In this document: piece after piece, positions 1 through 64,000 of the stretch
How positions within the stretch are numbered: the stretch's first letter is position 1
Layout: each line of letters begins with the position of its first letter
DNA from: Longibacter salinarum
GTDB taxonomy: Bacteria > Bacteroidota > Rhodothermia > Rhodothermales > Salinibacteraceae
Assembly: GCF_002554795.1 (NCBI RefSeq)
Contig: NZ_PDEQ01000006.1
Location: 310,001-374,000 of the forward strand
Direction: 5' to 3'
DNA length: 64,000 nucleotides
Position numbers and translations under genes: made by a program
Notes under the pieces: generated by a model
Seen by the model: only the letters and a program-made list of their open reading frames with translations
Databases searched by the model: none
What the model was told of the DNA's origin: nothing

Positions 1-1600
1 CGTCCATCGCGGACGGATCTGGACGCTTATACGGCTGCCGACTCACCTGCAGGGCAGAGTCGGTGCCCCGGCGGTTCAGTTCGAGGCGGTGCGTTTCGAA
101 CTCGCTCTCGCTGACCGACGTCACTGCCCACTTCGAGCGTTCGCTGGGGCTTTTCGGCTCGGCCGGATCCTTCGGCGGGGACTTTTCCTTTCGCGTGCGA
201 ATGCCTTCCTGAACCTCGCGCGTGACCCAGTCGAGCGTTTGCTCCAGCCCAAGGTCTCCACTGGTATAAACGTCACACACGTTCGCGTCCTCGTCCCACG
301 GCGAAAAGTAGCGCATGCCGCGGAAGATCTGCTGCAGCGTTTTGGACTTCGCGCTGACGAGGTCGAGCTTGGCGATGACGCTGATCGTTTTAATATCGGT
401 GCCTTCCCCGATCATGTCTACCTGGACCATCACGTCGTATGCGCCATTCCGGTACGCCTCAAGTCGCTTTTCACGCTCCTCTCGCGGGACATCCTGTCCG
501 ATTCGAGTCGACGACAACCACCCGTACCGGCGCTGCATAAAATCCAGCACCTCGGCGGCGTGGCGGTTGCTCATGCAGATGACGAGCATCTGGTGATTGC
601 GTCCATCGCCGTCCATTTTGCGCAGCGTTCCCTTCATTTGCGCGCGTTTGGACTGAAACCGCGCGACAGCCGGCCCCAGGAGGGAGTCGAGGTAGACGTC
701 GTGGAAGCGAAGGCGGCGGCGGGCAAAATACCGATCGATGTCGGCATCCTCTCGCTTGATGTCCTTCAGTTCTTTGAGCGTAAACTCGACCTCGCGCCCG
801 GAGTCTTCCTCAACCATCGTGATTGAGTAGTCGATGACGTGGGCCTCCACGCGCTTGAGAATGCCGCCTTCAGCATGCGCCTGACGGAGTGTAACCTCAT
901 GAAGTGCCCGGTAGAACTGGTCCTCGGAGCCGTCGTCGCGCGTAATTGTATCGTGCGGGACACCGAAGAGCGGTTGCCCGTCGCTTCGAATCGGAGTTCC
1001 GGAGAGCCCGACCAGCGAATTGTATGGTAGATTGTCGACCGCAGCCGACCATGCGCCTTCTTCGGGCAAATGGTGGATCTCATCGAGAACGAAGAGCGGC
1101 TTGCCTTGCTTGCAGTAGCGCTTCAGGTCTCGATTTCCCGAATCGCCGCAGGCATACTGGTACGTGGCGATAACGATGGGAATCGACGAGTTCTTGAGAT
1201 ACACCCGGCTGCTGTCCGCCACGCAGAAGGGGAGCGGCGGCTGGCCGATCCACTGGAGCATCCGCGCCATCTCCTCCGGGTCGGCGTACTGGTCGCGAAG
1301 GTTGCCGCGGGGAACGAAGACCACGAGCCGGTCACAGATGCCCATCGAGCGCGCGACCGCGAAGGAGCCGAGCGCCGTCAACGTTTTTCCGTATCCCGGA
1401 ACGAACACCCCGAGGTGGTCGCGCTGGCCGTTGTCATAGGCTTTCGCGAGACGGTCGAGAAAGACGTGTTGACCATCTCGAAACGAGAAACCCGGCGCGG
1501 GATCAATGCCGGGGATGGCAGCGGCGGGACGAACATCGTCGGCCACTGGCGTTTCGGTGCCGGACGAGCGAGATGCTTCGGAGGGGCGCGACGAACTCAT
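1..1600 (-). CDS. Superfamily 2 DEAD/DEAH-box helicase (ResIII-like), 3' end outside window
   Basis: Reading the minus strand from the ATG at 1600 gives 533 codons with no stop, so the gene continues past the left edge. Superfamily 2 helicase motifs are in order: Walker A VPGYGKTL at residues 67-74, motif Ia around VFVPRGN (94-100), the DEIH box at 173-176, motif III LSGTP near 199-203, motif V IGEGTDIK near 397-404, and motif VI QQIFRGMR near 423-430 with both arginines. The two RecA-like domains are complete. The missing part is a C-terminal extension of unknown length. The family unwinds or translocates on nucleic acid using ATP, and relatives occur in type III and type I restriction enzymes, phages and defence loci. 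Nothing visible here shows a partner nuclease or methylase. The neighbour on the same strand, 311 bases upstream, is an unrelated peptidase. Confidence 0.85.
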   Translation of the reverse strand, partial: MSSSRPSEASRSSGTETPVADDVRPAAAIPGIDPAPGFSFRDGQHVFLDRLAKAYDNGQRDHLGVFVPGYGKTLTALGSFAVARSMGICDRLVVFVPRGNLRDQYADPEEMARMLQWIGQPPLPFCVADSSRVYLKNSSIPIVIATYQYACGDSGNRDLKRYCKQGKPLFVLDEIHHLPEEGAWSAAVDNLPYNSLVGLSGTPIRSDGQPLFGVPHDTITRDDGSEDQFYRALHEVTLRQAHAEGGILKRVEAHVIDYSITMVEEDSGREVEFTLKELKDIKREDADIDRYFARRRLRFHDVYLDSLLGPAVARFQSKRAQMKGTLRKMDGDGRNHQMLVICMSNRHAAEVLDFMQRRYGWLSSTRIGQDVPREEREKRLEAYRNGAYDVMVQVDMIGEGTDIKTISVIAKLDLVSAKSKTLQQIFRGMRYFSPWDEDANVCDVYTSGDLGLEQTLDWVTREVQEGIRTRKEKSPPKDPAEPKSPSERSKWAVTSVSESEFETHRLELNRRGTDSALQVSRQPYKRPDPSAMD

Positions 1601-1911
1601 GCAGCGAGGGGGGAATCACTTCGATGCGGCAGCTTGGGGGCGTGCGAGATCACGCACTCTGTCAAGCGACGGAGGCACTTCGATACCGACGTGACGCAGA
1701 TTTATACCGCGGTCGTCGGTCGGCTCATCTCAACACGACTGACTAATGTACGGCAGGAGACAGGAGACGGTAAAGCTTCCTACGTGACGCTTTCGCGAAG
1801 CCGCGAGTACGGAGAGAGTGAACTGCCCAGAGGTCAGGGAAAGCGACATTAATGGACGGGTGCGTCACGAGACCGTGCTGCGTTCCTGGAGTTCGTTCCG
1901 GTTGTCCCATC
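1601..1911. other. Intergenic stretch, promoter side of the helicase
   Basis: 311 bases between the helicase start and the stop of the upstream peptidase gene, both on the minus strand. A short hairpin (GTGCG, six-base loop, CGCAC) lies near 1642-1657. No convincing gene, terminator T-run or operator was found. Confidence 0.4.
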
Positions 1912-3063
1912 TCATCGATCCTCTGAGGTCCAGGCGTCCAGTCGATCGATCATGGAAAGGGCGTCATCAGAAAATGAAGGAGCGCTCGGATGGCTCTTCG
2001 CTGCGCGGTGATACGCACGCAGAAATGAGAAGACGCGACCGACCGTTTTTCGGAGTGCGGAAGCGCTGGATTGGTCGGCGATCACATCGGCCATGAACGC
2101 GCCCGTCGGGTGCCCGCCCATGGGAATAGCGCGCTGGATCTGGCGCACGGTACCCGGTGAAAATTGCTGGCGCTGTTCCAGCTGTGCGAGCAGCCGGTCG
2201 ATTTCTGCAATCACCGTCGGAGCATCCGCGTAGGCCATCCGGTAGTCCTGAGAGTAGTCGCCAAGCGGCGTCCCGAGTGGCAGGTCCCGGGTGAGCATAG
2301 CCGGTTTGTCGATTCGATCCGCAATACCTTCATTCTCGAGTTGCTCCAGCGCCCCAACCAGCATCGTGACGTGCCCATTGTCGCGGTCGGTTCGTTGCCG
2401 CGAGATGGACGAACGATAAGAATGAAACAGCTCATGTGCGATGAACCGAACGAGGGCATCACGTCCCATCGAGTACGCCATCCAGAGATCAATCGCGACG
2501 ACATCCGGAGAGGCGTATCCGTCGTCTAGAAACAGCAGGAAGGTAATCCGCGGCGGGTAGCGGTCGGTGAGTGCACCTTCGGGCAGGTGCGGCTGCAGCG
2601 TTCGCATCACGTCAACCACGAGCGAGTCGTCCCGAGCGAGGGTTTGCCTGTAGGTCTCCAGGTCCTCTCGATGGGCTTTCACGCGGCGGAAGTGCCGAAT
2701 CATGCGAGGACGCATCCAGACCGTTGACCGCTCGACGGATTCTCGTTCGTCCGTCCGTCGCGGGTCGAAGGTAAGCTTCATGGCTTCGACGATCGGATAT
2801 CGAAGCGGGTAGCGCCCCGACAGCATGTGGTATCCCGGCGATGTAAACAGAAGGCGCCAGTCCCGCTCATCCAGCGGTCGAGATGCTGCGAGCGTGTCCG
2901 CGACGGACCAGAATGCATCCAGCCCGGAAAAGTCCACCTGCGGGAGAGGAATCTGCGCCAGTCGGTCGTTTGGCGCATCGTCGGGCTGTGCATGGGTCTC
3001 CAGTCCCCAGGCCGCCACAGCCAGGAGGAAAATGATCACAGCACGCAGGAGGCGGAAGCGCAT
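1912..3063 (-). CDS. Secreted zinc metallopeptidase, DUF5700-like
   Basis: A 383-residue protein starting at ATG 3063. This start puts a clean signal peptide (MRFRLLRAV, then a hydrophobic core ending near THAQ) at the N-terminus; a longer reading to 3144 adds 27 unlikely residues. The gluzincin-type signature HELFH supplies two zinc ligands and the catalytic Glu, and LENEGIAD about 40 residues later offers the third ligand Glu. This layout matches putative zinc peptidases annotated as DUF5700 in Bacteroidota. It probably acts in the periplasm or outside the cell; the substrate is unknown. It stands alone: the helicase downstream is 311 bases away and the next gene upstream is divergent. Confidence 0.7.
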   Translation of the reverse strand: MRFRLLRAVIIFLLAVAAWGLETHAQPDDAPNDRLAQIPLPQVDFSGLDAFWSVADTLAASRPLDERDWRLLFTSPGYHMLSGRYPLRYPIVEAMKLTFDPRRTDERESVERSTVWMRPRMIRHFRRVKAHREDLETYRQTLARDDSLVVDVMRTLQPHLPEGALTDRYPPRITFLLFLDDGYASPDVVAIDLWMAYSMGRDALVRFIAHELFHSYRSSISRQRTDRDNGHVTMLVGALEQLENEGIADRIDKPAMLTRDLPLGTPLGDYSQDYRMAYADAPTVIAEIDRLLAQLEQRQQFSPGTVRQIQRAIPMGGHPTGAFMADVIADQSSASALRKTVGRVFSFLRAYHRAAKSHPSAPSFSDDALSMIDRLDAWTSEDR

Positions 3064-3246
3064 GGCAAAACGAGCTCCGGGGAGAGACGGACGGCGTGTA
3101 CGGTAGGTCGAATAAGAAAGATGCGTGCCGAATCGACCGCGCAACGATTTGACCGTAGCCTACGGACACAGAGCAAGTCGGAACGAGCGGGGTCGGGCGT
3201 TGGTCACGATGCACCCGTATCCTGCTTAATAAACACGTGCTTCGCT

Positions 3247-3660
3247 ATGTCTACCAACCCTTCGCGCGACGTAGCCCAGCGGTTTGTCCAGGTATGGAAC
3301 GCCGGGCGCCTCGACGTGATCGATGACGTGGCTGCCAGTGAGATCATTGTCGATTATCCTCATTTCCCCGAACCCCTTCGAGGGGAAGAGGCTTTCCGTA
3401 AGGTGATGGAGAAGACGTATCGGTTCTTTCCCGATCTGGAAATTGAGGTTCAAGACCTTGTCGCTGGGGAAGAGAAAGCGGCCGTCCGTTGGACGTATCG
3501 CGGCACGCACACGACTGGAGAGATGTTCGGTGTGGAAGCCGATGGGACGGTGGTCGAGGTGTCTGGACTATCAATGTACGAGATCGAGCGTGGGCGCGTC
3601 GTGAGCGATCGCGGTGTGGTGGACAATCTTGGTCTGATGGATCAACTCGGCGCGAGGTGA
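3247..3660 (+). CDS. SnoaL-like / ester cyclase family protein
   Basis: A 137-residue protein of the NTF2-like alpha+beta barrel fold. The opening RDVAQRFVQVWNAGRLDVID is the typical first helix of SnoaL-like polyketide or ester cyclase proteins. It is followed by the family's aromatic and acidic positions (YPHFPEPLRG, FFPDLEIEVQDL, AVRWTYRGTHT, VSGLSMYEIE). Length fits a single-domain member of about 130-150 residues. The start at 3247 is chosen because homology-like sequence begins there; the same frame stays open upstream but without family character. Most such proteins have unknown substrates, so only the fold family is called. It is divergent from the DUF5700-like peptidase and monocistronic by spacing. 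Confidence 0.75.
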   Translation: MSTNPSRDVAQRFVQVWNAGRLDVIDDVAASEIIVDYPHFPEPLRGEEAFRKVMEKTYRFFPDLEIEVQDLVAGEEKAAVRWTYRGTHTTGEMFGVEADGTVVEVSGLSMYEIERGRVVSDRGVVDNLGLMDQLGAR

Positions 3661-3822
3661 GAGCAGAGGATTCTCTACATGAGCAGGGAGGAGGTTGTCG
3701 CAGGATTATCAATCACAAAGGAATGCGGGACGAGCGATGTGTCATGTATCGGGAAACGTTTCTCAGTATCAGTGATACAGATCTGTACTGAAGTATCCCC
3801 GGCATCGATTCCCCCTGAGCCT

Positions 3823-4215
3823 ATGGCTGACGCTACAGCCTCAAGATCCAACCCGTTGGCCCGCCAGCCCGTGACGGTCATCGCCCACTTCGCGAATCGT
3901 CGGTACGCGGAGATGGCGAAGACCCGTCTGCAGGAGGCCGCAATCGACGCGCTGGTGATTGCTGATGACGCCGGTGGTATTCGCCCCGACCTCGAGCACG
4001 TCCACGGCGTTAAGCTGGGCGTTCTGCGCCATGAAGCGAGCGACGCCATCGCCGCTCTGGTGGATGCTGGCTGGACCGACGAGGTCTTGCTCGATCTGCG
4101 CGAGACGACGACCTCGGACGGGGATTTTTCCTCTCTATTCCTGTGGATCGGGGCGGGTTTGGCTTTCGCTGCTGCACTGGCCATTGCCGTTGCGTATGCC
4201 GTCGGCGCGTTGTAG
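3823..4215 (+). CDS. DUF2007-like protein with C-terminal membrane anchor
   Basis: A 130-residue protein if started at ATG 3823; the frame is open to 3679 but the extra 48 residues look non-coding. Residues about 15-80 (VTVIAHFANRRYAEMAKTRL and following) resemble the DUF2007 'putative signal transducing protein' fold, in which a strand is followed by a helix that carries A-x-x-x-x-x-L positions. The C-terminus is a single transmembrane helix (LFLWIGAGLAFAAALAIAVA) with a very short tail. A tail-anchored inner-membrane protein is inferred. No function can be given. A second DUF2007-type protein lies at 39348-39701, without the anchor. Confidence 0.6.
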   Translation: MADATASRSNPLARQPVTVIAHFANRRYAEMAKTRLQEAAIDALVIADDAGGIRPDLEHVHGVKLGVLRHEASDAIAALVDAGWTDEVLLDLRETTTSDGDFSSLFLWIGAGLAFAAALAIAVAYAVGAL

Positions 4216-4248
4216 GAACCGCCGTCTCCATTTCGTGCTGCGTGCGGC

Positions 4249-4536
4249 TCAGTCGTCCCTCTCGACCGACTCGGTTTCCGATTCAAGTCGACGTGCAGTA
4301 CGACGTAGTAGCGCCGCCGCGCTTGTCATCAGGTCTTCGCTCTGCCCGGCTGCTACCTGGGCCTCCGTTTGCCACTCCTCGAGGTCTTCGACATCGTCGA
4401 GGTCATCACTGGCGGCGCGGATGGCTGATTGTGCGATGACTGCGAGCGCGTCCGTCACGCCTCGTAGAATCTCATGGGCATTCGTCGCTCGATTTCCGAG
4501 TTCGATCAGGTGCGTATTGAGTTGCTCGTTTTCCAT
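4249..4536 (-). CDS. Small helical protein of unknown function
   Basis: A 95-residue acidic protein, ATG at 4536. The sequence is almost entirely predicted helix with heptad-like spacing (LNTHLIELGNRATNAHEILR, then VTDALAVIAQSAI), and it lacks signal peptide, membrane span or metal motif. The composition and the convergent placement after the DUF2007-like gene (33-base gap) support a real gene. The coding case rests on the absence of a better frame in either strand. Not recognised as any named family. Confidence 0.5.
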   Translation of the reverse strand: MENEQLNTHLIELGNRATNAHEILRGVTDALAVIAQSAIRAASDDLDDVEDLEEWQTEAQVAAGQSEDLMTSAAALLRRTARRLESETESVERDD

Positions 4537-4589
4537 GACTGGCTAGTCGCAGGGTGGGGGACAGGGAAGTTGGAACGGATGGGCACCCA

Positions 4590-5012
4590 TCACGATGTCG
4601 TGGCCGCCTGATCCCACATCGACGCGACCGTATCACTCCGGTAGGTCTTGCCGGCCAGAATCTGCCGGATCGCGTCGAGATACTCGTCGGGTTTCCCCTT
4701 CATGACGTATCCAGACGCGCCTGCGTTATGGGCGGCTTCGACGTACGTTTGTTCGACGTGGCCCGACAGCATCAGGTATCGCGCATCGGGATGACGTTGT
4801 CGGAGACGCCGGAGCAGGTCGATCCCACTCATTCCGGGGAGCGCGACGTCGATGAGGAAGAGGTCGGGGACGTCGTCGCCAATACGGTCGAGCACGTCCT
4901 CGGCTCGCCCGGCGACGCCCGATACCTCCAGGTCGTCTTCTGCGTTAAGGTACGCCTGCATCGACTCGCGCATCAAGGTCTGGTCTTCGACGAGAAATAC
5001 GGTTGCTGTCAT
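4590..5012 (-). CDS. Receiver-only response regulator
   Basis: A 140-residue protein made of one receiver domain. It begins MTATVFLVEDQTLM with the acidic pocket residues ED, has the phospho-acceptor Asp in LFLIDVALPGM, the conserved Ser in YLMLSGH, and the conserved Lys in YVMKGKPDEY. After the receiver there are only about 15 residues and no DNA-binding or enzymatic output domain. The start at 5012 is the first ATG before the receiver fold; the frame is open further upstream but overlaps the kinase gene. It is the last gene of a minus-strand operon after two histidine kinases (47-base gap). A single-domain regulator implies a phosphorelay or protein-protein output rather than direct transcriptional control. 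Confidence 0.85.
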   Translation of the reverse strand: MTATVFLVEDQTLMRESMQAYLNAEDDLEVSGVAGRAEDVLDRIGDDVPDLFLIDVALPGMSGIDLLRRLRQRHPDARYLMLSGHVEQTYVEAAHNAGASGYVMKGKPDEYLDAIRQILAGKTYRSDTVASMWDQAATTS

Positions 5013-5059
5013 CGGTTTACGTGTTAGACTGGTTGAAGAAAAGGGGGGGAGTGGGAGCA

Positions 5060-6349
5060 TCAAGATGCGCCCGATGGGCCTGGAGGCGGAGGCGGCATGT
5101 CTCCAGACAGGATCGACGGAAACTCTTGAAGCCTCTGTTTTGGGAAACGAATGGTGCATTTGGTTCCGCCGCTCGGAGGAGAGTCGATCTGGAAATTGGC
5201 CCCCAGCAGGCGGAGCCGTTCTCCTGCCGTCCGGAGCCCGTAACCAGTACGTTCTTTTTCCAGCTCCTTCGCGACATCGAATCCGCATCCTTCGTCGGCG
5301 ACGGCGATTACGATATTTGCCGAGGTTTCGGCGATGTGTACGGTCGCCTTGCCGATGCCTGCGTGACGGTACGTGTTCAGTAGTAGCTCGCGAACGGCCT
5401 GGAAAAAGATGAGGAGCATCTCATCCGGGACATCTACGCTCAGGCGGTCTCCCTTAAGTTGGACATCGAATCCGCGCGTTTCATCAAAGTGAGACCGGAG
5501 CCACTGGAGTGATTCCAGGAGCCCATCGGAGTCGAGAACGGGCGGGGCGAGATCGACGCTCAGTCCGCGTGTGGTCTGAATTGCTTCCCGAAGAAGATCG
5601 TCGATTCGTGAGGGATCAACGGACAGAGCTTCAGGATCAACGTTCGGATTCGACTCAATGTCGTTCAGAAGCATCTTCGTCTGAACCTGCACGCCGTACA
5701 GGAACTGCTGTAATTCGTCGTGCAGCGTGCGTGCAATATCGCTTCGTTCCTGCTGTTCGACCATCGATAGTTCAACGGCGAGCGTTCGGACCTGCCGTGT
5801 TCGCGTTGCGACGGTCTCTTCCAGCGATTCCATGAGATCACGAAGCGATTCCTCGGACTCCCGCCGCCGCGTAATGTCGAGCAGAATGCCATTTAGCCAC
5901 CGAACATGTCCGTCATCATCGTACAGGGGCTGCCCGCTATCCTGAAGCCATCGAACGGATCCGTCTGACGTGAGAACGCGATACTCGATGTTGTATGGCG
6001 TTCTATTGGTAACGGCTCGTGCTACCTCATCTCGAATATGTTGGACGTCGGCACTGACGATCACATCTCGGAACGAACGTCCCGCTGCATCGAGGGAATC
6101 CGGAGCAATCCCAGTGATTTCTCCGAACCCATCGCCCATGTAGAGTGACGTCCATTCCCGGTCGTACGTGCACCGGTAGACGGCGCCTGGAAGTCGGTTG
6201 ACGAGAGCATCGAGTCGGCGCATGCGGTCGCCGGAAGCGTCTGGATCGGTCGCACGGTCTCTACTGGGGCGTCGCGCACGGGCGGAAGACGGATCCGCAT
6301 CGGCGCTCTTTTCGCGCGAATCGGGTGACGTATCAGATGAGGGCGGCAT
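5060..6349 (-). CDS. PAS-domain sensor histidine kinase, HisKA_3 type
   Basis: A 429-residue cytoplasmic kinase with no membrane span. A PAS domain occupies residues about 50-165 (RLPGAVYRCTYDREW through the PAC-type end WLNGILLDITRRRES). A short coiled coil leads into a NarL-class (HisKA_3) dimerisation domain with the H-box ERSDIARTLHDELQQ. The HATPase domain follows with the N-box AVRELLLNTYRHAG, G1 DEGCGF and G2 GYGLRTAGERL. The proline-rich tail (PPPPPGPSGAS) is not conserved. The NarL-class H-box usually pairs with LuxR-type regulators, yet the neighbouring regulator lacks an HTH. It lies 48 bases after the second kinase and 47 bases before the receiver gene, so the three are probably co-transcribed. 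Confidence 0.9.
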   Translation of the reverse strand: MPPSSDTSPDSREKSADADPSSARARRPSRDRATDPDASGDRMRRLDALVNRLPGAVYRCTYDREWTSLYMGDGFGEITGIAPDSLDAAGRSFRDVIVSADVQHIRDEVARAVTNRTPYNIEYRVLTSDGSVRWLQDSGQPLYDDDGHVRWLNGILLDITRRRESEESLRDLMESLEETVATRTRQVRTLAVELSMVEQQERSDIARTLHDELQQFLYGVQVQTKMLLNDIESNPNVDPEALSVDPSRIDDLLREAIQTTRGLSVDLAPPVLDSDGLLESLQWLRSHFDETRGFDVQLKGDRLSVDVPDEMLLIFFQAVRELLLNTYRHAGIGKATVHIAETSANIVIAVADEGCGFDVAKELEKERTGYGLRTAGERLRLLGANFQIDSPPSGGTKCTIRFPKQRLQEFPSILSGDMPPPPPGPSGAS

Positions 6350-6397
6350 GGGGGGCGGGTCCGGGAAGCGGGTGGTGGAACTGCAGGAGGCGGGTCG

Positions 6398-7837
6398 TCA
6401 GGATGCCGTGGGTTGGGACGGTTGCTGGCTGTGTTCGCTGCTCTGAGGGGCTGGTAGGACCTCCGCCTGCGTACTTGCGTCATCGGTTCGTATCGCCTGT
6501 GTGGATAGCACGTTAACGAAGAACGTCGTTCCGTCTCCCGGGGACGACGTAACATCAATTCGTGCGTCCATCGCCTCTAGCAGCTCTTTCGTCACGGCGA
6601 GACCGAGCCCGCTCCCGTTCGCGCTCGTGTCGTGCTGGGTGAACGGTTCGTACATGACATCCAAAAATTCCCGATCGATGCCCGGGCCGGTGTCCGAGAC
6701 CTCGACGCAGATCCAGCGACTTCGTGGATCGGGCGAGTGAGCACGAACCACAACCCGGTCCCCCGTACCGCTATACTTAATGGCATTCGAAATTAGATTA
6801 TCGAGGACGCGTCGAAGCGCCTCTGAATTGATGTGGGCCAGGATCGGACGCTCGGGCGTTTCGGCGTGGAGCGTGATGTCCGCATCTTGAGCGCGAGGGG
6901 TTAGCGCACTCACGGTTTCTGTGATCAAAGGTCCAATGTCTACGTTTTGCAACGTGAGGTCCATCGCGCCAGACTCGAGTTCAGCGAGCTCGGATAGGGA
7001 ATCTGCCATGCCGTTAAGGTGACCGGCCGCCCGGAGGATTTGTTGGACGTATTCAGTATGTGAGCCATCAACGTCGCGATCCAACAGCTGTGCATAGCCA
7101 TCAATGACAGAAATCGGGCTCCGGATGTCGTGCGCCATGCCCGATAGGAATTGCGACTTTGATCGACTTGCTTCCTCAGCGCGCATGCGGGCCTGCTCAG
7201 CAGCAGCGCGAGCGTTTTCGGCCGTGGCCCGCGCGATCTCCGCTCGTTGCGCCGTTTGCCGGAGCGATTGAGTCTGCTGCCGGCGGCGTTGCATTTCGAG
7301 CCGTAAGTCGAGTTCGCCCATTACCAGACTCGCAAGATGGTCCAGGTGGCGAAGCTTCGTGCGCTTCGGCTTCGGACGTGGCTTCGTATCCAGTACGCAG
7401 AGGGTTCCGAGGGCATATCCATCTCCCGTCATTAGAGGAGCTCCGGCGTAAAACCGGATTCCTGGGTCGCTCTGAACGGAGGAAAATGAGGCGAAAGGTT
7501 CTTCATTTGCAGCGTTCTGAACGACCATGACCTCGCCCGCTTCGATCGTTCTGGCGCAGAAGGAGTCCCCGCGAGACAGTTCGTCTGCTTCCAGTCCGAG
7601 AGACGACTTGAACCAGTGACGATCACGGTCGATGAACGATACCGCGGCCATGGGTGCGTCAAACATGTGCGCCGCGAGCTCGGTGATGCGGTCGAACGCA
7701 ACCTCGGGCACTGTGTCGAGGATATCGTATCGGTGGAGGGCCTGAAGCCGCTTCTCTTCGTCGAGCGTGTACGGTGAGATGCTGGAGGTTGAGCGGCCGC
7801 CGTCGTGCATGGGAGCGGTGCAGGTAAGGGAGGACAT
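6398..7837 (-). CDS. GAF-domain sensor histidine kinase, HisKA type
   Basis: A 479-residue protein starting at ATG 7837 (an in-frame TTG lies at 7861). An N-terminal GAF domain (residues about 20-170) carries the typical start EKRLQALHRYDILDT seen in GAF sensors, then a coiled coil rich in Ala and Arg (AEIARATAENARAAAEQARM). The HisKA domain has the H-box SGMAHDIRSPISVIDGY and the HATPase domain has the N-box LDNLISNAIKYS, G1 DTGPGI and G2 GSGLGLAVTKELLEAM. No membrane segment is visible, so it probably senses a cytoplasmic signal. As the first gene of the operon 7837 to 4590 it may feed the receiver together with the PAS kinase. Confidence 0.9.
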   Translation of the reverse strand: MSSLTCTAPMHDGGRSTSSISPYTLDEEKRLQALHRYDILDTVPEVAFDRITELAAHMFDAPMAAVSFIDRDRHWFKSSLGLEADELSRGDSFCARTIEAGEVMVVQNAANEEPFASFSSVQSDPGIRFYAGAPLMTGDGYALGTLCVLDTKPRPKPKRTKLRHLDHLASLVMGELDLRLEMQRRRQQTQSLRQTAQRAEIARATAENARAAAEQARMRAEEASRSKSQFLSGMAHDIRSPISVIDGYAQLLDRDVDGSHTEYVQQILRAAGHLNGMADSLSELAELESGAMDLTLQNVDIGPLITETVSALTPRAQDADITLHAETPERPILAHINSEALRRVLDNLISNAIKYSGTGDRVVVRAHSPDPRSRWICVEVSDTGPGIDREFLDVMYEPFTQHDTSANGSGLGLAVTKELLEAMDARIDVTSSPGDGTTFFVNVLSTQAIRTDDASTQAEVLPAPQSSEHSQQPSQPTAS

Positions 7838-8381
7838 GTGGGGGGCAACGGGCAGAAACAAAAGGGGGAATCGTCGGAATTCGCTGCGCTGGACGATTTG
7901 TAGTAAATGGCAACGGAGAATATAGTGGCATGACGTCGGTATGTAAGGGACATCGGTAATCTGAGCCGAGACGTACGAACATATTTACCTTCTACTGCAA
8001 GCGGATTCCCGGGTAGATGTCGCAGGGCGGGCCGAGCAAGAAGGACTCGACGTGGAGATCGATGAAAGATCTGCATGTCGAATATCGGGCCGGGACGATT
8101 CCCTCGGTGTGTACTCGCCAACGCCAGCGAGTCCGAGAGAACATGTCAATCAAATACAGCTTCCCCTCACGCAAAATGCCGGGTCGAGTCGTACCCTCGT
8201 TCCATCATTCTCGCATGTCTAGGGTCTCGAAGGGAGCATTCGGCTCGGAGGCGGAAGCGCGTAGTTTGCCCATAGATCGTTCTCGTCGCGGCATCCATGG
8301 ACGTTAGATGCACGTGCATGACACGGGACGAGGGGCGAAAATCAGGACGCTACGCATGGTGCGGCGATACGCCGAGAGACA
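7838..8381. other. Divergent intergenic region
   Basis: 544 bases between the divergent two-component operon and the SRPBCC gene, so it should hold both promoters. A perfect 12-base palindrome lies at 8308-8319. An open frame on the plus strand at 8017-8307 has no protein-like composition and is not called. No other structure was recognised. Confidence 0.4.
8308..8319. promoter_or_regulatory. 12-base perfect palindrome, possible operator
   Basis: The sequence ATGCACGTGCAT is exactly self-complementary. It lies 62 bases upstream of the SRPBCC gene start and in the same intergenic region that must drive the divergent two-component operon. A dyad of this size in a promoter region is compatible with a repressor or activator dimer site, but a 12-base palindrome can arise by chance in 64 kb and no factor is identified. 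Confidence 0.3.
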
Positions 8382-9209
8382 ATGAACCCGATTTTGAAAC
8401 GTGATCTTCCTTTCGTACGCAAGTCATCATCTTCTCCCGTACAAAGGGTTCGCGAGAAGCTCTCCAGCCTTCCGGCAGTAACGGACCGGAAATCAAGAAA
8501 CTGGTTGTCGCAGCAAAAGAAGGACGAACCGTCCGAATCGTTATTGACAACCATCGGGTTGGCGACCGCGGTCGGTGCGATATGGGCTTATAATGCCGGT
8601 GTCCGGCCCTGGCACCGGCACTGGGGAGCGACGAGAGATGAACTCAACGGGACGCTTCCCGGGGATGAGCTTGTCCCCCGACCCACATACTCCACCACAC
8701 GTGCGGTGACGATCCAGACGGCCCCGGAAGAGATTTGGCCTCATCTTGTCGAGATTGGACGTCGACATGGACGGCTCTACACGGACAGTCAGGTCGAGGC
8801 CTCCGAGAAGCGGGATCGAGGAAATGGTCGGGCCCGGCCGCGGAAGAAGATTCATGTCGACGATGTCGTTCGCTTCGGACCCGCGCCATGGATCGGGCAG
8901 AGCGATCAGATGCAGGTGATCGAACTGATTCCCTACCGAGCGATCGTGTTCGGTTCGATGAGAGAAACGATTGCGCGGTTGCCAGCTCAACGGTCGTGTC
9001 GTGGGACGTGGGCCTTTGTGCTGGAGCCGGTGGACGAGACGAGCACGCGCTTGGTTATCCGGACTCGGGCACGACCTTCCTGGGCGCGGCAACCCGTGGT
9101 GTCGCTCTACGATCCGATTCATTTCTTTGTCGAGCGTACGTTGCTACTCGATGTGAAGGAGGCGGTCGAGGCCTCATCCCGCGCGGAAGAAGAGCCGATT
9201 CCGGCGTAG
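8382..9209 (+). CDS. SRPBCC (START-like) family protein with membrane segment
   Basis: A 275-residue protein. After a basic N-terminal region, a hydrophobic segment at residues about 52-70 ([18 protein letters not shown]) resembles a signal anchor. The rest matches the SRPBCC/polyketide-cyclase-like fold: [20 protein letters not shown] is the classic first strand and helix, [20 protein letters not shown] and [20 protein letters not shown] are the long strands, and [20 protein letters not shown] is the closing helix. Members bind hydrophobic ligands; the ligand here is unknown. The gene ends 61 bases before the TolC gene on the same strand, so it could be co-transcribed with the exporter operon. 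Confidence 0.75.
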
Positions 9210-9270
9210 GTCGGGCGTACGTTCGCCGGACGCGATCATTTCACTTTGTGCTGAGAGTCCGTCAGTAGCG

Positions 9271-10659
9271 ATGCAATCACGCCGTTATGATCCCGCTGGA
9301 GTGTCTGTTCGATCCTGGCTGATCGTTCTGATGACGATCGCGCTGACGGGCTGCGTTCGAGCGCAGGATGTCCGCCACCTGACACCATCAGAGTGCGTCG
9401 AGATAGCGCTCGAGCGACATGGCGACGTGCGCATGGCCGACTACCGGCGAAACCAGGCGGAGGCCGTCTATGATGAGGCGCGAACGTTTCGTTTGCCCAC
9501 GTTTCGTGTAAGCGCATCCTATCGACGGCTAAGTTCGAATGTGACAACGTTTACTCTCGACGAAAATGTGTTCGACGGCGACACGACGCCGATCCAGGAT
9601 CTAAATTTCGACGCCTCCCTCCAAGATCAGTACGCGGTTCGCGGCGACGTTGAGCAGACTCTGTTTTCCGCCGGGCAGACGCGCAGCCAAATCGAAGCAG
9701 AGCATCAGTTAACGCTTGCGCAGGAGCATCGGGCGAGCGCCGTTCGGAGAAATGTGGCGCATCGCGTGCGACTAGCCTACTGGTCGCTCGTCGCGGCGGA
9801 GGCCAGCCGTGACGTTGCGCGGTCGGCGCGCCGGGAGGTAGACGAACAGTTACGCGTGACGAGAGCGCGCTATCGGCAGGGAATGGCGTTGCGGAGCGAT
9901 GTTCTTGCCCTGGAAGCACGAGCGAGCGAGTTGCGCGCGGAGCAACGAAATGCCGATGCGGCGGTAGCGTCCGGTCGACGTCTTCTAAGCGATCGAATGG
10001 GACTGGACCAAGGCGTCATCGTCCGACCGACAACGCGCACGTTTCCGTTGCGCCCGATCCGGGAAACGACCTCCGAGCTATTCGCCGTCGCGGTTGCGAT
10101 GCGACCGGATCTGGAGGCCGAAGATCATACGGTTAGTGCCTGGCGCAACCGAAGCCGCGCGAACCGGCGCGCCCGGTGGCCGACGATCTCCCTCGTCGGA
10201 TCGTACGTCTACGCCCGCCCCAACCTTGCCATGTTCCCGCAAGAGGACCGATTCCAGGGGACGTGGGAGGTGGGCGTGCAGATGAATGTCGATCTGTGGG
10301 ATTGGAACCGGCAGGGACACCGTGCCCAACAGTTTGAGGCCACGTGGATGGAGGCGCGCGAGCAACAGCGGCAGATGCGACGACGGATTCGACTGCAGGT
10401 TGCTGACGCCGTGGAAGAGGTCCACCGTTCGGTCGACGTATTGCACGCTGCGCGAGAGCGAAAACGAGCCGCGGCGGAAGTCTTTCGCGTGATGCGTCGT
10501 CGTCATGCGGAAGGTGTGGCCCTGACGACAGAGGTGCTGTCGTCCGAGCGGGCGTACCGCGAAGCTCGCTATGCCACTGTTGAGGCGGAAGCCCGATACG
10601 CGCAGGCCCACGCAGGGCTAGATCTCGCCGTTGGGAAACCACCATCCACACCCGAATGA
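9271..10659 (+). CDS. TolC-family outer-membrane efflux channel
   Basis: A 462-residue member of the outer-membrane efflux protein family, near the usual length of 430-480. The N-terminal export signal ends in LTGC, which matches a lipobox, so this may be a lipoprotein of the OprM kind rather than a simple TolC. Two long Ala/Arg/Glu-rich helical repeats follow (the first with HLTPSECVEIALERHGDVRM, the second with the region ending GVALTTEVLSSERAYREARY). It forms the exit duct of a tripartite exporter. It is the first of four genes (channel, ATPase, permease, adaptor) on the plus strand with gaps of about 30-70 bases. Confidence 0.88.
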   Translation: MQSRRYDPAGVSVRSWLIVLMTIALTGCVRAQDVRHLTPSECVEIALERHGDVRMADYRRNQAEAVYDEARTFRLPTFRVSASYRRLSSNVTTFTLDENVFDGDTTPIQDLNFDASLQDQYAVRGDVEQTLFSAGQTRSQIEAEHQLTLAQEHRASAVRRNVAHRVRLAYWSLVAAEASRDVARSARREVDEQLRVTRARYRQGMALRSDVLALEARASELRAEQRNADAAVASGRRLLSDRMGLDQGVIVRPTTRTFPLRPIRETTSELFAVAVAMRPDLEAEDHTVSAWRNRSRANRRARWPTISLVGSYVYARPNLAMFPQEDRFQGTWEVGVQMNVDLWDWNRQGHRAQQFEATWMEAREQQRQMRRRIRLQVADAVEEVHRSVDVLHAARERKRAAAEVFRVMRRRHAEGVALTTEVLSSERAYREARYATVEAEARYAQAHAGLDLAVGKPPSTPE

Positions 10660-10730
10660 AACGTGGGCTGTCCATGGCCGAAGACCATCGAACGAAACAG
10701 GCGCCACGTCGGCGATAGCCAACTGCTGTG

Positions 10731-11519
10731 ATGGAAGCGAAGAATTCGAACCGGGCGGAAGCGAGTAGTCTCTCGGGTGCATCGGCATCCGATACAAACG
10801 CCATGTCCGTCGTGCCGGATCGCGTGTTTTGCGCGCGTGGTTTGACAAAAGTGTACCACATGGGCGAAGTGGATGTCCACGCACTACGGGGCGTCGATCT
10901 GGATCTGTTGGAAGGGGAGTTGGACGTTTTGCTCGGGCCGTCGGGAAGCGGGAAGTCGACCCTGCTGAACATCCTCGGCGGACTCGACACGGCGAGCGGC
11001 GGTACCGTGGTGTACCGTGACATCGATTTGTCTCATGCCACGGAAAGTGACCTCACCAATTTTCGCCGGCAGCACGTCGGATTTGTCTTCCAGTTCTACA
11101 ACCTGATCCCGAGCCTCACAGCGCGCGAAAACGTCGCCATCGTGACCGAGATCGTGGAGAATCCGATGACACCGGAAGAGGCGCTCGCCCTCGTCAACCT
11201 TCAGGATCGGATGGACCATTTTCCCGCGCAACTCTCGGGTGGGGAGCAGCAACGGGTCTCCATCGCACGAGCGATCGCGAAGAACCCGGCCGTCCTGCTG
11301 TGCGATGAGCCCACGGGTGCGCTCGACTCAAAGACGGGCATCGTCGTACTTGAGGCGCTCAAACGTGCCAACGAGACGCTCGGAACGACCACCGTAATCA
11401 TCACACACAACGCGGTCATTGGCGATATGGCAGATCGTGTCATCTCCATTCTCGATGGTCGAATTGCAGATATCAAAACGAATACGTCGAAGCGAGACCC
11501 GAGCGATCTGACCTGGTAA
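10731..11519 (+). CDS. ABC transporter ATP-binding protein (MacB/LolD class)
   Basis: A 262-residue ATPase. The Walker A motif is GPSGSGKST, the Q-loop is in [20 protein letters not shown], the signature is [16 protein letters not shown], Walker B is [13 protein letters not shown], and the switch His is in VIITHN. These features, with the D-loop ALDSKTG, place it in the MacB/LolD/YbbA subfamily that partners FtsX-type permeases. ATG 10731 is used; a GTG directly before it is also possible, and the conserved domain begins near residue 25. The roughly 25-residue extension is poorly conserved. It energises the permease encoded 30 bases downstream. Confidence 0.92.
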
Positions 11520-11549
11520 CGAGCTGGCGCTCGCGGCGCCATACATCCG

Positions 11550-13913
11550 ATGCGTGCGATCAACCGAAAATTGTGGCGCGAGCTAATGCAAATGCGAGGT
11601 CAGGTCCTCGCCATCGTGCTTGTGATCGCGTGTGGTGTGGCCACCTTCGTGATGGCACGTAGCACCATCGACTCGCTTCACCGGACCCAAACGGTGTTCT
11701 ATTCCACGTACCGGTTCGCCGATATCTTCGCGACCGTCAAGCGAGCACCGATGTCGGTGTCCCGGAGACTGGCGTCCCTTCCCGGCGTGTCCGACATCGA
11801 ACCGCGCGTCATCTCGAGTGCCAAAATGAGTGTTGCGGGGTTCGACGAACCGATCTCCGGGTATTTTGTCTCGGTCCCGGATACGCGCGAACCAAGTCTG
11901 AATCGCCTCTACCTTCGTCGGGGTCGGATGGTAGAGCCATTCCGGAACGACGAGATCATCCTTAGCGACGGGTTTGCCGAAGCTCACGGTCTGGATCCGG
12001 GCTCGACGGTCGAGGCAATTATCAACGGCCGGAAGCGAATTCTGAACGTCGTTGGCATTGCGCTTTCGCCCGAGTTCGTCTATCAGATGCATCCCGGAGC
12101 GCTATTTCCTGATTTCGAGCGGACGGCGGTCGTGTGGATGGGGCAGCAAGCCCTGAGCGTCGCCCTGGACATGGACGGTGCCTTCAACAATGCGGCGCTG
12201 AAGCTGTCGCCCGGAGCGGGAGAGAACCGGGTCATCGATTACGTGGATGAGGTGCTGGACGAGTATGGAGCCCAGGGTGCAATTCCACGCGCCGATCAGG
12301 TGTCGCACAATTACCTGACGGAGGAATTTCGGCAGCTGGATCAGATGGCGACCGTGATGCCGGCGATTTTTCTGGGAGTGGCGGCCTTTCTGCTCCACGT
12401 CGTCATGAGCCGCCTGATCTCAACGCAGCGCGAGGTGATTGCGGTGCTCAAGGCGTTCGGGTATAGCAATCTGGAGGTCGGTGCGCATTACCTGTCGCTC
12501 GTGATGGTGCTCGTGGCAGGCGGAAGCATACTCGGGTTGGGCGTCGGCGTGTGGATGGGGCACGGGCTCGGTGACCTGTACATGCAGTATTACCGCTTCC
12601 CGGATCTCGTCTACGTGCTCAGACCGCGGGTCGTCATTTTTGCCATTGGAATCAGTGCTCTGGCTGCGACGACGGGGACGATTCTGGCGGTTCGGTCTGC
12701 GGTCGTCCTTCCTCCCGCGGAGGCGATGCGTCCAGAGCCGCCGATGCTCTTCCGCGCCAGTCTGCTCGAGCGCATGGGGTTTCAGGATCGATTCTCTCAG
12801 CCTGTCCGAATGGTGATTCGGCACCTCGAACGTCGTCCACTGCGGGCAGGATTGACCGTTGCCGGCATATCGTCCGCGTGCGCTGTCGTGATGATGGGCT
12901 TCTTTTTCAGCGACGCCATCGACTTCATGATCGACGTTCAGCTTCGGTGGGGACAGCGAGAGGATATCATTGTCGTGTTTAGCGAACCTACATCGGAGAA
13001 CGTCACCTCAAGCATTAGAGGCATTGAAGGTGTCGAGCAGGTGGAGTTGACGCGATTCTTGGATGTGGAGCTTCAACATGAGCACAGAGTGTTTCGAACA
13101 AACATTCAGGGTATGCCCCGCGATGTGACTCTGAAACGGCTGTTCACGGAGGAACTCGAGCCGCTGGGCGTCGCCTCGGGAGGCCTGATGCTCACGGAGT
13201 ACACGATGAATCGACTGGGGGTGCAGGTTGGGGATTCGGTGACGGTGAACGTAAAAGAGCACGCCCGTCCGGTATGGCGAATGCCCGTGACGGCGCACGT
13301 CAAGCAGTACGTCGGCCAACTCGCGTACATGGACTGGAACGCGCTCCATCACCGGCTTGGTGAGCAGGGGGCGGCCACGGCTGCCTATGTCACAGTAAGT
13401 CCCGGTTCGGTCGAGGCGGTGTATTCTGTTCTCCAGGATGCACCGCGCGTCTCGGCCCTCATCCTTCGAGAGCGTAGCATCAACGACTTTTACGAAAGCA
13501 CGGGCGAAAACTGGCTGTTTTTCTCCTTCGTAATCACGGTTTTCGCCGGCATCATCGCGTTTGGGGTCATTTATAACAGTGCCCGCATCGCCCTGTCGGA
13601 ACGGAGCCGGGAGCTTGCGAGCCTTCGGATCCTGGGCCTCACGCGCGGAGAAATCTCGTTCATTCTGCTCGCAGAGCTAGCCGTCCTCGCGGTAGCGGCG
13701 ATCCCGATTGGCTTTTTGCTTGGTCGAGCCATCTGTGCCATGACCGTTCGGGCGTTTCAGATGGAGATGTTTCAGATCCCACTTGTCATCAGCCGGCAAA
13801 CGTACGCATATGCCGCGCTCATCGTGCTCGTATCCGCGTTCCTGTCTGCCATCGGTCTACGGTACCGTCTCTATCGACTGAACTTGATCGAGGTGCTGAA
13901 AACCCGCGAATGA
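11550..13913 (+). CDS. ABC transporter permease with two FtsX domains
   Basis: A 787-residue inner-membrane protein. One N-terminal helix precedes a large periplasmic domain (residues about 50-250), then an FtsX core of three helices (MPAIFLGVAAFLLHVVMSRL, then YLSLVMVLVAGGSILGLGVG and the VIFAIGISALAATTG segment). A second copy follows: a helix at the RRPLRAGLTVAGISSACAVV region, another periplasmic domain, and a C-terminal FtsX core with the family mark SERSRELASLRILGLTRGEI. This double arrangement is that of YbbP-like and DevC-like exporters rather than of MacB (one core). With the TolC, ATPase and HlyD genes around it, export of a lipid, peptide or toxic compound across both membranes is inferred. 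Confidence 0.9.
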   Translation: MRAINRKLWRELMQMRGQVLAIVLVIACGVATFVMARSTIDSLHRTQTVFYSTYRFADIFATVKRAPMSVSRRLASLPGVSDIEPRVISSAKMSVAGFDEPISGYFVSVPDTREPSLNRLYLRRGRMVEPFRNDEIILSDGFAEAHGLDPGSTVEAIINGRKRILNVVGIALSPEFVYQMHPGALFPDFERTAVVWMGQQALSVALDMDGAFNNAALKLSPGAGENRVIDYVDEVLDEYGAQGAIPRADQVSHNYLTEEFRQLDQMATVMPAIFLGVAAFLLHVVMSRLISTQREVIAVLKAFGYSNLEVGAHYLSLVMVLVAGGSILGLGVGVWMGHGLGDLYMQYYRFPDLVYVLRPRVVIFAIGISALAATTGTILAVRSAVVLPPAEAMRPEPPMLFRASLLERMGFQDRFSQPVRMVIRHLERRPLRAGLTVAGISSACAVVMMGFFFSDAIDFMIDVQLRWGQREDIIVVFSEPTSENVTSSIRGIEGVEQVELTRFLDVELQHEHRVFRTNIQGMPRDVTLKRLFTEELEPLGVASGGLMLTEYTMNRLGVQVGDSVTVNVKEHARPVWRMPVTAHVKQYVGQLAYMDWNALHHRLGEQGAATAAYVTVSPGSVEAVYSVLQDAPRVSALILRERSINDFYESTGENWLFFSFVITVFAGIIAFGVIYNSARIALSERSRELASLRILGLTRGEISFILLAELAVLAVAAIPIGFLLGRAICAMTVRAFQMEMFQIPLVISRQTYAYAALIVLVSAFLSAIGLRYRLYRLNLIEVLKTRE

Positions 13914-13985
13914 CTCTGACGGCCGAAACGGTTCACGGCCTCTGGCCCCTCGGCGCGTTTCTTTTATCCGAAAACAGTGAGAACC

Positions 13986-15197
13986 ATGTCCTGGAATCGA
14001 ACGACGATATCGATCCTCGTTGGCGTCCTTCTCATCGTGGGATTGGTGTGGGGGTTTTGGCCGGAATCGGTCGCTGTCGAAACGGCGGTCGCTGAACACG
14101 GACGGCTTGAGGTAACGATTGAAGAGGAGGCGCGAACGCAGGTGACGGACCGTTACGTGATCGCCACGCCGGTGACAGGATACGTCCAGCGCATCGGGCT
14201 CGACGAGGGAGCACGGGTTTCGCCGGGAGATGAGCTGTTCGTGATGGAGCCACACCGCTCCGAGATGCTTGACCCGAGACGCCGAGCCGAGGCGCGCGCG
14301 AGCGTCGACGCTGCCCAGGCGTCACTGGCCCGTGCGGAGGAGGTTGCGCGTGCAACGCAGGCCGACGCCGAGTACGCCGAGTCCGAGTTTCGCCGGATCG
14401 ACCGGCTCTGGCAGGAGGAAGCCGCGACGGATCAGGAGCGTGAACGTGCAGCCTCCCAAGCGCGCCATCTCGAAGCGCAGTGGGCGTCGGCCGTGCGGGC
14501 GGTGGAGGTGGCCGAGCATCAAAAACAAGTTGCAGAGGCCGCCTTTCGAGTCACGTCGGAAACGGCATCAGGCGGCGCCGATGATAACCTCCACGTCCGG
14601 GCACCGCACGAAGCTACGGTTCTTCGGGTGCACCGGGAGAGCGAAGGGGTGGTCCGGGCCGGGGAGCCGCTAGTTGAAATCGGAGAGACGACATCGCTGG
14701 AGGTAGTGGCCGACGTGCTCACCTCCGAAGCGGTTCGACTTCGACCGGGGATGCCGGTTCAATTCGAACGGTGGGGCGGAGCGTCGTCCGTGTCCGGTGA
14801 GGTTCTTCGCGTCGAGCCACAGGGCTTCACAAAAATATCCGCTCTCGGCGTTGAGGAGCAACGTGTACGCGTGATCTCGGTCGCGACTGCCAGCGACGAT
14901 GAATGGGAACGCGTCGGGGACGGATACCGGGTTATTGCTCGGTTTATCGTGTCGTCGGACGACGATGTGTTATCGATTCCCTCGAATGCCCTTTTCAAGA
15001 TGGACGGGAAGTGGGCGGTGTTCACCGTAGAGAGTGGGAGGTCTCGGGTCCGCTTCGTGTCTCCAGGTCGTGATGCCGGACTCCGCGTCGAGATCAACGG
15101 TGGACTCGAACAAGGCGAAGAAGTGATTGTGCACCCGGATCACACGCTGGAGGATGGAATGCGTGTCTCGGTTCGCGACGAGAACGTCATTTGGTGA
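13986..15197 (+). CDS. HlyD/RND-type periplasmic adaptor
   Basis: A 403-residue membrane-fusion protein. ATG 13986 is preferred to the GTG three codons earlier. An N-terminal anchor (ISILVGVLLIVGLVWGFWP) is followed by a barrel-sandwich hybrid (VTIEEEARTQVTDRYVIATP, and GYVQRIGLDEGARVSPGDEL), an Ala/Glu-rich coiled coil of about 100 residues, the return lipoyl half (VRAPHEATVLRVHRESEGVV), a beta-barrel and a membrane-proximal domain (NGGLEQGEEVIVHPDHTLED). It joins the inner-membrane permease to the TolC channel. It closes the four-gene operon, 72 bases after the permease. Confidence 0.9.
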   Translation: MSWNRTTISILVGVLLIVGLVWGFWPESVAVETAVAEHGRLEVTIEEEARTQVTDRYVIATPVTGYVQRIGLDEGARVSPGDELFVMEPHRSEMLDPRRRAEARASVDAAQASLARAEEVARATQADAEYAESEFRRIDRLWQEEAATDQERERAASQARHLEAQWASAVRAVEVAEHQKQVAEAAFRVTSETASGGADDNLHVRAPHEATVLRVHRESEGVVRAGEPLVEIGETTSLEVVADVLTSEAVRLRPGMPVQFERWGGASSVSGEVLRVEPQGFTKISALGVEEQRVRVISVATASDDEWERVGDGYRVIARFIVSSDDDVLSIPSNALFKMDGKWAVFTVESGRSRVRFVSPGRDAGLRVEINGGLEQGEEVIVHPDHTLEDGMRVSVRDENVIW

Positions 15198-15639
15198 GTG
15201 CGCGGACATCGCATGATGAGCGCGTACGATCGTGATAGCTCCTGGCCTCAATTGTCCGTTTTCTCGGAGGTGAACATGCGCCAGCGGAGGCTTCGATCAC
15301 GGGGGTATATCCGATAATATGAGAACGTGTTTGGCGGACAGCCTTTGGCGGTTCAAAGGTGCGGACCTTCCCACTGTCGGTCCTCGCCCCGCTCGCAATA
15401 CGAGGCTCGGTTGATCTTGCGCGCCGGGTTTACTTCGTCATTGCGAACGGATCCCCTTCAGGCCTGCGAATAGATATGAACAACCACGCTTACTCTGTCG
15501 CGACCCAGCCGCCACACAGGTGGTGAACGATCCATCTGTTTTTCAGAACCGTCGTCGGCAATCCTGAAAGTGACGGGCAAATGCGTTTTGACGTATGCGT
15601 GGGCACTCGAATTGAGTCAAGGAACGATGAGGTGAAGCT
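15198..15639. other. Intergenic stretch before the first BON gene
   Basis: 442 bases between the exporter operon and the triple-BON gene, both on the plus strand. It should hold the exporter's terminator and the BON promoter, but no hairpin with a T-run and no convincing promoter hexamers were found. No gene is visible. Confidence 0.4.
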
Positions 15640-16314
15640 ATGTCGATTACAAAAGCCGATAAGGAAATGCGCGCCGAGGTTCTGGATGCGCTGGACTGGG
15701 AGCCGAGCATCAAGTCCGGGGACATTGGTGTGGGCGTCTCCAGTGGCGTCGTCACGCTCAACGGACACGTGCCGAGTTACGCGCAGAAGCGAACCGCTGA
15801 ACGCACCGCCCTACGGATTGCCGGGGTGAAGGGCGTCGCCAACGATCTGGTCGTCAAGCTGCCGAAGGACAAGGAGCGGTCCGACACGGACATTGCGAAG
15901 GCTGCCGTTCGCGCGATCCGCTGGCATACCGAGCTGCCGCAGGACACGATCTCGGTCAAGGTGCGCGATGGATGGGTGACGCTCGAAGGGACAGTGGAGT
16001 GGAATTACCAGCGAGAACGGGCCGGAGAAGCCGTACGGCACCTAACCGGCGTCAAGGGGATCACCAACACCCTGAACGTGGCTCCGCGCGTAACCTCCAG
16101 CGACATTCGAGAGCGGATCCGAAAAGCGCTCGAACGGGAGGTCAATCGCGAAGCAAAGAATCTCAAGATTGAGATCGAGGGGGACATGGTGAAGCTGTCC
16201 GGTGTTGTTCACTCCTGGGTGGAGAAGCGCGACGCCGAGCGAGCCGCCTGGTCGGCGCCAGGGATCACGGATGTCGTTAACGACCTTGAGGTTCAAAGTC
16301 GTGTCGTCGCGTAA
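15640..16314 (+). CDS. Triple-BON-domain protein, copy 1
   Basis: A 224-residue protein built from three BON repeats (residues about 5-75, 80-150 and 155-222). Each repeat has the pattern of an initial helix, a strand with V-S-x-G-x-V-x-L-x-G (VSSGVVTLNGHV, VRDGWVTLEGTV, IEGDMVKLSGVV) and a closing V-x-x-V-x-N-x-L strand (GVKGVANDLVV, GVKGITNTLNV, GITDVVNDLEV). No signal peptide is visible, so unlike OsmY it may be cytoplasmic. BON domains bind phospholipid or each other and are linked to osmotic and envelope stress. A second protein of the same length and clear similarity lies at 28360-29034. The SQR-like gene follows 71 bases downstream and could be co-transcribed. Confidence 0.88.
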   Translation: MSITKADKEMRAEVLDALDWEPSIKSGDIGVGVSSGVVTLNGHVPSYAQKRTAERTALRIAGVKGVANDLVVKLPKDKERSDTDIAKAAVRAIRWHTELPQDTISVKVRDGWVTLEGTVEWNYQRERAGEAVRHLTGVKGITNTLNVAPRVTSSDIRERIRKALEREVNREAKNLKIEIEGDMVKLSGVVHSWVEKRDAERAAWSAPGITDVVNDLEVQSRVVA

Positions 16315-16385
16315 GCGTGGAACCCACTGAGCCTCAGGACGGCTAGCAAGGATAGGCCGCGGAGCGTAGCCAAGACAACAGGAAT

Positions 16386-17411
16386 ATGAGTTCGAATCGC
16401 AGCGATACCGTCAATCGGGTCGAGGAAGTGCGGGAGCGCACCTGGCGATTCGATGTTGTGATTCTTGGCGGTGGGGAAGCCGGGGCGAGCGTGGCACGGG
16501 CACTCAGTGTCTCGTCGTACACGGGTCGTGTTGCACTGGTTGAGCCGTCGAGCTATGTCTACGACCAGCCGGGCTGGATTCGCGTGGCCACGAGCGGAGA
16601 GCGCAAGGAGGCGACGCGGTACCACCTGAAGGTACCGCCGGGTACGACGTGGATCCGGCGGCGGGCAGAGGGGATCGATCCGGACCGTGGCCTGGTCGAG
16701 TTGGATGGAAATGAATCCATTTCGTATGAGCACCTCGTCGTCGCCGCTGGTATTGAGACGCGGTGGGATCGCATCCGCGGAATCGGCCCGAACATGGACG
16801 CGGACGGTCTCTGCAGTGTGTATGGCTACGAGCACGCAGAGCATGCGTGGGATGTGATCCGGACGTTTCAGGGTGGTCGAGCCATTTTTACAGCCTCGTC
16901 TAGCCCATACAAGGGAGGACAGGCGCCCTACGAGGTGCTCCGAAACGCCGTCGACGTCTGGCGCAACCGGGGCGTGCTATCGTCGACCGAATTGATCTTC
17001 GCGACGGCATGGGCCGAGGCCTTTTCCGGGGTGGATGATGTCGATCTCGACATCTCCGATGCGCAAGACACGCACGTATATCGCGGATATGATCTCGTTG
17101 AAGTGCGCCCAGACTTGAAGGAGGCCGTCTTTACGGTCGAAAAAGGAGCGTCTCAGAGCCAGGACGTGGTCCGCTATTCACTGTTGCACATCGCTCCGCC
17201 CATGCGCCCGCCCGCGGTCGTGGAGAACAGCATTTTAGCATACTCCGTCGGGCCGATGACCGGCTTCATGGAAGTGGACCCGGAAACGCTACAGCATCCG
17301 AAGTATCCATCCGTGTTCGGTGTTGGGGATGTCACCGGCCTCCGGTCGCTCAAGACCGGGAGGATGGCCCGGCAACAGGCGAAGCGCGTTGTTCAAGCAA
17401 TCTGTCGGTAG
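16386..17411 (+). CDS. FAD-dependent oxidoreductase, SQR-like, lacking usual cysteine
   Basis: A 341-residue flavoprotein. The dinucleotide-binding motif VVILGGGEAGASVARAL lies at residues 24-40 and the second FAD-binding stretch VFGVGDVTGLRSLKTG is near the C-terminus. The layout is that of sulfide:quinone oxidoreductase and NADH dehydrogenase II relatives. Cys143 in GLCSVYGYEH sits where SQR has a cysteine, but the usual P-x-K-C-x-G-A-P-Q motif reads SPYKGGQAPYE (residues 173-183), with Gly in place of Cys. The only other Cys is three residues from the C-terminus. Sulfide oxidation by the normal two-cysteine route is therefore doubtful. It is also shorter than most SQRs (about 370-430) and lacks an obvious C-terminal membrane helix. 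Confidence 0.7.
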   Translation: MSSNRSDTVNRVEEVRERTWRFDVVILGGGEAGASVARALSVSSYTGRVALVEPSSYVYDQPGWIRVATSGERKEATRYHLKVPPGTTWIRRRAEGIDPDRGLVELDGNESISYEHLVVAAGIETRWDRIRGIGPNMDADGLCSVYGYEHAEHAWDVIRTFQGGRAIFTASSSPYKGGQAPYEVLRNAVDVWRNRGVLSSTELIFATAWAEAFSGVDDVDLDISDAQDTHVYRGYDLVEVRPDLKEAVFTVEKGASQSQDVVRYSLLHIAPPMRPPAVVENSILAYSVGPMTGFMEVDPETLQHPKYPSVFGVGDVTGLRSLKTGRMARQQAKRVVQAICR

Positions 17412-17464
17412 GTCACGAAACCGGTGGGCGCGATATGCGCACGGCAACGCCGGGGGCAAGGTGG

Positions 17465-20173
17465 TTACGAAATCGTTGATGCTCGTTCCTCCGCCTCTTC
17501 GGGCGTGGAGGGCGTCGCAGGTGTGCGCTTCCATTCGAGCCAGACGAGCAGCGCCGGGAGACTGATCATCGCCGCGAGCAACGTCATCGAAATCCCCAGA
17601 ACGGCGAGTGCGCCGATTGAGCGTAGGCCGGGGTGCATCGACAAGAGAAGGCCACCAAAGCCGATCATCGTCGTCACGGCACTCATGGTCACGTGCTCGC
17701 CGGTGGAGGTTAGCACGCGTCGAATCGAGCCGCGGCCTTCCTCAAGATAGCGATGCACGAGGTGGATTCCGCTATCATCCCCGATGCCGAGAATGGTCGG
17801 GAGCACGACAAGGTTGAAAAAATTGAGTTTCAATCCGAGCGCTCCCATCAATCCGAACATCCAGAGGAAGCTGGCTATGAGCGGGACGAGCGCGACGGCG
17901 ACCCACAACACGCGTCGTAGAGCGATCAGCTTGAAGATGATGATCAGGAAGACCGTAAGGACGACCATCAGCGGAGCCTCGTCGATCATCAGCCGCAGCA
18001 TGTCCGATGCCACGATGCTGGTGGAGGCCGCGTGATACGTCGTGCCATCGGTCAACGTGACCTCTTGGACATCGTCGGCGAACGCCATCGAATTTCGGCC
18101 GTCCGCGAGTCCCACCGACGGATACACGATGACGATGTCGCCGACGGTCCCCTCGCGTGTCAGAAAGGGGCTCTTAATGAAAGAGGGAATCTGGTCGAGC
18201 GTCAGCGGCTCTCGTGTGCTTGCAGCCTGCCGGAGGCGCTCCAGGTTCTCGTCGTCCGATGATTTGAGGAAGCGATCATCCAGCAGTCCGCGTACGTTTG
18301 CGATACGCTCCAGCTTTTTCGTCTTCGCTTCGGGCCGGGCGGGAAAGCGATCGTAGATCGTCTCTACGGCGCGAATTGTCGGAGAGGACGTGTCGGAGGC
18401 GGCCCGTCGCCGGAGCACGTCGGCGATCTCTTCCGCATGGGTCGGCGAATCTGCCAGGATGTACGCCGCATTTCGTGTGCTGCTTGAGCTGTAGAGGTCC
18501 CTCGTCCGGTCCTTGAACGCTTCGTACTCCTCGTACCGCGGCTCCAGTTCGCCAAAGTCATACTCGAACTGCACCTCGGGCAGCTGGGAGCCGGCAGCTG
18601 CCACCCCGAGCAGACTGAGGAGCAGAATTGTGAGTGCCGTGAGGTTCAGGTGCCCCATTTTCCGCTTCACCGAAGACATTCCGATCCATCGATGAATCGG
18701 GTCACGGATTTGTGGGGGCGTGTCACCTTCTCCATCTGAATCCCGCCGGACCGGCGTTTCCGTCAGAATGTTCTCCTGATGACGACGCGCCGAGTGTCGC
18801 CCGTCGGTCGTCAACCGGCGTGCCCCATCGGCGTCCAGGCTGGAATATGCCGGAAGCCAGTGCTGTTGCTCGAGGAAGGCAAGCAGGGCTGGCAGAAGAA
18901 CGAGCATCGACAGCAGGGCGAAGATCGTTCCGATGCCAGCGGTGAAGCCGAACTGGCTAAAGCCCTTGAAATCCGCCAGTACGAGAACAAAGAAACCGCC
19001 GGCTGTCGTGAGGGCAACGACGGTGATGGCACGGCCCGTTGTCATGAATGTGTGATCGAGCGCGGAAGCAACGGGGCGTCCCTTGCCCCGCTCCTCGAGA
19101 TAGCGGGCGTAGAAATGGATGCCGAAGTCGATGCCGAGCCCGAATAGGATGAGGCTCAGTGTCGACGTCATAAGATTGAGATGATCGTACGCGAGGTACA
19201 CCACGCCGTAGGTCCACGCTAGGCTCGAAAGCAGCGGCAGCCCCAGGATCACGGCTGTCCACGGCATCCGCTTCATTTCTGACCAGATCACCTGGCGGCG
19301 GCTCTGCTTCGCACCGAAAAGACGAATCCGCTTGTAGAAAAAATAGCCAGTGACGAGCACGAGAAGCGTCAGAACGCCCGCACCGAACGATCCGGTGACG
19401 TCGTTGAGGATCGCACGGACTTCGATGAGCTGGCGCTGTAGGCGACCACCCAGCTCGACCTGCATTTCGGGATGATATGCGGACGGATTGAGGCGTTGAG
19501 TGAGCTCTCTCAGGTCGGTGTAGGCGGCGTCGATAAACGCGAGATCGGTCTGTGTCCCTGTGGGGAAAAGCCGAATCAAAAGGCGCGTGGAATCTTGAGA
19601 TACGCGATATTCCGACGTTACCAGCTCATCGTATAGCTCCTGCATTTCCGTGAGTGTGGCGTCGTCCGCTTCGACTTCGTCATCCAGCTCGAAATAAAAC
19701 GGATTTGCCTCTAGTCGGGCCTTTCTGGCCTGCCGCTCGAGGTACGCCGTCAGCGAGTCGAGTTCAGCATTCGTGGCGAAGTAGAGCGCATGGCTCTTCA
19801 TGAACCCGACCTCGCGCCGATAATCGACCGATTTGAAGTACTCGGTCGAATCGGGGGCATCCGGATTGCGGAGCCTCAGGGCGGCTGCCACCAGCGTATC
19901 CGCAAAGGCTCGGTTTGCTTCGAACGAAGGACTCTCGATGAGCACGGCGACATCACTTTCTGCGCCGAAGCGCTCGCGCAGCTCCGTCAGGGCCTCCACG
20001 CTCGGATAATCCGAGGGAATCAGATGGGAAAAATCGTTGTCGATGTACAGGTGAGAGGCACTCCAGGCGGCCAGAAGTGTGATAACGAGGTAGACCGCCA
20101 AAACGGTTTTCGGCGCGGTGTGGGTGATGCGGAAGGGCGCCTGCAACCAGTCAAAAAGTGAATCGATAGACAT
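17465..20173 (-). CDS. MMPL/RND-family exporter (HAE3 type)
   Basis: A 902-residue inner-membrane protein. The start at 20173 gives MSIDSLFDWLQAPF followed by the first helix; an upstream start would overlap the regulator gene. Two homologous halves are seen, each with one helix, a periplasmic loop and a five-helix bundle. The marker motifs are GLGIDFGIHFYARYLEE in the first half and ILGIGDDSGIHLVHRYLEEG in the second, which are characteristic of the hydrophobe exporter branch that includes MMPL and the hopanoid transporter HpnN. A charged linker rich in Arg and Asp joins the halves. It needs no adaptor in many relatives. The gene starts 31 bases after the LuxR-type regulator, so it is probably in the same operon and under its control. 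The substrate is likely lipid-like. Confidence 0.88.
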   Translation of the reverse strand: MSIDSLFDWLQAPFRITHTAPKTVLAVYLVITLLAAWSASHLYIDNDFSHLIPSDYPSVEALTELRERFGAESDVAVLIESPSFEANRAFADTLVAAALRLRNPDAPDSTEYFKSVDYRREVGFMKSHALYFATNAELDSLTAYLERQARKARLEANPFYFELDDEVEADDATLTEMQELYDELVTSEYRVSQDSTRLLIRLFPTGTQTDLAFIDAAYTDLRELTQRLNPSAYHPEMQVELGGRLQRQLIEVRAILNDVTGSFGAGVLTLLVLVTGYFFYKRIRLFGAKQSRRQVIWSEMKRMPWTAVILGLPLLSSLAWTYGVVYLAYDHLNLMTSTLSLILFGLGIDFGIHFYARYLEERGKGRPVASALDHTFMTTGRAITVVALTTAGGFFVLVLADFKGFSQFGFTAGIGTIFALLSMLVLLPALLAFLEQQHWLPAYSSLDADGARRLTTDGRHSARRHQENILTETPVRRDSDGEGDTPPQIRDPIHRWIGMSSVKRKMGHLNLTALTILLLSLLGVAAAGSQLPEVQFEYDFGELEPRYEEYEAFKDRTRDLYSSSSTRNAAYILADSPTHAEEIADVLRRRAASDTSSPTIRAVETIYDRFPARPEAKTKKLERIANVRGLLDDRFLKSSDDENLERLRQAASTREPLTLDQIPSFIKSPFLTREGTVGDIVIVYPSVGLADGRNSMAFADDVQEVTLTDGTTYHAASTSIVASDMLRLMIDEAPLMVVLTVFLIIIFKLIALRRVLWVAVALVPLIASFLWMFGLMGALGLKLNFFNLVVLPTILGIGDDSGIHLVHRYLEEGRGSIRRVLTSTGEHVTMSAVTTMIGFGGLLLSMHPGLRSIGALAVLGISMTLLAAMISLPALLVWLEWKRTPATPSTPEEAEERASTIS

Positions 20174-20204
20174 GGTATTACGAAGAAACGTGCTATCGAC
20201 GGGG

Positions 20205-20936
20205 TTAGAACGAGCCAACCGAGTCCACCGGCTCCTGCGCCATCGTCGGACTCATGGACTTCTTCCGGGTACCCTGTTCGTGTACCCACAGCACTGCACG
20301 CCGCAGGAGTTCGCGAACGGAGTTACACCCCAGCTTCTTCATCGCGCGGCGGCGGTACTTATCCACCGCGCCGCGGCTCACGTTCAGGTGATTCTCGATA
20401 TCGGAGACGGTGTATCCCTCTCCGATGAGCTGGTACACTTCCAGTTCTCGATCGGTGAGTGAATCGACGGGGTCCGGCTCGAGCGCTGTCTTCGACTGCG
20501 TTCCGGAGAGAAGTCGTCGGAGCATCACCGAGCTCAGGTAGATACACTTTCTCTGTACCGTATTCAGAGCCTCCAGAAGGTCGGAGATGGGTTCGGACTT
20601 CATCAGGTACCCGCGGGCCCCAGCCTGCAGGGCGCGTTCGGCGTACACGGTTTCGTCGTACATCGAAAACACCAAGATCTCTACCGACGGTTGCCGCGTC
20701 TGGATGAGTCGTACGAGATCGAGCCCGTGAGCATCGGGAAGAGACAGATCCAGGACGACGATATCCGGAGGATCGGTCTCAATGGCTTCAATTGCCTCGG
20801 CGGCGGTACCCGCGCCTCCATGAATCGTGAACGACGATGAATCGCGGATGGCATCCTTGATCGCGTCGCGGATCGCGGGATGGTCATCAATCAGAAAGAC
20901 GCTCGACGTAACGGGGGTATTTTCTTGTGTGGTCAC
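20205..20936 (-). CDS. LuxR/NarL-type response regulator
   Basis: A 243-residue two-domain regulator. The receiver has FLIDDHPAIRD at its start, phospho-acceptor Asp in IVVLDLSLPDAHG, the conserved Ser in LVFSMYDE, and Lys in YLMKSEP. The LuxR-type DNA-binding domain is complete: LTDRELEVYQLIGEGYTVSD, then IENHLNVSRGAVDKYRRRAM. A GTG at 20936 is chosen because the receiver starts twelve residues later and the upstream codons look non-coding. It lies 110 bases after the sensor kinase and 31 bases before the MMPL exporter. This makes it the likely regulator of that exporter and possibly of the stress genes divergent from the kinase. Confidence 0.88.
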   Translation of the reverse strand: MTTQENTPVTSSVFLIDDHPAIRDAIKDAIRDSSSFTIHGGAGTAAEAIEAIETDPPDIVVLDLSLPDAHGLDLVRLIQTRQPSVEILVFSMYDETVYAERALQAGARGYLMKSEPISDLLEALNTVQRKCIYLSSVMLRRLLSGTQSKTALEPDPVDSLTDRELEVYQLIGEGYTVSDIENHLNVSRGAVDKYRRRAMKKLGCNSVRELLRRAVLWVHEQGTRKKSMSPTMAQEPVDSVGSF

Positions 20937-21046
20937 GGTATTTCGGCATCGGGTGAAGAAAAGACTCGCTCGATCACCGATGTAACAGGGGGGAGGCAGT
21001 GCCGCGGCCACTCACGAAAAGGGCGCGGCAGGTGGAGAAGAATTGG

Positions 21047-22174
21047 TCAGTTGAGTGTGTGACGCATCCCATCGTCGGTGTTACTGGTGCACCGATTTTG
21101 CCACAGGCATCGGACGAGGGTTCCCCCGCGGGGCGCGGGCATCACCTTCAATTCTGCACCGATTACGTCGGCACGACATTGCATGAGGTGAAGACCGAGA
21201 CCACCGGATGATGTACCGTTACTTATTCCGCGACCATCATCCCAGATGGACAACTCGAGGATGTCGCCTGCGGCTGACAGATCGATCCAGACGTGATTCG
21301 CATTGGCGTGATGCAGGGCGTTATTCAGCGCTTCATAGGCGATTCGGTAGAGGTGCGTTGCCGTCTCCACATCGTCCGGTCTCTCCTCAAACGGATCGCC
21401 CAAATACTGAAATGTTGGTTCGTGCCGCTCGTCAAACGTGTTGACGAGATTCTGAAGCGCTTCAGCGAGACTCGTATCCGCGATTTCGACCGGATAGAGC
21501 GTGTGGGACAGGGAAGGAACATCGCATGATACGCTCCAGACGTCGTCCAGGATCGGGGAAAGGCTCTGCCGCAGTTGATCCGGCTCTTCCTTGTCGATCC
21601 GACTCATGAGATTTTGGAGCCGAATGGAAATGGCGGTAATGCGTGAGGCGACCAGGTCGTGCAGGTCTTCTCCGATTCGGCAGCGCTCGTTCTCGCTGAT
21701 GTTTGCGACAACCTGGTTGAGTTCTGATTCCTTCGACCGGTCGATTAAAGATACCACGACGAATGGGCCTTCATCCGTGTCCCACGCTCTCATCCGAGCT
21801 TCCATCGTACTCGGCGTGGCCCCGCCATCAATCGACTGTCGATGGGAGGCGTCGTTCTCTGTGCCCGACCTGTTACGCCACCGGAAGCGGACCTTAAATG
21901 ATCGGTCCTCTTCGCCTCGTTCTAGCACTTTTCGAATCGTCTCCCGCACGTCGCGTTGATCCGAAGGCGCGACGCAACGGTCAACAAAGTCGGTCCTGGC
22001 TTGAGATGTGTCATTGACCTGTAGAACGGCGAGCCCGCACTCGTTCATCGCTGCGATAGCGCCAGTTTGCTCAATGAGGATGATGGGGATTTCGACATGG
22101 TCAAGGTCGAAAATATGAGGATGGAGAGCGTTATCGCATGTCTCTTCCGTCTCGTGCGTCGGGGTGGCTAACAT
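21047..22174 (-). CDS. Sensor histidine kinase, HisKA_3 type
   Basis: A 375-residue kinase without membrane segments. The N-terminal part (residues about 25-155, IPIILIEQTGAIAAMNECGL and following) looks like a divergent PAS domain. The H-box NERCRIGEDLHDLVASRI marks the NarL class. The HATPase domain has N-box RIAYEALNNALHHAN, G1 DDGRGI and G2 GGLGLHLMQCRADVIGA. The signal should be cytoplasmic. It pairs naturally with the LuxR-type regulator downstream, and is transcribed away from the short-chain dehydrogenase gene, so its promoter shares the 521-base region at 22175-22695. Confidence 0.9.
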   Translation of the reverse strand: MLATPTHETEETCDNALHPHIFDLDHVEIPIILIEQTGAIAAMNECGLAVLQVNDTSQARTDFVDRCVAPSDQRDVRETIRKVLERGEEDRSFKVRFRWRNRSGTENDASHRQSIDGGATPSTMEARMRAWDTDEGPFVVVSLIDRSKESELNQVVANISENERCRIGEDLHDLVASRITAISIRLQNLMSRIDKEEPDQLRQSLSPILDDVWSVSCDVPSLSHTLYPVEIADTSLAEALQNLVNTFDERHEPTFQYLGDPFEERPDDVETATHLYRIAYEALNNALHHANANHVWIDLSAAGDILELSIWDDGRGISNGTSSGGLGLHLMQCRADVIGAELKVMPAPRGGTLVRCLWQNRCTSNTDDGMRHTLN

Positions 22175-22695
22175 GGCAGTGGATACTTATAACGGAGGCT
22201 TGCGAGCCGGTAGATTTCTGTCTGGCTTCAAACGTCGCCGGGTCGCGTTTGGGATGGCAGATCCGATAACATCAGCATTGTATACCACGATTAGGCAGAG
22301 TCGGACCGCACTGAGTCTAGATGCAGAATACGAGCCTCATGACGACTACTCGTAGCGATCCTGCCGCACTTGCGGGGGCGGGTTGACTGATGTATGGGCG
22401 TGGGGGAATTCCCTATAGTACGCTTCCACTATGTGGTAGAATCGCCGATCGTAATATATTTATCGCAAGTCATCATCGCGTGAGGACTCGCTATGTCCGG
22501 TTTGAGCCTATACTTAATCGGATAAATTCCCAGGGACGGCGGAGAGAATGTATGACAGTTTTCAATGCCGGATCGAGACGGTCGGATGTAGGAATGACGA
22601 CTAATTACGAGGTGGATGCCGTAGTCATTCTGCGCGGCATCGGCTCTCGTTGAGCACCTGAGTCTCCTCCTACACTTTCCCGGATAGAGGCAGTT
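22175..22695. other. Divergent intergenic region between sensor kinase and stress genes
   Basis: 521 bases that should hold the promoters of the sensor-kinase operon (minus) and the short-chain dehydrogenase gene (plus). An AT-rich patch at about 22450-22465 and a small hairpin (GGAC, seven bases, GTCC) near 22485-22499 are the only marks. An open frame at 22390-22653 has no recognisable protein character and is left out. No clear operator was identified. Confidence 0.4.
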
Positions 22696-23463
22696 ATGGG
22701 ACGCGCCGAAGATCGAGTTGTCATCGTTACGGGAGCAGCACTTGGTATTGGTAAGGCCACGGCTGAGGTCTTTGCAGATGAAGGCGCCCGTGTGGCACTG
22801 ACGGATGTTTTGGATGACGAGGGGAAGGAGGCGGCCCGTCGAATTCGAGATGCGGGAGGCGAGGCGCAATTTTGGCCGATGGACGTTTCGGTCGAAGAAG
22901 AGGTGCGCGATACGTTTGCCGAAATCCACGATCACTACGAGCGCGTGGATGTCCTCGTCAACAATGCCGGAATTTCCGGTGTCAACCTCCCGACCCATGA
23001 GATCGAAGCGGACGACTGGAAGCGGGTCATGGACGTCAACGTTATGGGCGTATTCTACTGCACGAAGCACGCCATCCCGTACATGAAGGAGGCGGGTGCG
23101 GGCAGTATCATCAATATCTCGTCCATCTACGGGCTTGTTGGCGGGCCGGACGTTCCGCCATACCATGCCTCGAAGGGAGCCGTGCGCCTGATGACCAAGA
23201 CGGATGCTCTGCTGTACGCGGAGGACAAGATCCGCGTCAACTCCATCCATCCGGGTTACATCTGGACGCCCATGGTCGAGAATCACCTGAAGAAGATGGG
23301 TGACGTCGAAGAGGGGAAGCAACAGACGGCCGCTATGCACCCACTCGGTCATATGGGCAAACCAGAAGATATCGCCTACGGGGTGCTCTACCTTGCCTCC
23401 GATGAGGCCAAATTCGTCACGGGGTCTGAGCTGGTCATTGACGGTGGGTATACCGCGCGCTGA
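22696..23463 (+). CDS. Short-chain dehydrogenase/reductase, classical
   Basis: A 255-residue Rossmann enzyme, the typical size of classical SDRs. The cofactor motif is TGAALGIG, with Asp37-type specificity position in ALTDVLDDEG suggesting NAD(H). NNAG, the catalytic Ser in IINISSIYG and the YHASK catalytic Tyr-Lys pair are intact. The C-terminal FVTGSELVIDGGYTAR is the family's usual ending. Closest annotated relatives are glucose 1-dehydrogenase-like or cyclopentanol dehydrogenase-like SDRs, but substrate cannot be read from sequence. It is followed 58 bases later by PEP synthase on the same strand. Confidence 0.88.
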   Translation: MGRAEDRVVIVTGAALGIGKATAEVFADEGARVALTDVLDDEGKEAARRIRDAGGEAQFWPMDVSVEEEVRDTFAEIHDHYERVDVLVNNAGISGVNLPTHEIEADDWKRVMDVNVMGVFYCTKHAIPYMKEAGAGSIINISSIYGLVGGPDVPPYHASKGAVRLMTKTDALLYAEDKIRVNSIHPGYIWTPMVENHLKKMGDVEEGKQQTAAMHPLGHMGKPEDIAYGVLYLASDEAKFVTGSELVIDGGYTAR

Positions 23464-23521
23464 TCACGTCGGCTCGTTACGAATCTCGTTCGCTGTACCA
23501 CGTTAATTCCCCCGAAGAGTG

Positions 23522-25927
23522 ATGTCCGATTCCCCCGTCTTCATCCGCTGGTTCGAGACACTCACAAAGGACGACGTTGCTCTTGTCGGCGGAAAAAATT
23601 CGTCCCTTGGCGAACTTGTACAGAACCTGTCTGCAAGTGGCGTCCGCGTGCCTCCGGGATTTGCGACGACATCGGATGCGTACTGGGCGCTGCTGGACGA
23701 AAGTGACCTGCGCACTCCTATCGAGAAGCATTTGAATGCGGTAGGCGATGGAGACATCTCGGCGACGGAAGCCGCTCGGGAGATCCGGACGCTCATCCGC
23801 GAGGCTCCGCTGCCCGAAGCGCTTGACCAACAGCTCACGGAGGCGTATCGAGAGCTCGGCAGACGACTTAAACGAGACGACGTGAGCGTAGCCGTTCGAA
23901 GCTCCGCGACCGCGGAAGATCTGCCGACCGCTAGTTTCGCCGGTCAGCAGGAGTCCTTCCTAAACGTGCGAGGAGAAGACGATCTGAAGGCCGCCTGTCG
24001 TCGGTGTTTCGCGTCGCTGTTCACGGAGCGGGCGATTTCGTACCGCGAGGCTCATGGGTTCGACCACATGAAGGTCGCTCTCTCGGTCGGCATCCAGCAA
24101 ATGGTGCGCGCGGATCGGGCGAGTGCCGGTGTGATGTTCACCATCGACACGGAAAGCGGGTTTCGCGATGTCGCCCTTATTCACGCCGCGTGGGGACTCG
24201 GAGAGGTCGTCGTCAAGGGCCAGGTCACGCCGGACCAGTACATGGTCTACACGCCCTTCGTTGATCGAAAGGGTGGACCACCGATTCTCGAGAAGACGTG
24301 CGGGACGAAGCGGCAGAAACTAGTCTATACTGAGGAAGGAACGGGGAGCGGAACGTCCAGCGTCGAAACCACGCCAGAAGAGCGGGAAGCCTTCGTACTT
24401 ACGGACTCGGAAATTCAGCGCCTCGCTCGCTGGGGGGCGGACATCGAGGACCATTACGGTTTTCCGATGGATATTGAGTGGGCCAAAGATGGCGAAAACG
24501 ACGCGATCTACATCGTCCAGGCCCGCCCTGAAACGGTCCACGGTAAGGCCGGCACGTCGACGATCACGAGCTATCAGCTGATCGAAACGGGACAAGAGCT
24601 GGTGAAGGGGCAAAGCGTAGGAGAAAGCATCGCCTCCGGGCCAGTACGTATTGTGACCGATCCGACATCGTCGTCGACCTTTCCCGAGGGGGCCGTCCTC
24701 GTGGCGGAGAACACCGATCCGGACTGGGTCCCGATTATGCGGAAGGCATCGGCGATCGTGACAGATCATGGGGGCCGAACGTCTCACGCGGCTATCGTTA
24801 GCCGAGAACTGGGAGTCCCGGCGGTGGTTGGGACGCGGACCGCGACGTCTGTCCTGGAGTCCGGTCAACAGGTGACGGTCTCGTGTGCTGGCGAAGCGCA
24901 GGGCGTTGTCTACGACGGCAAACTCGCGTTCAGGACCGAAGAGATCGCGCTTGCGGATCTGCCAAAGACCCGCACAAACATTATGATCAATGTCGCGAGT
25001 CCGGCGACGGCGCTTCGATGGTGGCGTCTACCCGTGGATGGAGTCGGCCTCGCACGCATGGAGTACATCATCAATCAGGTCATCCGCGCACATCCTCTGG
25101 CGCTCACCCGGTTCGATGAGATCGATGAGCCAGACGTGCGCTCGGAGATCGAGTGGCTCACGCTACGTCACGATTCGCCGGAAGATTTCTTCGTCGAAAC
25201 GCTCGCTCAAGGCATCGCTACGATTGCGGCATCGCAGTATCCGCGTCCCGTCATCGTGCGATTGAGTGATTTCAAAACCAACGAATACGCTCAGCTCGTC
25301 GGTGGGGCGCCATTCGAACCGAAAGAAGAGAATCCGATGCTCGGATGGCGCGGCGCATCCCGCTACTACAGCGACGCCTATCGTGACGGGTTCGCGCTCG
25401 AATGCCAGGCGCTCCATCGCGTCCGGTCTGAGATGGGCTTCACGAACGTCGTCATCATGATTCCCTTCTGCCGGACGCCGGAAGAGGCGGATCGCGTGTT
25501 GGAAGAGATGGAGCAGCACGGACTCGTCCGCGGAGGCGACGGTCTCCAGGTCTACGTGATGGCAGAGATCCCGTCGAATGTCACGCTGGCCGAGTCCTTT
25601 GCCGAGCGCTTCAACGGGTTCTCCATCGGATCGAACGACCTGACGCAGCTCGTGCTCGGAGTCGATCGGGATTCCGAACGGCTCGCATACTTGTTTGACG
25701 AGCGGCACCCGGCGGTTATCGAAACCATCCGCAGCCTCATCCAGCGCGCTCACTCTGTGAACTGCCCGGTCGGCATCTGCGGACAGGCGCCGAGCGACTA
25801 TCCAGACTTTGCCTCGATGCTCGTGGAGGCCGGCATCGACTCAATTTCCGTGCTTCCGGACAGCGTCGTGCAGACGCTCAAAACCGTCGCAGAGGCAGAG
25901 AAAAAGATTGCGCAGCCCATTCAGTGA
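23522..25927 (+). CDS. ppsA: Phosphoenolpyruvate synthase
   Basis: An 801-residue enzyme, the normal PEP synthase length, converting pyruvate, ATP and water to PEP, AMP and phosphate in gluconeogenesis. The N-terminal ATP-grasp domain has VGGKNSSLGELVQNL and the nucleotide-binding VRSSATAEDLPTASFAGQQE. The swivelling phosphohistidine domain has GGRTSHAAIVSRELGVPAVV with the active His at residue 422. The C-terminal PEP/pyruvate barrel ends with the catalytic Cys in PVGICGQAPSDYPDF. ATG 23522 follows directly on an in-frame GTG; either could be used. PEP synthases appear in stress and low-oxygen loci of other bacteria, which fits the neighbours Hsp20 and BON. Confidence 0.93.
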   Translation: MSDSPVFIRWFETLTKDDVALVGGKNSSLGELVQNLSASGVRVPPGFATTSDAYWALLDESDLRTPIEKHLNAVGDGDISATEAAREIRTLIREAPLPEALDQQLTEAYRELGRRLKRDDVSVAVRSSATAEDLPTASFAGQQESFLNVRGEDDLKAACRRCFASLFTERAISYREAHGFDHMKVALSVGIQQMVRADRASAGVMFTIDTESGFRDVALIHAAWGLGEVVVKGQVTPDQYMVYTPFVDRKGGPPILEKTCGTKRQKLVYTEEGTGSGTSSVETTPEEREAFVLTDSEIQRLARWGADIEDHYGFPMDIEWAKDGENDAIYIVQARPETVHGKAGTSTITSYQLIETGQELVKGQSVGESIASGPVRIVTDPTSSSTFPEGAVLVAENTDPDWVPIMRKASAIVTDHGGRTSHAAIVSRELGVPAVVGTRTATSVLESGQQVTVSCAGEAQGVVYDGKLAFRTEEIALADLPKTRTNIMINVASPATALRWWRLPVDGVGLARMEYIINQVIRAHPLALTRFDEIDEPDVRSEIEWLTLRHDSPEDFFVETLAQGIATIAASQYPRPVIVRLSDFKTNEYAQLVGGAPFEPKEENPMLGWRGASRYYSDAYRDGFALECQALHRVRSEMGFTNVVIMIPFCRTPEEADRVLEEMEQHGLVRGGDGLQVYVMAEIPSNVTLAESFAERFNGFSIGSNDLTQLVLGVDRDSERLAYLFDERHPAVIETIRSLIQRAHSVNCPVGICGQAPSDYPDFASMLVEAGIDSISVLPDSVVQTLKTVAEAEKKIAQPIQ

Positions 25928-25975
25928 CGCGCACATCGTTGGCCTAACCATGCTCACCTAGACGTTCAATCTACC

Positions 25976-26170
25976 ATGAACTTCGTTGAAATCGCTGGGA
26001 TTAGCATCAATCTCGACCACGTGGTTTTCATCCGAGAGGAAGATCACGCTCAGCTTGGTCAGGTGATCGCGATTCACTTTGCTCACCCGGAGCGTGACCC
26101 ATTGCGTCTTTCCGCAGAACACTACGACGAGCTTCGTCGCCTCCTTCAGGCCCCGGTGGGTAAAACGTAA
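25976..26170 (+). CDS. Small protein of unknown function
   Basis: A 64-residue protein starting 48 bases after PEP synthase. The sequence (MNFVEIAGISINLDHVVFIR, then IAIHFAHPERDPLRLSAEHY) reads as a small beta-alpha protein with a hydrophobic pattern typical of folded domains. It has no membrane or metal motif. Short spacing and sense orientation suggest it belongs to the PEP synthase transcript. Not recognised as a named family. Confidence 0.55.
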   Translation: MNFVEIAGISINLDHVVFIREEDHAQLGQVIAIHFAHPERDPLRLSAEHYDELRRLLQAPVGKT

Positions 26171-26328
26171 GTTCTCGGTTCCGTCGATATTCTTCCGGCA
26201 CGCAGATAAGAAAATTGCCCCGATGCGGGCCGGCCATCCTCCGTCTGATCGATGTGCTCGACGAGGGGGGACAAGAATGGCGGTCGCACCGAGGCAATCG
26301 AGCCCGTACCCGAGATGGGGGCGGGCCT

Positions 26329-26348
26329 TCTCCTTCTTGGGAAGGAGA
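26329..26348 (-). terminator. Hairpin between convergent genes
   Basis: A perfect 8-base stem (TCTCCTTC / GAAGGAGA) with a TTGG loop, ten bases past the Hsp20 stop on the minus strand and between two convergent genes. A T-run is missing on either strand, so it is only a possible terminator or transcript-end stabiliser. Confidence 0.4.
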
Positions 26349-26357
26349 CGTTACTGG

Positions 26358-26804
26358 TTAGCGAATCTCAATTTGCTTCGGCTTGGCAGATTCGACTTTC
26401 GGTACCGTGATCTCCAAGACTCCGTTTTTGAACGAAGCGTCGATTTTTGAGTCGTCGACGGTTCTCGGCAAGCGAATGGAGCGGTAGAAAGAGCCGAAGG
26501 TGCGTTCCGTCCGGATCACGCTAGCATCTTCGGTTTTCTTTTCGGCTTTACGTTGTCCGTTGATGATCAGCCGATTGTCTTCGAGGCGGACATTAATCTC
26601 GTTTTTCGTCATGCCGGGCAAGTCCGCCCGTATCATGTAGTCATTTTCCGTTTCCATCATGTCCACCCGTGGGGCCCAGACGGCGGCCCCTGCTTCGTCC
26701 GTATCCTGGCGTGAGGAAACAAAAAGGTCGTCGAACATGCGGTTGACTTCATCCTGAAGGCCGCGCAAACCCTGAGCTGGGCGATATCGCGTGAGAAGAT
26801 CCAT
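26358..26804 (-). CDS. Hsp20/alpha-crystallin family small heat-shock protein
   Basis: A 148-residue chaperone, the usual length. The N-terminal arm (LQDEVNRMFDDLF) is standard for bacterial Hsp20. The alpha-crystallin domain runs from WAPRVDMMETENDYMIRADL to the conserved GVLEITVPK element, and the C-terminal tail keeps an I-x-I-like PKQIEIR. It prevents aggregation of unfolded proteins without ATP. It is the last gene of the minus-strand series BON, baeRF, Hsp20 with gaps of 129 and 214 bases. Confidence 0.93.
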   Translation of the reverse strand: MDLLTRYRPAQGLRGLQDEVNRMFDDLFVSSRQDTDEAGAAVWAPRVDMMETENDYMIRADLPGMTKNEINVRLEDNRLIINGQRKAEKKTEDASVIRTERTFGSFYRSIRLPRTVDDSKIDASFKNGVLEITVPKVESAKPKQIEIR

Positions 26805-27018
26805 TATGTTCGCATAGGTTGCGTGAAAGGAGGACCGGGTGATGACGATAGGTCATCAGCCCGTAACGACTGCGTGTAATCTACCGCGCCTCGACCGATC
26901 TGGAGAACAGATACTCGGACCGGCCGCCATCCGAAATATCGGGAGGCTGCTGTAGGAGAAATAAGACAGCCCTGCGAGACGAGTTGGCTCTGTGGTCGGA
27001 TGGAGGCTCGGGACCCGT

Positions 27019-28230
27019 TTAGTATCGGAATCGTGCCGCGATCCGCGGTTGTTGACGGCGCTCAGCAAAGGCGGGGACGCCGTCCTCGTATGCATACGCA
27101 ACCCCTCCCGTCCGGAGCGTGTGGATCAGTGCAGCGTTGAGGAGATCACCATCCCCTCTGCGGCGATCGACGCGAAGGTGCGGGACGCCATCCTCTCCGA
27201 TATTTCCCCAGACGGGCGGCGCGGCAGCTGAAATAAAAAGCGTGTCGACACGCCCACTAACCGCACCCGAGAGAATGGGACTCAGGCTCGTGCTCCCCCG
27301 TTCGGCAGCGCCTCGAAATCGGTCCATGGCCTCCTCGCGTTCTCGGAGCAAGTCCGTTTGAATGAGCGGCCAGGCAGATGCATGTAGCGCCTGCGTATCC
27401 CACGCTCGATTGGTTCCTTCAGTGTATTCCCCTTCGATTTCCGTGTCGTGGAGCCTGGGATACTGGTTCACCGCCCGGTACAGTCCGCGAAGACGGTCGG
27501 GGCCGGCCAGGAGGAGCGGTCGGAGCGGTACGTCCGGGTCGATGCGTTTCCGGATTTGGTTGTCGATGTACCGAAGAAACTGGAGGATGCCCTCGTTCTT
27601 GTACGCACGATCTCCCGCGTCTTCGTGGCCGAAAAACATCGCAGGGCGCCGTCCGCCTCCACCCTGACCCTGTGCCGGCGTTCCTGTGTGATAGCGTACG
27701 GAGCGGACGGGCTGGTCGAACTGACGAAACTCATCCAGCGTCTGGTACGCATCCGGGCCAAGATCGACGCGCTGTATTGAGTATCGAGTGCCGCGGAACA
27801 GGCCGACGCCGCCTGCGGACAATGCGGCCACGTAGTACGGACGGTCCGGGTAAACATTGGGCCAGATGTAGCGAAGGTCCGGTACGGTATCCACCGCGGC
27901 GTGAAGCGGCGGTGTGAATGGGAGCGACTCGACAATCATCTCTGATGGTGTCAGGATGATCACAATGCCGTCCGCATCCGGGTCAGCTGCACGTGCTGCC
28001 GTGATTTCACCTGCAGCTTGTTCGAGCATCGGGGTGATGTCAGCGGATGCGTGTGTGAACCGTTCGCATTCAATCTCTGCCTGCTCCAGCAGGCCTCGGA
28101 GCTCCTTCTGAAACATGTTGTTTCGGTTCCAGGTGCGCTCAAGGGGCACGTAGATCGAGATCACCACCGGAGCGTCGATCTCAATGAGCGTTTGAATCAG
28201 TCGCTGCGGGTTCGTGGAGGCGTGGGTCAT
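27019..28230 (-). CDS. Bacterial archaeo-eukaryotic release-factor-like protein (baeRF)
   Basis: A 403-residue protein starting at ATG 28230. The first strand VVISIYVPLERTW, the following helical region (FQKELRGLLEQAEIECERF), the YYVAALSAGGVGLFRGTRYS strand pair and the VDTLFISAAA strand near the C-terminus match the architecture of the bacterial eRF1/Pelota-like families described as baeRF. I cannot fix the numbered subfamily. A Gly/Gln-rich loop GTPAQGQGGGGRR (residues 183-195) lies in the middle domain, which in eRF1 carries the GGQ loop used for peptidyl-tRNA hydrolysis. A role in rescue of stalled ribosomes or in stress-time translation is inferred from the family, not shown. Placement between BON and Hsp20 genes supports a stress link. 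Confidence 0.65.
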   Translation of the reverse strand: MTHASTNPQRLIQTLIEIDAPVVISIYVPLERTWNRNNMFQKELRGLLEQAEIECERFTHASADITPMLEQAAGEITAARAADPDADGIVIILTPSEMIVESLPFTPPLHAAVDTVPDLRYIWPNVYPDRPYYVAALSAGGVGLFRGTRYSIQRVDLGPDAYQTLDEFRQFDQPVRSVRYHTGTPAQGQGGGGRRPAMFFGHEDAGDRAYKNEGILQFLRYIDNQIRKRIDPDVPLRPLLLAGPDRLRGLYRAVNQYPRLHDTEIEGEYTEGTNRAWDTQALHASAWPLIQTDLLREREEAMDRFRGAAERGSTSLSPILSGAVSGRVDTLFISAAAPPVWGNIGEDGVPHLRVDRRRGDGDLLNAALIHTLRTGGVAYAYEDGVPAFAERRQQPRIAARFRY

Positions 28231-28359
28231 GTTGTGTCTTCCTGTAACAGAACGGAAGAAGAGAGGCAAGGAGAGCAAAGAGGGCTGGCGCTGATGACGA
28301 TTCTTGAGGATGGACGCAGAATCGGACCGTACGTGCACATCGTTCGTCGGCGCGTTTGA

Positions 28360-29034
28360 TCAGGCAGCCACGCCGCGGCCGACGACGAGTTTGTTCGTTA
28401 CGTCCGTGATTCCGGGCGAAGCCCAGACGGCCCGCTCGATGTCTTCACGGTCCGCCCATGAGCGTACCGTTCCGGTGAGCGTTACGGCCGAACCGGCGAT
28501 CTCGATATCGATGCCCGCCGCTTCCTTGTCGACCCTGCGTTCGAGGGCGGTTCGAATGCGACCCCGAAGGTTTGCGGGCGTGGTTGCGGGTTTCACTGTC
28601 AGGTTGTTCTGAATCTCGCGTACGCCGCGAATGTATCGAACCGTTTCCTCCGCGCGGCGCCGTTGATAGTGCCAGTCGACCGACCCATCCAGAGTCACGC
28701 GACCGTCGTTGACACTGATCTGGACGTCCTGGTCGGACAACTGAACGTGGTCGTTGATGCGGCTGAGCGCGGCTTTTGCAATGTCTGTGTCGGTTCGCTT
28801 ATGGGCGGAGACGAGCGTGACCTCGATTTCATTGGCGAGACCCTTCACCCCGGCGACGCTCAGAGCCGTTTTCTCCGCCTGGCGTTTCTCCGCAAGCGTA
28901 ATGACGTGCCCCGTAAGCGTGACGACGCCGCTCGATACGGTCACCCCAATGTTGTTCGAGTCGATGCTGGGTTCCCAGTCGAGCGCATCGATCACGTGCT
29001 GTCGTAGTTCTTTGTCGCGCTTCTTGATCGCCAT
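28360..29034 (-). CDS. Triple-BON-domain protein, copy 2
   Basis: A 224-residue protein, exactly the length of copy 1 at 15640-16314. Start at ATG 29034 aligns its MAIKKRDKELRQHVIDALDW with MSITKADKEMRAEVLDALDW of copy 1. Three BON repeats are present with VSSGVVTLTGHV, VNDGRVTLDGSV and IAGSAVTLTGTV as the central strands. Similarity extends through all three repeats (for example DTDIAKAA and YQRxRAxExVR are shared), so the two are paralogues. No signal peptide is visible. It is the first gene of the BON, baeRF, Hsp20 series and is divergent from the PRPP synthase gene, with which it shares a 442-base promoter region. Confidence 0.9.
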   Translation of the reverse strand: MAIKKRDKELRQHVIDALDWEPSIDSNNIGVTVSSGVVTLTGHVITLAEKRQAEKTALSVAGVKGLANEIEVTLVSAHKRTDTDIAKAALSRINDHVQLSDQDVQISVNDGRVTLDGSVDWHYQRRRAEETVRYIRGVREIQNNLTVKPATTPANLRGRIRTALERRVDKEAAGIDIEIAGSAVTLTGTVRSWADREDIERAVWASPGITDVTNKLVVGRGVAA

Positions 29035-29476
29035 GGGTGCGTACGCTCTGAGAATTGAATGGTGGTCAACTGCGAAGTAAAGAGAGGTCGTGCGTAGACC
29101 TCTGGAGTGTGAAACTGCTCCTGACAGGCATCTGCAGCGTAGCACGATTTCATACCACGACACCCATCGTTCTGGGACAGAAGCGGTCAGGCAGGATCGG
29201 AATGTGAACGGGGGCATCGTTGCAGCACGACACCATCGGGATGCGGAAGGCCAACAGCGTGCTTGAGAGATGCAGATCTCCGTCTTCAAATGATTGAGGT
29301 CGTTCGTCGGAAAGCGATTGAACCTTAGTGTCAGGTCCGTTTGCGCCCGAGGGGACTTGACCGATCAGACGAATGGGGTCATGCGCATTCCTTGATAGCC
29401 TTTTCCGAAGAAACCGAGGTGTAGCGGCAGGATCGTGCAAACGCCTCATCTACACGAATAAGGTTGGGTCGCATCC
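29035..29476. other. Divergent promoter region of BON copy 2 and PRPP synthase
   Basis: 442 bases between divergent genes. A perfect inverted repeat GAGGTC, seven bases, GACCTC lies at 29084-29102, 50 bases upstream of the BON start, and could be an operator or leader hairpin. Two similar copies of ACGACACC(C)ATCG occur near 29157 and 29227. A possible frame on the minus strand at 29150-29449 is not protein-like. No promoter hexamers stand out. Confidence 0.4.
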
Positions 29477-30508
29477 ATGATTGCATCCGCTCAGTCTTTT
29501 CCACTTCACGTGTTCGCGATGAACACGAGTCGCCGCCTCGGTGAAGAGGTGGCGAGGAGCCTCGGGTCGTCGCTCAGTCCACACGAAGAACGAGAGTTCG
29601 AAGCGGGCGAGCACAAGTCGCGGCCATTACGGAGCGTGCGGGGGGCGGACGTGTACGTGATCAGCAGCTTAGACGGAGAAAAGGGGGCGAGTGCAAACGA
29701 CAAACTGCTCCGAATGCTTTTCTTTATCGGCGCGCTCAACGATGCCCGAGCGGCCCGCGTCACCGCGATCGTCCCGTATCTCTGCTATTCTCGAAAGGAT
29801 CGCCGCACGAAGGTGCGAGACCCCGTCACGACCCGTTATGTTGCGCGTCTATTCGAAGCGGTGGGTACCGACGTGGTGCTGACGGTTGACGTGCATAACG
29901 TGTCGGCGTTTGAGAACGCGTTCTCTTGTCCGACGGAGCATATCACAGCGATTCCGACTCTCATCGAACGCATTCGGCAGCGCGGAATTTCGCTGCCGGT
30001 CACGGTCGTCTCTCCGGACGTGGGCGGGGCGAAGCGGGCCGAAGCGTGTCGGAAGCATCTCGCCGCACACCTCGGTGACGACGTGCCCCTCGCGTTTGTC
30101 GAAAAGGAACGAAGTGAAGGCATCGTTCGGGGCGGTTCGGTGGTCGGGCGCGTCCAGGGGCGAACGGTTGTGATTGTTGACGACCTGATCAGTTCGGGGA
30201 CCACACTGGTTCAGGCGGCGCGAGCCTGTCGAGCACAGGGAGCAAACAGTGTGATCGCGGCTGTTACGCACGGGTTGTTCGCTCCCGAAGCCGGGGTAAC
30301 CCTCGCGCATCCGAGCCTGGACGCGGTATACGTGACCAATTCGGTGTCGGCATCCCGGCTACCCACGGGCCACTGCCGGACGAAGGTCGTTCGTGTCGAC
30401 ATTTCGCGACTGCTCGCGGAGGTCATCCACCGGATGCACAACGACGACTCGCTGAGTCACATGACGGATGTGTACGTGCCGGAGCGCAAAGTGGTATCTG
30501 CCGAGTGA
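29477..30508 (+). CDS. Ribose-phosphate pyrophosphokinase (PRPP synthase), divergent
   Basis: A 343-residue member of the PRPP synthase family, which makes PRPP from ribose 5-phosphate and ATP. The N-terminal half keeps the RGADVYVISSL strand, the Arg/Lys-rich ATP-site loop in YLCYSRKDRRTKVRDPVTTR and the metal-binding VDVHN. The C-terminal half keeps SPDVGGAKRAEACRKH and the PRPP-binding loop VVIVDDLISSGTTLVQAA. It is about 28 residues longer than the canonical bacterial enzyme and diverges in several loops (ISSGTT instead of the usual I-D-T-A/G-GT). It is probably a second, accessory copy as seen in stress loci of other phyla. It may provide PRPP for the phosphoribosyltransferase at 31630-32343. 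Confidence 0.82.
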   Translation: MIASAQSFPLHVFAMNTSRRLGEEVARSLGSSLSPHEEREFEAGEHKSRPLRSVRGADVYVISSLDGEKGASANDKLLRMLFFIGALNDARAARVTAIVPYLCYSRKDRRTKVRDPVTTRYVARLFEAVGTDVVLTVDVHNVSAFENAFSCPTEHITAIPTLIERIRQRGISLPVTVVSPDVGGAKRAEACRKHLAAHLGDDVPLAFVEKERSEGIVRGGSVVGRVQGRTVVIVDDLISSGTTLVQAARACRAQGANSVIAAVTHGLFAPEAGVTLAHPSLDAVYVTNSVSASRLPTGHCRTKVVRVDISRLLAEVIHRMHNDDSLSHMTDVYVPERKVVSAE

Positions 30509-30564
30509 GCGTCGCGAGCATGTGCAGGCACCAGAGAGCGGGATCCATTGCTGGTTTGCACGCG

Positions 30565-31599
30565 CTACGGCTTGGCTCGCTCCATCTCTGCAACGGTCGT
30601 GAGGAGGTAGCGCTCTGCTTCGTTTCGCCAGTGTGCGGCGTCCACGTCGTCGCCGTCATCGAGATGCCAGATAGCTAGGCGTGCGCGCGTACACGCTTCC
30701 TGTGCCTGATAAAATGAGATCAGGGAGGGAGTCGGGTGGTCGCCGGTAATATCGGAATAGACATCGAACAATTCGGGGCCGACCCACTCGGCGCCCAGCT
30801 GCGTGCACTCCATCGACAAAAACGACAACTCGTCGGCAGGGTCTAGCAGTCGCAGACCGCGGTCGAACGCGATGCAGTCGATCACGAGTGGATACGGCTG
30901 CAAGTAGACGTGCTCCGGGCGGAGGTCGCCATGTCCATCAACAACCCGCGATGCGCGCGCCGAGAGGTCGCTTGCATGCCCGTCGATGTGGTTGCGTAAC
31001 CGCTCGGTGGCGTCAGATATCAGAGAGGCGTTCAGGGCGTAGGCAGGCGTGCGAAGGACGTCTTCGTTGAAGTCGAGTCGGCTGTGAAAGCGTTCGATGT
31101 ACGCCGATGGATTGAGGCCAACGGTAGGGGAGTCCCTGTAAAACCGGGAGAGTCGATCTGCCACCGCACGAATGTGGGATCGCGTGAGCGAATCCGCCTC
31201 GATGTGCGCATGAACGGATGCATGGCCCGGAACCCGACGCATGTGAACGACCCAATCCACAACGTCGCCGTCTTCGTTCAGGCGCAACGCACCATCCGGG
31301 CCACGCGTGATACGTTGGACGCCTCGATAGATGGTAGGGGCCAGCCGCCGATTGAGTCGAACTTCCGCGAACGCATCGTGACGCCGCGCTGCTCGCGTGC
31401 TGTAATCCATCCCGGGACGCTTAATGCACTTCTTGAGCTTGTACGCCTCATCGCCGACCAGGAAAACCCACGCCATGTGCGTTTCAATGGTGGTCACCGG
31501 AGCGTCTTTGCCCGGATATGTCGAGGGATCACTGAGAAAATCCACCTCATCCTGAATGGTTGGGGATCCGCAAGGAGAGTCATTCAGCCGATTGGACAT
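30565..31599 (-). CDS. COG2187-type aminoglycoside-phosphotransferase-like kinase
   Basis: A 344-residue protein of the APH/choline-kinase fold. The phosphate-anchoring segment THMAWVFLVGDEAYKLKKCI holds the ATP-site lysine. The catalytic loop is HGDLRPEHVYL, and the metal-binding Asp lies in IDCIAFDRGLRLLDPADEL. These phrases are typical of the COG2187 kinase family. Many members are fused at the C-terminus to a P-loop nucleotide kinase (about 500 residues in all); here only the first half exists and the protein ends cleanly (YLLTTVAEMERAKP). The substrate is unknown. It lies 30 bases after the phosphoribosyltransferase gene, so the two form an operon that converges on the PRPP synthase gene. 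Confidence 0.8.
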   Translation of the reverse strand: MSNRLNDSPCGSPTIQDEVDFLSDPSTYPGKDAPVTTIETHMAWVFLVGDEAYKLKKCIKRPGMDYSTRAARRHDAFAEVRLNRRLAPTIYRGVQRITRGPDGALRLNEDGDVVDWVVHMRRVPGHASVHAHIEADSLTRSHIRAVADRLSRFYRDSPTVGLNPSAYIERFHSRLDFNEDVLRTPAYALNASLISDATERLRNHIDGHASDLSARASRVVDGHGDLRPEHVYLQPYPLVIDCIAFDRGLRLLDPADELSFLSMECTQLGAEWVGPELFDVYSDITGDHPTPSLISFYQAQEACTRARLAIWHLDDGDDVDAAHWRNEAERYLLTTVAEMERAKP

Positions 31600-31629
31600 C
31601 GTCTGCGGATTCGGGATGAGAGGGTCGCG

Positions 31630-32343
31630 TTAAGCCTCGCGTGTTTGATTGCGTGATGCCTTACTTGTTTCTGCCCGTGCTGTGGCGGATGCGTCGCTAA
31701 GGGCCGCGAGTACGTCTTCGTCCGATGTCTGCGGAAAGTCGCTGTACCAGGCGCCGATCGCGACGAGATTACGGGTCGTTATTGGGCAGACGAACCCGTC
31801 GAGAAGCGGGCGAATTCGGTTTGCGGAGTCCTCGGCTGCAACGGGCACGGCCATGATGATCGTGTTCGGGTTGTGCATTCGAAGCGACCGAATTGCAGCT
31901 TCAGCCGTCAGTCCCGTCGCCAGCCCATCATCCACGAGGATGATATTGCTCCCGCCGATGTCGTAATTCGATATCGATCGAAATGACTGTGCAGTGCGGT
32001 AGCGGTTGATTCGCCGATTTAGTTCGGCAAACTCCCGCTTTGCAACAGCCTCGATTGTGGTTTCCGAGAGTCGCGCCGAGCGGATCAGCGACTCGTCGAA
32101 TACCATCACGTCGTCGGAGGAGATCGCACCAAACGCCAGCTCCGGTTGTTGCGGGAGTCCGAGTTTTCGAACAGCCCAGATGTCAAGAGGGGCGTTTAGG
32201 GCGCGGGCGACCTCCGCAGCAACGATCACGCCGCCACGGGGAAGGCCGAGCACGATCGGATTCATTCGATGATACGACTCAAGCTCCCGGGCCAGGTACT
32301 GTCCGGCCTCTTGTCGATTTGTATAGCGATAAGGAACGGCCAT
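31630..32343 (-). CDS. COG1926-type phosphoribosyltransferase
   Basis: A 237-residue type I phosphoribosyltransferase-like protein. It opens with YTNRQEAGQYLARELESY, then VLGLPRGGVIVAAEVARAL and DIWAVRKLGLPQQPELAFGA, all hallmarks of the COG1926 family. The PRPP-binding loop is NIILVDDGLATGLTAEAA. Members occur widely beside Hsp20, universal stress and PRPP synthase genes in dormancy and low-oxygen regions; some are fused to dienelactone hydrolase, which is not the case here. The base or acceptor is unknown. Conserved loops are intact, so an active enzyme is expected. Confidence 0.85.
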   Translation of the reverse strand: MAVPYRYTNRQEAGQYLARELESYHRMNPIVLGLPRGGVIVAAEVARALNAPLDIWAVRKLGLPQQPELAFGAISSDDVMVFDESLIRSARLSETTIEAVAKREFAELNRRINRYRTAQSFRSISNYDIGGSNIILVDDGLATGLTAEAAIRSLRMHNPNTIIMAVPVAAEDSANRIRPLLDGFVCPITTRNLVAIGAWYSDFPQTSDEDVLAALSDASATARAETSKASRNQTREA

Positions 32344-32829
32344 CGTGCGCTTCGCTGTCGATCTTTAAAAAATGTCGTGCGCCTCACCATTCTGCACGGA
32401 GTTCCTTCGGTAGTTCGAGGTGGAAGGTGAGCCTCCGCGTCTTACGACAGCGCGACGGCATCGTGGCTATTGCTACGAGAGTGAGATCAAGCCCGTGGGA
32501 AGCATGTCTCTTTTTATCGAACCTCGCTGGTCCTGACGCGCTCGAACCTAACCAGAACGGACAGTGGTGGCAGGACATCGTAGCAATAGGATGTAGAGCA
32601 AACGATGGTCGGGTGTAGAAATGAGGGTCTCGCGGCGGTTTGTTTGGTCATCTGCCTCAAGGCGCGTCTGCTACAACGGGCATCAAATGAGGTAACAATT
32701 GACGTCATTGATATTCGGTCGCCCCCGTCTGCTTGGCGGCCGACGGTGGTCATACACTCGAGCCCCGGTGACACCGAGAGAGTTGACTCGGGGTCCACCG
32801 GGGCTCGAATGAACGGGGGTAGGTTGGGG
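32344..32829. other. Intergenic stretch with a long hairpin
   Basis: 486 bases between the phosphoribosyltransferase start and the S9 peptidase stop, both on the minus strand. It holds the promoter of the phosphoribosyltransferase-kinase operon and a 13-base-pair hairpin at 32758-32808. Open frames on both strands (for example 32514-32879 minus) lack protein-like composition. Confidence 0.4.
32758..32808 (-). terminator. Long GC-rich hairpin after the S9 peptidase gene
   Basis: Arms of 13 bases (TCGAGCCCCGGTG at 32758-32770 and its exact complement at 32796-32808) enclose a loop that itself can pair CCGAG with CTCGG. It starts 22 bases after the stop codon of the minus-strand peptidase gene. 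A T-run does not follow on either strand, so if it terminates transcription it would do so without the usual tract. Confidence 0.5.
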
Positions 32830-34851
32830 TTAGCGATATCTCTTGAACCACGCGAGCGTGTAGGCCACTTTCGCAGCAAGCTGACTCGGCCGGGAGGCGA
32901 TGTGGTGCGACGCGCCGGGGATTTCCACGTGAGCAGTTTCGATCTGGCGAATCTTTAGCGCATGGTACAGCTGAAGAGCCTCCGAAGGCGGCGTCCGAAG
33001 ATCCTCGGATCCGACCATAGTCATCGTCGGCGTCTCGATCTGGCCGGCGAGAGAGATCGGGGATTCTTCGAGGTATTTCTCTGGGTTCTCCCACGCGTAG
33101 CCGGGGTAGCGGTAATGCGCGTAACCGTAGTAATTGTCTGCCACCAGCGTCTTACTGTACCAGTTCATGACGGGCTTCGTCACGACAGCGGCGCGGAACC
33201 GATTTGTCTTGCCCACGATCCATGCGGTCATCGTGCCACCGGCGCTTCCCCCGGTGACGTACAGCTGGTCGGTGTCGACACTACCGGTTTCGATCGCAGC
33301 GTCCACGCCGGTCATGAGATCACCGTAATCTCCCCCCGGATAGTCGTGGTAGAGCAGGTTGGCGAATTCTTGTCCGTAGCCCGTGCTTCCCCGCGGATTC
33401 GCGTAGAGGACGACGTAGCCAGCCGCGGCATACAGCTGTATTTCGGCAGAGAAGGTGGGGCCGTAGCTTGTGATTGGGCCACCGTGAATCTCAAGGAGAA
33501 GGGGATACGTCTCATCCGCGTCAAAATTCGGCGGGCGCACGACCCAGCCCTGGATGGAACGTCCGTCTGCGGAGGTCCAGGTCAGTTCCTCAACCTCGCC
33601 AAGCGTACGGTGCGGGAGCAGGTCCTTGTTGAGTGCCGTGATGACGGACGGAGACGCATCGGCCTGCACGGTTGCTACGTCCGCAGGTCGCTCGGAGGTG
33701 GCATGCGTGAACGCGATGATCCCATCGTCCGATACGGAAAACGATCCGCCGGTGTAAGGACGGCCAATCGATGTGCCCCCGACATTGCCCGTGATCTCTT
33801 GCGTTTCTCCGTCCATCCCGATGTACGCTACCTTCGTATCCCCAGACTCGAGATACGAGACGTACAGACCGTTTCCATCGGCGGCCCACGTTGCGCTCGA
33901 AATGCTCTTGTCGAGGTCGGCCGTCAGTGAGCGACGGTTTGAGTCGTCGAGGTCCTGAATGTAAAGCTGCGTGTTCTGGAACGTTTGCACCTGATCATCG
34001 AATCCGAGGAAGGCGATTTTGCTACCATCGGGCGAAACGGCGGGCGCGTAGTCCGGCCCGTCTCGATCGGTGAGTTGCGTAATCGCGTCCGACTTGAGGT
34101 CCACGCGGTACAGCTCCGACTCTCGCCGGTCATGGGCCCAATCATCGGATCGGTCGGCGGAAAAAATGAGGCCACTTCCGTCTGGAAGCCAGGTGGGGGC
34201 CGAACGATGATGAAAGTCTTCCGTCGTGATTTGTCGTGCTGCGCCGCCTTCCGTGGGGATTACGAAAAGGTGGTCGTAGCCTGGCTCAAGGTACCCTCGA
34301 CCGTCGGCCTGATGACGTAGCCGAGTGAGAACGCGCGGCTTATCTGCCCATTCAGCGTTTTTTGGCGCGTCGGGCATCTCTGCGTCGAGGGACGGTGCGT
34401 CTTCCGGTACGAGCATCGAAAACGCGATGTGTTCCCCGTCGGGCGACCAGCGGAGCCCAGACGGTGAACGGTTCAGTTGGGTGAGCCGCGTCGCCATGCC
34501 GGTATCGAAGTCGTACACATAAATCTCGCTTCCTTCGTCGGTCCCGGCCGTAAACGCGACCCGGCTGCCGTCCGGAGACCAGCGCGGACTCGATTCCGAG
34601 ACGTCCATACCCGTCAGCTTGCGATTCGAGTCCCCGTTCGTGCCGACGACCCACAGCCGAGACTGCCGTCGATCCTTCATCTTGTCCATGCTCATTCGCT
34701 TGTAGACGACGCGCTCGCCATCGGGCGAAATCTGAGGATCGGATGCCCATTCGAGGTCAAAGACATCGTCAGCCGTAAAGGTATTGGTGGACTGTCCGAC
34801 GGCCGAAAACGGCAGCATACAACACAGCAACGCGGCAAAAAGGATGCGCAT
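32830..34851 (-). CDS. S9-family prolyl oligopeptidase / acylaminoacyl peptidase
   Basis: A 673-residue secreted serine peptidase. ATG 34851 gives the signal peptide MRILFAALLCCMLPFSAVGQ; the longer frame adds 35 unlikely residues. An N-terminal beta-propeller shows repeated W-S-P-D-G strands (PRWSPDGSRVAF, LRWSPDGEHIAF, PAVSPDGSKIAF). The alpha/beta-hydrolase domain has the oxyanion region LLEIHGGPITSYG, the nucleophile in VTGGSAGGTMTAW, the Asp in GSEDLRTPPSEA and the His in PGASHHI. It degrades peptides in the periplasm or outside the cell. It is a single-gene unit and ends at the hairpin at 32758-32808. Confidence 0.93.
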   Translation of the reverse strand: MRILFAALLCCMLPFSAVGQSTNTFTADDVFDLEWASDPQISPDGERVVYKRMSMDKMKDRRQSRLWVVGTNGDSNRKLTGMDVSESSPRWSPDGSRVAFTAGTDEGSEIYVYDFDTGMATRLTQLNRSPSGLRWSPDGEHIAFSMLVPEDAPSLDAEMPDAPKNAEWADKPRVLTRLRHQADGRGYLEPGYDHLFVIPTEGGAARQITTEDFHHRSAPTWLPDGSGLIFSADRSDDWAHDRRESELYRVDLKSDAITQLTDRDGPDYAPAVSPDGSKIAFLGFDDQVQTFQNTQLYIQDLDDSNRRSLTADLDKSISSATWAADGNGLYVSYLESGDTKVAYIGMDGETQEITGNVGGTSIGRPYTGGSFSVSDDGIIAFTHATSERPADVATVQADASPSVITALNKDLLPHRTLGEVEELTWTSADGRSIQGWVVRPPNFDADETYPLLLEIHGGPITSYGPTFSAEIQLYAAAGYVVLYANPRGSTGYGQEFANLLYHDYPGGDYGDLMTGVDAAIETGSVDTDQLYVTGGSAGGTMTAWIVGKTNRFRAAVVTKPVMNWYSKTLVADNYYGYAHYRYPGYAWENPEKYLEESPISLAGQIETPTMTMVGSEDLRTPPSEALQLYHALKIRQIETAHVEIPGASHHIASRPSQLAAKVAYTLAWFKRYR

Positions 34852-35050
34852 AGGAGGGAGGGGGAGAGGAGAGGCGGGCGACGGGACAATGAGCTGTCGT
34901 ATGGGAACCAAAGTCATAAGCGCGGCCCCCACGTGCAAGTTATTGATGCAGAACAACCGCCTGAAAATGGTGATAATCGGTGTGTTGCCGAACGCTTCAG
35001 TGTATTACTCGTATCGCGAATAGATTTTTTCGACCCAACCCTTCCTTCCC

Positions 35051-35857
35051 ATGCGAACATGTTCGCTCCACACCCTCGTCATCTGTCTGTGCGTCGTTTC
35101 TCTCGTTGGTTGTGACAGTGGAGGCAGTCCGACAGGCACGGATCCAGGCACTCCGGGCGGGGGGGACGGCGGCGGAGGGTCTACGCCAGCGTTCAGTAGT
35201 CGCGAAGCACCGGGCGACTCGGCTCGATCGTTTCTTGATGATACGAACTTTACGGTCCTTGCGCTGGAAGTAGACTATATGACGGGATATCGTCCGGAAG
35301 ATACCGCTCTAGCCGACCTCCGGTCGGAGCTCGTCCAGCACCTGGATAAGGCGTCCATCACCGTTGAGTCCCTAACCGAGATTCCGGCCGCTGGGCAAGA
35401 CACCTACTCCACGAATGATATTGTCGATCTTGAAGACCAGTATCGCGATGCGTACACCGAGACGCGGTCGGACACGCTATGGGCATATGTTCTCTTCGTC
35501 GACGGCAAGTTCACGACGCAAAACGTCGTCGGAATTGCGTACTACAACACATCTCAGGCCTTTTTTGGGCAGACAATCGAGGAAATCAGTGGCGGCGTCA
35601 CACAGCCGTCGAAGGCGAACGTCGAGGCTACGGTCTTGCGACATGAGTTCGGGCACAATCTCGGACTCGTAAATAACGGAACGTCGATGCAGCAGGACCA
35701 TCAGGATGATCCGAACGGTGCCCATTGCACGAACGACCAATGTGTAATGTACTATTCGATTGAGACGACGAACTTCTTCGGAAACGCCTTCGACGGCAGT
35801 GTGCCCGGCTTCGAGCAATTCTGCACCGAGGACATGGATGCGATCGCGTCGCAGTAA
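35051..35857 (+). CDS. Lipoprotein metalloprotease, metzincin-like
   Basis: A 268-residue lipoprotein with signal peptide and lipobox LVGC, so it is anchored to a membrane from the periplasmic face. A Gly/Pro-rich linker follows. The zinc-binding sequence is HEFGHNLGLVNNG at residues 198-210, with His198, Glu199 and His202 as expected. The third metzincin ligand position (residue 208) is Asn rather than His or Asp. A Met-turn-like CVMYYS follows further on, and Cys residues flank it in HCTNDQCVMYY. This resembles the Bacteroidota 'membrane metalloprotease' group. It is divergent from the S9 peptidase gene with a 199-base gap. Confidence 0.72.
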   Translation: MRTCSLHTLVICLCVVSLVGCDSGGSPTGTDPGTPGGGDGGGGSTPAFSSREAPGDSARSFLDDTNFTVLALEVDYMTGYRPEDTALADLRSELVQHLDKASITVESLTEIPAAGQDTYSTNDIVDLEDQYRDAYTETRSDTLWAYVLFVDGKFTTQNVVGIAYYNTSQAFFGQTIEEISGGVTQPSKANVEATVLRHEFGHNLGLVNNGTSMQQDHQDDPNGAHCTNDQCVMYYSIETTNFFGNAFDGSVPGFEQFCTEDMDAIASQ

Positions 35858-36093
35858 ATCGTGATCGACTCCGTGCGAGAGGACGTTGCTCCGAGATGGT
35901 ATCTTCGATGCGGTCGAGCCGGCCACATGTTCATCCCGTGGCCCCAAAATTGTTTATTCCGCGTCCGTGTCGCGCGACGATCTGCCACGAGTTTACCGCC
36001 GTATCGTGCAGCGAAGCAGCCGTCGGCGTGCCCGGTAGGGACGTTATTTACGACCGATAACCTTCAAACAGCACCACCATTTCAAGTGAACAG

Positions 36094-36708
36094 ATGAGCC
36101 ATATTGACTCGTTCGAGCACGAATTCGTTGGATACCTGGCCGGTCTGCCGGTGTATCATCCGTTAGAAGAGATCCGAGGTGATTTTGTCTGCGATGCTCG
36201 GCACATCGTCATCGGAGGGGGAAGTGGGGAGCATCCGGCACTGGTTCTGGGCAGTCCGCGGCAGGCCGTGGCTCATTTCCTGTACGACGCACTGTCATCT
36301 ACAGCCGAGAGCTCAGCACCTCAAGCTCGCCTTCCCTTAAAGGCCGTCGTGGATGAATGGCTACCGACGGTCGAGTCATTCATCCATTCGCCCCCCGAAG
36401 AGCTGCTGAGGTTTTACGACTGGACTGAGGAGAACAAAAGTCACTTCCGAGAGCAATTCGATGACGGCGTCCCGAATCCGTACTGGGGAGACCGCTTCTG
36501 GGGCTGGCTGGTTCTGGGACTCGGAGAGTTTGTGTTTTTTGCGATGCCCGAGCTCGCTGGGGATGTTCTGACCGATCTGGGAGCGGAGCGGCCGCACGAC
36601 TATTTCCAGCACGTTCGATACAGTAATATTCTGCTGCTGCCGGAGCGCATGCCGGTTTACGCAAACGGAGGACATGCCTTTTCTTCATTTCGTCGACAGC
36701 GAGACTGA
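36094..36708 (+). CDS. Protein of unknown function
   Basis: A 204-residue soluble protein with no signal peptide, membrane span or metal motif. It has many aromatic residues (WLPTVESFI, FYDWTEENKSHF, PYWGDRFWGWLVLGLGEFVF) and looks like a folded cytosolic protein. Codon choice matches the neighbours. I do not recognise the family. It lies between the metalloprotease and the outer-membrane barrel gene, with gaps of 236 and 200 bases, so no operon is evident. Confidence 0.6.
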   Translation: MSHIDSFEHEFVGYLAGLPVYHPLEEIRGDFVCDARHIVIGGGSGEHPALVLGSPRQAVAHFLYDALSSTAESSAPQARLPLKAVVDEWLPTVESFIHSPPEELLRFYDWTEENKSHFREQFDDGVPNPYWGDRFWGWLVLGLGEFVFFAMPELAGDVLTDLGAERPHDYFQHVRYSNILLLPERMPVYANGGHAFSSFRRQRD

Positions 36709-36908
36709 AAAAAGAGTATCGCCTATCTTCTGTCGTCTTGATCTGTCGATAGAGATCCATCGCCCCGGGTTACAGGTGTAACTTTTAAAAGAGCTGACCA
36801 CCATCTGGAACTGCCAGAAAATGGTGCGGTGAAACGTCGCGAAATCGGTGCTGGATCATCCTGGTCTGGCACGTTTCCCTAATGCCTCGCCTGCGTGGCG
36901 GGGATCTC

Positions 36909-37589
36909 ATGAAAAAGTTCATTGGCCTTACGCTGATTGTCCTCGTCGCCAGTGTCGCGCCGGCCTTCGCCCAGTTCTGGTCCGGTGTTGGTGTTCGGGC
37001 GGGTGCAAGTGGCGCGCTCCTTCGCGGAGACAATGTCGGAATAACGGACAACTCCACTGATCGAAATTACGGCTTCACGGTTAGCCTCTACAAGGCCGTT
37101 CCACTCGGCTCGGGCTTCGCTCTCCAGCCGGAAGTGATGTACTCGCAGAAAGGAGGCGCTCTATCGTTCGAGGAGTCCATCGGCGGTGCAGCGATGACGG
37201 ATGTTGACGTTGCGTTCAACGTAGACTACGTCGAACTACCGGTGGCTGTCTCGTACACGATCCCGATGCAGAGTCGCTACGTGCCGATGCTGTACGCGGG
37301 CCCGTACGTTGGTTTCGCCACACGACGGGAAGCCAATTTCGATATGGGTGGACTGGACGTCTCGATCGACGGGGACGACGCCTTTAAGCGGTGGGATTAC
37401 GGCGCGGTCTTCGGTGCAGATCTCGGATTCCAGATGGCTCGCCGCATGGCGACACTTGGTGTCCGGTACGACCTCGGGATCGCCGATATCGTAAAAGACG
37501 GTGTCGCGGACGACGAGAATGACGGGTTCACCGTCGCACCTGACGTTCGAAATGATGAGTGGTCCATCGTCGTCGGCATGCGCCTGTAG
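36909..37589 (+). CDS. Outer-membrane beta-barrel protein, PorT-like
   Basis: A 226-residue protein with signal peptide MKKFIGLTLIVLVASVAPAFA. The start at 36909 is preferred to 36882 because it gives this clean signal. The mature part has alternating strands and aromatic girdles (GVGVRAGASGALLRGDN, GFALQPEVMYSQKGGAL, YVELPVAVSYTIP, LYAGPYVGFATR), typical of the PorT/OmpX-like barrels of Bacteroidota ('outer membrane beta-barrel domain'). It ends in VVGMRL with a terminal hydrophobic residue, as barrel proteins do. Role unknown. A rho-independent terminator follows 71 bases downstream. Confidence 0.82.
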   Translation: MKKFIGLTLIVLVASVAPAFAQFWSGVGVRAGASGALLRGDNVGITDNSTDRNYGFTVSLYKAVPLGSGFALQPEVMYSQKGGALSFEESIGGAAMTDVDVAFNVDYVELPVAVSYTIPMQSRYVPMLYAGPYVGFATRREANFDMGGLDVSIDGDDAFKRWDYGAVFGADLGFQMARRMATLGVRYDLGIADIVKDGVADDENDGFTVAPDVRNDEWSIVVGMRL

Positions 37590-37659
37590 CAATACGCTGT
37601 TCTGGCACAACGATGCGAAACCGACGCTTCAGGTCGCTACTTGATGCGTCATTTTGACG

Positions 37660-37699
37660 AAGGGCCTGTGCGGTCAAATCGCGCAGGTCCTTCTTTATT
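37660..37699 (+). terminator. Rho-independent terminator after the barrel gene
   Basis: The stem GGGCCTGTGCG pairs with CGCGCAGGTCC across a short loop (GTCAAAT) with two G-T pairs, and is followed by TTCTTTATT. It sits 71 bases after the stop of the outer-membrane barrel gene. Confidence 0.65.
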
Positions 37700-37839
37700 G
37701 GCCTAGGCCCGGTCGAAATCATGTTCTGCTCGAGTTCGGGTCACGACTGGACTCGTTCGGCGACGTCGATGCGGGGGAGGGGGACGGTAAACGTGTGTCC
37801 CCATAGCTGTGGAAAAGCCGAAATCATACGGAAAAGAAA

Positions 37840-37876
37840 AAGCCCGCCCGGCAACTGCCAGGTGGGCTTCTTTGTC
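37840..37876 (-). terminator. Rho-independent terminator of tRNA-Arg
   Basis: On the minus strand, directly after the tRNA, AAGCCCACC with an inner TGGCA pairs with GCCGGGCGGGCTT around a tiny loop, and is followed by a T-run (TTTTTCTTTTCC). This is a strong intrinsic terminator. The stem also reads with a weaker T-run on the plus strand. Confidence 0.8.
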
Positions 37877-37878
37877 GT

Positions 37879-37951
37879 GCGCTTGGGAGGATTCGAACCC
37901 CCGACCTTTGGAACCGGAATCCAACGCTCTATCCAACTGAGCTACAAGCGC
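37879..37951 (-). tRNA. tRNA-Arg (anticodon CCG)
   Basis: The minus strand folds as a full cloverleaf. The acceptor stem is GCGCTTG with CAAGCGC, the D-arm is GCTCAGTTGGATAGAGC, the anticodon arm is TTGGA/TCCAA around the loop TTCCGGT (anticodon CCG), the variable loop is AGGTC, and the T-arm is GGGGG-TTCGAAT-CCTCC. The discriminator is A73 and CCA is not encoded. It reads CGG arginine codons, which are common in this GC-rich genome. A terminator follows immediately. Confidence 0.95.
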
Positions 37952-38196
37952 ATGGGGTCATAGTCGCTCGTCCGATGGTGTCGCAGAATCGCATAGCAAG
38001 GATGGCGGGGTGCGCCGTCCCGTTCGGACACCCGCATGTATTGGCCATGCTATCCTATTGTTCCTGCGAAGAATCCGGGAACCGCTTCCTCATGAGTCGT
38101 TCACCCTCTATGCTTTCCGATGCGTCAGGCGGAGTTCGATTCCTGAAGTTCAACTGGCGCCTCCCCGTCGATCGATCACCGACTTTCTCCCGATTT

Positions 38197-39210
38197 ATGT
38201 CGGATTCATCTTCCCCATCCAATTGTTCGCAAACCCGCCCGACGCTCCCCGATCCGTGGGCACCGGGGCGACGGATTACTCTGGACGGCCCGCTCGAACC
38301 CGCTGCGAACGAAACCCTGTTTGGCTCAATGACGGGCTTTCTGGCTATTATCGGTGGGTTCATTCTGTTTCAGGTGATCGTATCGCCGGTGATTCTCGTC
38401 GGTATTCTCGCGTTCGTGGAGGGCCCAGGCGCCATGTCGATCTTGACCAACCAGGAACGGCTGCTCTCTGGATACGCACAGGAACTGCTCCTGACAAATG
38501 CACTCGCCCAGTGGGTGTCCTTTGGAGCGCTAACGCTGCTCCTTGCCCGTCTGCACGCACAGAAAATCGCTGCGTTTCTGCGCGTACGTACACCGGCGCC
38601 CGGAACGCTCGGACTTTCTCTTGCGGGAATGGTCGCACTTCTCCCTGTAGCGCAGTGGCTAGCGCAGATCAATCAGCAGCTTCCATTGCCTGAGTTTTTC
38701 CGCGTTCTCGACGAGCAGAGCATGAAACTCGTCGAGCAGGCCCTCGCTAGCGATTTTAGCCTGGTGTTCGGACTGCTTGTGATGGCTGTGACGCCTGCCA
38801 TATGCGAGGAACTGATCTTCCGCGGCTATGCGCAACGTCAGTTCGAGCGAGCGATGCCTCCTCTCATGGCCATCCTGGCGTCGGGCCTTTTGTTCGGGTT
38901 CTATCATCTACGATTGACCCAATTTCTGCCGCTCGCTGCGATCGGTATCTATCTCGCGTATCTCACCTGGCGCACGGGAAGCCTCTGGCCTGCTGTCATA
39001 GCGCACTTCGCAAACAACGCGATGATCGTCGTCGGATCGCGATACATGGGAGGAGAAGACGACGTCTCGGCAACCGTTGCCCAGGATGTCACGATTCCGT
39101 GGTACGCGATCGTCCTCGGAATCGTCGGGTTTGCCGGCGTCATTTACGCGTTTGAAACCTACATTCACCCGCCGGATGGCGATGAAGACGACTTGTCCCT
39201 CTCTGCCTGA
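38197..39210 (+). CDS. CPBP-family intramembrane glutamic endopeptidase
   Basis: A 337-residue membrane protein. ATG 38197 is chosen; the frame stays open to 37975 but that part is not membrane- or protein-like. About eight transmembrane helices are visible. The CPBP (Abi/CAAX-prenyl protease 2-like) motifs are EELIFRGYAQRQF with the Glu pair, FGFYHLRLTQF with the conserved His, and AHFANNA with the conserved Asn. Bacterial members cleave or mature membrane peptides, and some protect against bacteriocins; the substrate here is unknown. It is followed by the DUF2007 and CdsA genes on the same strand. Confidence 0.85.
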   Translation: MSDSSSPSNCSQTRPTLPDPWAPGRRITLDGPLEPAANETLFGSMTGFLAIIGGFILFQVIVSPVILVGILAFVEGPGAMSILTNQERLLSGYAQELLLTNALAQWVSFGALTLLLARLHAQKIAAFLRVRTPAPGTLGLSLAGMVALLPVAQWLAQINQQLPLPEFFRVLDEQSMKLVEQALASDFSLVFGLLVMAVTPAICEELIFRGYAQRQFERAMPPLMAILASGLLFGFYHLRLTQFLPLAAIGIYLAYLTWRTGSLWPAVIAHFANNAMIVVGSRYMGGEDDVSATVAQDVTIPWYAIVLGIVGFAGVIYAFETYIHPPDGDEDDLSLSA

Positions 39211-39347
39211 AGGATGATTGTTTTTCGCGGGAACGGTGCCGTGTGTAAGCGGTGCAGAATGTGCCATCAACCGAACGGATTCATGTCGGTTGTGTCATGG
39301 CTTGCGTGCTCACATTCCTCGGCGTTCCAATAGACTCCGCTACGACG

Positions 39348-39701
39348 ATGAGCAAGTACGAGAACTGGGTTCCAGTCTTTTCGACGGGAACCGACTACGA
39401 AGCTGATATGGTGCGCGACCGACTCGACGACGCTGGACTTCCAGCAGTCGTGCTGACCAAGCGGGATCACGCCTTTAACCTGAATGTCGGTGATCTTGCG
39501 AATGTAATCGTCCTCGTTCCTCCGGAGAACGTGGATGAAGCGCGCGAGGTAATGCAGCAGCGCCTCACGGACGAGGAACTCGAGAAGGCCGCTATGAGCG
39601 CGGACCCGAATGCGCCGGACGCTCATACGCCGGAAGAACAGTCTCGCCTCGACTCGGGACACGACCGCGTCGACTTCAGCGCCCCGGACGACCAATCGTG
39701 A
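39348..39701 (+). CDS. DUF2007 domain protein
   Basis: A 117-residue soluble protein. The start at 39348 gives MSKYENWVPVFSTGTDYEAD, the usual beginning of DUF2007 proteins ('putative signal transducing protein'), and the domain continues through MVRDRLDDAGLPAVVLTKRD to VIVLVPPENVDEAREVMQ. The last 40 residues are acidic and disordered-looking. The domain resembles small ligand- or protein-binding modules, but no function is established. It lies 64 bases upstream of CdsA, possibly in one transcript. Confidence 0.8.
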   Translation: MSKYENWVPVFSTGTDYEADMVRDRLDDAGLPAVVLTKRDHAFNLNVGDLANVIVLVPPENVDEAREVMQQRLTDEELEKAAMSADPNAPDAHTPEEQSRLDSGHDRVDFSAPDDQS

Positions 39702-39765
39702 CGGGGACGAGTACCACCCCGCATTCGACTGTTTTCCGCCCCGTCTGTTTTTTAAACTACACCGT

Positions 39766-40590
39766 ATGTCCGACTCCCTCCGAAGAGTGTTGACGGCCCT
39801 CGTGGCCGCTCCCGTTGTTCTCGGCCTCGCGTACCTGGGTGGTTGGCCATTCGCTGTTCTGATCGCTGGGATCGGGATGGTTGCGCAGTCCGAGATCTTC
39901 GACATCGCTCGCTCCTCGGGAGTGGAGCCCTATGCCCCGATCGGGTACCTGCTCGGGGCGTTGATCGTGGCCGGCGTGATGATTCCGGAGCTCTGGGCCG
40001 TCGCAATCGCCGTCATCGTGGGCTTCATCTCTCTGGCCCCATTTCTGGTGGAGCGGGGGGGCTTTCTGGCGAATGTGATGGTGACGCTGGCGTCGGCTCT
40101 TTATCCTACGGGGCTCCTCGCCGCGCTCGTGACGATCCGGGAAGGACGCGGTCCGCTCATCGATGACCTCGGCGCCTTCTTCGTCGTGATGCTCATCTTC
40201 TTCCTCGTGTGGGCGACCGATATTTTTGCGCTGTACACTGGAAAAGCCATCGGTCGTACGAAGCTCGCTCCATCGATTTCCCCGAACAAAACGTGGGAGG
40301 GATCCGTCGGCGGTGTCTTGGCGGCTGGGCTCGTCGCGATCGGCTTCAAGCTTACGGGAGCCGTTGATCTCGCGTGGGTGCATCTGGCTGCTATGGTCGT
40401 GATCTGCGGCGTCGTGAGTCAGGCCGGCGACCTCGCAGAAAGCCAGATCAAGCGCTCGGCTGGGGTGAAGGATGCCAGCTCGATCCTACCCGGACACGGC
40501 GGGCTCTTCGACCGATTCGACTCGATGGTTGTTGCCGCGCCGCTCGCATATCTCTACCTCGTGTACGTTGCGAAAGTGTTCATCATCTAA
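39766..40590 (+). CDS. cdsA: Phosphatidate cytidylyltransferase
   Basis: A 274-residue integral membrane enzyme, the usual size. It makes CDP-diacylglycerol from phosphatidate and CTP, the branch point for phospholipid synthesis. About eight helices are visible. The C-terminal signature SILPGHGGLFDRFDS is intact, as are the upstream metal-site features (VWATDIFALYTGKAIGRTKL, then SPNKTWEGSVGG). ATG 39766 follows a frame that is open further upstream inside the DUF2007 gene. It is followed by a small membrane protein, MutL and TilS on the same strand. Confidence 0.95.
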   Translation: MSDSLRRVLTALVAAPVVLGLAYLGGWPFAVLIAGIGMVAQSEIFDIARSSGVEPYAPIGYLLGALIVAGVMIPELWAVAIAVIVGFISLAPFLVERGGFLANVMVTLASALYPTGLLAALVTIREGRGPLIDDLGAFFVVMLIFFLVWATDIFALYTGKAIGRTKLAPSISPNKTWEGSVGGVLAAGLVAIGFKLTGAVDLAWVHLAAMVVICGVVSQAGDLAESQIKRSAGVKDASSILPGHGGLFDRFDSMVVAAPLAYLYLVYVAKVFII

Positions 40591-40734
40591 CCCTGATACG
40601 GTTAGCCTAACGGTGTATGCAAAGGGGGAAACGTGAAGCTGGAAGACTCGGCCGCGTCCGGCTCTGTGATCGGAACGCACGGCGGGCCGCAAATGTGTAA
40701 AGACTCGGTCTTCTCCCCCGAATTCTACGTTGCC

Positions 40735-40938
40735 ATGGGCCTGTTTACACCGTCACGCCGTAAAAAACCGAAGCGCTTTACGTACGAGCCGCGCTTCTAC
40801 AATCCCGACAAAGAGGAAGATATCAAACGTCGGATGCGCGTGAAGCGCAGGAAAAAGAGGCAGCGCAGCCCGCTCAGCATTCTCTATCTCATCGGGCTGC
40901 TGTCGTTCGCTATCTTCGTCATGTACTCGCTCGGGTAG
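40735..40938 (+). CDS. Small basic single-span membrane protein
   Basis: A 67-residue protein starting at ATG 40735. A strongly basic N-terminal half (MGLFTPSRRKKPKRFTYEPR, then FYNPDKEEDIKRRMRVKRRK) is followed by one C-terminal transmembrane helix (SILYLIGLLSFAIFVMYSL). By topology rules the basic part is cytoplasmic. Its position between CdsA and MutL and the conserved-looking F-x-Y-E-P-R-F-Y motif suggest a conserved small protein of the Bacteroidota. Function unknown. Confidence 0.7.
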   Translation: MGLFTPSRRKKPKRFTYEPRFYNPDKEEDIKRRMRVKRRKKRQRSPLSILYLIGLLSFAIFVMYSLG

Positions 40939-41042
40939 TGGGTCGAGCGGCGTACCGATGCGGTGTGAATTGGGGCAACTCGGTGCATAGCCGCGTTTCT
41001 GTGGTCCTCTGTCCGATACGTACGTACTGAACACTTCTTTCT

Positions 41043-43100
41043 GTGAGTGACGAATCGTCTTCGCGTGCCGCCACCTCTTCGGAGTCGGACGGAATCATTC
41101 GCCAGATGTCGGACACGCTGGCGAATAAGATCGCGGCCGGTGAGGTTGTCCAGCGCCCGGCCTCTGTGGCAAAAGAGTTGATTGAGAACGCGGTCGACGC
41201 CGGGGCGTCTTCGATCGACCTGATCATCAAGGATGCGGGAAGCACGCTCGTCCAGGTCATCGATGACGGCTGCGGAATGAGCCGGGCCGACGCGCGTCGC
41301 TGCTTCGATCGCCATGCAACGAGCAAGATTCGCTCGATCGAAGACCTCGACCGGATCCGTACGCTCGGTTTTCGGGGCGAGGCGCTCGCTTCCATCGCGT
41401 CCATCTCGCAGGTTGACCTGAAGACGAAACGCGTTGAGGATGATGTGGGCACGGACGTTCGTGTCGAAGGCGGCGATGTCGTGCACGTCCAACCCTGTGC
41501 GGCGCCGAACGGCACGTCCATCGCCGTTCGCAACCTGTTTTACAACGTCCCCGCGCGGCGCAACTTCCTCAAAACGCCAGCGACGGAACTGAAGCATCTG
41601 ACCGACACCTTTCGGTTCCTCAGTCTGGCACATCCGGGCATAGCGTTTCGGATGGAGCACAAGGACCGGTCCCTGTACGACCTGCCGTCGATCTCGACGG
41701 ATGGTGGGCCGTTGGCGGCGTTGCGTCAACGCGTTGTCGACCTCATGGAGCTGGACGACGACCGGTCACTCCTGAATGTCGAGGATGAGGCAAGCCAGGT
41801 GTCCGTACGCGGTCTCGTGATCGATCCGACCGCAGGACGAAGGAAGAAGAAGGGAGATCAGTTCCTCTTCGTGAACGAGCGGTACGTCGAAGATCGCTAC
41901 CTGAGTCATGCGGTCCGCAAGGCCTACGGAGATCTCCTCCCCGAAAAGGCGTTTCCATTCTTCGCGCTGTTCCTCGAGATGGATCCGCGCCGCGTCGATG
42001 TGAACGTGCATCCGACGAAGGCCGAGGTCAAGTTCGAGGATGAGAGTGGGATCTACGGCTTTCTGAAGTCGGCCGTGCGTCAGGCGCTCGCGACGGCGAA
42101 TCACACACCGCGTTTTCAATCTGGCAGGACGGACTTGTCCAGCGCAAGCCGATCGTCTGATGAGTCTGCATCGCGATCTGGCGGGACCTCGTCGCCGTCG
42201 TCGGCCCCCGATTCGGACACATCTGATGACGAGTCCAGCCGTCCCCGCTTCCGTGGCACGCCCACGTCGTTTCAGCCACGAAGCGGCGGGGGCGGAGCTT
42301 CCGGGGAATCCCGTTCGAGGCGCAGGAAGACGTTCCGGTCCGCAGACAGCCTCGATGAGGCATCGTCCGGGTCGGAAGGAGGGCCGAGTGGATCAGGGAC
42401 GAGGCGTCGATCACCGGGCGGGTCTCCGTCGACCGATCACACCCGATCGTCACCGAGTCGGGACGCGTCGGACGCTCAGGCGGGGGAGTTGACGCACGAG
42501 TTATACCGCCAGCCGGAAGACGGCGAGGCCTCCATCGGGCCCGTGTGGTCGCTCCACGGCCAGTATTTGATTACACCGACCGAGCACGGCTTGCTCATGA
42601 TCGACCAGCGGGCGGCGCACGTGCGCGTCCTGTACGAGCAGGCTTTAGGCCAGCTACGGTCCGACGGCTCCGGAGAGTCGCAGCAGCTTCTCTTTCCGCA
42701 GACGGTCGAACTTGACTCGGTCGAGGATGCTATGATCGACGACTGGATGCCGGAACTGAAAGCGCTCGGGTTTGACCTCGAAAGGCTGAGTGGTCGAACG
42801 GTTCAGGTGCGCGGGGTGCCCGTTCACGTTCGGGGTGAGGACGAGTCGACCATTCTGCAGACCGTCATGGACCAGCTGCGGGAGGGCACGTCGCTACCCG
42901 CGGAGGAGCGAAAGGAGCATATTGCGAAAACCCTTGCGCACCAGAGTGCCGTTCAGCGAGGGCAAGAGCTGAGCCGGGAGGAGCGGCGGTCGCTGATCCG
43001 ACGCTTGATGTCGTGCGAGATGCCGTACGCCGATCCGAGCGGAACGCCCACGACGCTCGACGTGTCGATGGAGGAAATCGAGCAACGATTCCGCCAGTAA
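41043..43100 (+). CDS. mutL: DNA mismatch repair protein MutL
   Basis: A 685-residue GHKL ATPase that couples MutS recognition to strand incision. The start is a GTG at 41043, giving about 20 residues before the conserved IIRQMSDTLANKIAAGEVVQ. ATPase motifs are ELIENAVDAGA, DDGCGM, TLGFRGEALASIASIS and GTSIAVRNLFYNVPARR. A Ser/Arg-rich linker (about 345-480) joins the C-terminal dimerisation domain. The endonuclease motif, normally D-Q-H-A-x-x-E-x-x-x-x-E, reads DQRAAHVRVLYE at residues 521-532, with His and the first Glu replaced. Nicking activity may therefore be lost or changed. TilS follows 19 bases downstream. Confidence 0.94.
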   Translation: MSDESSSRAATSSESDGIIRQMSDTLANKIAAGEVVQRPASVAKELIENAVDAGASSIDLIIKDAGSTLVQVIDDGCGMSRADARRCFDRHATSKIRSIEDLDRIRTLGFRGEALASIASISQVDLKTKRVEDDVGTDVRVEGGDVVHVQPCAAPNGTSIAVRNLFYNVPARRNFLKTPATELKHLTDTFRFLSLAHPGIAFRMEHKDRSLYDLPSISTDGGPLAALRQRVVDLMELDDDRSLLNVEDEASQVSVRGLVIDPTAGRRKKKGDQFLFVNERYVEDRYLSHAVRKAYGDLLPEKAFPFFALFLEMDPRRVDVNVHPTKAEVKFEDESGIYGFLKSAVRQALATANHTPRFQSGRTDLSSASRSSDESASRSGGTSSPSSAPDSDTSDDESSRPRFRGTPTSFQPRSGGGGASGESRSRRRKTFRSADSLDEASSGSEGGPSGSGTRRRSPGGSPSTDHTRSSPSRDASDAQAGELTHELYRQPEDGEASIGPVWSLHGQYLITPTEHGLLMIDQRAAHVRVLYEQALGQLRSDGSGESQQLLFPQTVELDSVEDAMIDDWMPELKALGFDLERLSGRTVQVRGVPVHVRGEDESTILQTVMDQLREGTSLPAEERKEHIAKTLAHQSAVQRGQELSREERRSLIRRLMSCEMPYADPSGTPTTLDVSMEEIEQRFRQ

Positions 43101-43119
43101 GCCGGTTGATACTTGCGCG

Positions 43120-44529
43120 ATGACTGATCTGCGAAATACCGTTCGGAAGGTTGCGGCCGAGCACAATTTATGGCCCGGGGATTCGTCTGTGGTCGTCGGG
43201 GTTAGCGGTGGCGTCGACTCGATGGTTCTTCTCGACGTGCTGAACGACGTGCTCGTGCCCAGTCGCCGACTCGTCGTGGTACACGTCAACTATGGGCTGC
43301 GAGATGGAGCCTCGCGGGACGAGGAGCTGGTGCGAAATCGTTGTCAGACGTTCGGGTCCTCGGTCGACTTCATCGCGTTCCATCCCGATATGTCATCCGC
43401 GGCCCACGAGGGGTCGCTGCAGCGGGTAGCTCGAGACGTGAGGTATGATCTTTTCCGACGTGTCGCGAATGAACGGGATGCTGCGACGGTCGTCGTAGCG
43501 CACCATCGTCAGGATCAGGCTGAGACGGTGCTGCTTCGGCTGTTTCGGGGCGCAGGACCTGAGGCGCTTGCAGGGATGAAGTGGCTCCGACCGTTGCGCG
43601 ACGACGCCACGGTCCAACTCGCGCGTCCGTTGCTCGACACCTCACCAGCCGAGATCCGAGCGTACGCGACTGAGCATTCGGTGCCCTGGCGCGAGGATCC
43701 GACGAACATGGAAGGTCCATACGCCCGAGCGAAGCTCAGGACGACCATCCTACCGTCGATCGAAGAAGCATTTCCGGGTGCAACGGACCGCATCGCTCAT
43801 GCGGGGACGCTCCTCCGCCAAATCTCAGACGCGACGCTTGAGCCTGAACGACAGCGCTGGGTGGAAGCGATCACGGAAGAGCGGGGAGGGACGATCGTGC
43901 TTTGCGAATCGGCCCTGCATTCGGCACCGGAGGTCTGGGCTGATCGAGTTATTCTCGATGTGTTGCGATCGACCATCCCGGGGGCTCCACGGACAGCTGC
44001 TGTAGCACGAGAGGTGAGAAGTTTGTTAGACTCTCAGGTTGGGAGTCGTGTGGAGTTGGGGCAAGGAACGGTCTGGCGCGATCGCGGCGGTTTACGCATC
44101 GTAGCGAGCCGAGCTGAGCGCGTTTCGCCGATGTCGCTCTCGCCCGGATCTCCCGTGACGACGCCGTTCGGACGAATCACGATGTCGGTCGAGGAGCGCC
44201 TACCAGAAACAGACATTGACGATCTCATCGGTGAGTCGGCCAGGGAAGCCGTTATGGATGCTGACGCCCTTGGAGAAAACGTGGTCGTTCGGAGCTGGGA
44301 AGATGGGGACCGGATTCAGCCGCTGGGCATGAAGGGGAGTAAGGGTGTAGCAGATGTTATGACGGATGCTCGGGTTCCACCTCATGAGCGAGCGCGTACG
44401 CTCGTCGTCACCGTGCCTGAGCATATCGTCTGGGTGGTCGGGCATCGGATTCACCACGCGTTCCGCGTACGCGATCGGACGACACGATGCGCCCGCTTGC
44501 GCTTCGTCCCCGGCAACCGTCGTGAGTAA
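43120..44529 (+). CDS. tilS: tRNA(Ile)-lysidine synthase
   Basis: A 469-residue enzyme that converts C34 of the CAU-anticodon isoleucine tRNA to lysidine, using ATP and lysine. The PP-loop VVVGVSGGVDSMVLL lies near residue 28, and the conserved HVNYGLRDGASRDEELVRNR and VAHHRQDQAETVLLRLFRGA follow. The C-terminal substrate domain contains RSWEDGDRIQPLGMKGSKGV, the family's hallmark. The stop of MutL is 19 bases upstream, so they are co-transcribed. Confidence 0.95.
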   Translation: MTDLRNTVRKVAAEHNLWPGDSSVVVGVSGGVDSMVLLDVLNDVLVPSRRLVVVHVNYGLRDGASRDEELVRNRCQTFGSSVDFIAFHPDMSSAAHEGSLQRVARDVRYDLFRRVANERDAATVVVAHHRQDQAETVLLRLFRGAGPEALAGMKWLRPLRDDATVQLARPLLDTSPAEIRAYATEHSVPWREDPTNMEGPYARAKLRTTILPSIEEAFPGATDRIAHAGTLLRQISDATLEPERQRWVEAITEERGGTIVLCESALHSAPEVWADRVILDVLRSTIPGAPRTAAVAREVRSLLDSQVGSRVELGQGTVWRDRGGLRIVASRAERVSPMSLSPGSPVTTPFGRITMSVEERLPETDIDDLIGESAREAVMDADALGENVVVRSWEDGDRIQPLGMKGSKGVADVMTDARVPPHERARTLVVTVPEHIVWVVGHRIHHAFRVRDRTTRCARLRFVPGNRRE

Positions 44530-44706
44530 CCCTGCGTATCAGCACCCGAATCGGTTTTCGACGTGAAAATCGAGCGCATGCCTCTCATTTTTCCATGCGC
44601 CGTAATACGTTTTTAAACATTCGAGCGTGATGGTACGGCTTTCGCTGCTTGCTGGTACGACCGTCCCTCATCGTCCTCGCTTTTGCCCTCAACCCACGAG
44701 TCGTCC

Positions 44707-45294
44707 ATGTCCACTACGCGTGACCTTACCGAGGCGCCTGCCCAGACGCATGAACAGACCATCACCTGTCGCGGTGAGCGGTTCCGTCTTTATCTCGACA
44801 GCGATCGAATCCAGAAGCGTATCGCGGAGATCGGCCGCCAGATCAGTAACGAGTACGAAGGAAAAACGCCGATCCTCATTAGCGTGCTCAACGGCGCGTT
44901 CATGTTTACCGCTGATCTGATGCGGACCATCGACATCGACTGCGAGGTGGACTTCATCAAGCTGTCGTCCTACGGAGATGAGAAGGTGAGTTCCGGCCAG
45001 GTTCACGAACTCAAGAGTGTCGACGCAAATCTTGAGGGACGGGATGTCATCGTTATCGAGGACATCGTCGACACCGGTTTGTCGATGCAGTTCATGATGA
45101 ACCGGCTGGCCGATTATAACCCGAAGTCAGTGCGTGTCGCTTCACTCCTTCACAAGCCGGCCTCCACAGAGCCTGATCTCACGCTTGATTACGTCGGCTT
45201 CGAAATCCCGGACCTTTTCGTGATCGGCTACGGCCTGGATTACGGCCAAATCGCGAGGAATCTGCCGGATATCTACATTCTTGACGAAAAATGA
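44707..45294 (+). CDS. hpt: Hypoxanthine phosphoribosyltransferase
   Basis: A 195-residue purine salvage enzyme making IMP or GMP from the base and PRPP. The PRPP-binding loop is VIVIEDIVDTGLSMQFMM, and the metal- and base-site stretches LISVLNGAFMFTADLMR and VDFIKLSSYGDEKVSSGQ are conserved. The C-terminal GYGLDYGQIARNLPDIYIL is the standard ending. ATG 44707 is chosen over 44683 because the alignment-like region begins there. It draws on the PRPP pool that the stress-locus PRPP synthase may also feed. Confidence 0.95.
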   Translation: MSTTRDLTEAPAQTHEQTITCRGERFRLYLDSDRIQKRIAEIGRQISNEYEGKTPILISVLNGAFMFTADLMRTIDIDCEVDFIKLSSYGDEKVSSGQVHELKSVDANLEGRDVIVIEDIVDTGLSMQFMMNRLADYNPKSVRVASLLHKPASTEPDLTLDYVGFEIPDLFVIGYGLDYGQIARNLPDIYILDEK

Positions 45295-45500
45295 CCGCAG
45301 TAAATATCATGATGACAGAATGCTTTTTGGTGACGCCTTGACGGAGTGTATTTTGGCTTTTAGTCGGTAGGGTTGAAGTGTGTTCTTTTATTTGACTTAA
45401 GAGCAAGGTATACTTGGGATGCGAGCATAAAGAAAGTGGCTATCTGTCATGGGTCAAATGCTCGTTTTCACCCCTTTTATCCCTGTCTTTACGTCTTAAG

Positions 45501-46151
45501 ATGTATTCAACGTCATCATCGGCTCTATCGGGCCGGAGTCTTCCACTTTTCCTGCTTGTTTTTGCTGTACTCGTATCCGGTTGTGCACACGGGTATACTG
45601 GCATTCCTATTCAAACGGCTCAGTACGGCTCGCCCAGCGACAGCGGCCCATTGACGTTTGAGTATCGGCTGAATGTGCTCGAAGCATCTGGCAACGGTGG
45701 TTATGCCGATAAGTCTCGTAAGAAAAATGTTGCGCCCATTCCTCTTCGCGTCACGAACAATAGTAGCGATCCAGTTACGCTTCATCGCGACCTCCTGGAC
45801 GTGACATCTGATGGCGCCCGTCCATACCTCGTCCCGCCCCAGAAAGCTGCTGACGACCTCGGTCAAGCGTATGGCTGGCACGTTCTATGGGGACTGCTGA
45901 ATGTCTACTATACCAGTTCCAGTGGCAAAACAACATACATTCCGGTCGGACCAGTGATCAGCGTTTTCAACATCATTCGGGGTGCGACGGCGAACGCGAA
46001 ACTCGAAAGTGACTTCGAAGAGGAGTCGCTGTACGGCGTCACTGTTCCGTCGGGCGCTACAGTATCCGGGCTCGTTTTTGTCGCGGACGGCGAGGGTCAG
46101 CCCTTGGAATTCATATATCGCGGCAGCGATGCTACGGCCCGTGCTCGTTAA
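45501..46151 (+). CDS. Lipoprotein of unknown function
   Basis: A 216-residue protein whose ATG at 45501 gives a signal peptide with lipobox VSGC. The mature part begins with a polar linker, contains FEYRLNVLEASGNGGYADKS, then a beta-rich domain (VAPIPLRVTNNSSDPVTLHR) like an immunoglobulin-type or DUF-type fold, and later ISVFNIIRGATANAKLESDF. The upstream 200 bases are AT-richer than neighbours, which may mark its promoter. Not recognised as a named family. Confidence 0.65.
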   Translation: MYSTSSSALSGRSLPLFLLVFAVLVSGCAHGYTGIPIQTAQYGSPSDSGPLTFEYRLNVLEASGNGGYADKSRKKNVAPIPLRVTNNSSDPVTLHRDLLDVTSDGARPYLVPPQKAADDLGQAYGWHVLWGLLNVYYTSSSGKTTYIPVGPVISVFNIIRGATANAKLESDFEEESLYGVTVPSGATVSGLVFVADGEGQPLEFIYRGSDATARAR

Positions 46152-46281
46152 ACGGGTCGTGCCGTGTTGCACCGTTTACAGTTGTACCTGTGCGCCACCC
46201 GAGATCGCTAAACACTCATAGCGGTACGGGTGGCGCTCTCTATGGGACTCACCACGATCTCGTATTCTCAAATCCATTGTC

Positions 46282-46809
46282 ATGTCGATCGAGCTCTCCG
46301 TGTCAGGCCACGAACAAGCGTATGTCTGTGGGTTCTGCTTCGACTCCGATCGCCAGACCGTAATTCTCATCGAGAAGAGCAAGCCGGACTGGCAGGCGGG
46401 TCGCTACAACGGGGTGGGGGGAAAGGTGGAGCCCGGTGAAACCGCTAGCGAGGCGATGAGACGCGAGTTCTACGAGGAAGCCGGTGTCGAGCTACCGGCA
46501 ACCGGTGACGGCCCCGACGTCTGGATACCGTTTTGCATTCTCGGCTGGGGCGAAGGAGAGGGGCCGGGGGACGGAGCGGGCCAGGTTGTCTTCTTTCGTG
46601 CGATTTCCGACGTAGCGGTTCGCGACGTGCGCACCGTCGAGACGGAACCCATACGGCGGATAGCGCTAGGCGACGTGCTACGCCCCGGCACCGTCCGGTC
46701 GCAGTGTCTTCCGAATCTACGCTGGCTTATCCCGCTTGCTCTCGACCCGGACGATACTGTCGTGCGGGGACGGATCGGCGGTTCACTGCGTGCAGAGCCG
46801 GCTGATTGA
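46282..46809 (+). CDS. Nudix hydrolase
   Basis: A 175-residue protein with a complete Nudix box (GKVEPGETASEAMRREFYEE ending AGVEL), which binds the metal and hydrolyses the diphosphate of nucleoside or sugar-nucleotide substrates. The flanking strands AYVCGFCFDSDRQTVILIEK and QVVFFRAISDVAVR fit the fold. Closest in character are 8-oxo-dGTP or ADP-ribose type hydrolases, but substrate cannot be assigned. It ends 53 bases before the asparaginase gene and may be co-transcribed. Confidence 0.88.
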   Translation: MSIELSVSGHEQAYVCGFCFDSDRQTVILIEKSKPDWQAGRYNGVGGKVEPGETASEAMRREFYEEAGVELPATGDGPDVWIPFCILGWGEGEGPGDGAGQVVFFRAISDVAVRDVRTVETEPIRRIALGDVLRPGTVRSQCLPNLRWLIPLALDPDDTVVRGRIGGSLRAEPAD

Positions 46810-46862
46810 CGTCGTCACGCTTCCCCTTGCGGTTTTCCTCCTTCCCCTGACCCAACTACGGT

Positions 46863-47951
46863 ATGAATCGATCTCCGCGCATCTTTATCGCCTACACCGG
46901 TGGAACCATTGGGATGCGCAGAACGGCGAGTGGGGGATACGCACCGGCTTCGGAATACCTGCAGCGCCGCATGCAGCAGCTTCCGCTGTTTCAGGAAGAC
47001 GCCGTCCCGGACTACGACGTCTATGAGTTCGACCCGCTGCTCGACAGCTCGAACATGACGCCTTCGCACTGGCTGGAGATTGCCGAGGTGATCCAGGCGA
47101 ACTGGGATGACTACGACGGCTTCCTGGTGGTGCACGGCACCGACACGATGTCGTTCACCGCGAGCGCTCTGTCGTTCATGCTGGATCCTCTCGACAAACC
47201 GGTCGTCTTGACCGGCTCGCAAATCCCGCTCTCGGAAACGCGAAACGACGCGCAGGGCAACCTGCTCACGTCGCTTCTTTTGCTCGGCGCCTACAGCGAC
47301 CGGTTGCCGGGCGTGTATCTCTTCTTCGACGATCACCTGTATCGCGGAAACCGCACCACGAAGGTGAACGCGGATGCATTCGCGGCTTTCGACAGTCCAA
47401 ACTTCCCACCGGTTGGACGCGTCGGCATCAATGTCGAAATCGACTGGGGGCTCGTGCCGGATGCTGGAGGACCGGCCCCCGTGCCTTCCGTGGTTGAGCT
47501 CGGAACGGCGTCGGTGACCGCGTTCCGCATCTTTCCAGGTCTCGATCCCGACTCTCTTCGCAACCTCCTGTCCCCGCCAGTGCAGGGCGTCGTCCTTGAG
47601 TGCTTCGGATCGGGGAACGCGCCTGATCAGAATGAGGCGTTCCTAAAGACGCTCCGAGACGCGACCGAACGCGGCGTGGTGATCGTGGCCGTCACGCAGC
47701 CGCTACGGGGCACGGCAGACCTCAACCTGTACGCAACGGGGCGGGCGCTGCAGGACGCGGGCGTCGTGAGCGGCTTCGACATTACAACCGAAGCAGCCCT
47801 CGCGAAGCTCTACTACCTCTTCGAGCAGGGCCTTCCGGAAGACGAGGTCCGCGATCTCATGCAGGAGAATCTTCGCGGGGAGCTCACCCCACCGGAAGAA
47901 ACGCCCGCGGCTCTCGGAAAGACGCGACGTCGTCTCGCCGGGTACAGGTAG
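46863..47951 (+). CDS. ansA: L-asparaginase type I
   Basis: A 362-residue cytoplasmic asparaginase that hydrolyses asparagine to aspartate and ammonia. The first nucleophile motif is IAYTGGTIGM with the catalytic Thr and the second is VVHGTDTMSFTASAL, both intact. NRTTKVNADAFAAFDSPNFP and GNAPDQNEAFLKTLRDATER are typical of type I enzymes. No signal peptide is visible. It converges with the tryptophanase gene on the other strand, 83 bases away. Confidence 0.93.
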   Translation: MNRSPRIFIAYTGGTIGMRRTASGGYAPASEYLQRRMQQLPLFQEDAVPDYDVYEFDPLLDSSNMTPSHWLEIAEVIQANWDDYDGFLVVHGTDTMSFTASALSFMLDPLDKPVVLTGSQIPLSETRNDAQGNLLTSLLLLGAYSDRLPGVYLFFDDHLYRGNRTTKVNADAFAAFDSPNFPPVGRVGINVEIDWGLVPDAGGPAPVPSVVELGTASVTAFRIFPGLDPDSLRNLLSPPVQGVVLECFGSGNAPDQNEAFLKTLRDATERGVVIVAVTQPLRGTADLNLYATGRALQDAGVVSGFDITTEAALAKLYYLFEQGLPEDEVRDLMQENLRGELTPPEETPAALGKTRRRLAGYR

Positions 47952-48034
47952 CGGTGCTTCAGCCGTTGCCGAGCAGCGATTCCGCGCACAGGACCCGGCT
48001 GGCTCATGCACGCCACCGTTGCTCGCCGGGCTGG

Positions 48035-49402
48035 TTAGCCTTTCGGTTCGAAGTGGCAGGTGAAGTGGCGGAGTTGCGGCGGTTCTTCTGTGATGGTGTA
48101 GCCGCTAAGTTCGTCTCGCCGGTCGTAGACGTCTTCAAATACCTCGATCACGTAGTCGACGTGGCTCTGCGTGTAGACGCGCCGTGGGATAGCAAGCCGA
48201 ACAAGCTCCATCGCGGCCGGCTCTTCACTGCCGTCTGCCTGCCGGCCGAACATGACCGATCCGATTTCACATCCCCGGATGCCGCCGGTAAGGTAGAGAG
48301 CCACGGCGAGCGCCTGTCCAGGATACTCCAGGGGAGGGATATGAGGCAGCAGTGACTTCGCGTCGATATAAACGGCGTGACCGCCAACGGGTCGAACAAT
48401 CGGCACGCCCATCTCCGTCAGCGCGCGACCGAGGTACCGCGTGGAGGCCATTCTGTATTCGAGATAATCCTCCTCGACGATCTCTTTCAGCCCAATGGCG
48501 ATGGCTTCCAGATCGCGTCCGGCGAGGCCCCCGTACGTCGGAAACCCTTCGGTCAAAATGAGCTGGTTGCGTGCGTGCATGGCCCATGTGTCGTCGTTGA
48601 GAGCCAACCACCCGCCAATGTTGACCAGGGCATCTTTCTTGGCACTCATGGTCATGCCGTCGGCATGCGAGAACATCTCGCGGACGATGTCCGGGATGCT
48701 TTTGTCGCCGTATCCGTCTTCACGCTGCTTGATGAAGTAGGCGTTCTCCGCAAAGCGGCAGGCGTCGAGAAAAAGCGGCGTGTCGTGTTCCGCACAGACG
48801 GCTTTGGCCTCACGAATATTCGCCATGGAGACCGGCTGCCCCCCGCCGGAGTTGTTCGTGATGGTCAGCATAACCAGCGGGACGTCGTCTCCACGTTCCG
48901 AAAGAAGTGCGTTGAGGCGCTTGGTGTCGATGTTTCCCTTGAAGGGATGCTCCAGTTCCGGGTCGCGTCCCTCCGAAATGACGAGATCGAGCGCTTCCGC
49001 GCCCGTGGACTCCACGTTAGCGCGTGTGGTGTCGAAGTGCGTGTTCGAAGGGATGACATGGCCCTCCGACGCCACGACCTCCATGAGAATCCGCTCGGCT
49101 GCCCGACCCTGGTGCGTCGGGATGACGTGCTTGAAGGGCATCAACTCTTTCACCGCGGCCTCGAATCGGTGAAAGGACGGGGAGCCCGCATAGCTTTCGT
49201 CCCCTTGCATGATTCCTGCCCACTGTGCCGCGCTCATCGCAGAGGTGCCGGAATCCGTCAGCAGGTCGATGATGACATCCTCTGACTTCAGCGAGAACAG
49301 GTTGTAATGAGCGGCTTCGATTAGTTCCTGTCGCTGAGCCCGGGTGGTCATCCGGATAGGCTCGACGGCTTTGATCCGAAACGGCTCAATGATGGTCTTC
49401 AT
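48035..49402 (-). CDS. tnaA: Tryptophanase
   Basis: A 455-residue PLP-dependent lyase that splits tryptophan to indole, pyruvate and ammonia. The PLP lysine lies in GMTMSAKKDALVNIGGWLAL, a near match to the E. coli motif. The N-terminal PFRIKAVEPIRMTTRAQRQE and the LTDSGTSAMSAAQWAGIM stretch are characteristic of the family; tyrosine phenol-lyase is close, so substrate is not fully certain. ATG 49402 is chosen since the sequence there is family-like. No Trp-containing TnaC-type leader was found upstream. The gene is probably monocistronic; the next upstream gene is 428 bases away. Confidence 0.9.
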   Translation of the reverse strand: MKTIIEPFRIKAVEPIRMTTRAQRQELIEAAHYNLFSLKSEDVIIDLLTDSGTSAMSAAQWAGIMQGDESYAGSPSFHRFEAAVKELMPFKHVIPTHQGRAAERILMEVVASEGHVIPSNTHFDTTRANVESTGAEALDLVISEGRDPELEHPFKGNIDTKRLNALLSERGDDVPLVMLTITNNSGGGQPVSMANIREAKAVCAEHDTPLFLDACRFAENAYFIKQREDGYGDKSIPDIVREMFSHADGMTMSAKKDALVNIGGWLALNDDTWAMHARNQLILTEGFPTYGGLAGRDLEAIAIGLKEIVEEDYLEYRMASTRYLGRALTEMGVPIVRPVGGHAVYIDAKSLLPHIPPLEYPGQALAVALYLTGGIRGCEIGSVMFGRQADGSEEPAAMELVRLAIPRRVYTQSHVDYVIEVFEDVYDRRDELSGYTITEEPPQLRHFTCHFEPKG

Positions 49403-49830
49403 GGGGCAGGCGGTTGAGTTCGCAAGAACGCTCGGTCCGCCAACGTACAAAGGGCAGGGCACGGGGGAAAGGCCCAACAGAAAATGCGCGATAGACCCAG
49501 CCAAATGCTATCACCGCAGAATCTGGACGGCCATGTCGAGTCCTTGGTCGTTCCGATGCATCGGTCGGCTTGCCGTTAGACGAGTGTGCGTTCGTCCGTG
49601 TGTGTCTTTGAGTAAACGAACACCGTCCCCCAGCCTGTAGACAGGTCGGAGGACGGTGGCTCGTGAGGACTCACCTGCCTCACGAGATGCGCACGAGACC
49701 GGAGGACCGGTCCGTCCGGGATCACCCACAATCCCGGCGTAGCGCGAGTCAGTGTAAAAGAGAGCCGCCAGGGAAAGAGGTGGACGGCTGCACGCGGCTA
49801 CGGCGCCATTCGTTGTTGGCGCGTGGGCGG
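49403..49830. other. Intergenic stretch with a hairpin
   Basis: 428 bases between the tryptophanase start and the DUF4252 gene stop, both on the minus strand. It must hold the tryptophanase promoter. A strong hairpin at 49621-49658 is the only structure. No leader peptide with tryptophan codons analogous to TnaC could be supported. Confidence 0.4.
49621..49658 (-). terminator. Likely terminator of the sigma/anti-sigma/DUF4252 operon
   Basis: Eight outer base pairs (CACCGTCC with GGACGGTG) and five inner ones (CCTGT with ACAGG) form a stem with a very small loop. On the minus strand it is followed by TTCGTTTACTC, a weak T-run. It lies about 170 bases after the DUF4252 stop and 220 bases before the tryptophanase start. 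It could end the sigma operon or act in the tryptophanase leader. Confidence 0.45.
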
Positions 49831-50424
49831 CTAGTTCGGCGAATTTCGACTGACGTCGACCTGTTCGAGCGCCGACACATTCAGTCCGCGCCCGAGGGCG
49901 GCGATCTGATCGGGCGAGAGCGAGCCAACGATGTTCACGTAGACACTCTCTTTTCCGGGCTTCGTCGACAGGAGGGTCAAGCCGGCAATGCGGTCGCCGG
50001 ATTTCTGAATGTAGATGCTAACTTGCTCGCCCTCTTCGCGAACGTAGATGACACGAGACCAACCGCTATCTTCGAGAGACTGCGCGAGCTGGTTCGTGCG
50101 CGAACGAATGTCCTTGACTCGATCTTCAGGAAGCGGGTAGCCCCGAACCTGGATCGCCACGACATCACCCATCATACTGGCAAAGTCAGGGTCGGACGAC
50201 TCGGCTGCCTGCGCAACGAGATTGACGAGTGGTCCGCGAATGTCGACTTCCGTGGAGGCTTCCGCGTCAAACCAGCTGTCGATTCCAGAGAAGTCAACGT
50301 AGCCCGCCTGTGCGGCGAGGTCGTCGTCCGACGTGGGTTGAGACTGAGCGGGGTCGAGCATGAAGCCGAGACCCGCAATAATTGCGAGAATCGGGATCCA
50401 GGAAAAAGCTGAGAGGCGTCGCAT
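49831..50424 (-). CDS. DUF4252 domain protein
   Basis: A 197-residue exported protein: a hydrophobic N-terminal segment (FSWIPILAIIAGLGFML) ending before a SQP-type cleavage region, then a domain that resembles DUF4252 (GYVDFSGIDSWFDAEASTEV, then DFASMMGDVVAIQVRGYPL, and VREEGEQVSIYIQKSGDRIA). DUF4252 proteins are common in Bacteroidota, often next to ECF sigma factors, and their role is unknown. It is the last gene of the minus-strand operon after the sigma factor and anti-sigma-like genes (46-base gap). Confidence 0.78.
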   Translation of the reverse strand: MRRLSAFSWIPILAIIAGLGFMLDPAQSQPTSDDDLAAQAGYVDFSGIDSWFDAEASTEVDIRGPLVNLVAQAAESSDPDFASMMGDVVAIQVRGYPLPEDRVKDIRSRTNQLAQSLEDSGWSRVIYVREEGEQVSIYIQKSGDRIAGLTLLSTKPGKESVYVNIVGSLSPDQIAALGRGLNVSALEQVDVSRNSPN

Positions 50425-50470
50425 ATCGGTAAGCGTATGCAGGGAAAAGTCCGTGGGGGCGTGGCTCGGC

Positions 50471-51211
50471 TCAGCGATCTGTCGCTGACGACCGAACGCC
50501 TTCGTGGGGATCGGGGGAGGAATCCGGCTCGTTGGCGATCTTCATCTCTGTGCCATCCGCGGAAGATGCGGAACCCGAGTCGCTGGATGCTGAGGCCCCC
50601 GACTGTGATGCGGGAGAAGCGGCCTGTTGCATCTCATCGTGGACGACCGATGATGCCCGTTTGCCCGCGTTGGAAATATAATCAAATGCGCGGTACGCAC
50701 GCTGGGTGGCGCGTTGCACATCCGCCTCGGAATACGGCGCCTGGATTGGGGCGGCAGTATTGAAGGTGGATGACACATTCGTAGCGGTGGGGCCCTGGTT
50801 AGCGGGGTCCTCCAGCGGGTTGACGATGAAGAACACCGCGATCCCGACAAGGGCAACCCCGACGGCATAGTCCACGACCGGTCGGCGGTGGGCCGTCATC
50901 AGAGCACGCCACGCCTGCATGGCTTGACGTAGCAGGTCCTTCCACCACGGAAGGGCAACGTGCGAGGCGTGCGCCCGCGAGGTGCGCTCGAAGATGGCGT
51001 GGGTAACATCCGATGGGCACGGCTTTTCAGGAAGCTCGTGCAGCCTCTCCCGGATGCGCTCAGCCTGGCGAACCTGCGTCTGCCAGTACGTGTCATCTTC
51101 TAGGATGGACGTAAAGGTAGCGTATTCATCTCCGGTAAGGTCACCGTCGACGAAGGCCTCTACCCGCTCGTCCATCCAGTCATCCCGTGAGGGAACGTCA
51201 GGCTGTCTCAT
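50471..51211 (-). CDS. Membrane-anchored anti-sigma-like protein
   Basis: A 246-residue protein whose start (ATG 51211) overlaps the end of the sigma gene by 14 bases, so translation is probably coupled. The N-terminal part (WMDERVEAFVDGDLTGDEYA, then TFTSILEDDTYWQTQVRQAE) has the shape of an anti-sigma domain, lacking the zinc motif H-x-x-x-C-x-x-C. One transmembrane helix (VGVALVGIAVFFIVNPL) separates it from a Ser/Ala-rich low-complexity tail. The role as an anti-sigma factor is inferred from position and topology. Confidence 0.7.
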   Translation of the reverse strand: MRQPDVPSRDDWMDERVEAFVDGDLTGDEYATFTSILEDDTYWQTQVRQAERIRERLHELPEKPCPSDVTHAIFERTSRAHASHVALPWWKDLLRQAMQAWRALMTAHRRPVVDYAVGVALVGIAVFFIVNPLEDPANQGPTATNVSSTFNTAAPIQAPYSEADVQRATQRAYRAFDYISNAGKRASSVVHDEMQQAASPASQSGASASSDSGSASSADGTEMKIANEPDSSPDPHEGVRSSATDR

Positions 51212-51713
51212 GATCAAGTACCTCTGCGAGTTGTTTGCGAAGTTTCTTCCGTCCACGGTGGATGTAGACCTTCACCGTATTAATCGGCATGTCCAGTGCC
51301 TCCGCGATCTCCTTATACTTCAGATTCTGGATCTCGCGCAGAATTACTACACTGCGATACGGTTCATCTACTTCATCGAGTGCCCGGTCCAGGTGCTCCT
51401 GGAAATCGGAGGACTCTGCTTCAGCATGTGGGGACGGAGTAATCGACTCAGCCCGGTCGAGGCTCTCGCTGTCGACCGTGACCGACTTGCGGCGCGTTTT
51501 GCGCTTTCGGATCACGTCGATGCAGGCATTCTTGGTGACTCGTAAAAGCCATCCGATCGCCCGATCCTGGTCGATGTCGTCGTAGTGTTCCCAGTACTTG
51601 ATGAACACGTCCTGGGTGACATCTTTGGCTGCTGTCTCGTTCTTAAGGAAATAGCAGGCAAAGCCGTAGACGCGATCCTGGTACTGGTGCACCTGTTGTT
51701 CGAAGGAGTCCAC
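51198..51713 (-). CDS. ECF-type RNA polymerase sigma factor
   Basis: A 171-residue sigma factor, GTG start at 51713. Region 2 is seen in VYGFACYFLKNETAAKDVTQ and DVFIKYWEHYDD, with the core-binding and -10-recognition helices. Region 4 is VDEPYRSVVILREIQNLKYK, then EIAEALDMPINTVKVYIHRG, a clear helix-turn-helix. It starts the operon with the anti-sigma-like and DUF4252 genes. Its target promoters are unknown; autoregulation is common in the family. Confidence 0.92.
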   Translation of the reverse strand: MDSFEQQVHQYQDRVYGFACYFLKNETAAKDVTQDVFIKYWEHYDDIDQDRAIGWLLRVTKNACIDVIRKRKTRRKSVTVDSESLDRAESITPSPHAEAESSDFQEHLDRALDEVDEPYRSVVILREIQNLKYKEIAEALDMPINTVKVYIHRGRKKLRKQLAEVLDHETA

Positions 51714-52719
51714 AGGTCTCTAAGGAATGAATGAGGCGCCGCCGAAGGCTGGGTGAGGGGACGCGCGCTTGGATATCCGGTCAAACCGGGTATCGAATAC
51801 GGTCCGCCTTCGCGATCTCACCCACTTCACGATGAGTGATCCGAAAGTGTTACAGCCTGAGCGGGCGTGGTGTAAAAGAAAGATGAATCGCGCGTTATGA
51901 CCTTCAGTTCGGTGCTCTGAGTGAATATGCGGGGGCGTTCGCACCAGTGCTGCCATCCGCATCGTCGAGCCGTCACGACATTGATCTGATTAAATCGGGC
52001 GAATGACGCAGTGCCGGAGGCAGCCGCGATAGCGAAAAGTGAATCATTGATACCCGGTTTGGCGGATGGATCGTGAAAACGTAAGCGCAGTCGTTCATGC
52101 CTGTGATAGGCACGACGGTGATCCGTTCATAATGATGCAGTAGACACGGTGCGAGACATGACGCAAGCCTGGTATTGCGAGCATAGTGAGGGCCGACCGT
52201 CAAGAGGTCCGTACGTTTGGATGGCCCAAGGCTGCCCGCTCAAAAGGGGCTGACCAATTCACTCTACGGTTTCGCATCTGCATTCATCGCGCGCCCCGCT
52301 GGAAGGACAACGGCCCGTAGGAGCGACCCGACGTGTCCTAATAATAGGGAAGCAGCCGTTCGAGTGCTATTAAGACCGTGATGACCACGAAATCATCGGT
52401 AGGATGATATGGAGCGTAGTGTCCGCCGCAAGCGATCCCTCGCTCGATTCCTTAAGGTCACGTGCTGACTTCTCGGTGTCAGCACGGTGCGGATGAGTTT
52501 TCGTGACTGGATATGACCGCTTGCGGCGAGACTATGTGAGAGTAGCGGCATGTGGTTTCATCGTTATGTGGCATACAAATTTATCATTACGAATGAGAAA
52601 ATAGTTCAACTTGTGTTTGTGATTGCGATGGAATAGGCCTTACATAAGCTTAAGTAAAGTTGGGTGTAGAGCCCGATCTTCAATGTCGGTCATCAAATTA
52701 AGCAGCCTCGGCCCCGTTC
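51714..52719. other. Long non-coding stretch upstream of the exopolysaccharide genes
   Basis: 1006 bases between divergent units: the ECF sigma operon (minus) and the exopolysaccharide pair (plus). Two minus-strand frames (51720-51962 and 51973-52203) are not protein-like and are rejected. A nested inverted-repeat structure at 52424-52528 is the main feature. The last 150 bases before 52720 are AT-richer and could hold the promoter, but no convincing hexamers were fixed. Confidence 0.5.
52424..52528. other. Nested inverted repeats, candidate structured RNA or leader
   Basis: An outer pair of exact 11-base arms (CGCCGCAAGCG at 52424-52434 and its complement at 52518-52528) encloses an inner exact 9-base hairpin (CGTGCTGAC at 52461-52469, eight-base loop, GTCAGCACG at 52478-52486). 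ATCC next to the outer left arm can pair with GGAT at 52509-52512, extending the stem. The element lies about 190 bases before the first exopolysaccharide gene. It may be a cis-regulatory leader, a small RNA or a DNA cruciform. No known riboswitch pattern was recognised. Confidence 0.5.
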
Positions 52720-53664
52720 ATGGAGCAGTCTAAAGACCGTTCGGTACCAGAGGATCAGCGCATGCATCGGCCGTCATCTATTGCGCGCGGAAAGGTCGGT
52801 GGAACGGGGCAAATCATCAATTTTGTGCAATGGGCCGAGCGCGTTCTCTCTTCCACGGCTCATGTTGCCGTTCTCGACCTCATCATTGGCACAGCTTCGT
52901 TCGGGGCGGCACTGTATCTGCATGGTCTGGTCGCTCTTCCGTCTGGAGTATGGGCCATTCCCTTGGTGGCCTGGGCGCCGGTCGTGGCATCAGGGAAAAC
53001 GGGAATATTTCGACTGATGGGTCTGCATCATACCCTCTGGCGATACGCTGGCACACCAGACATCACGCGTCTCTTGGGGGCTGTTGTGCTTGGTGCCGCT
53101 GCCGCTGGAGGTTGGCTGTCAATGGTCGTCGTGGCTGGTTATCCCACGGTCTCGGTCGACGCGATCTTGCTCGTCGTTCTCACGGACGCCATTATTATCG
53201 CCGGGGCGATGGTGGTAACGCGCGTATGCGTTCGTGCAGGCTACCGGGTCGTATCAACGCATACGGACACGTCAGAGGCTGTCTCGGTGCTTATCGTCGG
53301 CCTGGGCGCGGAGAGTGAGTTTGCACTGCGCGCGCTGCGTCAGAAGGCGAAGTCCGGGCGTGTCGTCCGAGGCTTTATCGGTGAAGCGGAGGATCATGGC
53401 TATCTAATGCAGGGCTTGCCCGTGATTGGAGGCGAAGAAAACGTTCGGGAGGCCGTTGTCGATCTATCTATCGACGAAATCATCGTCCCGTCTACGGCTT
53501 CCCGCGATCGATCGGAATCGGTACAGCAGGTGGTTTCTAAGCCGGAAGCTATGGACGTATCGGTCGTCCGGTTTGCCGTCGATGTGTCCTCGGCTTCCGG
53601 TGTGACGGACAATCAGGAGGCCCAGACGATAACGCGGGAAGCGACCGCGAAGCCACCGGTCTGA
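52720..53664 (+). CDS. CapD-like polysaccharide protein lacking the SDR domain
   Basis: A 314-residue membrane protein. Four transmembrane helices (residues about 45-165: LDLIIGTASFGAALYLHGLV, and TRLLGAVVLGAAAAGGWLSM and others) precede a cytosolic nucleotide-binding-like domain (VLIVGLGAESEFALRALRQK) like the CoA-binding-3 module found in WbpM/CapD-type sugar-nucleotide dehydratases and in sugar-transferase N-termini. The catalytic domain that follows in full-length relatives (SDR with Y-x-x-x-K, or bacterial sugar transferase) is missing, and the protein ends in a short Thr-rich tail. It may act as a regulatory or assembly subunit. The Wzz/BY-kinase gene follows 56 bases later. Confidence 0.72.
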   Translation: MEQSKDRSVPEDQRMHRPSSIARGKVGGTGQIINFVQWAERVLSSTAHVAVLDLIIGTASFGAALYLHGLVALPSGVWAIPLVAWAPVVASGKTGIFRLMGLHHTLWRYAGTPDITRLLGAVVLGAAAAGGWLSMVVVAGYPTVSVDAILLVVLTDAIIIAGAMVVTRVCVRAGYRVVSTHTDTSEAVSVLIVGLGAESEFALRALRQKAKSGRVVRGFIGEAEDHGYLMQGLPVIGGEENVREAVVDLSIDEIIVPSTASRDRSESVQQVVSKPEAMDVSVVRFAVDVSSASGVTDNQEAQTITREATAKPPV

Positions 53665-53720
53665 CGTCTGACGGTGCGTTCCTCCCCGTCCTCGCGTACC
53701 TCACGTAGCGCTCGGTCTTT

Positions 53721-56246
53721 ATGAAACCCTACGGTATGCCCCCGAACAACACCTCTGGTGCCGAACGATCGGATTCACTATACCCGATGCAGTCTTCCAC
53801 CAAACCTCGTCAGGCTTCCGACCAGATCTTCCGCTTCGTGCGCCTCGCCTGGCGCGGGAAGTGGGTCATTCTGGGACTCACCATGCTGGTCGCTGTGTCT
53901 ACCTACGCCTACTATGGCCGTCTTGACAAGGTATACCGTTCCAGTGCCGTCTTTCTGCTTCGGCAGGAGAACGCAAAAACGTTATCGGAAGAGATCAATC
54001 TGATGGCCGAAGATGGGCAAGACGTGGAGCGCGAGATTTACTATCTGAACGAGTCGGACGTCTTCCTGCGTCATGTGGCGGAACGGATCCGCGATCAGGC
54101 AGACGACCCTGACTCGAGTCTCGTGCTATCGGGATGGTCGACATCGGGCGGGACGTCACTGGCGGAGCTTGCGAGCCGACTACGTAGCCGAATTCGCGTT
54201 ACTCAGGGAAGCCGCGACGTGGAGTCGATCCGGGTGGTGGCCACGGGCGGGAGTCCAGACGAGGCGGTGGTGTTGGCGAATACCCTCGTAGAAACGTATT
54301 TCGATCATCTTCAGCGAACACAGAGTGCCCGTGCTCGGGCGACCCGGCAATTCCTGGAGCAGCAGCGGGGCGAACTTGAACGCGAGCTTCAACTCGTAGA
54401 AGACTCGCTGAGTGAACACATCCGCGAGAGAGGCCCTGAGAAGTTGGCGACGGAGACGGAGGAAAGTTCGGCGTTTATGGGCAACATGAGTCGGATTTCC
54501 GAGGAGATCTCAAGCCTTGAAGAACAGCGTGGGGAGCTTGAGCTCAAGATTAACATGGAGCAAGCGCTTCTCGACTCTGCACGGTCTCGGTACAAACGCC
54601 TACGACCCGATGTGGCGGACCGAGCGGCGTCGACAACCTCTTCGGAGTTGGAGCAAACGCAGGAGGCGATCCTCAATCTTCGTAACCGGCTAGAGATGGT
54701 TGAGGAGAACAATGATGCGCAGAGTGCGACCGTACAAAAGCATCTTCGCGAAGGCCGGACGCGGCTCGCGAATCTTGAGGCCAAGGCCAAACGCCTGGCT
54801 GACCGGTACGTACGGGAATCCCTCGAGACGGATGTCGTTGAGTCATCGGGAGAGGGCGGCGAGCTGACGGGTATGGTGGATCTGCAGCGCCAGATCATGA
54901 CCCGTGAAACGCGTCTTTCTCAACTCCGTGCCCGCACGTCGAAGTTGGAGGGGAAGATCGCTGAGCGAAAGCGTACGCTGAGCAGTCTCGGGCCGGATCG
55001 AACGCTTACCCGTCTCGAGCGCCGCAAGGAGACGCTGCAAGAGCTCTTCCTCACGCTGTCAAAAAGCCTCCAGAAAGCGCAGGTTGCGGAGAATTCGAGT
55101 CCCGAGCAGGCTCAGGTCATTCGGTGGGCATCGCCCGTTCTCCAGCCGATCCGTCCTGACGTATCACGAAACGTCGGCCTTGCGCTCTGTCTTGGCCTGA
55201 TTCTCTCGTTCGGCCTCGTTCTCGTTTACGACAAGATTGATGACGTGATCGAGCGTCCTGAGGATGTCGAGCGGTCGGATGAGAAACTCTTTGGCACCGT
55301 TCCAGAATGGGATTCTGATTTCATCATTCAGGGTGTGGCCGAAGTTGAGGATGCGCCGTCATTGAATGGGGCTCGTTCGAACGGTCGACACAAGAAGAGA
55401 CCGGGGATTGTATCGCCCTATTGCGTGGCCTCGGAAGCGTACCGTCACGTCGCGACCAACATCCGCCTGGGGCTTCCGTCATCGGTGCAGACGATCGTCG
55501 TCACGAGCCCAGGGCCCGGCGACGGGAAGACGACGATGACAGCGAATCTCGGTCCGGCGTTCAGCGAAGCCGGTTGCCGAACGCTGTTGATTGATCTCGA
55601 CCTACGAAAGCCCTCTCTACATCGGGCCTTCGGCGAAAACGTCAAGCCCGGGGTGACGGATTTTCTGGGACGTGGACGAGAATTGGAGATCACGGATGTG
55701 ACCGGTCTACGGGACCCCGGGACGTGGAATGAGATGTCGGAGGAGGGCCCGTCCGTAGATGATTTCTCCGCAGGGGATGGGGCCTCTACCGGCGATGCCT
55801 ACCCCGGTCGACTTGGTCTCGTAACTGCGGGCAATACGGTTCCACAGCCGGGTCTCCTCCTTCACGAACAGCGTATCCGCAAGCTTGTCGATCGGGTCGA
55901 GAACGATTGGGATTTGGTCATCATTGACACGCCACCCGCGCGTCTCTTTGATGACGCCCACCGCATTTCCAATTCGGCTGATGTCGTCCTACTGGTTGCT
56001 TCGGCAGACCAAACGTCAGCGCGGGCATTTTCCGATGTGAAGGATCGGTTCCACACGCTTGGTTCCGACGTGGTTGTCGGCGTACTGAACCGGTATTCTG
56101 CATCTGCGAGCCCCTTCTATGGGTATGGGCAAACGTATGCCTACGGCGGACAGTCGGCTGCGTACAGCGCGTACGGACGCGGCCCGGAGACTCCGCCCGT
56201 GACAGCACGACTGCGGCGCCGCCTTCGCACCCTCATCAAAGGTTGA
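53721..56246 (+). CDS. Wzz-type polysaccharide co-polymerase with BY-kinase domain
   Basis: An 841-residue inner-membrane tyrosine autokinase. The Wzz part has a helix near residue 55 (WVILGLTMLVAVSTYAYYG), a long periplasmic coiled coil and a second helix near 485 (VGLALCLGLILSFGLVLVY). The cytosolic kinase has Walker A SPGPGDGKTTM near 595-606, Walker A' LLIDLDLRKPSLH and Walker B LVIIDTPPARLF. A C-terminal Tyr cluster (FYGYGQTYAYGG) is the usual autophosphorylation target. An insert of about 30 acidic residues lies between A' and B. It controls chain length and export of an exopolysaccharide; the glycosyltransferases and Wza are not in this window. Confidence 0.9.
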   Translation: MKPYGMPPNNTSGAERSDSLYPMQSSTKPRQASDQIFRFVRLAWRGKWVILGLTMLVAVSTYAYYGRLDKVYRSSAVFLLRQENAKTLSEEINLMAEDGQDVEREIYYLNESDVFLRHVAERIRDQADDPDSSLVLSGWSTSGGTSLAELASRLRSRIRVTQGSRDVESIRVVATGGSPDEAVVLANTLVETYFDHLQRTQSARARATRQFLEQQRGELERELQLVEDSLSEHIRERGPEKLATETEESSAFMGNMSRISEEISSLEEQRGELELKINMEQALLDSARSRYKRLRPDVADRAASTTSSELEQTQEAILNLRNRLEMVEENNDAQSATVQKHLREGRTRLANLEAKAKRLADRYVRESLETDVVESSGEGGELTGMVDLQRQIMTRETRLSQLRARTSKLEGKIAERKRTLSSLGPDRTLTRLERRKETLQELFLTLSKSLQKAQVAENSSPEQAQVIRWASPVLQPIRPDVSRNVGLALCLGLILSFGLVLVYDKIDDVIERPEDVERSDEKLFGTVPEWDSDFIIQGVAEVEDAPSLNGARSNGRHKKRPGIVSPYCVASEAYRHVATNIRLGLPSSVQTIVVTSPGPGDGKTTMTANLGPAFSEAGCRTLLIDLDLRKPSLHRAFGENVKPGVTDFLGRGRELEITDVTGLRDPGTWNEMSEEGPSVDDFSAGDGASTGDAYPGRLGLVTAGNTVPQPGLLLHEQRIRKLVDRVENDWDLVIIDTPPARLFDDAHRISNSADVVLLVASADQTSARAFSDVKDRFHTLGSDVVVGVLNRYSASASPFYGYGQTYAYGGQSAAYSAYGRGPETPPVTARLRRRLRTLIKG

Positions 56247-56319
56247 CGATCGTCGTCCGTGTGATGACGCCAGCGATGCAATGGCAGCACGAGGATTCGA
56301 TCGGAATAGTCGGTTATGC

Positions 56320-57633
56320 CTAAATGGGATCGGTGACTGCGTCTAGCGGCAGATCGACCGGCTTCGGATAGCAAACGTACGGTTTGACGACGGAGCCGGA
56401 TAGGCTCGACAGCGCCGGGCTGTCGGTTCGTTCTGTAAGTTCGTGGGTTCGGCCCTCACGGTCGATAATCGTGATCATCTCGCGCGAACTTTCGTAGGCC
56501 GTGTGTCCAGAGCGGTCGATGGTGATGTATAGTCGCGCATCACGTTCTGCCGAGTTCGCGTCTGAGATGTCGTTCGCGATGAGCCAGTCGGCAACGCGCT
56601 CCCTCCAGGATTCGATTTGTGGAGCGTTCGGGTGAGATGGCAGAAACGTCACGCGGAAGAAGTCACGGTTGATGAAACGACGCGACAGATCTGCCAGCAC
56701 GGGGTCGTCGGCACGCATCCACTGCTTGAGGCTGAACAGGATATCGGTGTCGTCGATATCGCAGTAGCGCTGTCTGACGGCCGGGTCGCGGAGGTCGTCC
56801 GCGTGCACGTCTCGGCGGAGGAAGTAGAGAAGGGCATCTGAGCCACGCTCCAGTGTGTCCAGGTGCTGGTTGCGCTCTGCATGCCAGCGAACACGCTTGA
56901 GAATGGCCCGGAGGAGCTGGTCGCCCGCGAGAACCGTTTTATGCAGGTAAACTTGCCAGTACATGAGCCGGCGCGAGAGAAGAAAATTCTCGACCGCGTA
57001 AATACCTTTTCCCTCGATCGCGATATGGGAGTCGGATCCTCCGTCCAATGGATGCACGCGCATCGTTTTGATGATCCGTTGGACGCCCACCTCGCCCTCG
57101 GCCACGCCTGTGTAAAACGAGTCCCGACGCAAGTAGTCGAGCCGATCCATGTCAAGTTGGCTCGCCACGAGCTCATGGAAAAAGGGTCGCTCATATGTGT
57201 CGTCAAACATCTCGATGGCGAGATCGAGCGCACCGTCGAATCGCTCGTTCAGGTCTCCTAGAAGGAGGCGGCTCATATCCTCGTGCTCAAAATCCCTGAC
57301 GAGCTCGTGCTCCAACGTGTGGGAAAAGGCGCCATGTCCGATGTCGTGAAGAAGGGCGGCAGCGAGGGCGGCCGTATATTCATGCGAGGAAATCTCCGTC
57401 CCTTTCTCGTTTAAGTTCTTCAGCGCGTCCTGCATCAGCGCCATTGCGCCCAGCGCATGGACGAAGCGTGTATGCTCTGCTCCGGGGAAGACGAGGTGGG
57501 CCACGCCCATCTGCCGGATGCGCCGAAGTCGCTGTACCTCCGGCGTCTGAACGAGATCGAGGATCAAGTTTTTTGGGACGGAAATGAACCCGTGAACCGG
57601 GTCGGAGAAAAGCTTAAAGCGGGTCTCGGACAA
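56320..57633 (-). CDS. HD-domain phosphohydrolase, dGTPase-like
   Basis: A 437-residue protein of the COG1078 type. The metal-binding residues are in HTRFVHALGAMALMQDAL (first His) and LLHDIGHGAFSHTLEHELV (HD pair). The first codon is TTG at 57633: no in-frame ATG fits before the family start MSETRFKLFSDPVHGFISVP, which is the usual opening of these proteins. Relatives hydrolyse dNTPs or nucleotide second messengers; the substrate here is unknown. It converges with the exopolysaccharide kinase gene and has the lipase gene upstream on the same strand, 102 bases away. Confidence 0.9.
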   Translation of the reverse strand: MSETRFKLFSDPVHGFISVPKNLILDLVQTPEVQRLRRIRQMGVAHLVFPGAEHTRFVHALGAMALMQDALKNLNEKGTEISSHEYTAALAAALLHDIGHGAFSHTLEHELVRDFEHEDMSRLLLGDLNERFDGALDLAIEMFDDTYERPFFHELVASQLDMDRLDYLRRDSFYTGVAEGEVGVQRIIKTMRVHPLDGGSDSHIAIEGKGIYAVENFLLSRRLMYWQVYLHKTVLAGDQLLRAILKRVRWHAERNQHLDTLERGSDALLYFLRRDVHADDLRDPAVRQRYCDIDDTDILFSLKQWMRADDPVLADLSRRFINRDFFRVTFLPSHPNAPQIESWRERVADWLIANDISDANSAERDARLYITIDRSGHTAYESSREMITIIDREGRTHELTERTDSPALSSLSGSVVKPYVCYPKPVDLPLDAVTDPI

Positions 57634-57735
57634 AAGTCTGAGTAGAGAAGTTGAGGAGTGGGAAGGGGGAGAAGGCGCCGGTCCGCGTTCGCTTCTGCAC
57701 CTGAAACCGATGTGCGACCGACCGGAGCACAGTCG

Positions 57736-58599
57736 CTAGTAGCCGGCGTTGTAGAGTTTATCTGCGATTGTCGCGTAGAATCCGTTTGAGTCGAACGTTG
57801 CCCCACCGAGTTTCGACTGAAATCCGACCTGCCGTGCGTGATCCGCTTCAACCGTTCCGCAAAAGGTGCCCCAGCGTGCGCTGTCGACGGAAACAAAGCC
57901 GTCATTCGGTCCCTCGCGGTCGTATAGATAGGCGTTCAAAAATCGGAGCACCGGATCCATGGTGATCTCCGTTCCCTTTCCTGCGTGACCGGCGAACGAC
58001 CAGTACTCCACGTCGGGGTGGTCGGGAGTTTCCGGATTGAATGACGAGTTTAGATAGGAAGGAGTCAACTGGGTGATAGCCTGTAGGGCGTTTGCTGTAG
58101 CGTCCTCAAGCGCATGCTTGCCCAGCCAGTCAGCCATCTCCATCATCCAATTGCGTACGACACTCGGCTGCTCGAGGACCAGGTTCGCTATCGACGACCC
58201 GCGATGCGGGGTGGATACGGTGATGAGTACGTCGACGACCTCGTGGAGTCCTTCGTTGTGGATCAGGTGCCGCGCGTCCAGTCCCCCCATCGAGTGGGCG
58301 ATGATGATAATACGGTCGGACCGGGTCTCATCTAGAATTGGGGCGATTCGCCGAAGCCACATCGACGATCGTGCATCGACGGTGTTGTATGCGGCGACGT
58401 TCGGAGCATATGCGCGGATGCCACGCGTGCGTAGGTACATGGCCTCCTCATGTAGGTGGCCGCCGCGGCGGAAGGTTGCGCCCATGCCGAACCCGTGCAT
58501 GAGCACGACAGGTGTACTGAGCGGAATGATCGATGGTTGAGGAAAGGCTTCGAGCCCGGCGATGCGTTGGAGCGCAGTCGCGGTGAGTTGCTTTGGCAT
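57736..58599 (-). CDS. Triacylglycerol lipase-like alpha/beta hydrolase
   Basis: A 287-residue hydrolase. The oxyanion segment PVVLMHGFGMGATFRRGGHL and the nucleophile elbow IIIAHSMGGLDARHLI (Ser in A-H-S-M-G) place it near triacylglycerol lipases of family I. The acidic residue is likely in NDGFVSVDSARWG, which also has the calcium-site look of these lipases, and the His in VEADHARQVG. No signal peptide is clear, so location is unsure. Substrate is unknown beyond esters. Confidence 0.82.
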   Translation of the reverse strand: MPKQLTATALQRIAGLEAFPQPSIIPLSTPVVLMHGFGMGATFRRGGHLHEEAMYLRTRGIRAYAPNVAAYNTVDARSSMWLRRIAPILDETRSDRIIIIAHSMGGLDARHLIHNEGLHEVVDVLITVSTPHRGSSIANLVLEQPSVVRNWMMEMADWLGKHALEDATANALQAITQLTPSYLNSSFNPETPDHPDVEYWSFAGHAGKGTEITMDPVLRFLNAYLYDREGPNDGFVSVDSARWGTFCGTVEADHARQVGFQSKLGGATFDSNGFYATIADKLYNAGY

Positions 58600-58884
58600 G
58601 AACGGTACTTCGGCAGTTTCAGATGAGGAGGACAGGAATGCTCGAACCGGTTACTGTCGCTCGTCGTACTTCTACAGCCCATGGTAGGGTTCGACGCGCG
58701 GAGCCCCGAGCTACGTCAAGTGCGATGAAGCCCAATCTGGTGTCGATTTGACCGTTTGCGCCGATGCATCGTGAAGCAACGATACGAGCCGTCCGGTTCA
58801 TCGTAAGACACGTGGCCTTGCGCTCCGTCGCCTCCGGTTCAGCAAGCTGTCACAACGTTAAAAACGTCTACGACCCGAGTCGTT

Positions 58885-59406
58885 ATGGGCGACCGCGTTT
58901 CACAATTCAATTCTCGATCCCGGATGCTGTGCGTGGTCCCGGCGCTGGTCGTATCGCTTGGCCTTCTGATCTCGGGGTTTCTCACTCTGACCGTGCCCTC
59001 AATCGGTGACCGTGACCAGGTGGCTCGAGATACGACGGACAGCACGGAAGCGAATCAGAACTCCGGTGGTCGGCCGTGGCATGACGCAGCGTGGAATCAG
59101 ATCGTAGCCGTCAACGGGGTTCAAATCTCCTACATTTATTATGCCGAAGCCAACGAATTGGATGATGGCATCGTCGTTCGGCTTCAGAATACGAGCGGTA
59201 TATCCGTGAGAGTGGCGTTCACAATCATCTTTCGTTCACCCGACGGTGAAGTGTCGGATCGGTTTGCAACCACGCTTGCGCCGTACGAAATGAAGACCGG
59301 TGATAACGACGATCTGTACTGGATTCCGTTTACAGGGGGACAGAGCATCGGGGAGGTTGGGCTCCGAGGCGTGGATGTCGAGCGCATCGCGCCTCCACCT
59401 GGTTGA
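58885..59406 (+). CDS. Membrane-anchored or secreted protein of unknown function
   Basis: A 173-residue protein with an N-terminal hydrophobic segment (LCVVPALVVSLGLLISGFLT) followed by a Gly/Asn-rich linker and a beta-rich domain (AWNQIVAVNGVQISYIYYAE, then IVVRLQNTSGISVRVAFTII, FRSPDGEVSDRFATTLAPYE). This looks like an extracytoplasmic beta-sandwich. It is not a recognised family. It stands 285 bases from the divergent lipase gene and 185 before RF3. Confidence 0.6.
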   Translation: MGDRVSQFNSRSRMLCVVPALVVSLGLLISGFLTLTVPSIGDRDQVARDTTDSTEANQNSGGRPWHDAAWNQIVAVNGVQISYIYYAEANELDDGIVVRLQNTSGISVRVAFTIIFRSPDGEVSDRFATTLAPYEMKTGDNDDLYWIPFTGGQSIGEVGLRGVDVERIAPPPG

Positions 59407-59532
59407 AATCCGTCGTAGGGGGAATATCGAGATATAGACGAGGAGGAGGCGAGACGACCTGGCATACGGAGGAGGTGTAAACTTCGTGATCCCACAAAAC
59501 CGATTGGAGGCTTTGTCGTATTGACATGATGC

Positions 59533-59555
59533 ATCACGGAAATCCACTCCGTGAT
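59533..59555 (+). promoter_or_regulatory. Hairpin upstream of RF3
   Basis: An exact 8-base stem (ATCACGGA with TCCGTGAT) around a seven-base loop, ending 36 bases before the GTG start of the RF3 gene. Flanking ATGATG and CATG sequences can add further pairs. It may be a 5' leader hairpin or operator. No terminator-like T-run follows. Confidence 0.35.
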
Positions 59556-59591
59556 CATGCCGATGTGCCATGATCAACCGACTTTTCCCTC

Positions 59592-61304
59592 GTGACTACT
59601 TCTTCTTCCACAACCGATGCTCCGCAGGTTGATGCGCCGTCAGGCGATGGTCAACCCGCTTCCGATTCTGCACCTGGGGTGACCGCGGATGGCATTCCGA
59701 TCGGCGACAAGGAGCTGCGCCGGGAGATCAATCGTCGGCGTACGTTTGCGATCATTTCGCACCCGGATGCCGGTAAGACGACCCTGACGGAAAAGCTTCT
59801 CTACATGGGAGGAGCGATCCGTGAGGCGGGCGAAATCAAGGCGCGCAAGGCAGACCGGCACGCCAGAAGTGACTGGATGTCGATGGAGCAGGAGAGGGGC
59901 ATTTCTGTGACCTCGTCCGTCATGCAGTTCCGGTACAAGGAGTTGGAGATGAACCTCCTCGACACGCCGGGGCACCGTGATTTCTCGGAGGACACCTATC
60001 GGGTGCTCACCGCCGCTGACAGCGTCATCATGGTGCTTGATAACGCAAAGGGGGTTGAGCAGCAGACGCGCAAGCTCATGGAAGTCTGTCGCATGCGCGA
60101 TATGCCGGTGATCACGTTCATCAACAAGATGGACCGTCACGGCTTACCGCCACTCGACCTGCTGCAAAACATCGAAGAGTCGCTCGATCTGGAAACCGTC
60201 CCGCTTTCCTGGCCGATCGGTCAGGGGGATCGGTTCCGGGGGACGTATAACCTCCACCGCGATGAGTTGCACCTGTTTTCGCACGCGGACATGGAGGGCA
60301 ATCACGAGCGTCTCCCGATCGAGTCAATCGATGATAGCCGCCTCGACGACGTGCTCGGGGACCAGGCTGAAGACCTCCGCTTCGATGTCGAGCTAATGCG
60401 CGAGGCCGGAAATGACCTCGACAAGCAAGCGTACCTTGATGGCCGCCAGACGCCGGTCTTCTTCGGAAGCGCCCTATCGAACTTCGGGGTGGGCGACATG
60501 CTGGATTCCTTCGTGGAGCTTGCTCCGACGCCGCGCCCGCGACCAACGACCACGCGAACCGTTCAGCCGGAGGAGGCAAATTTCTCCGGCGTCGTGTTCA
60601 AGATTCAAGCGAACATGGACCCGAAGCACCGTGACCGGATGGCGTTTGTGCGCGTCTGCTCTGGACGCTTCAAGCGGGGGATGAAGGTCGTGCACCAGCG
60701 TACCGGAGACGAAACGCGTCTTCAAAACGCGACCACGTTCATGGCGCAGGACCGCGCGGGCGTCGATACCGCGTACCCGGGCGACATCATCGGCATCATG
60801 AACCACGGCACGATCAAGATTGGCGATACCTTTACCGATGGGGAAGAGCTCCACTTCACCGGAGTGCCGAGTTTTGCGCCGGAGCACTTCCGAAAGGTGC
60901 ACCTAGACGACCCCTTCCGGGCAAAGCATCTCAACAAAGGATTGACTCAGCTCAGCGAAGAAGGCGCCATCCAGGTCTTCCGGCCCCTTCGCGGCAACGC
61001 GTACATTCTCGGTGCGGTCGGCGCACTGCAGTTCGATGTGACTGTCGCCCGCCTCGATGATGAATACAACGTCGATGCCCACCTCTCTGGCGTGCGGTAC
61101 ACGTGTTGCCGATGGGTGAGTGGCCCGGCGGACGTGCTGGACGACTTCGAGGCGAAGAACATCGACAATCTGTTCCGCGACGCCGAAGGCAACCTTGCCT
61201 ATCTCGGCCTCAGTCAATTCCGCCTGGACCGGACGATCGACGACTGGCCGGAGCTGAGCTTCGAGAAGACGAAAGAGCATACTGGAGAGGAAAACGACAT
61301 CTGA
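59592..61304 (+). CDS. prfC: Peptide chain release factor 3
   Basis: A 570-residue GTPase that removes RF1/RF2 from the ribosome after termination. G1 is [15 protein letters not shown], the switch and G3 region is [18 protein letters not shown]4 is FINKMDR. The rest of the family signature ([20 protein letters not shown], then [15 protein letters not shown], and the C-terminal [20 protein letters not shown]) is intact. The start is GTG 59592, which adds about 40 Ser/Thr/Gly-rich residues before [21 protein letters not shown] downstream intrinsic terminator fits a single-gene unit. Confidence 0.95.
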
Positions 61305-61364
61305 TTCCGGCGCGGGTCTACATTACACAAGAGGCCCGTTTTTCGACATATTTGATGATTTTAG

Positions 61365-61410
61365 ACCACGGTGGCACCGTCTTATGGCGGTCCCCGTGGT
61401 TTTCTGTTTT
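61365..61410 (+). terminator. Rho-independent terminator of RF3
   Basis: ACCACGG pairs with CCGTGGT, with further pairing inside (ACCGTC with GGCGGT, allowing G-T), and the stem is followed by TTTTCTGTTTTG. It lies about 60 bases after the RF3 stop. Confidence 0.7.
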
Positions 61411-61700
61411 GGGCTTCTGATGGTTAAAAGATCCTATCGGAGTATGTGCATATCGAACAACGGACGCTCGTTGACACGCCCAGGATGCGAGGTATCTCAA
61501 AGAGTGATTCTTCTGGGGGAGGGGCTGTAAAACGAAGAGATCTCCCAGTAAGGTACGTTATGGCCACGTCGGGCAACTTTTGTTTTCCTTTTGGAAATAT
61601 TGCTAAAGAGTAGTTTAGGGCGATGTAAGCGATGAAAGCCATCAATTTGATTGATCCCATGAGGATACTCTCATGTACAGTAGATTCATTTATCACATTG

Positions 61701-61739
61701 TTGACGTTTGGAAACGTCTGGCGTATATAATATATGCGC
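61701..61739 (+). promoter_or_regulatory. Promoter-like region with two palindromes
   Basis: TTGACG at 61701-61706 and TATAAT at 61726-61731 are spaced by 19 bases, close to a standard sigma-70 layout. Overlapping the first hexamer is a near-perfect dyad GACGTTTGGAAACGTC (61703-61718). Overlapping the second is an imperfect 19-base palindrome GCGTATATAATATATGCGC (61721-61739, one mismatched pair). The pair of dyads suggests regulator binding at a promoter reading toward the surface-protein genes about 350 bases on. Confidence 0.5.
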
Positions 61740-62092
61740 TTATGGATTACGCACTAATAAGTATTGAGTCAAAGCAGTCGTAAGCATTGAAGCTGACGCA
61801 TGAGTATCGGCTCAAAGATTCGGTTTCTCGTGGCAATGGTGTGACCGTGAGCGTGGTATCGGAGTGGGGCGAGTCCGTTTTCGTTCTACTTCGCCTGCCA
61901 ATTCACTGCAAGCAAGATCATTGTTAGCAACTCCCTTGCAGGTCCAAGAGCTTTCTGCCACTGCTTCGCGATCAAATGGTGTCTATTCTAGCACGTGTTA
62001 ACCTCTTTTTGTCGGCCGACAGTCGTCGGCGTCAGAGGAGGAGTCGACTTCGGCCCGGGCGACGGTCTCGACGTTGTATCCGCATAGTTGCG

Positions 62093-62482
62093 ATGACGGC
62101 AATTCTTCTGTCGCTTCTAATCGTCGGACCGGGTGCGAGAGCGCAGTCGCCAACAGGAGGGCTCAACTCTTCAGGGTCATCGTGGGATGCGACTCCGCGG
62201 TACGGTTCGTCTACTGAGAGGACCGGTCGAGATCCCGTCAGCCTTCCGTCATGGGCCCGGTCATCTCCACGATCACCGTCGGGGCCGGCCACTGCTAGAG
62301 ACAGAGGAGACAACCGTCCGGCAGATGGGCCGGGACTTCCAGATGGTCCTGAGTCGGTTCCGATTTCGGGTACGGGCCTCGCGGTTCTCGCTGTGGCCGG
62401 GGCTTCCCTGGCGTTCCGGCGCCTCCGGAATCATCCGAGTGCGACATCCGAGGACGGTCCCGCGTCTAGGTCTCTAGATTGA
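62093..62482 (+). CDS. Short exported protein with C-terminal sorting-type tail
   Basis: A 129-residue protein. ATG 62093 gives a signal peptide (MTAILLSLLIVGPGARAQS). The middle is Ser/Pro/Gly/Arg-rich and looks disordered. The C-terminus reads VPISGTGLAVLAVAGASLAF followed by RRLRNH, i.e. a short Pro-Ile motif, one hydrophobic span and a basic cluster. This resembles PEP-CTERM or PID-CTERM sorting signals, the latter known from Bacteroidota and processed by exosortase-type enzymes, although Ser stands where PID-CTERM has Asp. No sortase gene is in the window. It lies 109 bases before the LamG-type surface protein, with the same orientation. Confidence 0.55.
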   Translation: MTAILLSLLIVGPGARAQSPTGGLNSSGSSWDATPRYGSSTERTGRDPVSLPSWARSSPRSPSGPATARDRGDNRPADGPGLPDGPESVPISGTGLAVLAVAGASLAFRRLRNHPSATSEDGPASRSLD

Positions 62483-62591
62483 GGCGTTCTCGGATTCTAT
62501 CGCTGCGGCGCACGTCCGCCCAGACTGTAACGCATCCGGTCGCAGCCGGCCGGGCATCAAATCCTGCGACTAGAAATCATTAGTGATCGCT

Positions 62592-64000
62592 ATGAGCCAA
62601 CGATACATACTCTTTCTTTTATCTTTCGGCCTCGTCCTGTTCTCGTTCGGCGTAGGGAACGTCGTGGCCCAGGACGGGCCTGGAGGCGTCGGGAATGACG
62701 ATGGATCGGCCGGGCAGCCCATCAACAGTCTGTGGCTGGAGGCCGATCGGGACGCGTTCACAAACGGCGGGTGCTCGACGGTCGCTTCGGCAGGCGACGA
62801 GGTGCGGTGCTGGGCGAGCCAGAGCGACTACACCGAGGGCGGAGGCCAGACCACGGCGGATGTCCCAGGTGGTCTTGGTGCACCTACGCTGGACGCGACC
62901 GTGTCGGGATTCAACAACCGTCCCGGCCTTCGATTCGATCGAAGCGATGATGATGCTTTACGTCTGGAAAATCTAGCTCCATTCTCAAGTGGACAATTTG
63001 ATAGTCAGCAGTTCTATCTCGTTTTTCGGACCGGGAATGACGTGATGAGTCGGCAGGTCCTGTACGATCAGGGTTCCACCAGTAGTGGTTTAAATTTATA
63101 CATCGAAGGAGGAGAGTTGATCGCGGGCGCTTGGGGAGATTCGGGATCTCGGGCGCTACAAGCGACATACGGCGTGACGACCAATTCAGTCTACGTGGTC
63201 TCTGTTGAATTCTCGCGTATTGTCCGTTTCTCAGGTCTCTTTACAGAACTTCAGCTTTATGTCAACCGGACTGCGAGTGCCAGGGACCAAGATGAGGTGA
63301 GAGACCTAGGGAGTATTGCCGCGGGAAACAACGAGGTTGGCCTCGGTAATGTCGCAGGCGGGACTCAATTTGCTGGATCGAACTACACCGGGCCCGGAGG
63401 AAATGGATTTGAGGGATGGATCGGCGATTTTGCTCATTTCCAAAATGATCTCTCGCTCTTTCGTCAAAATGCTCTCTCGCTCATTCGTCACCGAATCGTG
63501 ATGACGTCGTTAGCGGCTAAGTACGGGCTGTCTCTCGACGACGTTCAACTCTACGACTTCTCAGACTACAGCACTCGTGTCGCTGGCGTCGGTCGAGAGC
63601 CAGGCAGGTTCTTTGGCATTCCAGTAACGCACGAATTGGCCGGCAGCGAAGGTTTAACCCTCGACGCGACGACAAATGCGACGGGAGCTCTCTTCGTCGG
63701 CCATAATGGTGGTGCGCCCTCCATCATCTCAGAGACGGATGTCCCCAGTGTGGAAGGTCGGCTGGAGCGTGTTTGGCGCCTCCAGGATGCTTCGGCTCGA
63801 CCGCAGACAGATCTCGTCTTCGATGTCTCGGGTATCGCTCTCGACAGCGATCAGGTGTTCCGTCTCTTACAGGAAACGGATGCGGGGGACGGGACCTTCC
63901 AGAGCGGCACGTCGAGGCTGGTCGGAGGGGCTTACGACCCGGTCGAGGAAACCTATACGATCGATGCAGCACAAGTTAATGGTAGCATTCCGGATGACTC
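62592..64000 (+). CDS. LamG/concanavalin-like surface protein, 3' end outside window
   Basis: ATG 62592 opens a frame of 469 codons that runs to the window edge without a stop. A signal peptide (YILFLLSFGLVLFSFGVGNV ending in VAQ) is followed by SLWLEADRDAFTNGG and RPGLRFDRSDDDALRL, the pattern of LamG-type (concanavalin A-like) domains in Bacteroidota surface proteins, where a 'W-L-x-A-D' opening precedes a sugar-binding-like jelly roll. A second part starts near GVGREPGRFFGIPVTHELAG and continues into a repeat-like beta-rich region (SEGLTLDATTNATGALFVGH). Such proteins are often very large and carry a C-terminal sorting tag, which would lie outside. Adhesion or matrix binding is inferred. 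Confidence 0.75.
   Translation, partial: MSQRYILFLLSFGLVLFSFGVGNVVAQDGPGGVGNDDGSAGQPINSLWLEADRDAFTNGGCSTVASAGDEVRCWASQSDYTEGGGQTTADVPGGLGAPTLDATVSGFNNRPGLRFDRSDDDALRLENLAPFSSGQFDSQQFYLVFRTGNDVMSRQVLYDQGSTSSGLNLYIEGGELIAGAWGDSGSRALQATYGVTTNSVYVVSVEFSRIVRFSGLFTELQLYVNRTASARDQDEVRDLGSIAAGNNEVGLGNVAGGTQFAGSNYTGPGGNGFEGWIGDFAHFQNDLSLFRQNALSLIRHRIVMTSLAAKYGLSLDDVQLYDFSDYSTRVAGVGREPGRFFGIPVTHELAGSEGLTLDATTNATGALFVGHNGGAPSIISETDVPSVEGRLERVWRLQDASARPQTDLVFDVSGIALDSDQVFRLLQETDAGDGTFQSGTSRLVGGAYDPVEETYTIDAAQVNGSIPDD

Follow-up and report, generated by a model that had tools for sequence, protein, structure and literature searches.

A recurring PID-CTERM and type IX cargo gene pair in Longibacter salinarum and its relatives suggests cooperation of two protein-sorting systems at the cell surface

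Described sorting systems and the Longibacter locus

Tails resembling the one described here belong to the PEP-CTERM/EpsH system, for which the accessible part of Haft 2006 (PMC1569441) proposes that exosortases cut the tails at the inner membrane, the proteins then joining the extracellular polysaccharide. Set against that part of the account, the likeness lies in the probable signal peptide, motif, hydrophobic span and basic cluster of the substrate, in the Cys/NxxR/His of the enzyme and in a tie to likely polysaccharide genes; unlike there, the substrates here have no PEP motif, and many of them are tiny and encoded singly beside a cargo of the type IX secretion system (T9SS). In Aquincola, according to the accessible text of PMC9850573, overexpression of a PEP-CTERM protein decreased soluble exopolysaccharide and increased the bound form. 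In Flavobacterium johnsoniae, deletion of xrtF, porU, porV or sprA gave far less biofilm and less colonisation, a much reduced biofilm and a reduced surface colonisation thus being shared by exosortase and T9SS mutants; the accessible part of that paper (PMC10936215) does not describe the gene pairing. The available text of a T9SS paper (PMC7468200) speculated that the anchors of both systems are chemically linked through related sugar genes.

Exosortase X (XrtX, NF046081) and PID-CTERM (NF046080) have already been named by NCBI, and the T9SS is likewise known. The genome studied here resembles the XrtX/PID-CTERM system in its over-cut-off XrtX, its tail plan and its three over-cut-off paralogues, and departs from it in that the tail under study reads PISGTG, not PIDGG, and lies below the curated cut-off. 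In the same way, the large partner agrees with T9SS type A cargos (TIGR04183/PF18962) in a tail over both cut-offs and in the presence of PorV, and differs from them in carrying a further domain ahead of the tail, which no Pfam or NCBIfam family matches, and in its exosortase-type neighbour gene. What is new is the pairing of PID and T9SS-cargo genes across the class, together with the shared pre-tail domain. The pairing was not found in the titles and abstract openings of the open literature, a scope outside which most subscription papers and the NCBI family notes lie.

The DNA analysed is a stretch of 64,000 nt from Longibacter salinarum (GCF_002554795.1, NZ_PDEQ01000006.1, positions 310,001-374,000), referred to as a whole as the window. 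Its relevant features are collected in Table 1. For both genes an alternative start is possible, at an upstream in-frame ATG at 61976 for the small protein and at a GTG at 62583 for the large one.

Table 1. Features of the gene pair in window coordinates
Feature	Position	Strand	Remarks
Small PID-CTERM-like protein	62093..62482	+	129 aa; ORF open from ATG 62093
Probable signal peptide	62093..62143	+	Read from sequence; mature start would be Gln (ARA/Q)
LPSWA motif	62243..62257	+	Common to PID proteins of the window's family
Sorting-signal-like tail VPISGTGLAVLAVAGASLAFRRLRN	62357..62431	+	PISGTG motif, hydrophobic span, RRLR cluster
T9SS cargo, first 469 aa of 1670	62592..64000 (whole gene C6:372592-377604)	+	TIGR04183, PF18962, pre-tail domain

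The small protein, its tail and the exosortase

A sequence-only reading had described the small protein as ending in a Pro-Ile motif, a hydrophobic span and a basic cluster. All three are present near the C-terminus, as VPISGTG, LAVLAVAGASLAF and RRLR, and 16 further residues follow VPISGTGLAVLAVAGASLAFRRLRN. By eye, the N-terminus is hydrophobic and ends in ARA ahead of Gln; the combination [AGSC]Q precedes the tail motif in 110 of 114 related ORFs. The small protein's central part is rich in Pro, Ser and Arg. Within the window's family 23 PID proteins were examined, and 20 of them, this one included, carry [LVI]PxWA in the mature part.

The same reading had remarked on Ser in place of Asp. 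This departure is real: the motif Pro-Ile-Ser-Gly has neither the Asp of P-I-D nor a Pro-Glu-Pro, and the protein scores 13.1 bits with NF046080 (PID_CTERM), where the curated cut-off is 26. It also falls within natural variation, with Asp missing from 18 of the 114 collected tails (PIGSG in nine, APLGG in five, PIGGG in two, LINGG and PISGT in one each). Our own tail model, seeded with Asp-bearing tails and without the window tail, found the window ORF at E 2.6e-4.

A same-genus orthologue (genome G003, locus L183, 9778-10563) sits after the same RF3 gene and has an identical PISGTG, the pattern VPISGTGLA.LA.AGASLA.RRLR being kept; the contig stops just past this gene, leaving any cargo out of sight. 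Over the 24 aligned codons of the tail, pN is 0.063 and pS 0.579, compared with a pN of 0.494 and a pS of 0.789 in the middle of the protein. Therefore, the tail is the part that purifying selection keeps. A chance match of the tail was ruled out by the orthologue, the LPxWA motif, the pairing statistics given below and the match to our own model. On its sequence, the window protein is a homologous variant lying below the curated PID_CTERM cut-off.

The window and L183 also differ further upstream. At 52720-56246 the window has an ORF matching only the N-terminal half of polysaccharide glycosylphosphotransferases, together with a Wzc-like kinase, flanked by a sigma factor on one side and an HD hydrolase on the other; the two genes are absent from L183, where the flanking genes adjoin.

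Signal peptidase cutting before Gln is a habit of this phylum. If the related ORFs are cut there, the stretch from signal peptide to motif would be exactly 11 residues in 54 of the 114 and 9-16 residues in 86, on a measure that takes the first [AGSC]Q as the cut and is misplaced in some ORFs with long N-terminal extensions. The consensus of the short predicted mature product is QPGLPxxPxQA; in the window's order and one other family the predicted product is longer, often with a Trp motif.

The reading had further proposed a search of the genome for more such tails and for an exosortase gene. Three other proteins score above the PID_CTERM cut-off (42.7, 35.8 and 34.4 bits), and the single exosortase-family match (PF09721), at C7:169236-169715, belongs to subfamily XrtX with 198.4 bits against a cut-off of 170; the lack of both, named there as telling against the idea, is thus not what the genome shows. 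Cys108, Arg149 (of NxxR) and His168 are invariant in 12 of 12 aligned XrtX sequences. Upstream of XrtX lie genes that by eye resemble polysaccharide genes (one weak EpsE match); downstream, a small membrane protein is encoded along with two T9SS cargos.

The gene after XrtX recurs elsewhere. A membrane protein of 155-175 aa with a Pro-x-Arg segment after its first span follows XrtX in L019 (9755-10270), L159, L191, L193, L195 and L196 and looks like a frequent exosortase partner; an NCBIfam search with the one from the window's genome gave no match. In three of these loci, L159 (5530-6831), L191 (5706-6992) and L196 (5449-6738), an ORF of ~430 aa overlaps the partner gene; judged by eye on its C-terminus, this ORF resembles a glycerate kinase.

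We then compared the occurrence of PID tails and exosortases across 296 sampled Bacteroidota genomes. An over-cut-off PID tail was present in 48, and all 48 had an exosortase-family match, 43 by PF09721 (E ≤0.001) and five by TIGR04128, two of these five being below that model's cut-off. Every one of the 35 genomes in the window's class that bear a PID tail belongs to the 43, and for the PF09721 table alone the co-occurrence has a Fisher p of 5e-21. The converse fails, since 47 of 90 PF09721 genomes have no over-cut-off PID tail. Among the 14 genomes of the window's family that are at least 90% complete, seven have both PID tail and XrtX, five have neither, one has PID only (G021, 94% complete, with tails over the cut-off) and one has XrtX only (G015), giving p 0.026. 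XrtX searches also found no match in the genus-mate G003 (83% complete), though over-cut-off PID tails are present, or in the incomplete G018 and G019, despite over-cut-off PID tails.

Pairing with type IX cargos and a shared pre-tail domain

The sequence-only reading had placed a LamG-type gene 109 bases on, running off the edge. The spacing and the run-off are as described, the cargo ATG at 62592 being 109 bases past the small-gene stop and the ORF ending 3604 bases past the window edge. The LamG label is weakly supported: Laminin_G_3 (PF13385) gives 17.2 bits against a cut-off of 27.6, in the second module only, a Pfam search of residues 1-469 had no match, and structure prediction for the first module gave a pLDDT of only 34.9 and no usable fold. 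The protein consists of two GPGG[VI]G modules and, beyond the window, the pre-tail domain followed by a C-terminal T9SS type A tail, which had been beyond the reader's view and is over both cut-offs (TIGR04183, 34.3 bits against 23; PF18962, 32.7 bits against 27). The genome has a PorV (NF033710, 285.2 bits, cut-off 250) and a PorU-like ORF of 180 bits, under the cut-off of 420.

That such pairs may define a surface system in the lineage was also part of the reading. In the class, a same-strand ORF with a T9SS tail lies within 400 bp of 105 of the 114 PID ORFs (35 genomes), compared with 18 of 246 control genes of these loci, all 3 kb or more away from any PID (Fisher p 5e-60). The cargo is upstream only in 87 pairs, downstream only, as in the window, in nine and on both sides in nine. 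These counts are by gene copy, and since a genome's related copies are not independent of each other, the per-genome figures are also given: at least one pair in 34 of 35 genomes, and all PIDs found paired in 27 of 35. In the window's own genome the idea holds less well, only two of the four PID genes being beside a cargo. Taken together, the observation made from the sequence is confirmed and its interpretation supported.

The loci counted are the neighbourhoods of the class's over-cut-off PID hits, to which those of all four PID genes in the window's genome were added. PID hits lying at the very end of a contig, two in G134 and that on C23 of G098, were left out, and one over-cut-off hit (G048:C36, L147) is not in the 114, probably because its start-codon ORF is below the required 45 aa. 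The PID-tail and T9SS-tail models were built from the counted loci, with T9SS seeds from the window's genome; as an independent check on the T9SS-tail calls, library scans of 44 paired cargos (out of 108) found a T9SS tail in every one, in Pfam as well as in NCBIfam (E ≤0.001). A GPGGVG-like motif was considered as a hallmark of paired cargos and rejected, just 3 of 108 carrying one.

Of the three over-cut-off PID genes in the window's genome, one is beside PorV, one precedes a 1893-aa T9SS cargo and one is beside neither. A PID-CTERM gene directly follows porV in six genomes of the family (L017, 7964-9911; L182, 6596-8398; L215, L221, L223 and L228), PorV being identified by profile in the window's genome and by its end motif in the other five.

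For the 19 PID ORFs from outside the class, our models place a cargo next to 11 (nine by tail, two by pre-tail domain); one more was seen by eye, and three of the remainder adjoin an exosortase-family gene. The 19 do not include L177 (G129) and L178 (G249), whose NF046080 hit our own tail model missed. From the phylum survey as a whole, the only below-cut-off hits taken up were G138:C1:1629686 and G177:C27. Around exosortases themselves, the best 80 of 354 relatives gave loci with 17 PID ORFs, three beside a T9SS cargo and 14 not. The pairing therefore characterises the PID copies that are dispersed, and not the one adjacent to the exosortase.

Two further arrangements were seen. Many Bacteroidia exosortase loci (L283, L287-L311) have a single PID gene immediately upstream of the exosortase gene, and in most cases no T9SS cargo adjoins it. 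In L180 (5115-8036; G191:C1:2167132) a PID tail (PIDGE) stands at the end of a 973-aa ORF, which may be a fusion of a cargo and the PID protein next to it.

The paired cargos have in common ~380 residues just ahead of the T9SS tail, with the pattern GWRxLSxP ... GNPF ... WQGFFV ... DAxKLxPL ... PxxWxxxLxD ... RFxI. The 44 cargos from which a model of this pre-tail domain was made include none of the window's genome; 42 belong to other orders, and the remaining two to G254, a genome of the window's order. It matched 102 of the 108 paired cargos, including that of the window (8.4e-40), and also 12 of 29 unpaired T9SS ORFs in the same loci; the cargo after XrtX and the small membrane protein bears the domain as well (6e-66). 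When 34 members were searched against Pfam and NCBIfam at E ≤0.01, no family was matched.

Searches of 18 whole genomes (E ≤1e-10) gave 5-18 domain matches in the six PID-bearing genomes and 0-3 in the twelve without an over-cut-off PID. G000, with 58 T9SS tails, has five matches, of which two belong to PID-paired cargos and a third stands downstream of XrtX. G138 has 16 matches and 91 T9SS tails, and each of its seven PIDs (six over the cut-off, one under it) has a match no more than 1.5 kb away; for a draw from the 91 tails, the hypergeometric p is 1.4e-6. For two of the seven, the main domain match is in a long ORF upstream of a short T9SS-tail ORF.

The predicted fold of the domain is mostly beta, in a model of moderate quality (pLDDT 77, pTM 0.82). 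A sequence search for a solved relative gave only E 0.065 or worse, Foldseek with the model returned nothing at E ≤0.001, and a second structure comparison had no Z ≥5, the best being 4.1 over 95 residues. The fold, as modelled, may nevertheless be one already known.

Possible roles of the two products

What the data show is a sorting-signal-like tail, an exosortase with its Cys/Arg/His, a T9SS tail on the neighbour, the recurrence of the gene pair and a pre-tail domain common to the cargos. From these we infer cleavage, an acceptor, and partnership or contact at the surface, along the following lines. The signal peptide would take the small protein across the inner membrane, where the C-terminal helix would hold it. 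XrtX would then cut it at PISG and hand the new C-terminus to a surface glycan or glycolipid, while the large neighbour would leave through the type IX system and be attached by way of its type A tail. The small product would probably be a peptide handle on a polysaccharide, and the large protein an adhesin.

The data suggest that two distinct systems of protein sorting work together at the surface of the cell. We propose that the pair is a two-gene surface unit feeding two sorting routes, its products being made together because both build the same surface layer; the chances for and against this seem to us about equal. The pre-tail domain is the natural candidate for contact with the small product. 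A more specific form of the proposal, in which the exosortase makes a short, blocked surface-glycan peptide and the pre-tail domain of the paired cargo docks on that peptide, is put forward tentatively and is rather unlikely as it stands.

Co-expression might be all that the pairing reflects, each product following its own route at the same time of need, with neither contact nor a shared anchor. Mature PID peptides are often near-identical beside very different cargos, and are therefore not cargo-specific, and some PID genes adjoin an exosortase or PorV and not a cargo, both as such co-expression would have it. However, the pairing goes with one specific pre-tail domain (seven of seven PIDs in G138, which has 16 matches beside 91 T9SS tails), which mere co-expression does not predict and which counts against this explanation; we consider it somewhat unlikely.

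It is improbable that the small protein remains uncut and serves as a membrane-held escort or adaptor, guiding the cargo on its way between inner membrane and T9SS translocon. The PID genes beside PorV in six genomes of the family would suit such a role, as would the shortest PID proteins, which amount to roughly two hydrophobic spans joined by 11 residues; but PID tails track exosortases in 48 of 48 genomes, and G204 and G029, with 104 and 52 T9SS tails, have neither PID tail nor exosortase. Finally, the window protein is very unlikely to be a divergent paralogue whose PISG tail is lost to XrtX and acts as a plain membrane anchor: its low NF046080 score, its Asp-to-Ser change with one extra residue and the survival of the tail in G003, where XrtX was not found, speak for this, but the G003 tail is conserved far better than the protein middle and other exosortase-bearing genomes use PIGSG, PLGG and PIGGG among the tails without Asp.

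The proposal of a two-gene surface unit bears on the fate of exosortase substrates after export. If many small substrates each come with a domain-bearing T9SS adhesin, these substrates have a defined candidate partner. If the docking of the pre-tail domain on the peptide is true, the products of the exosortase would be the attachment points of type IX adhesins.
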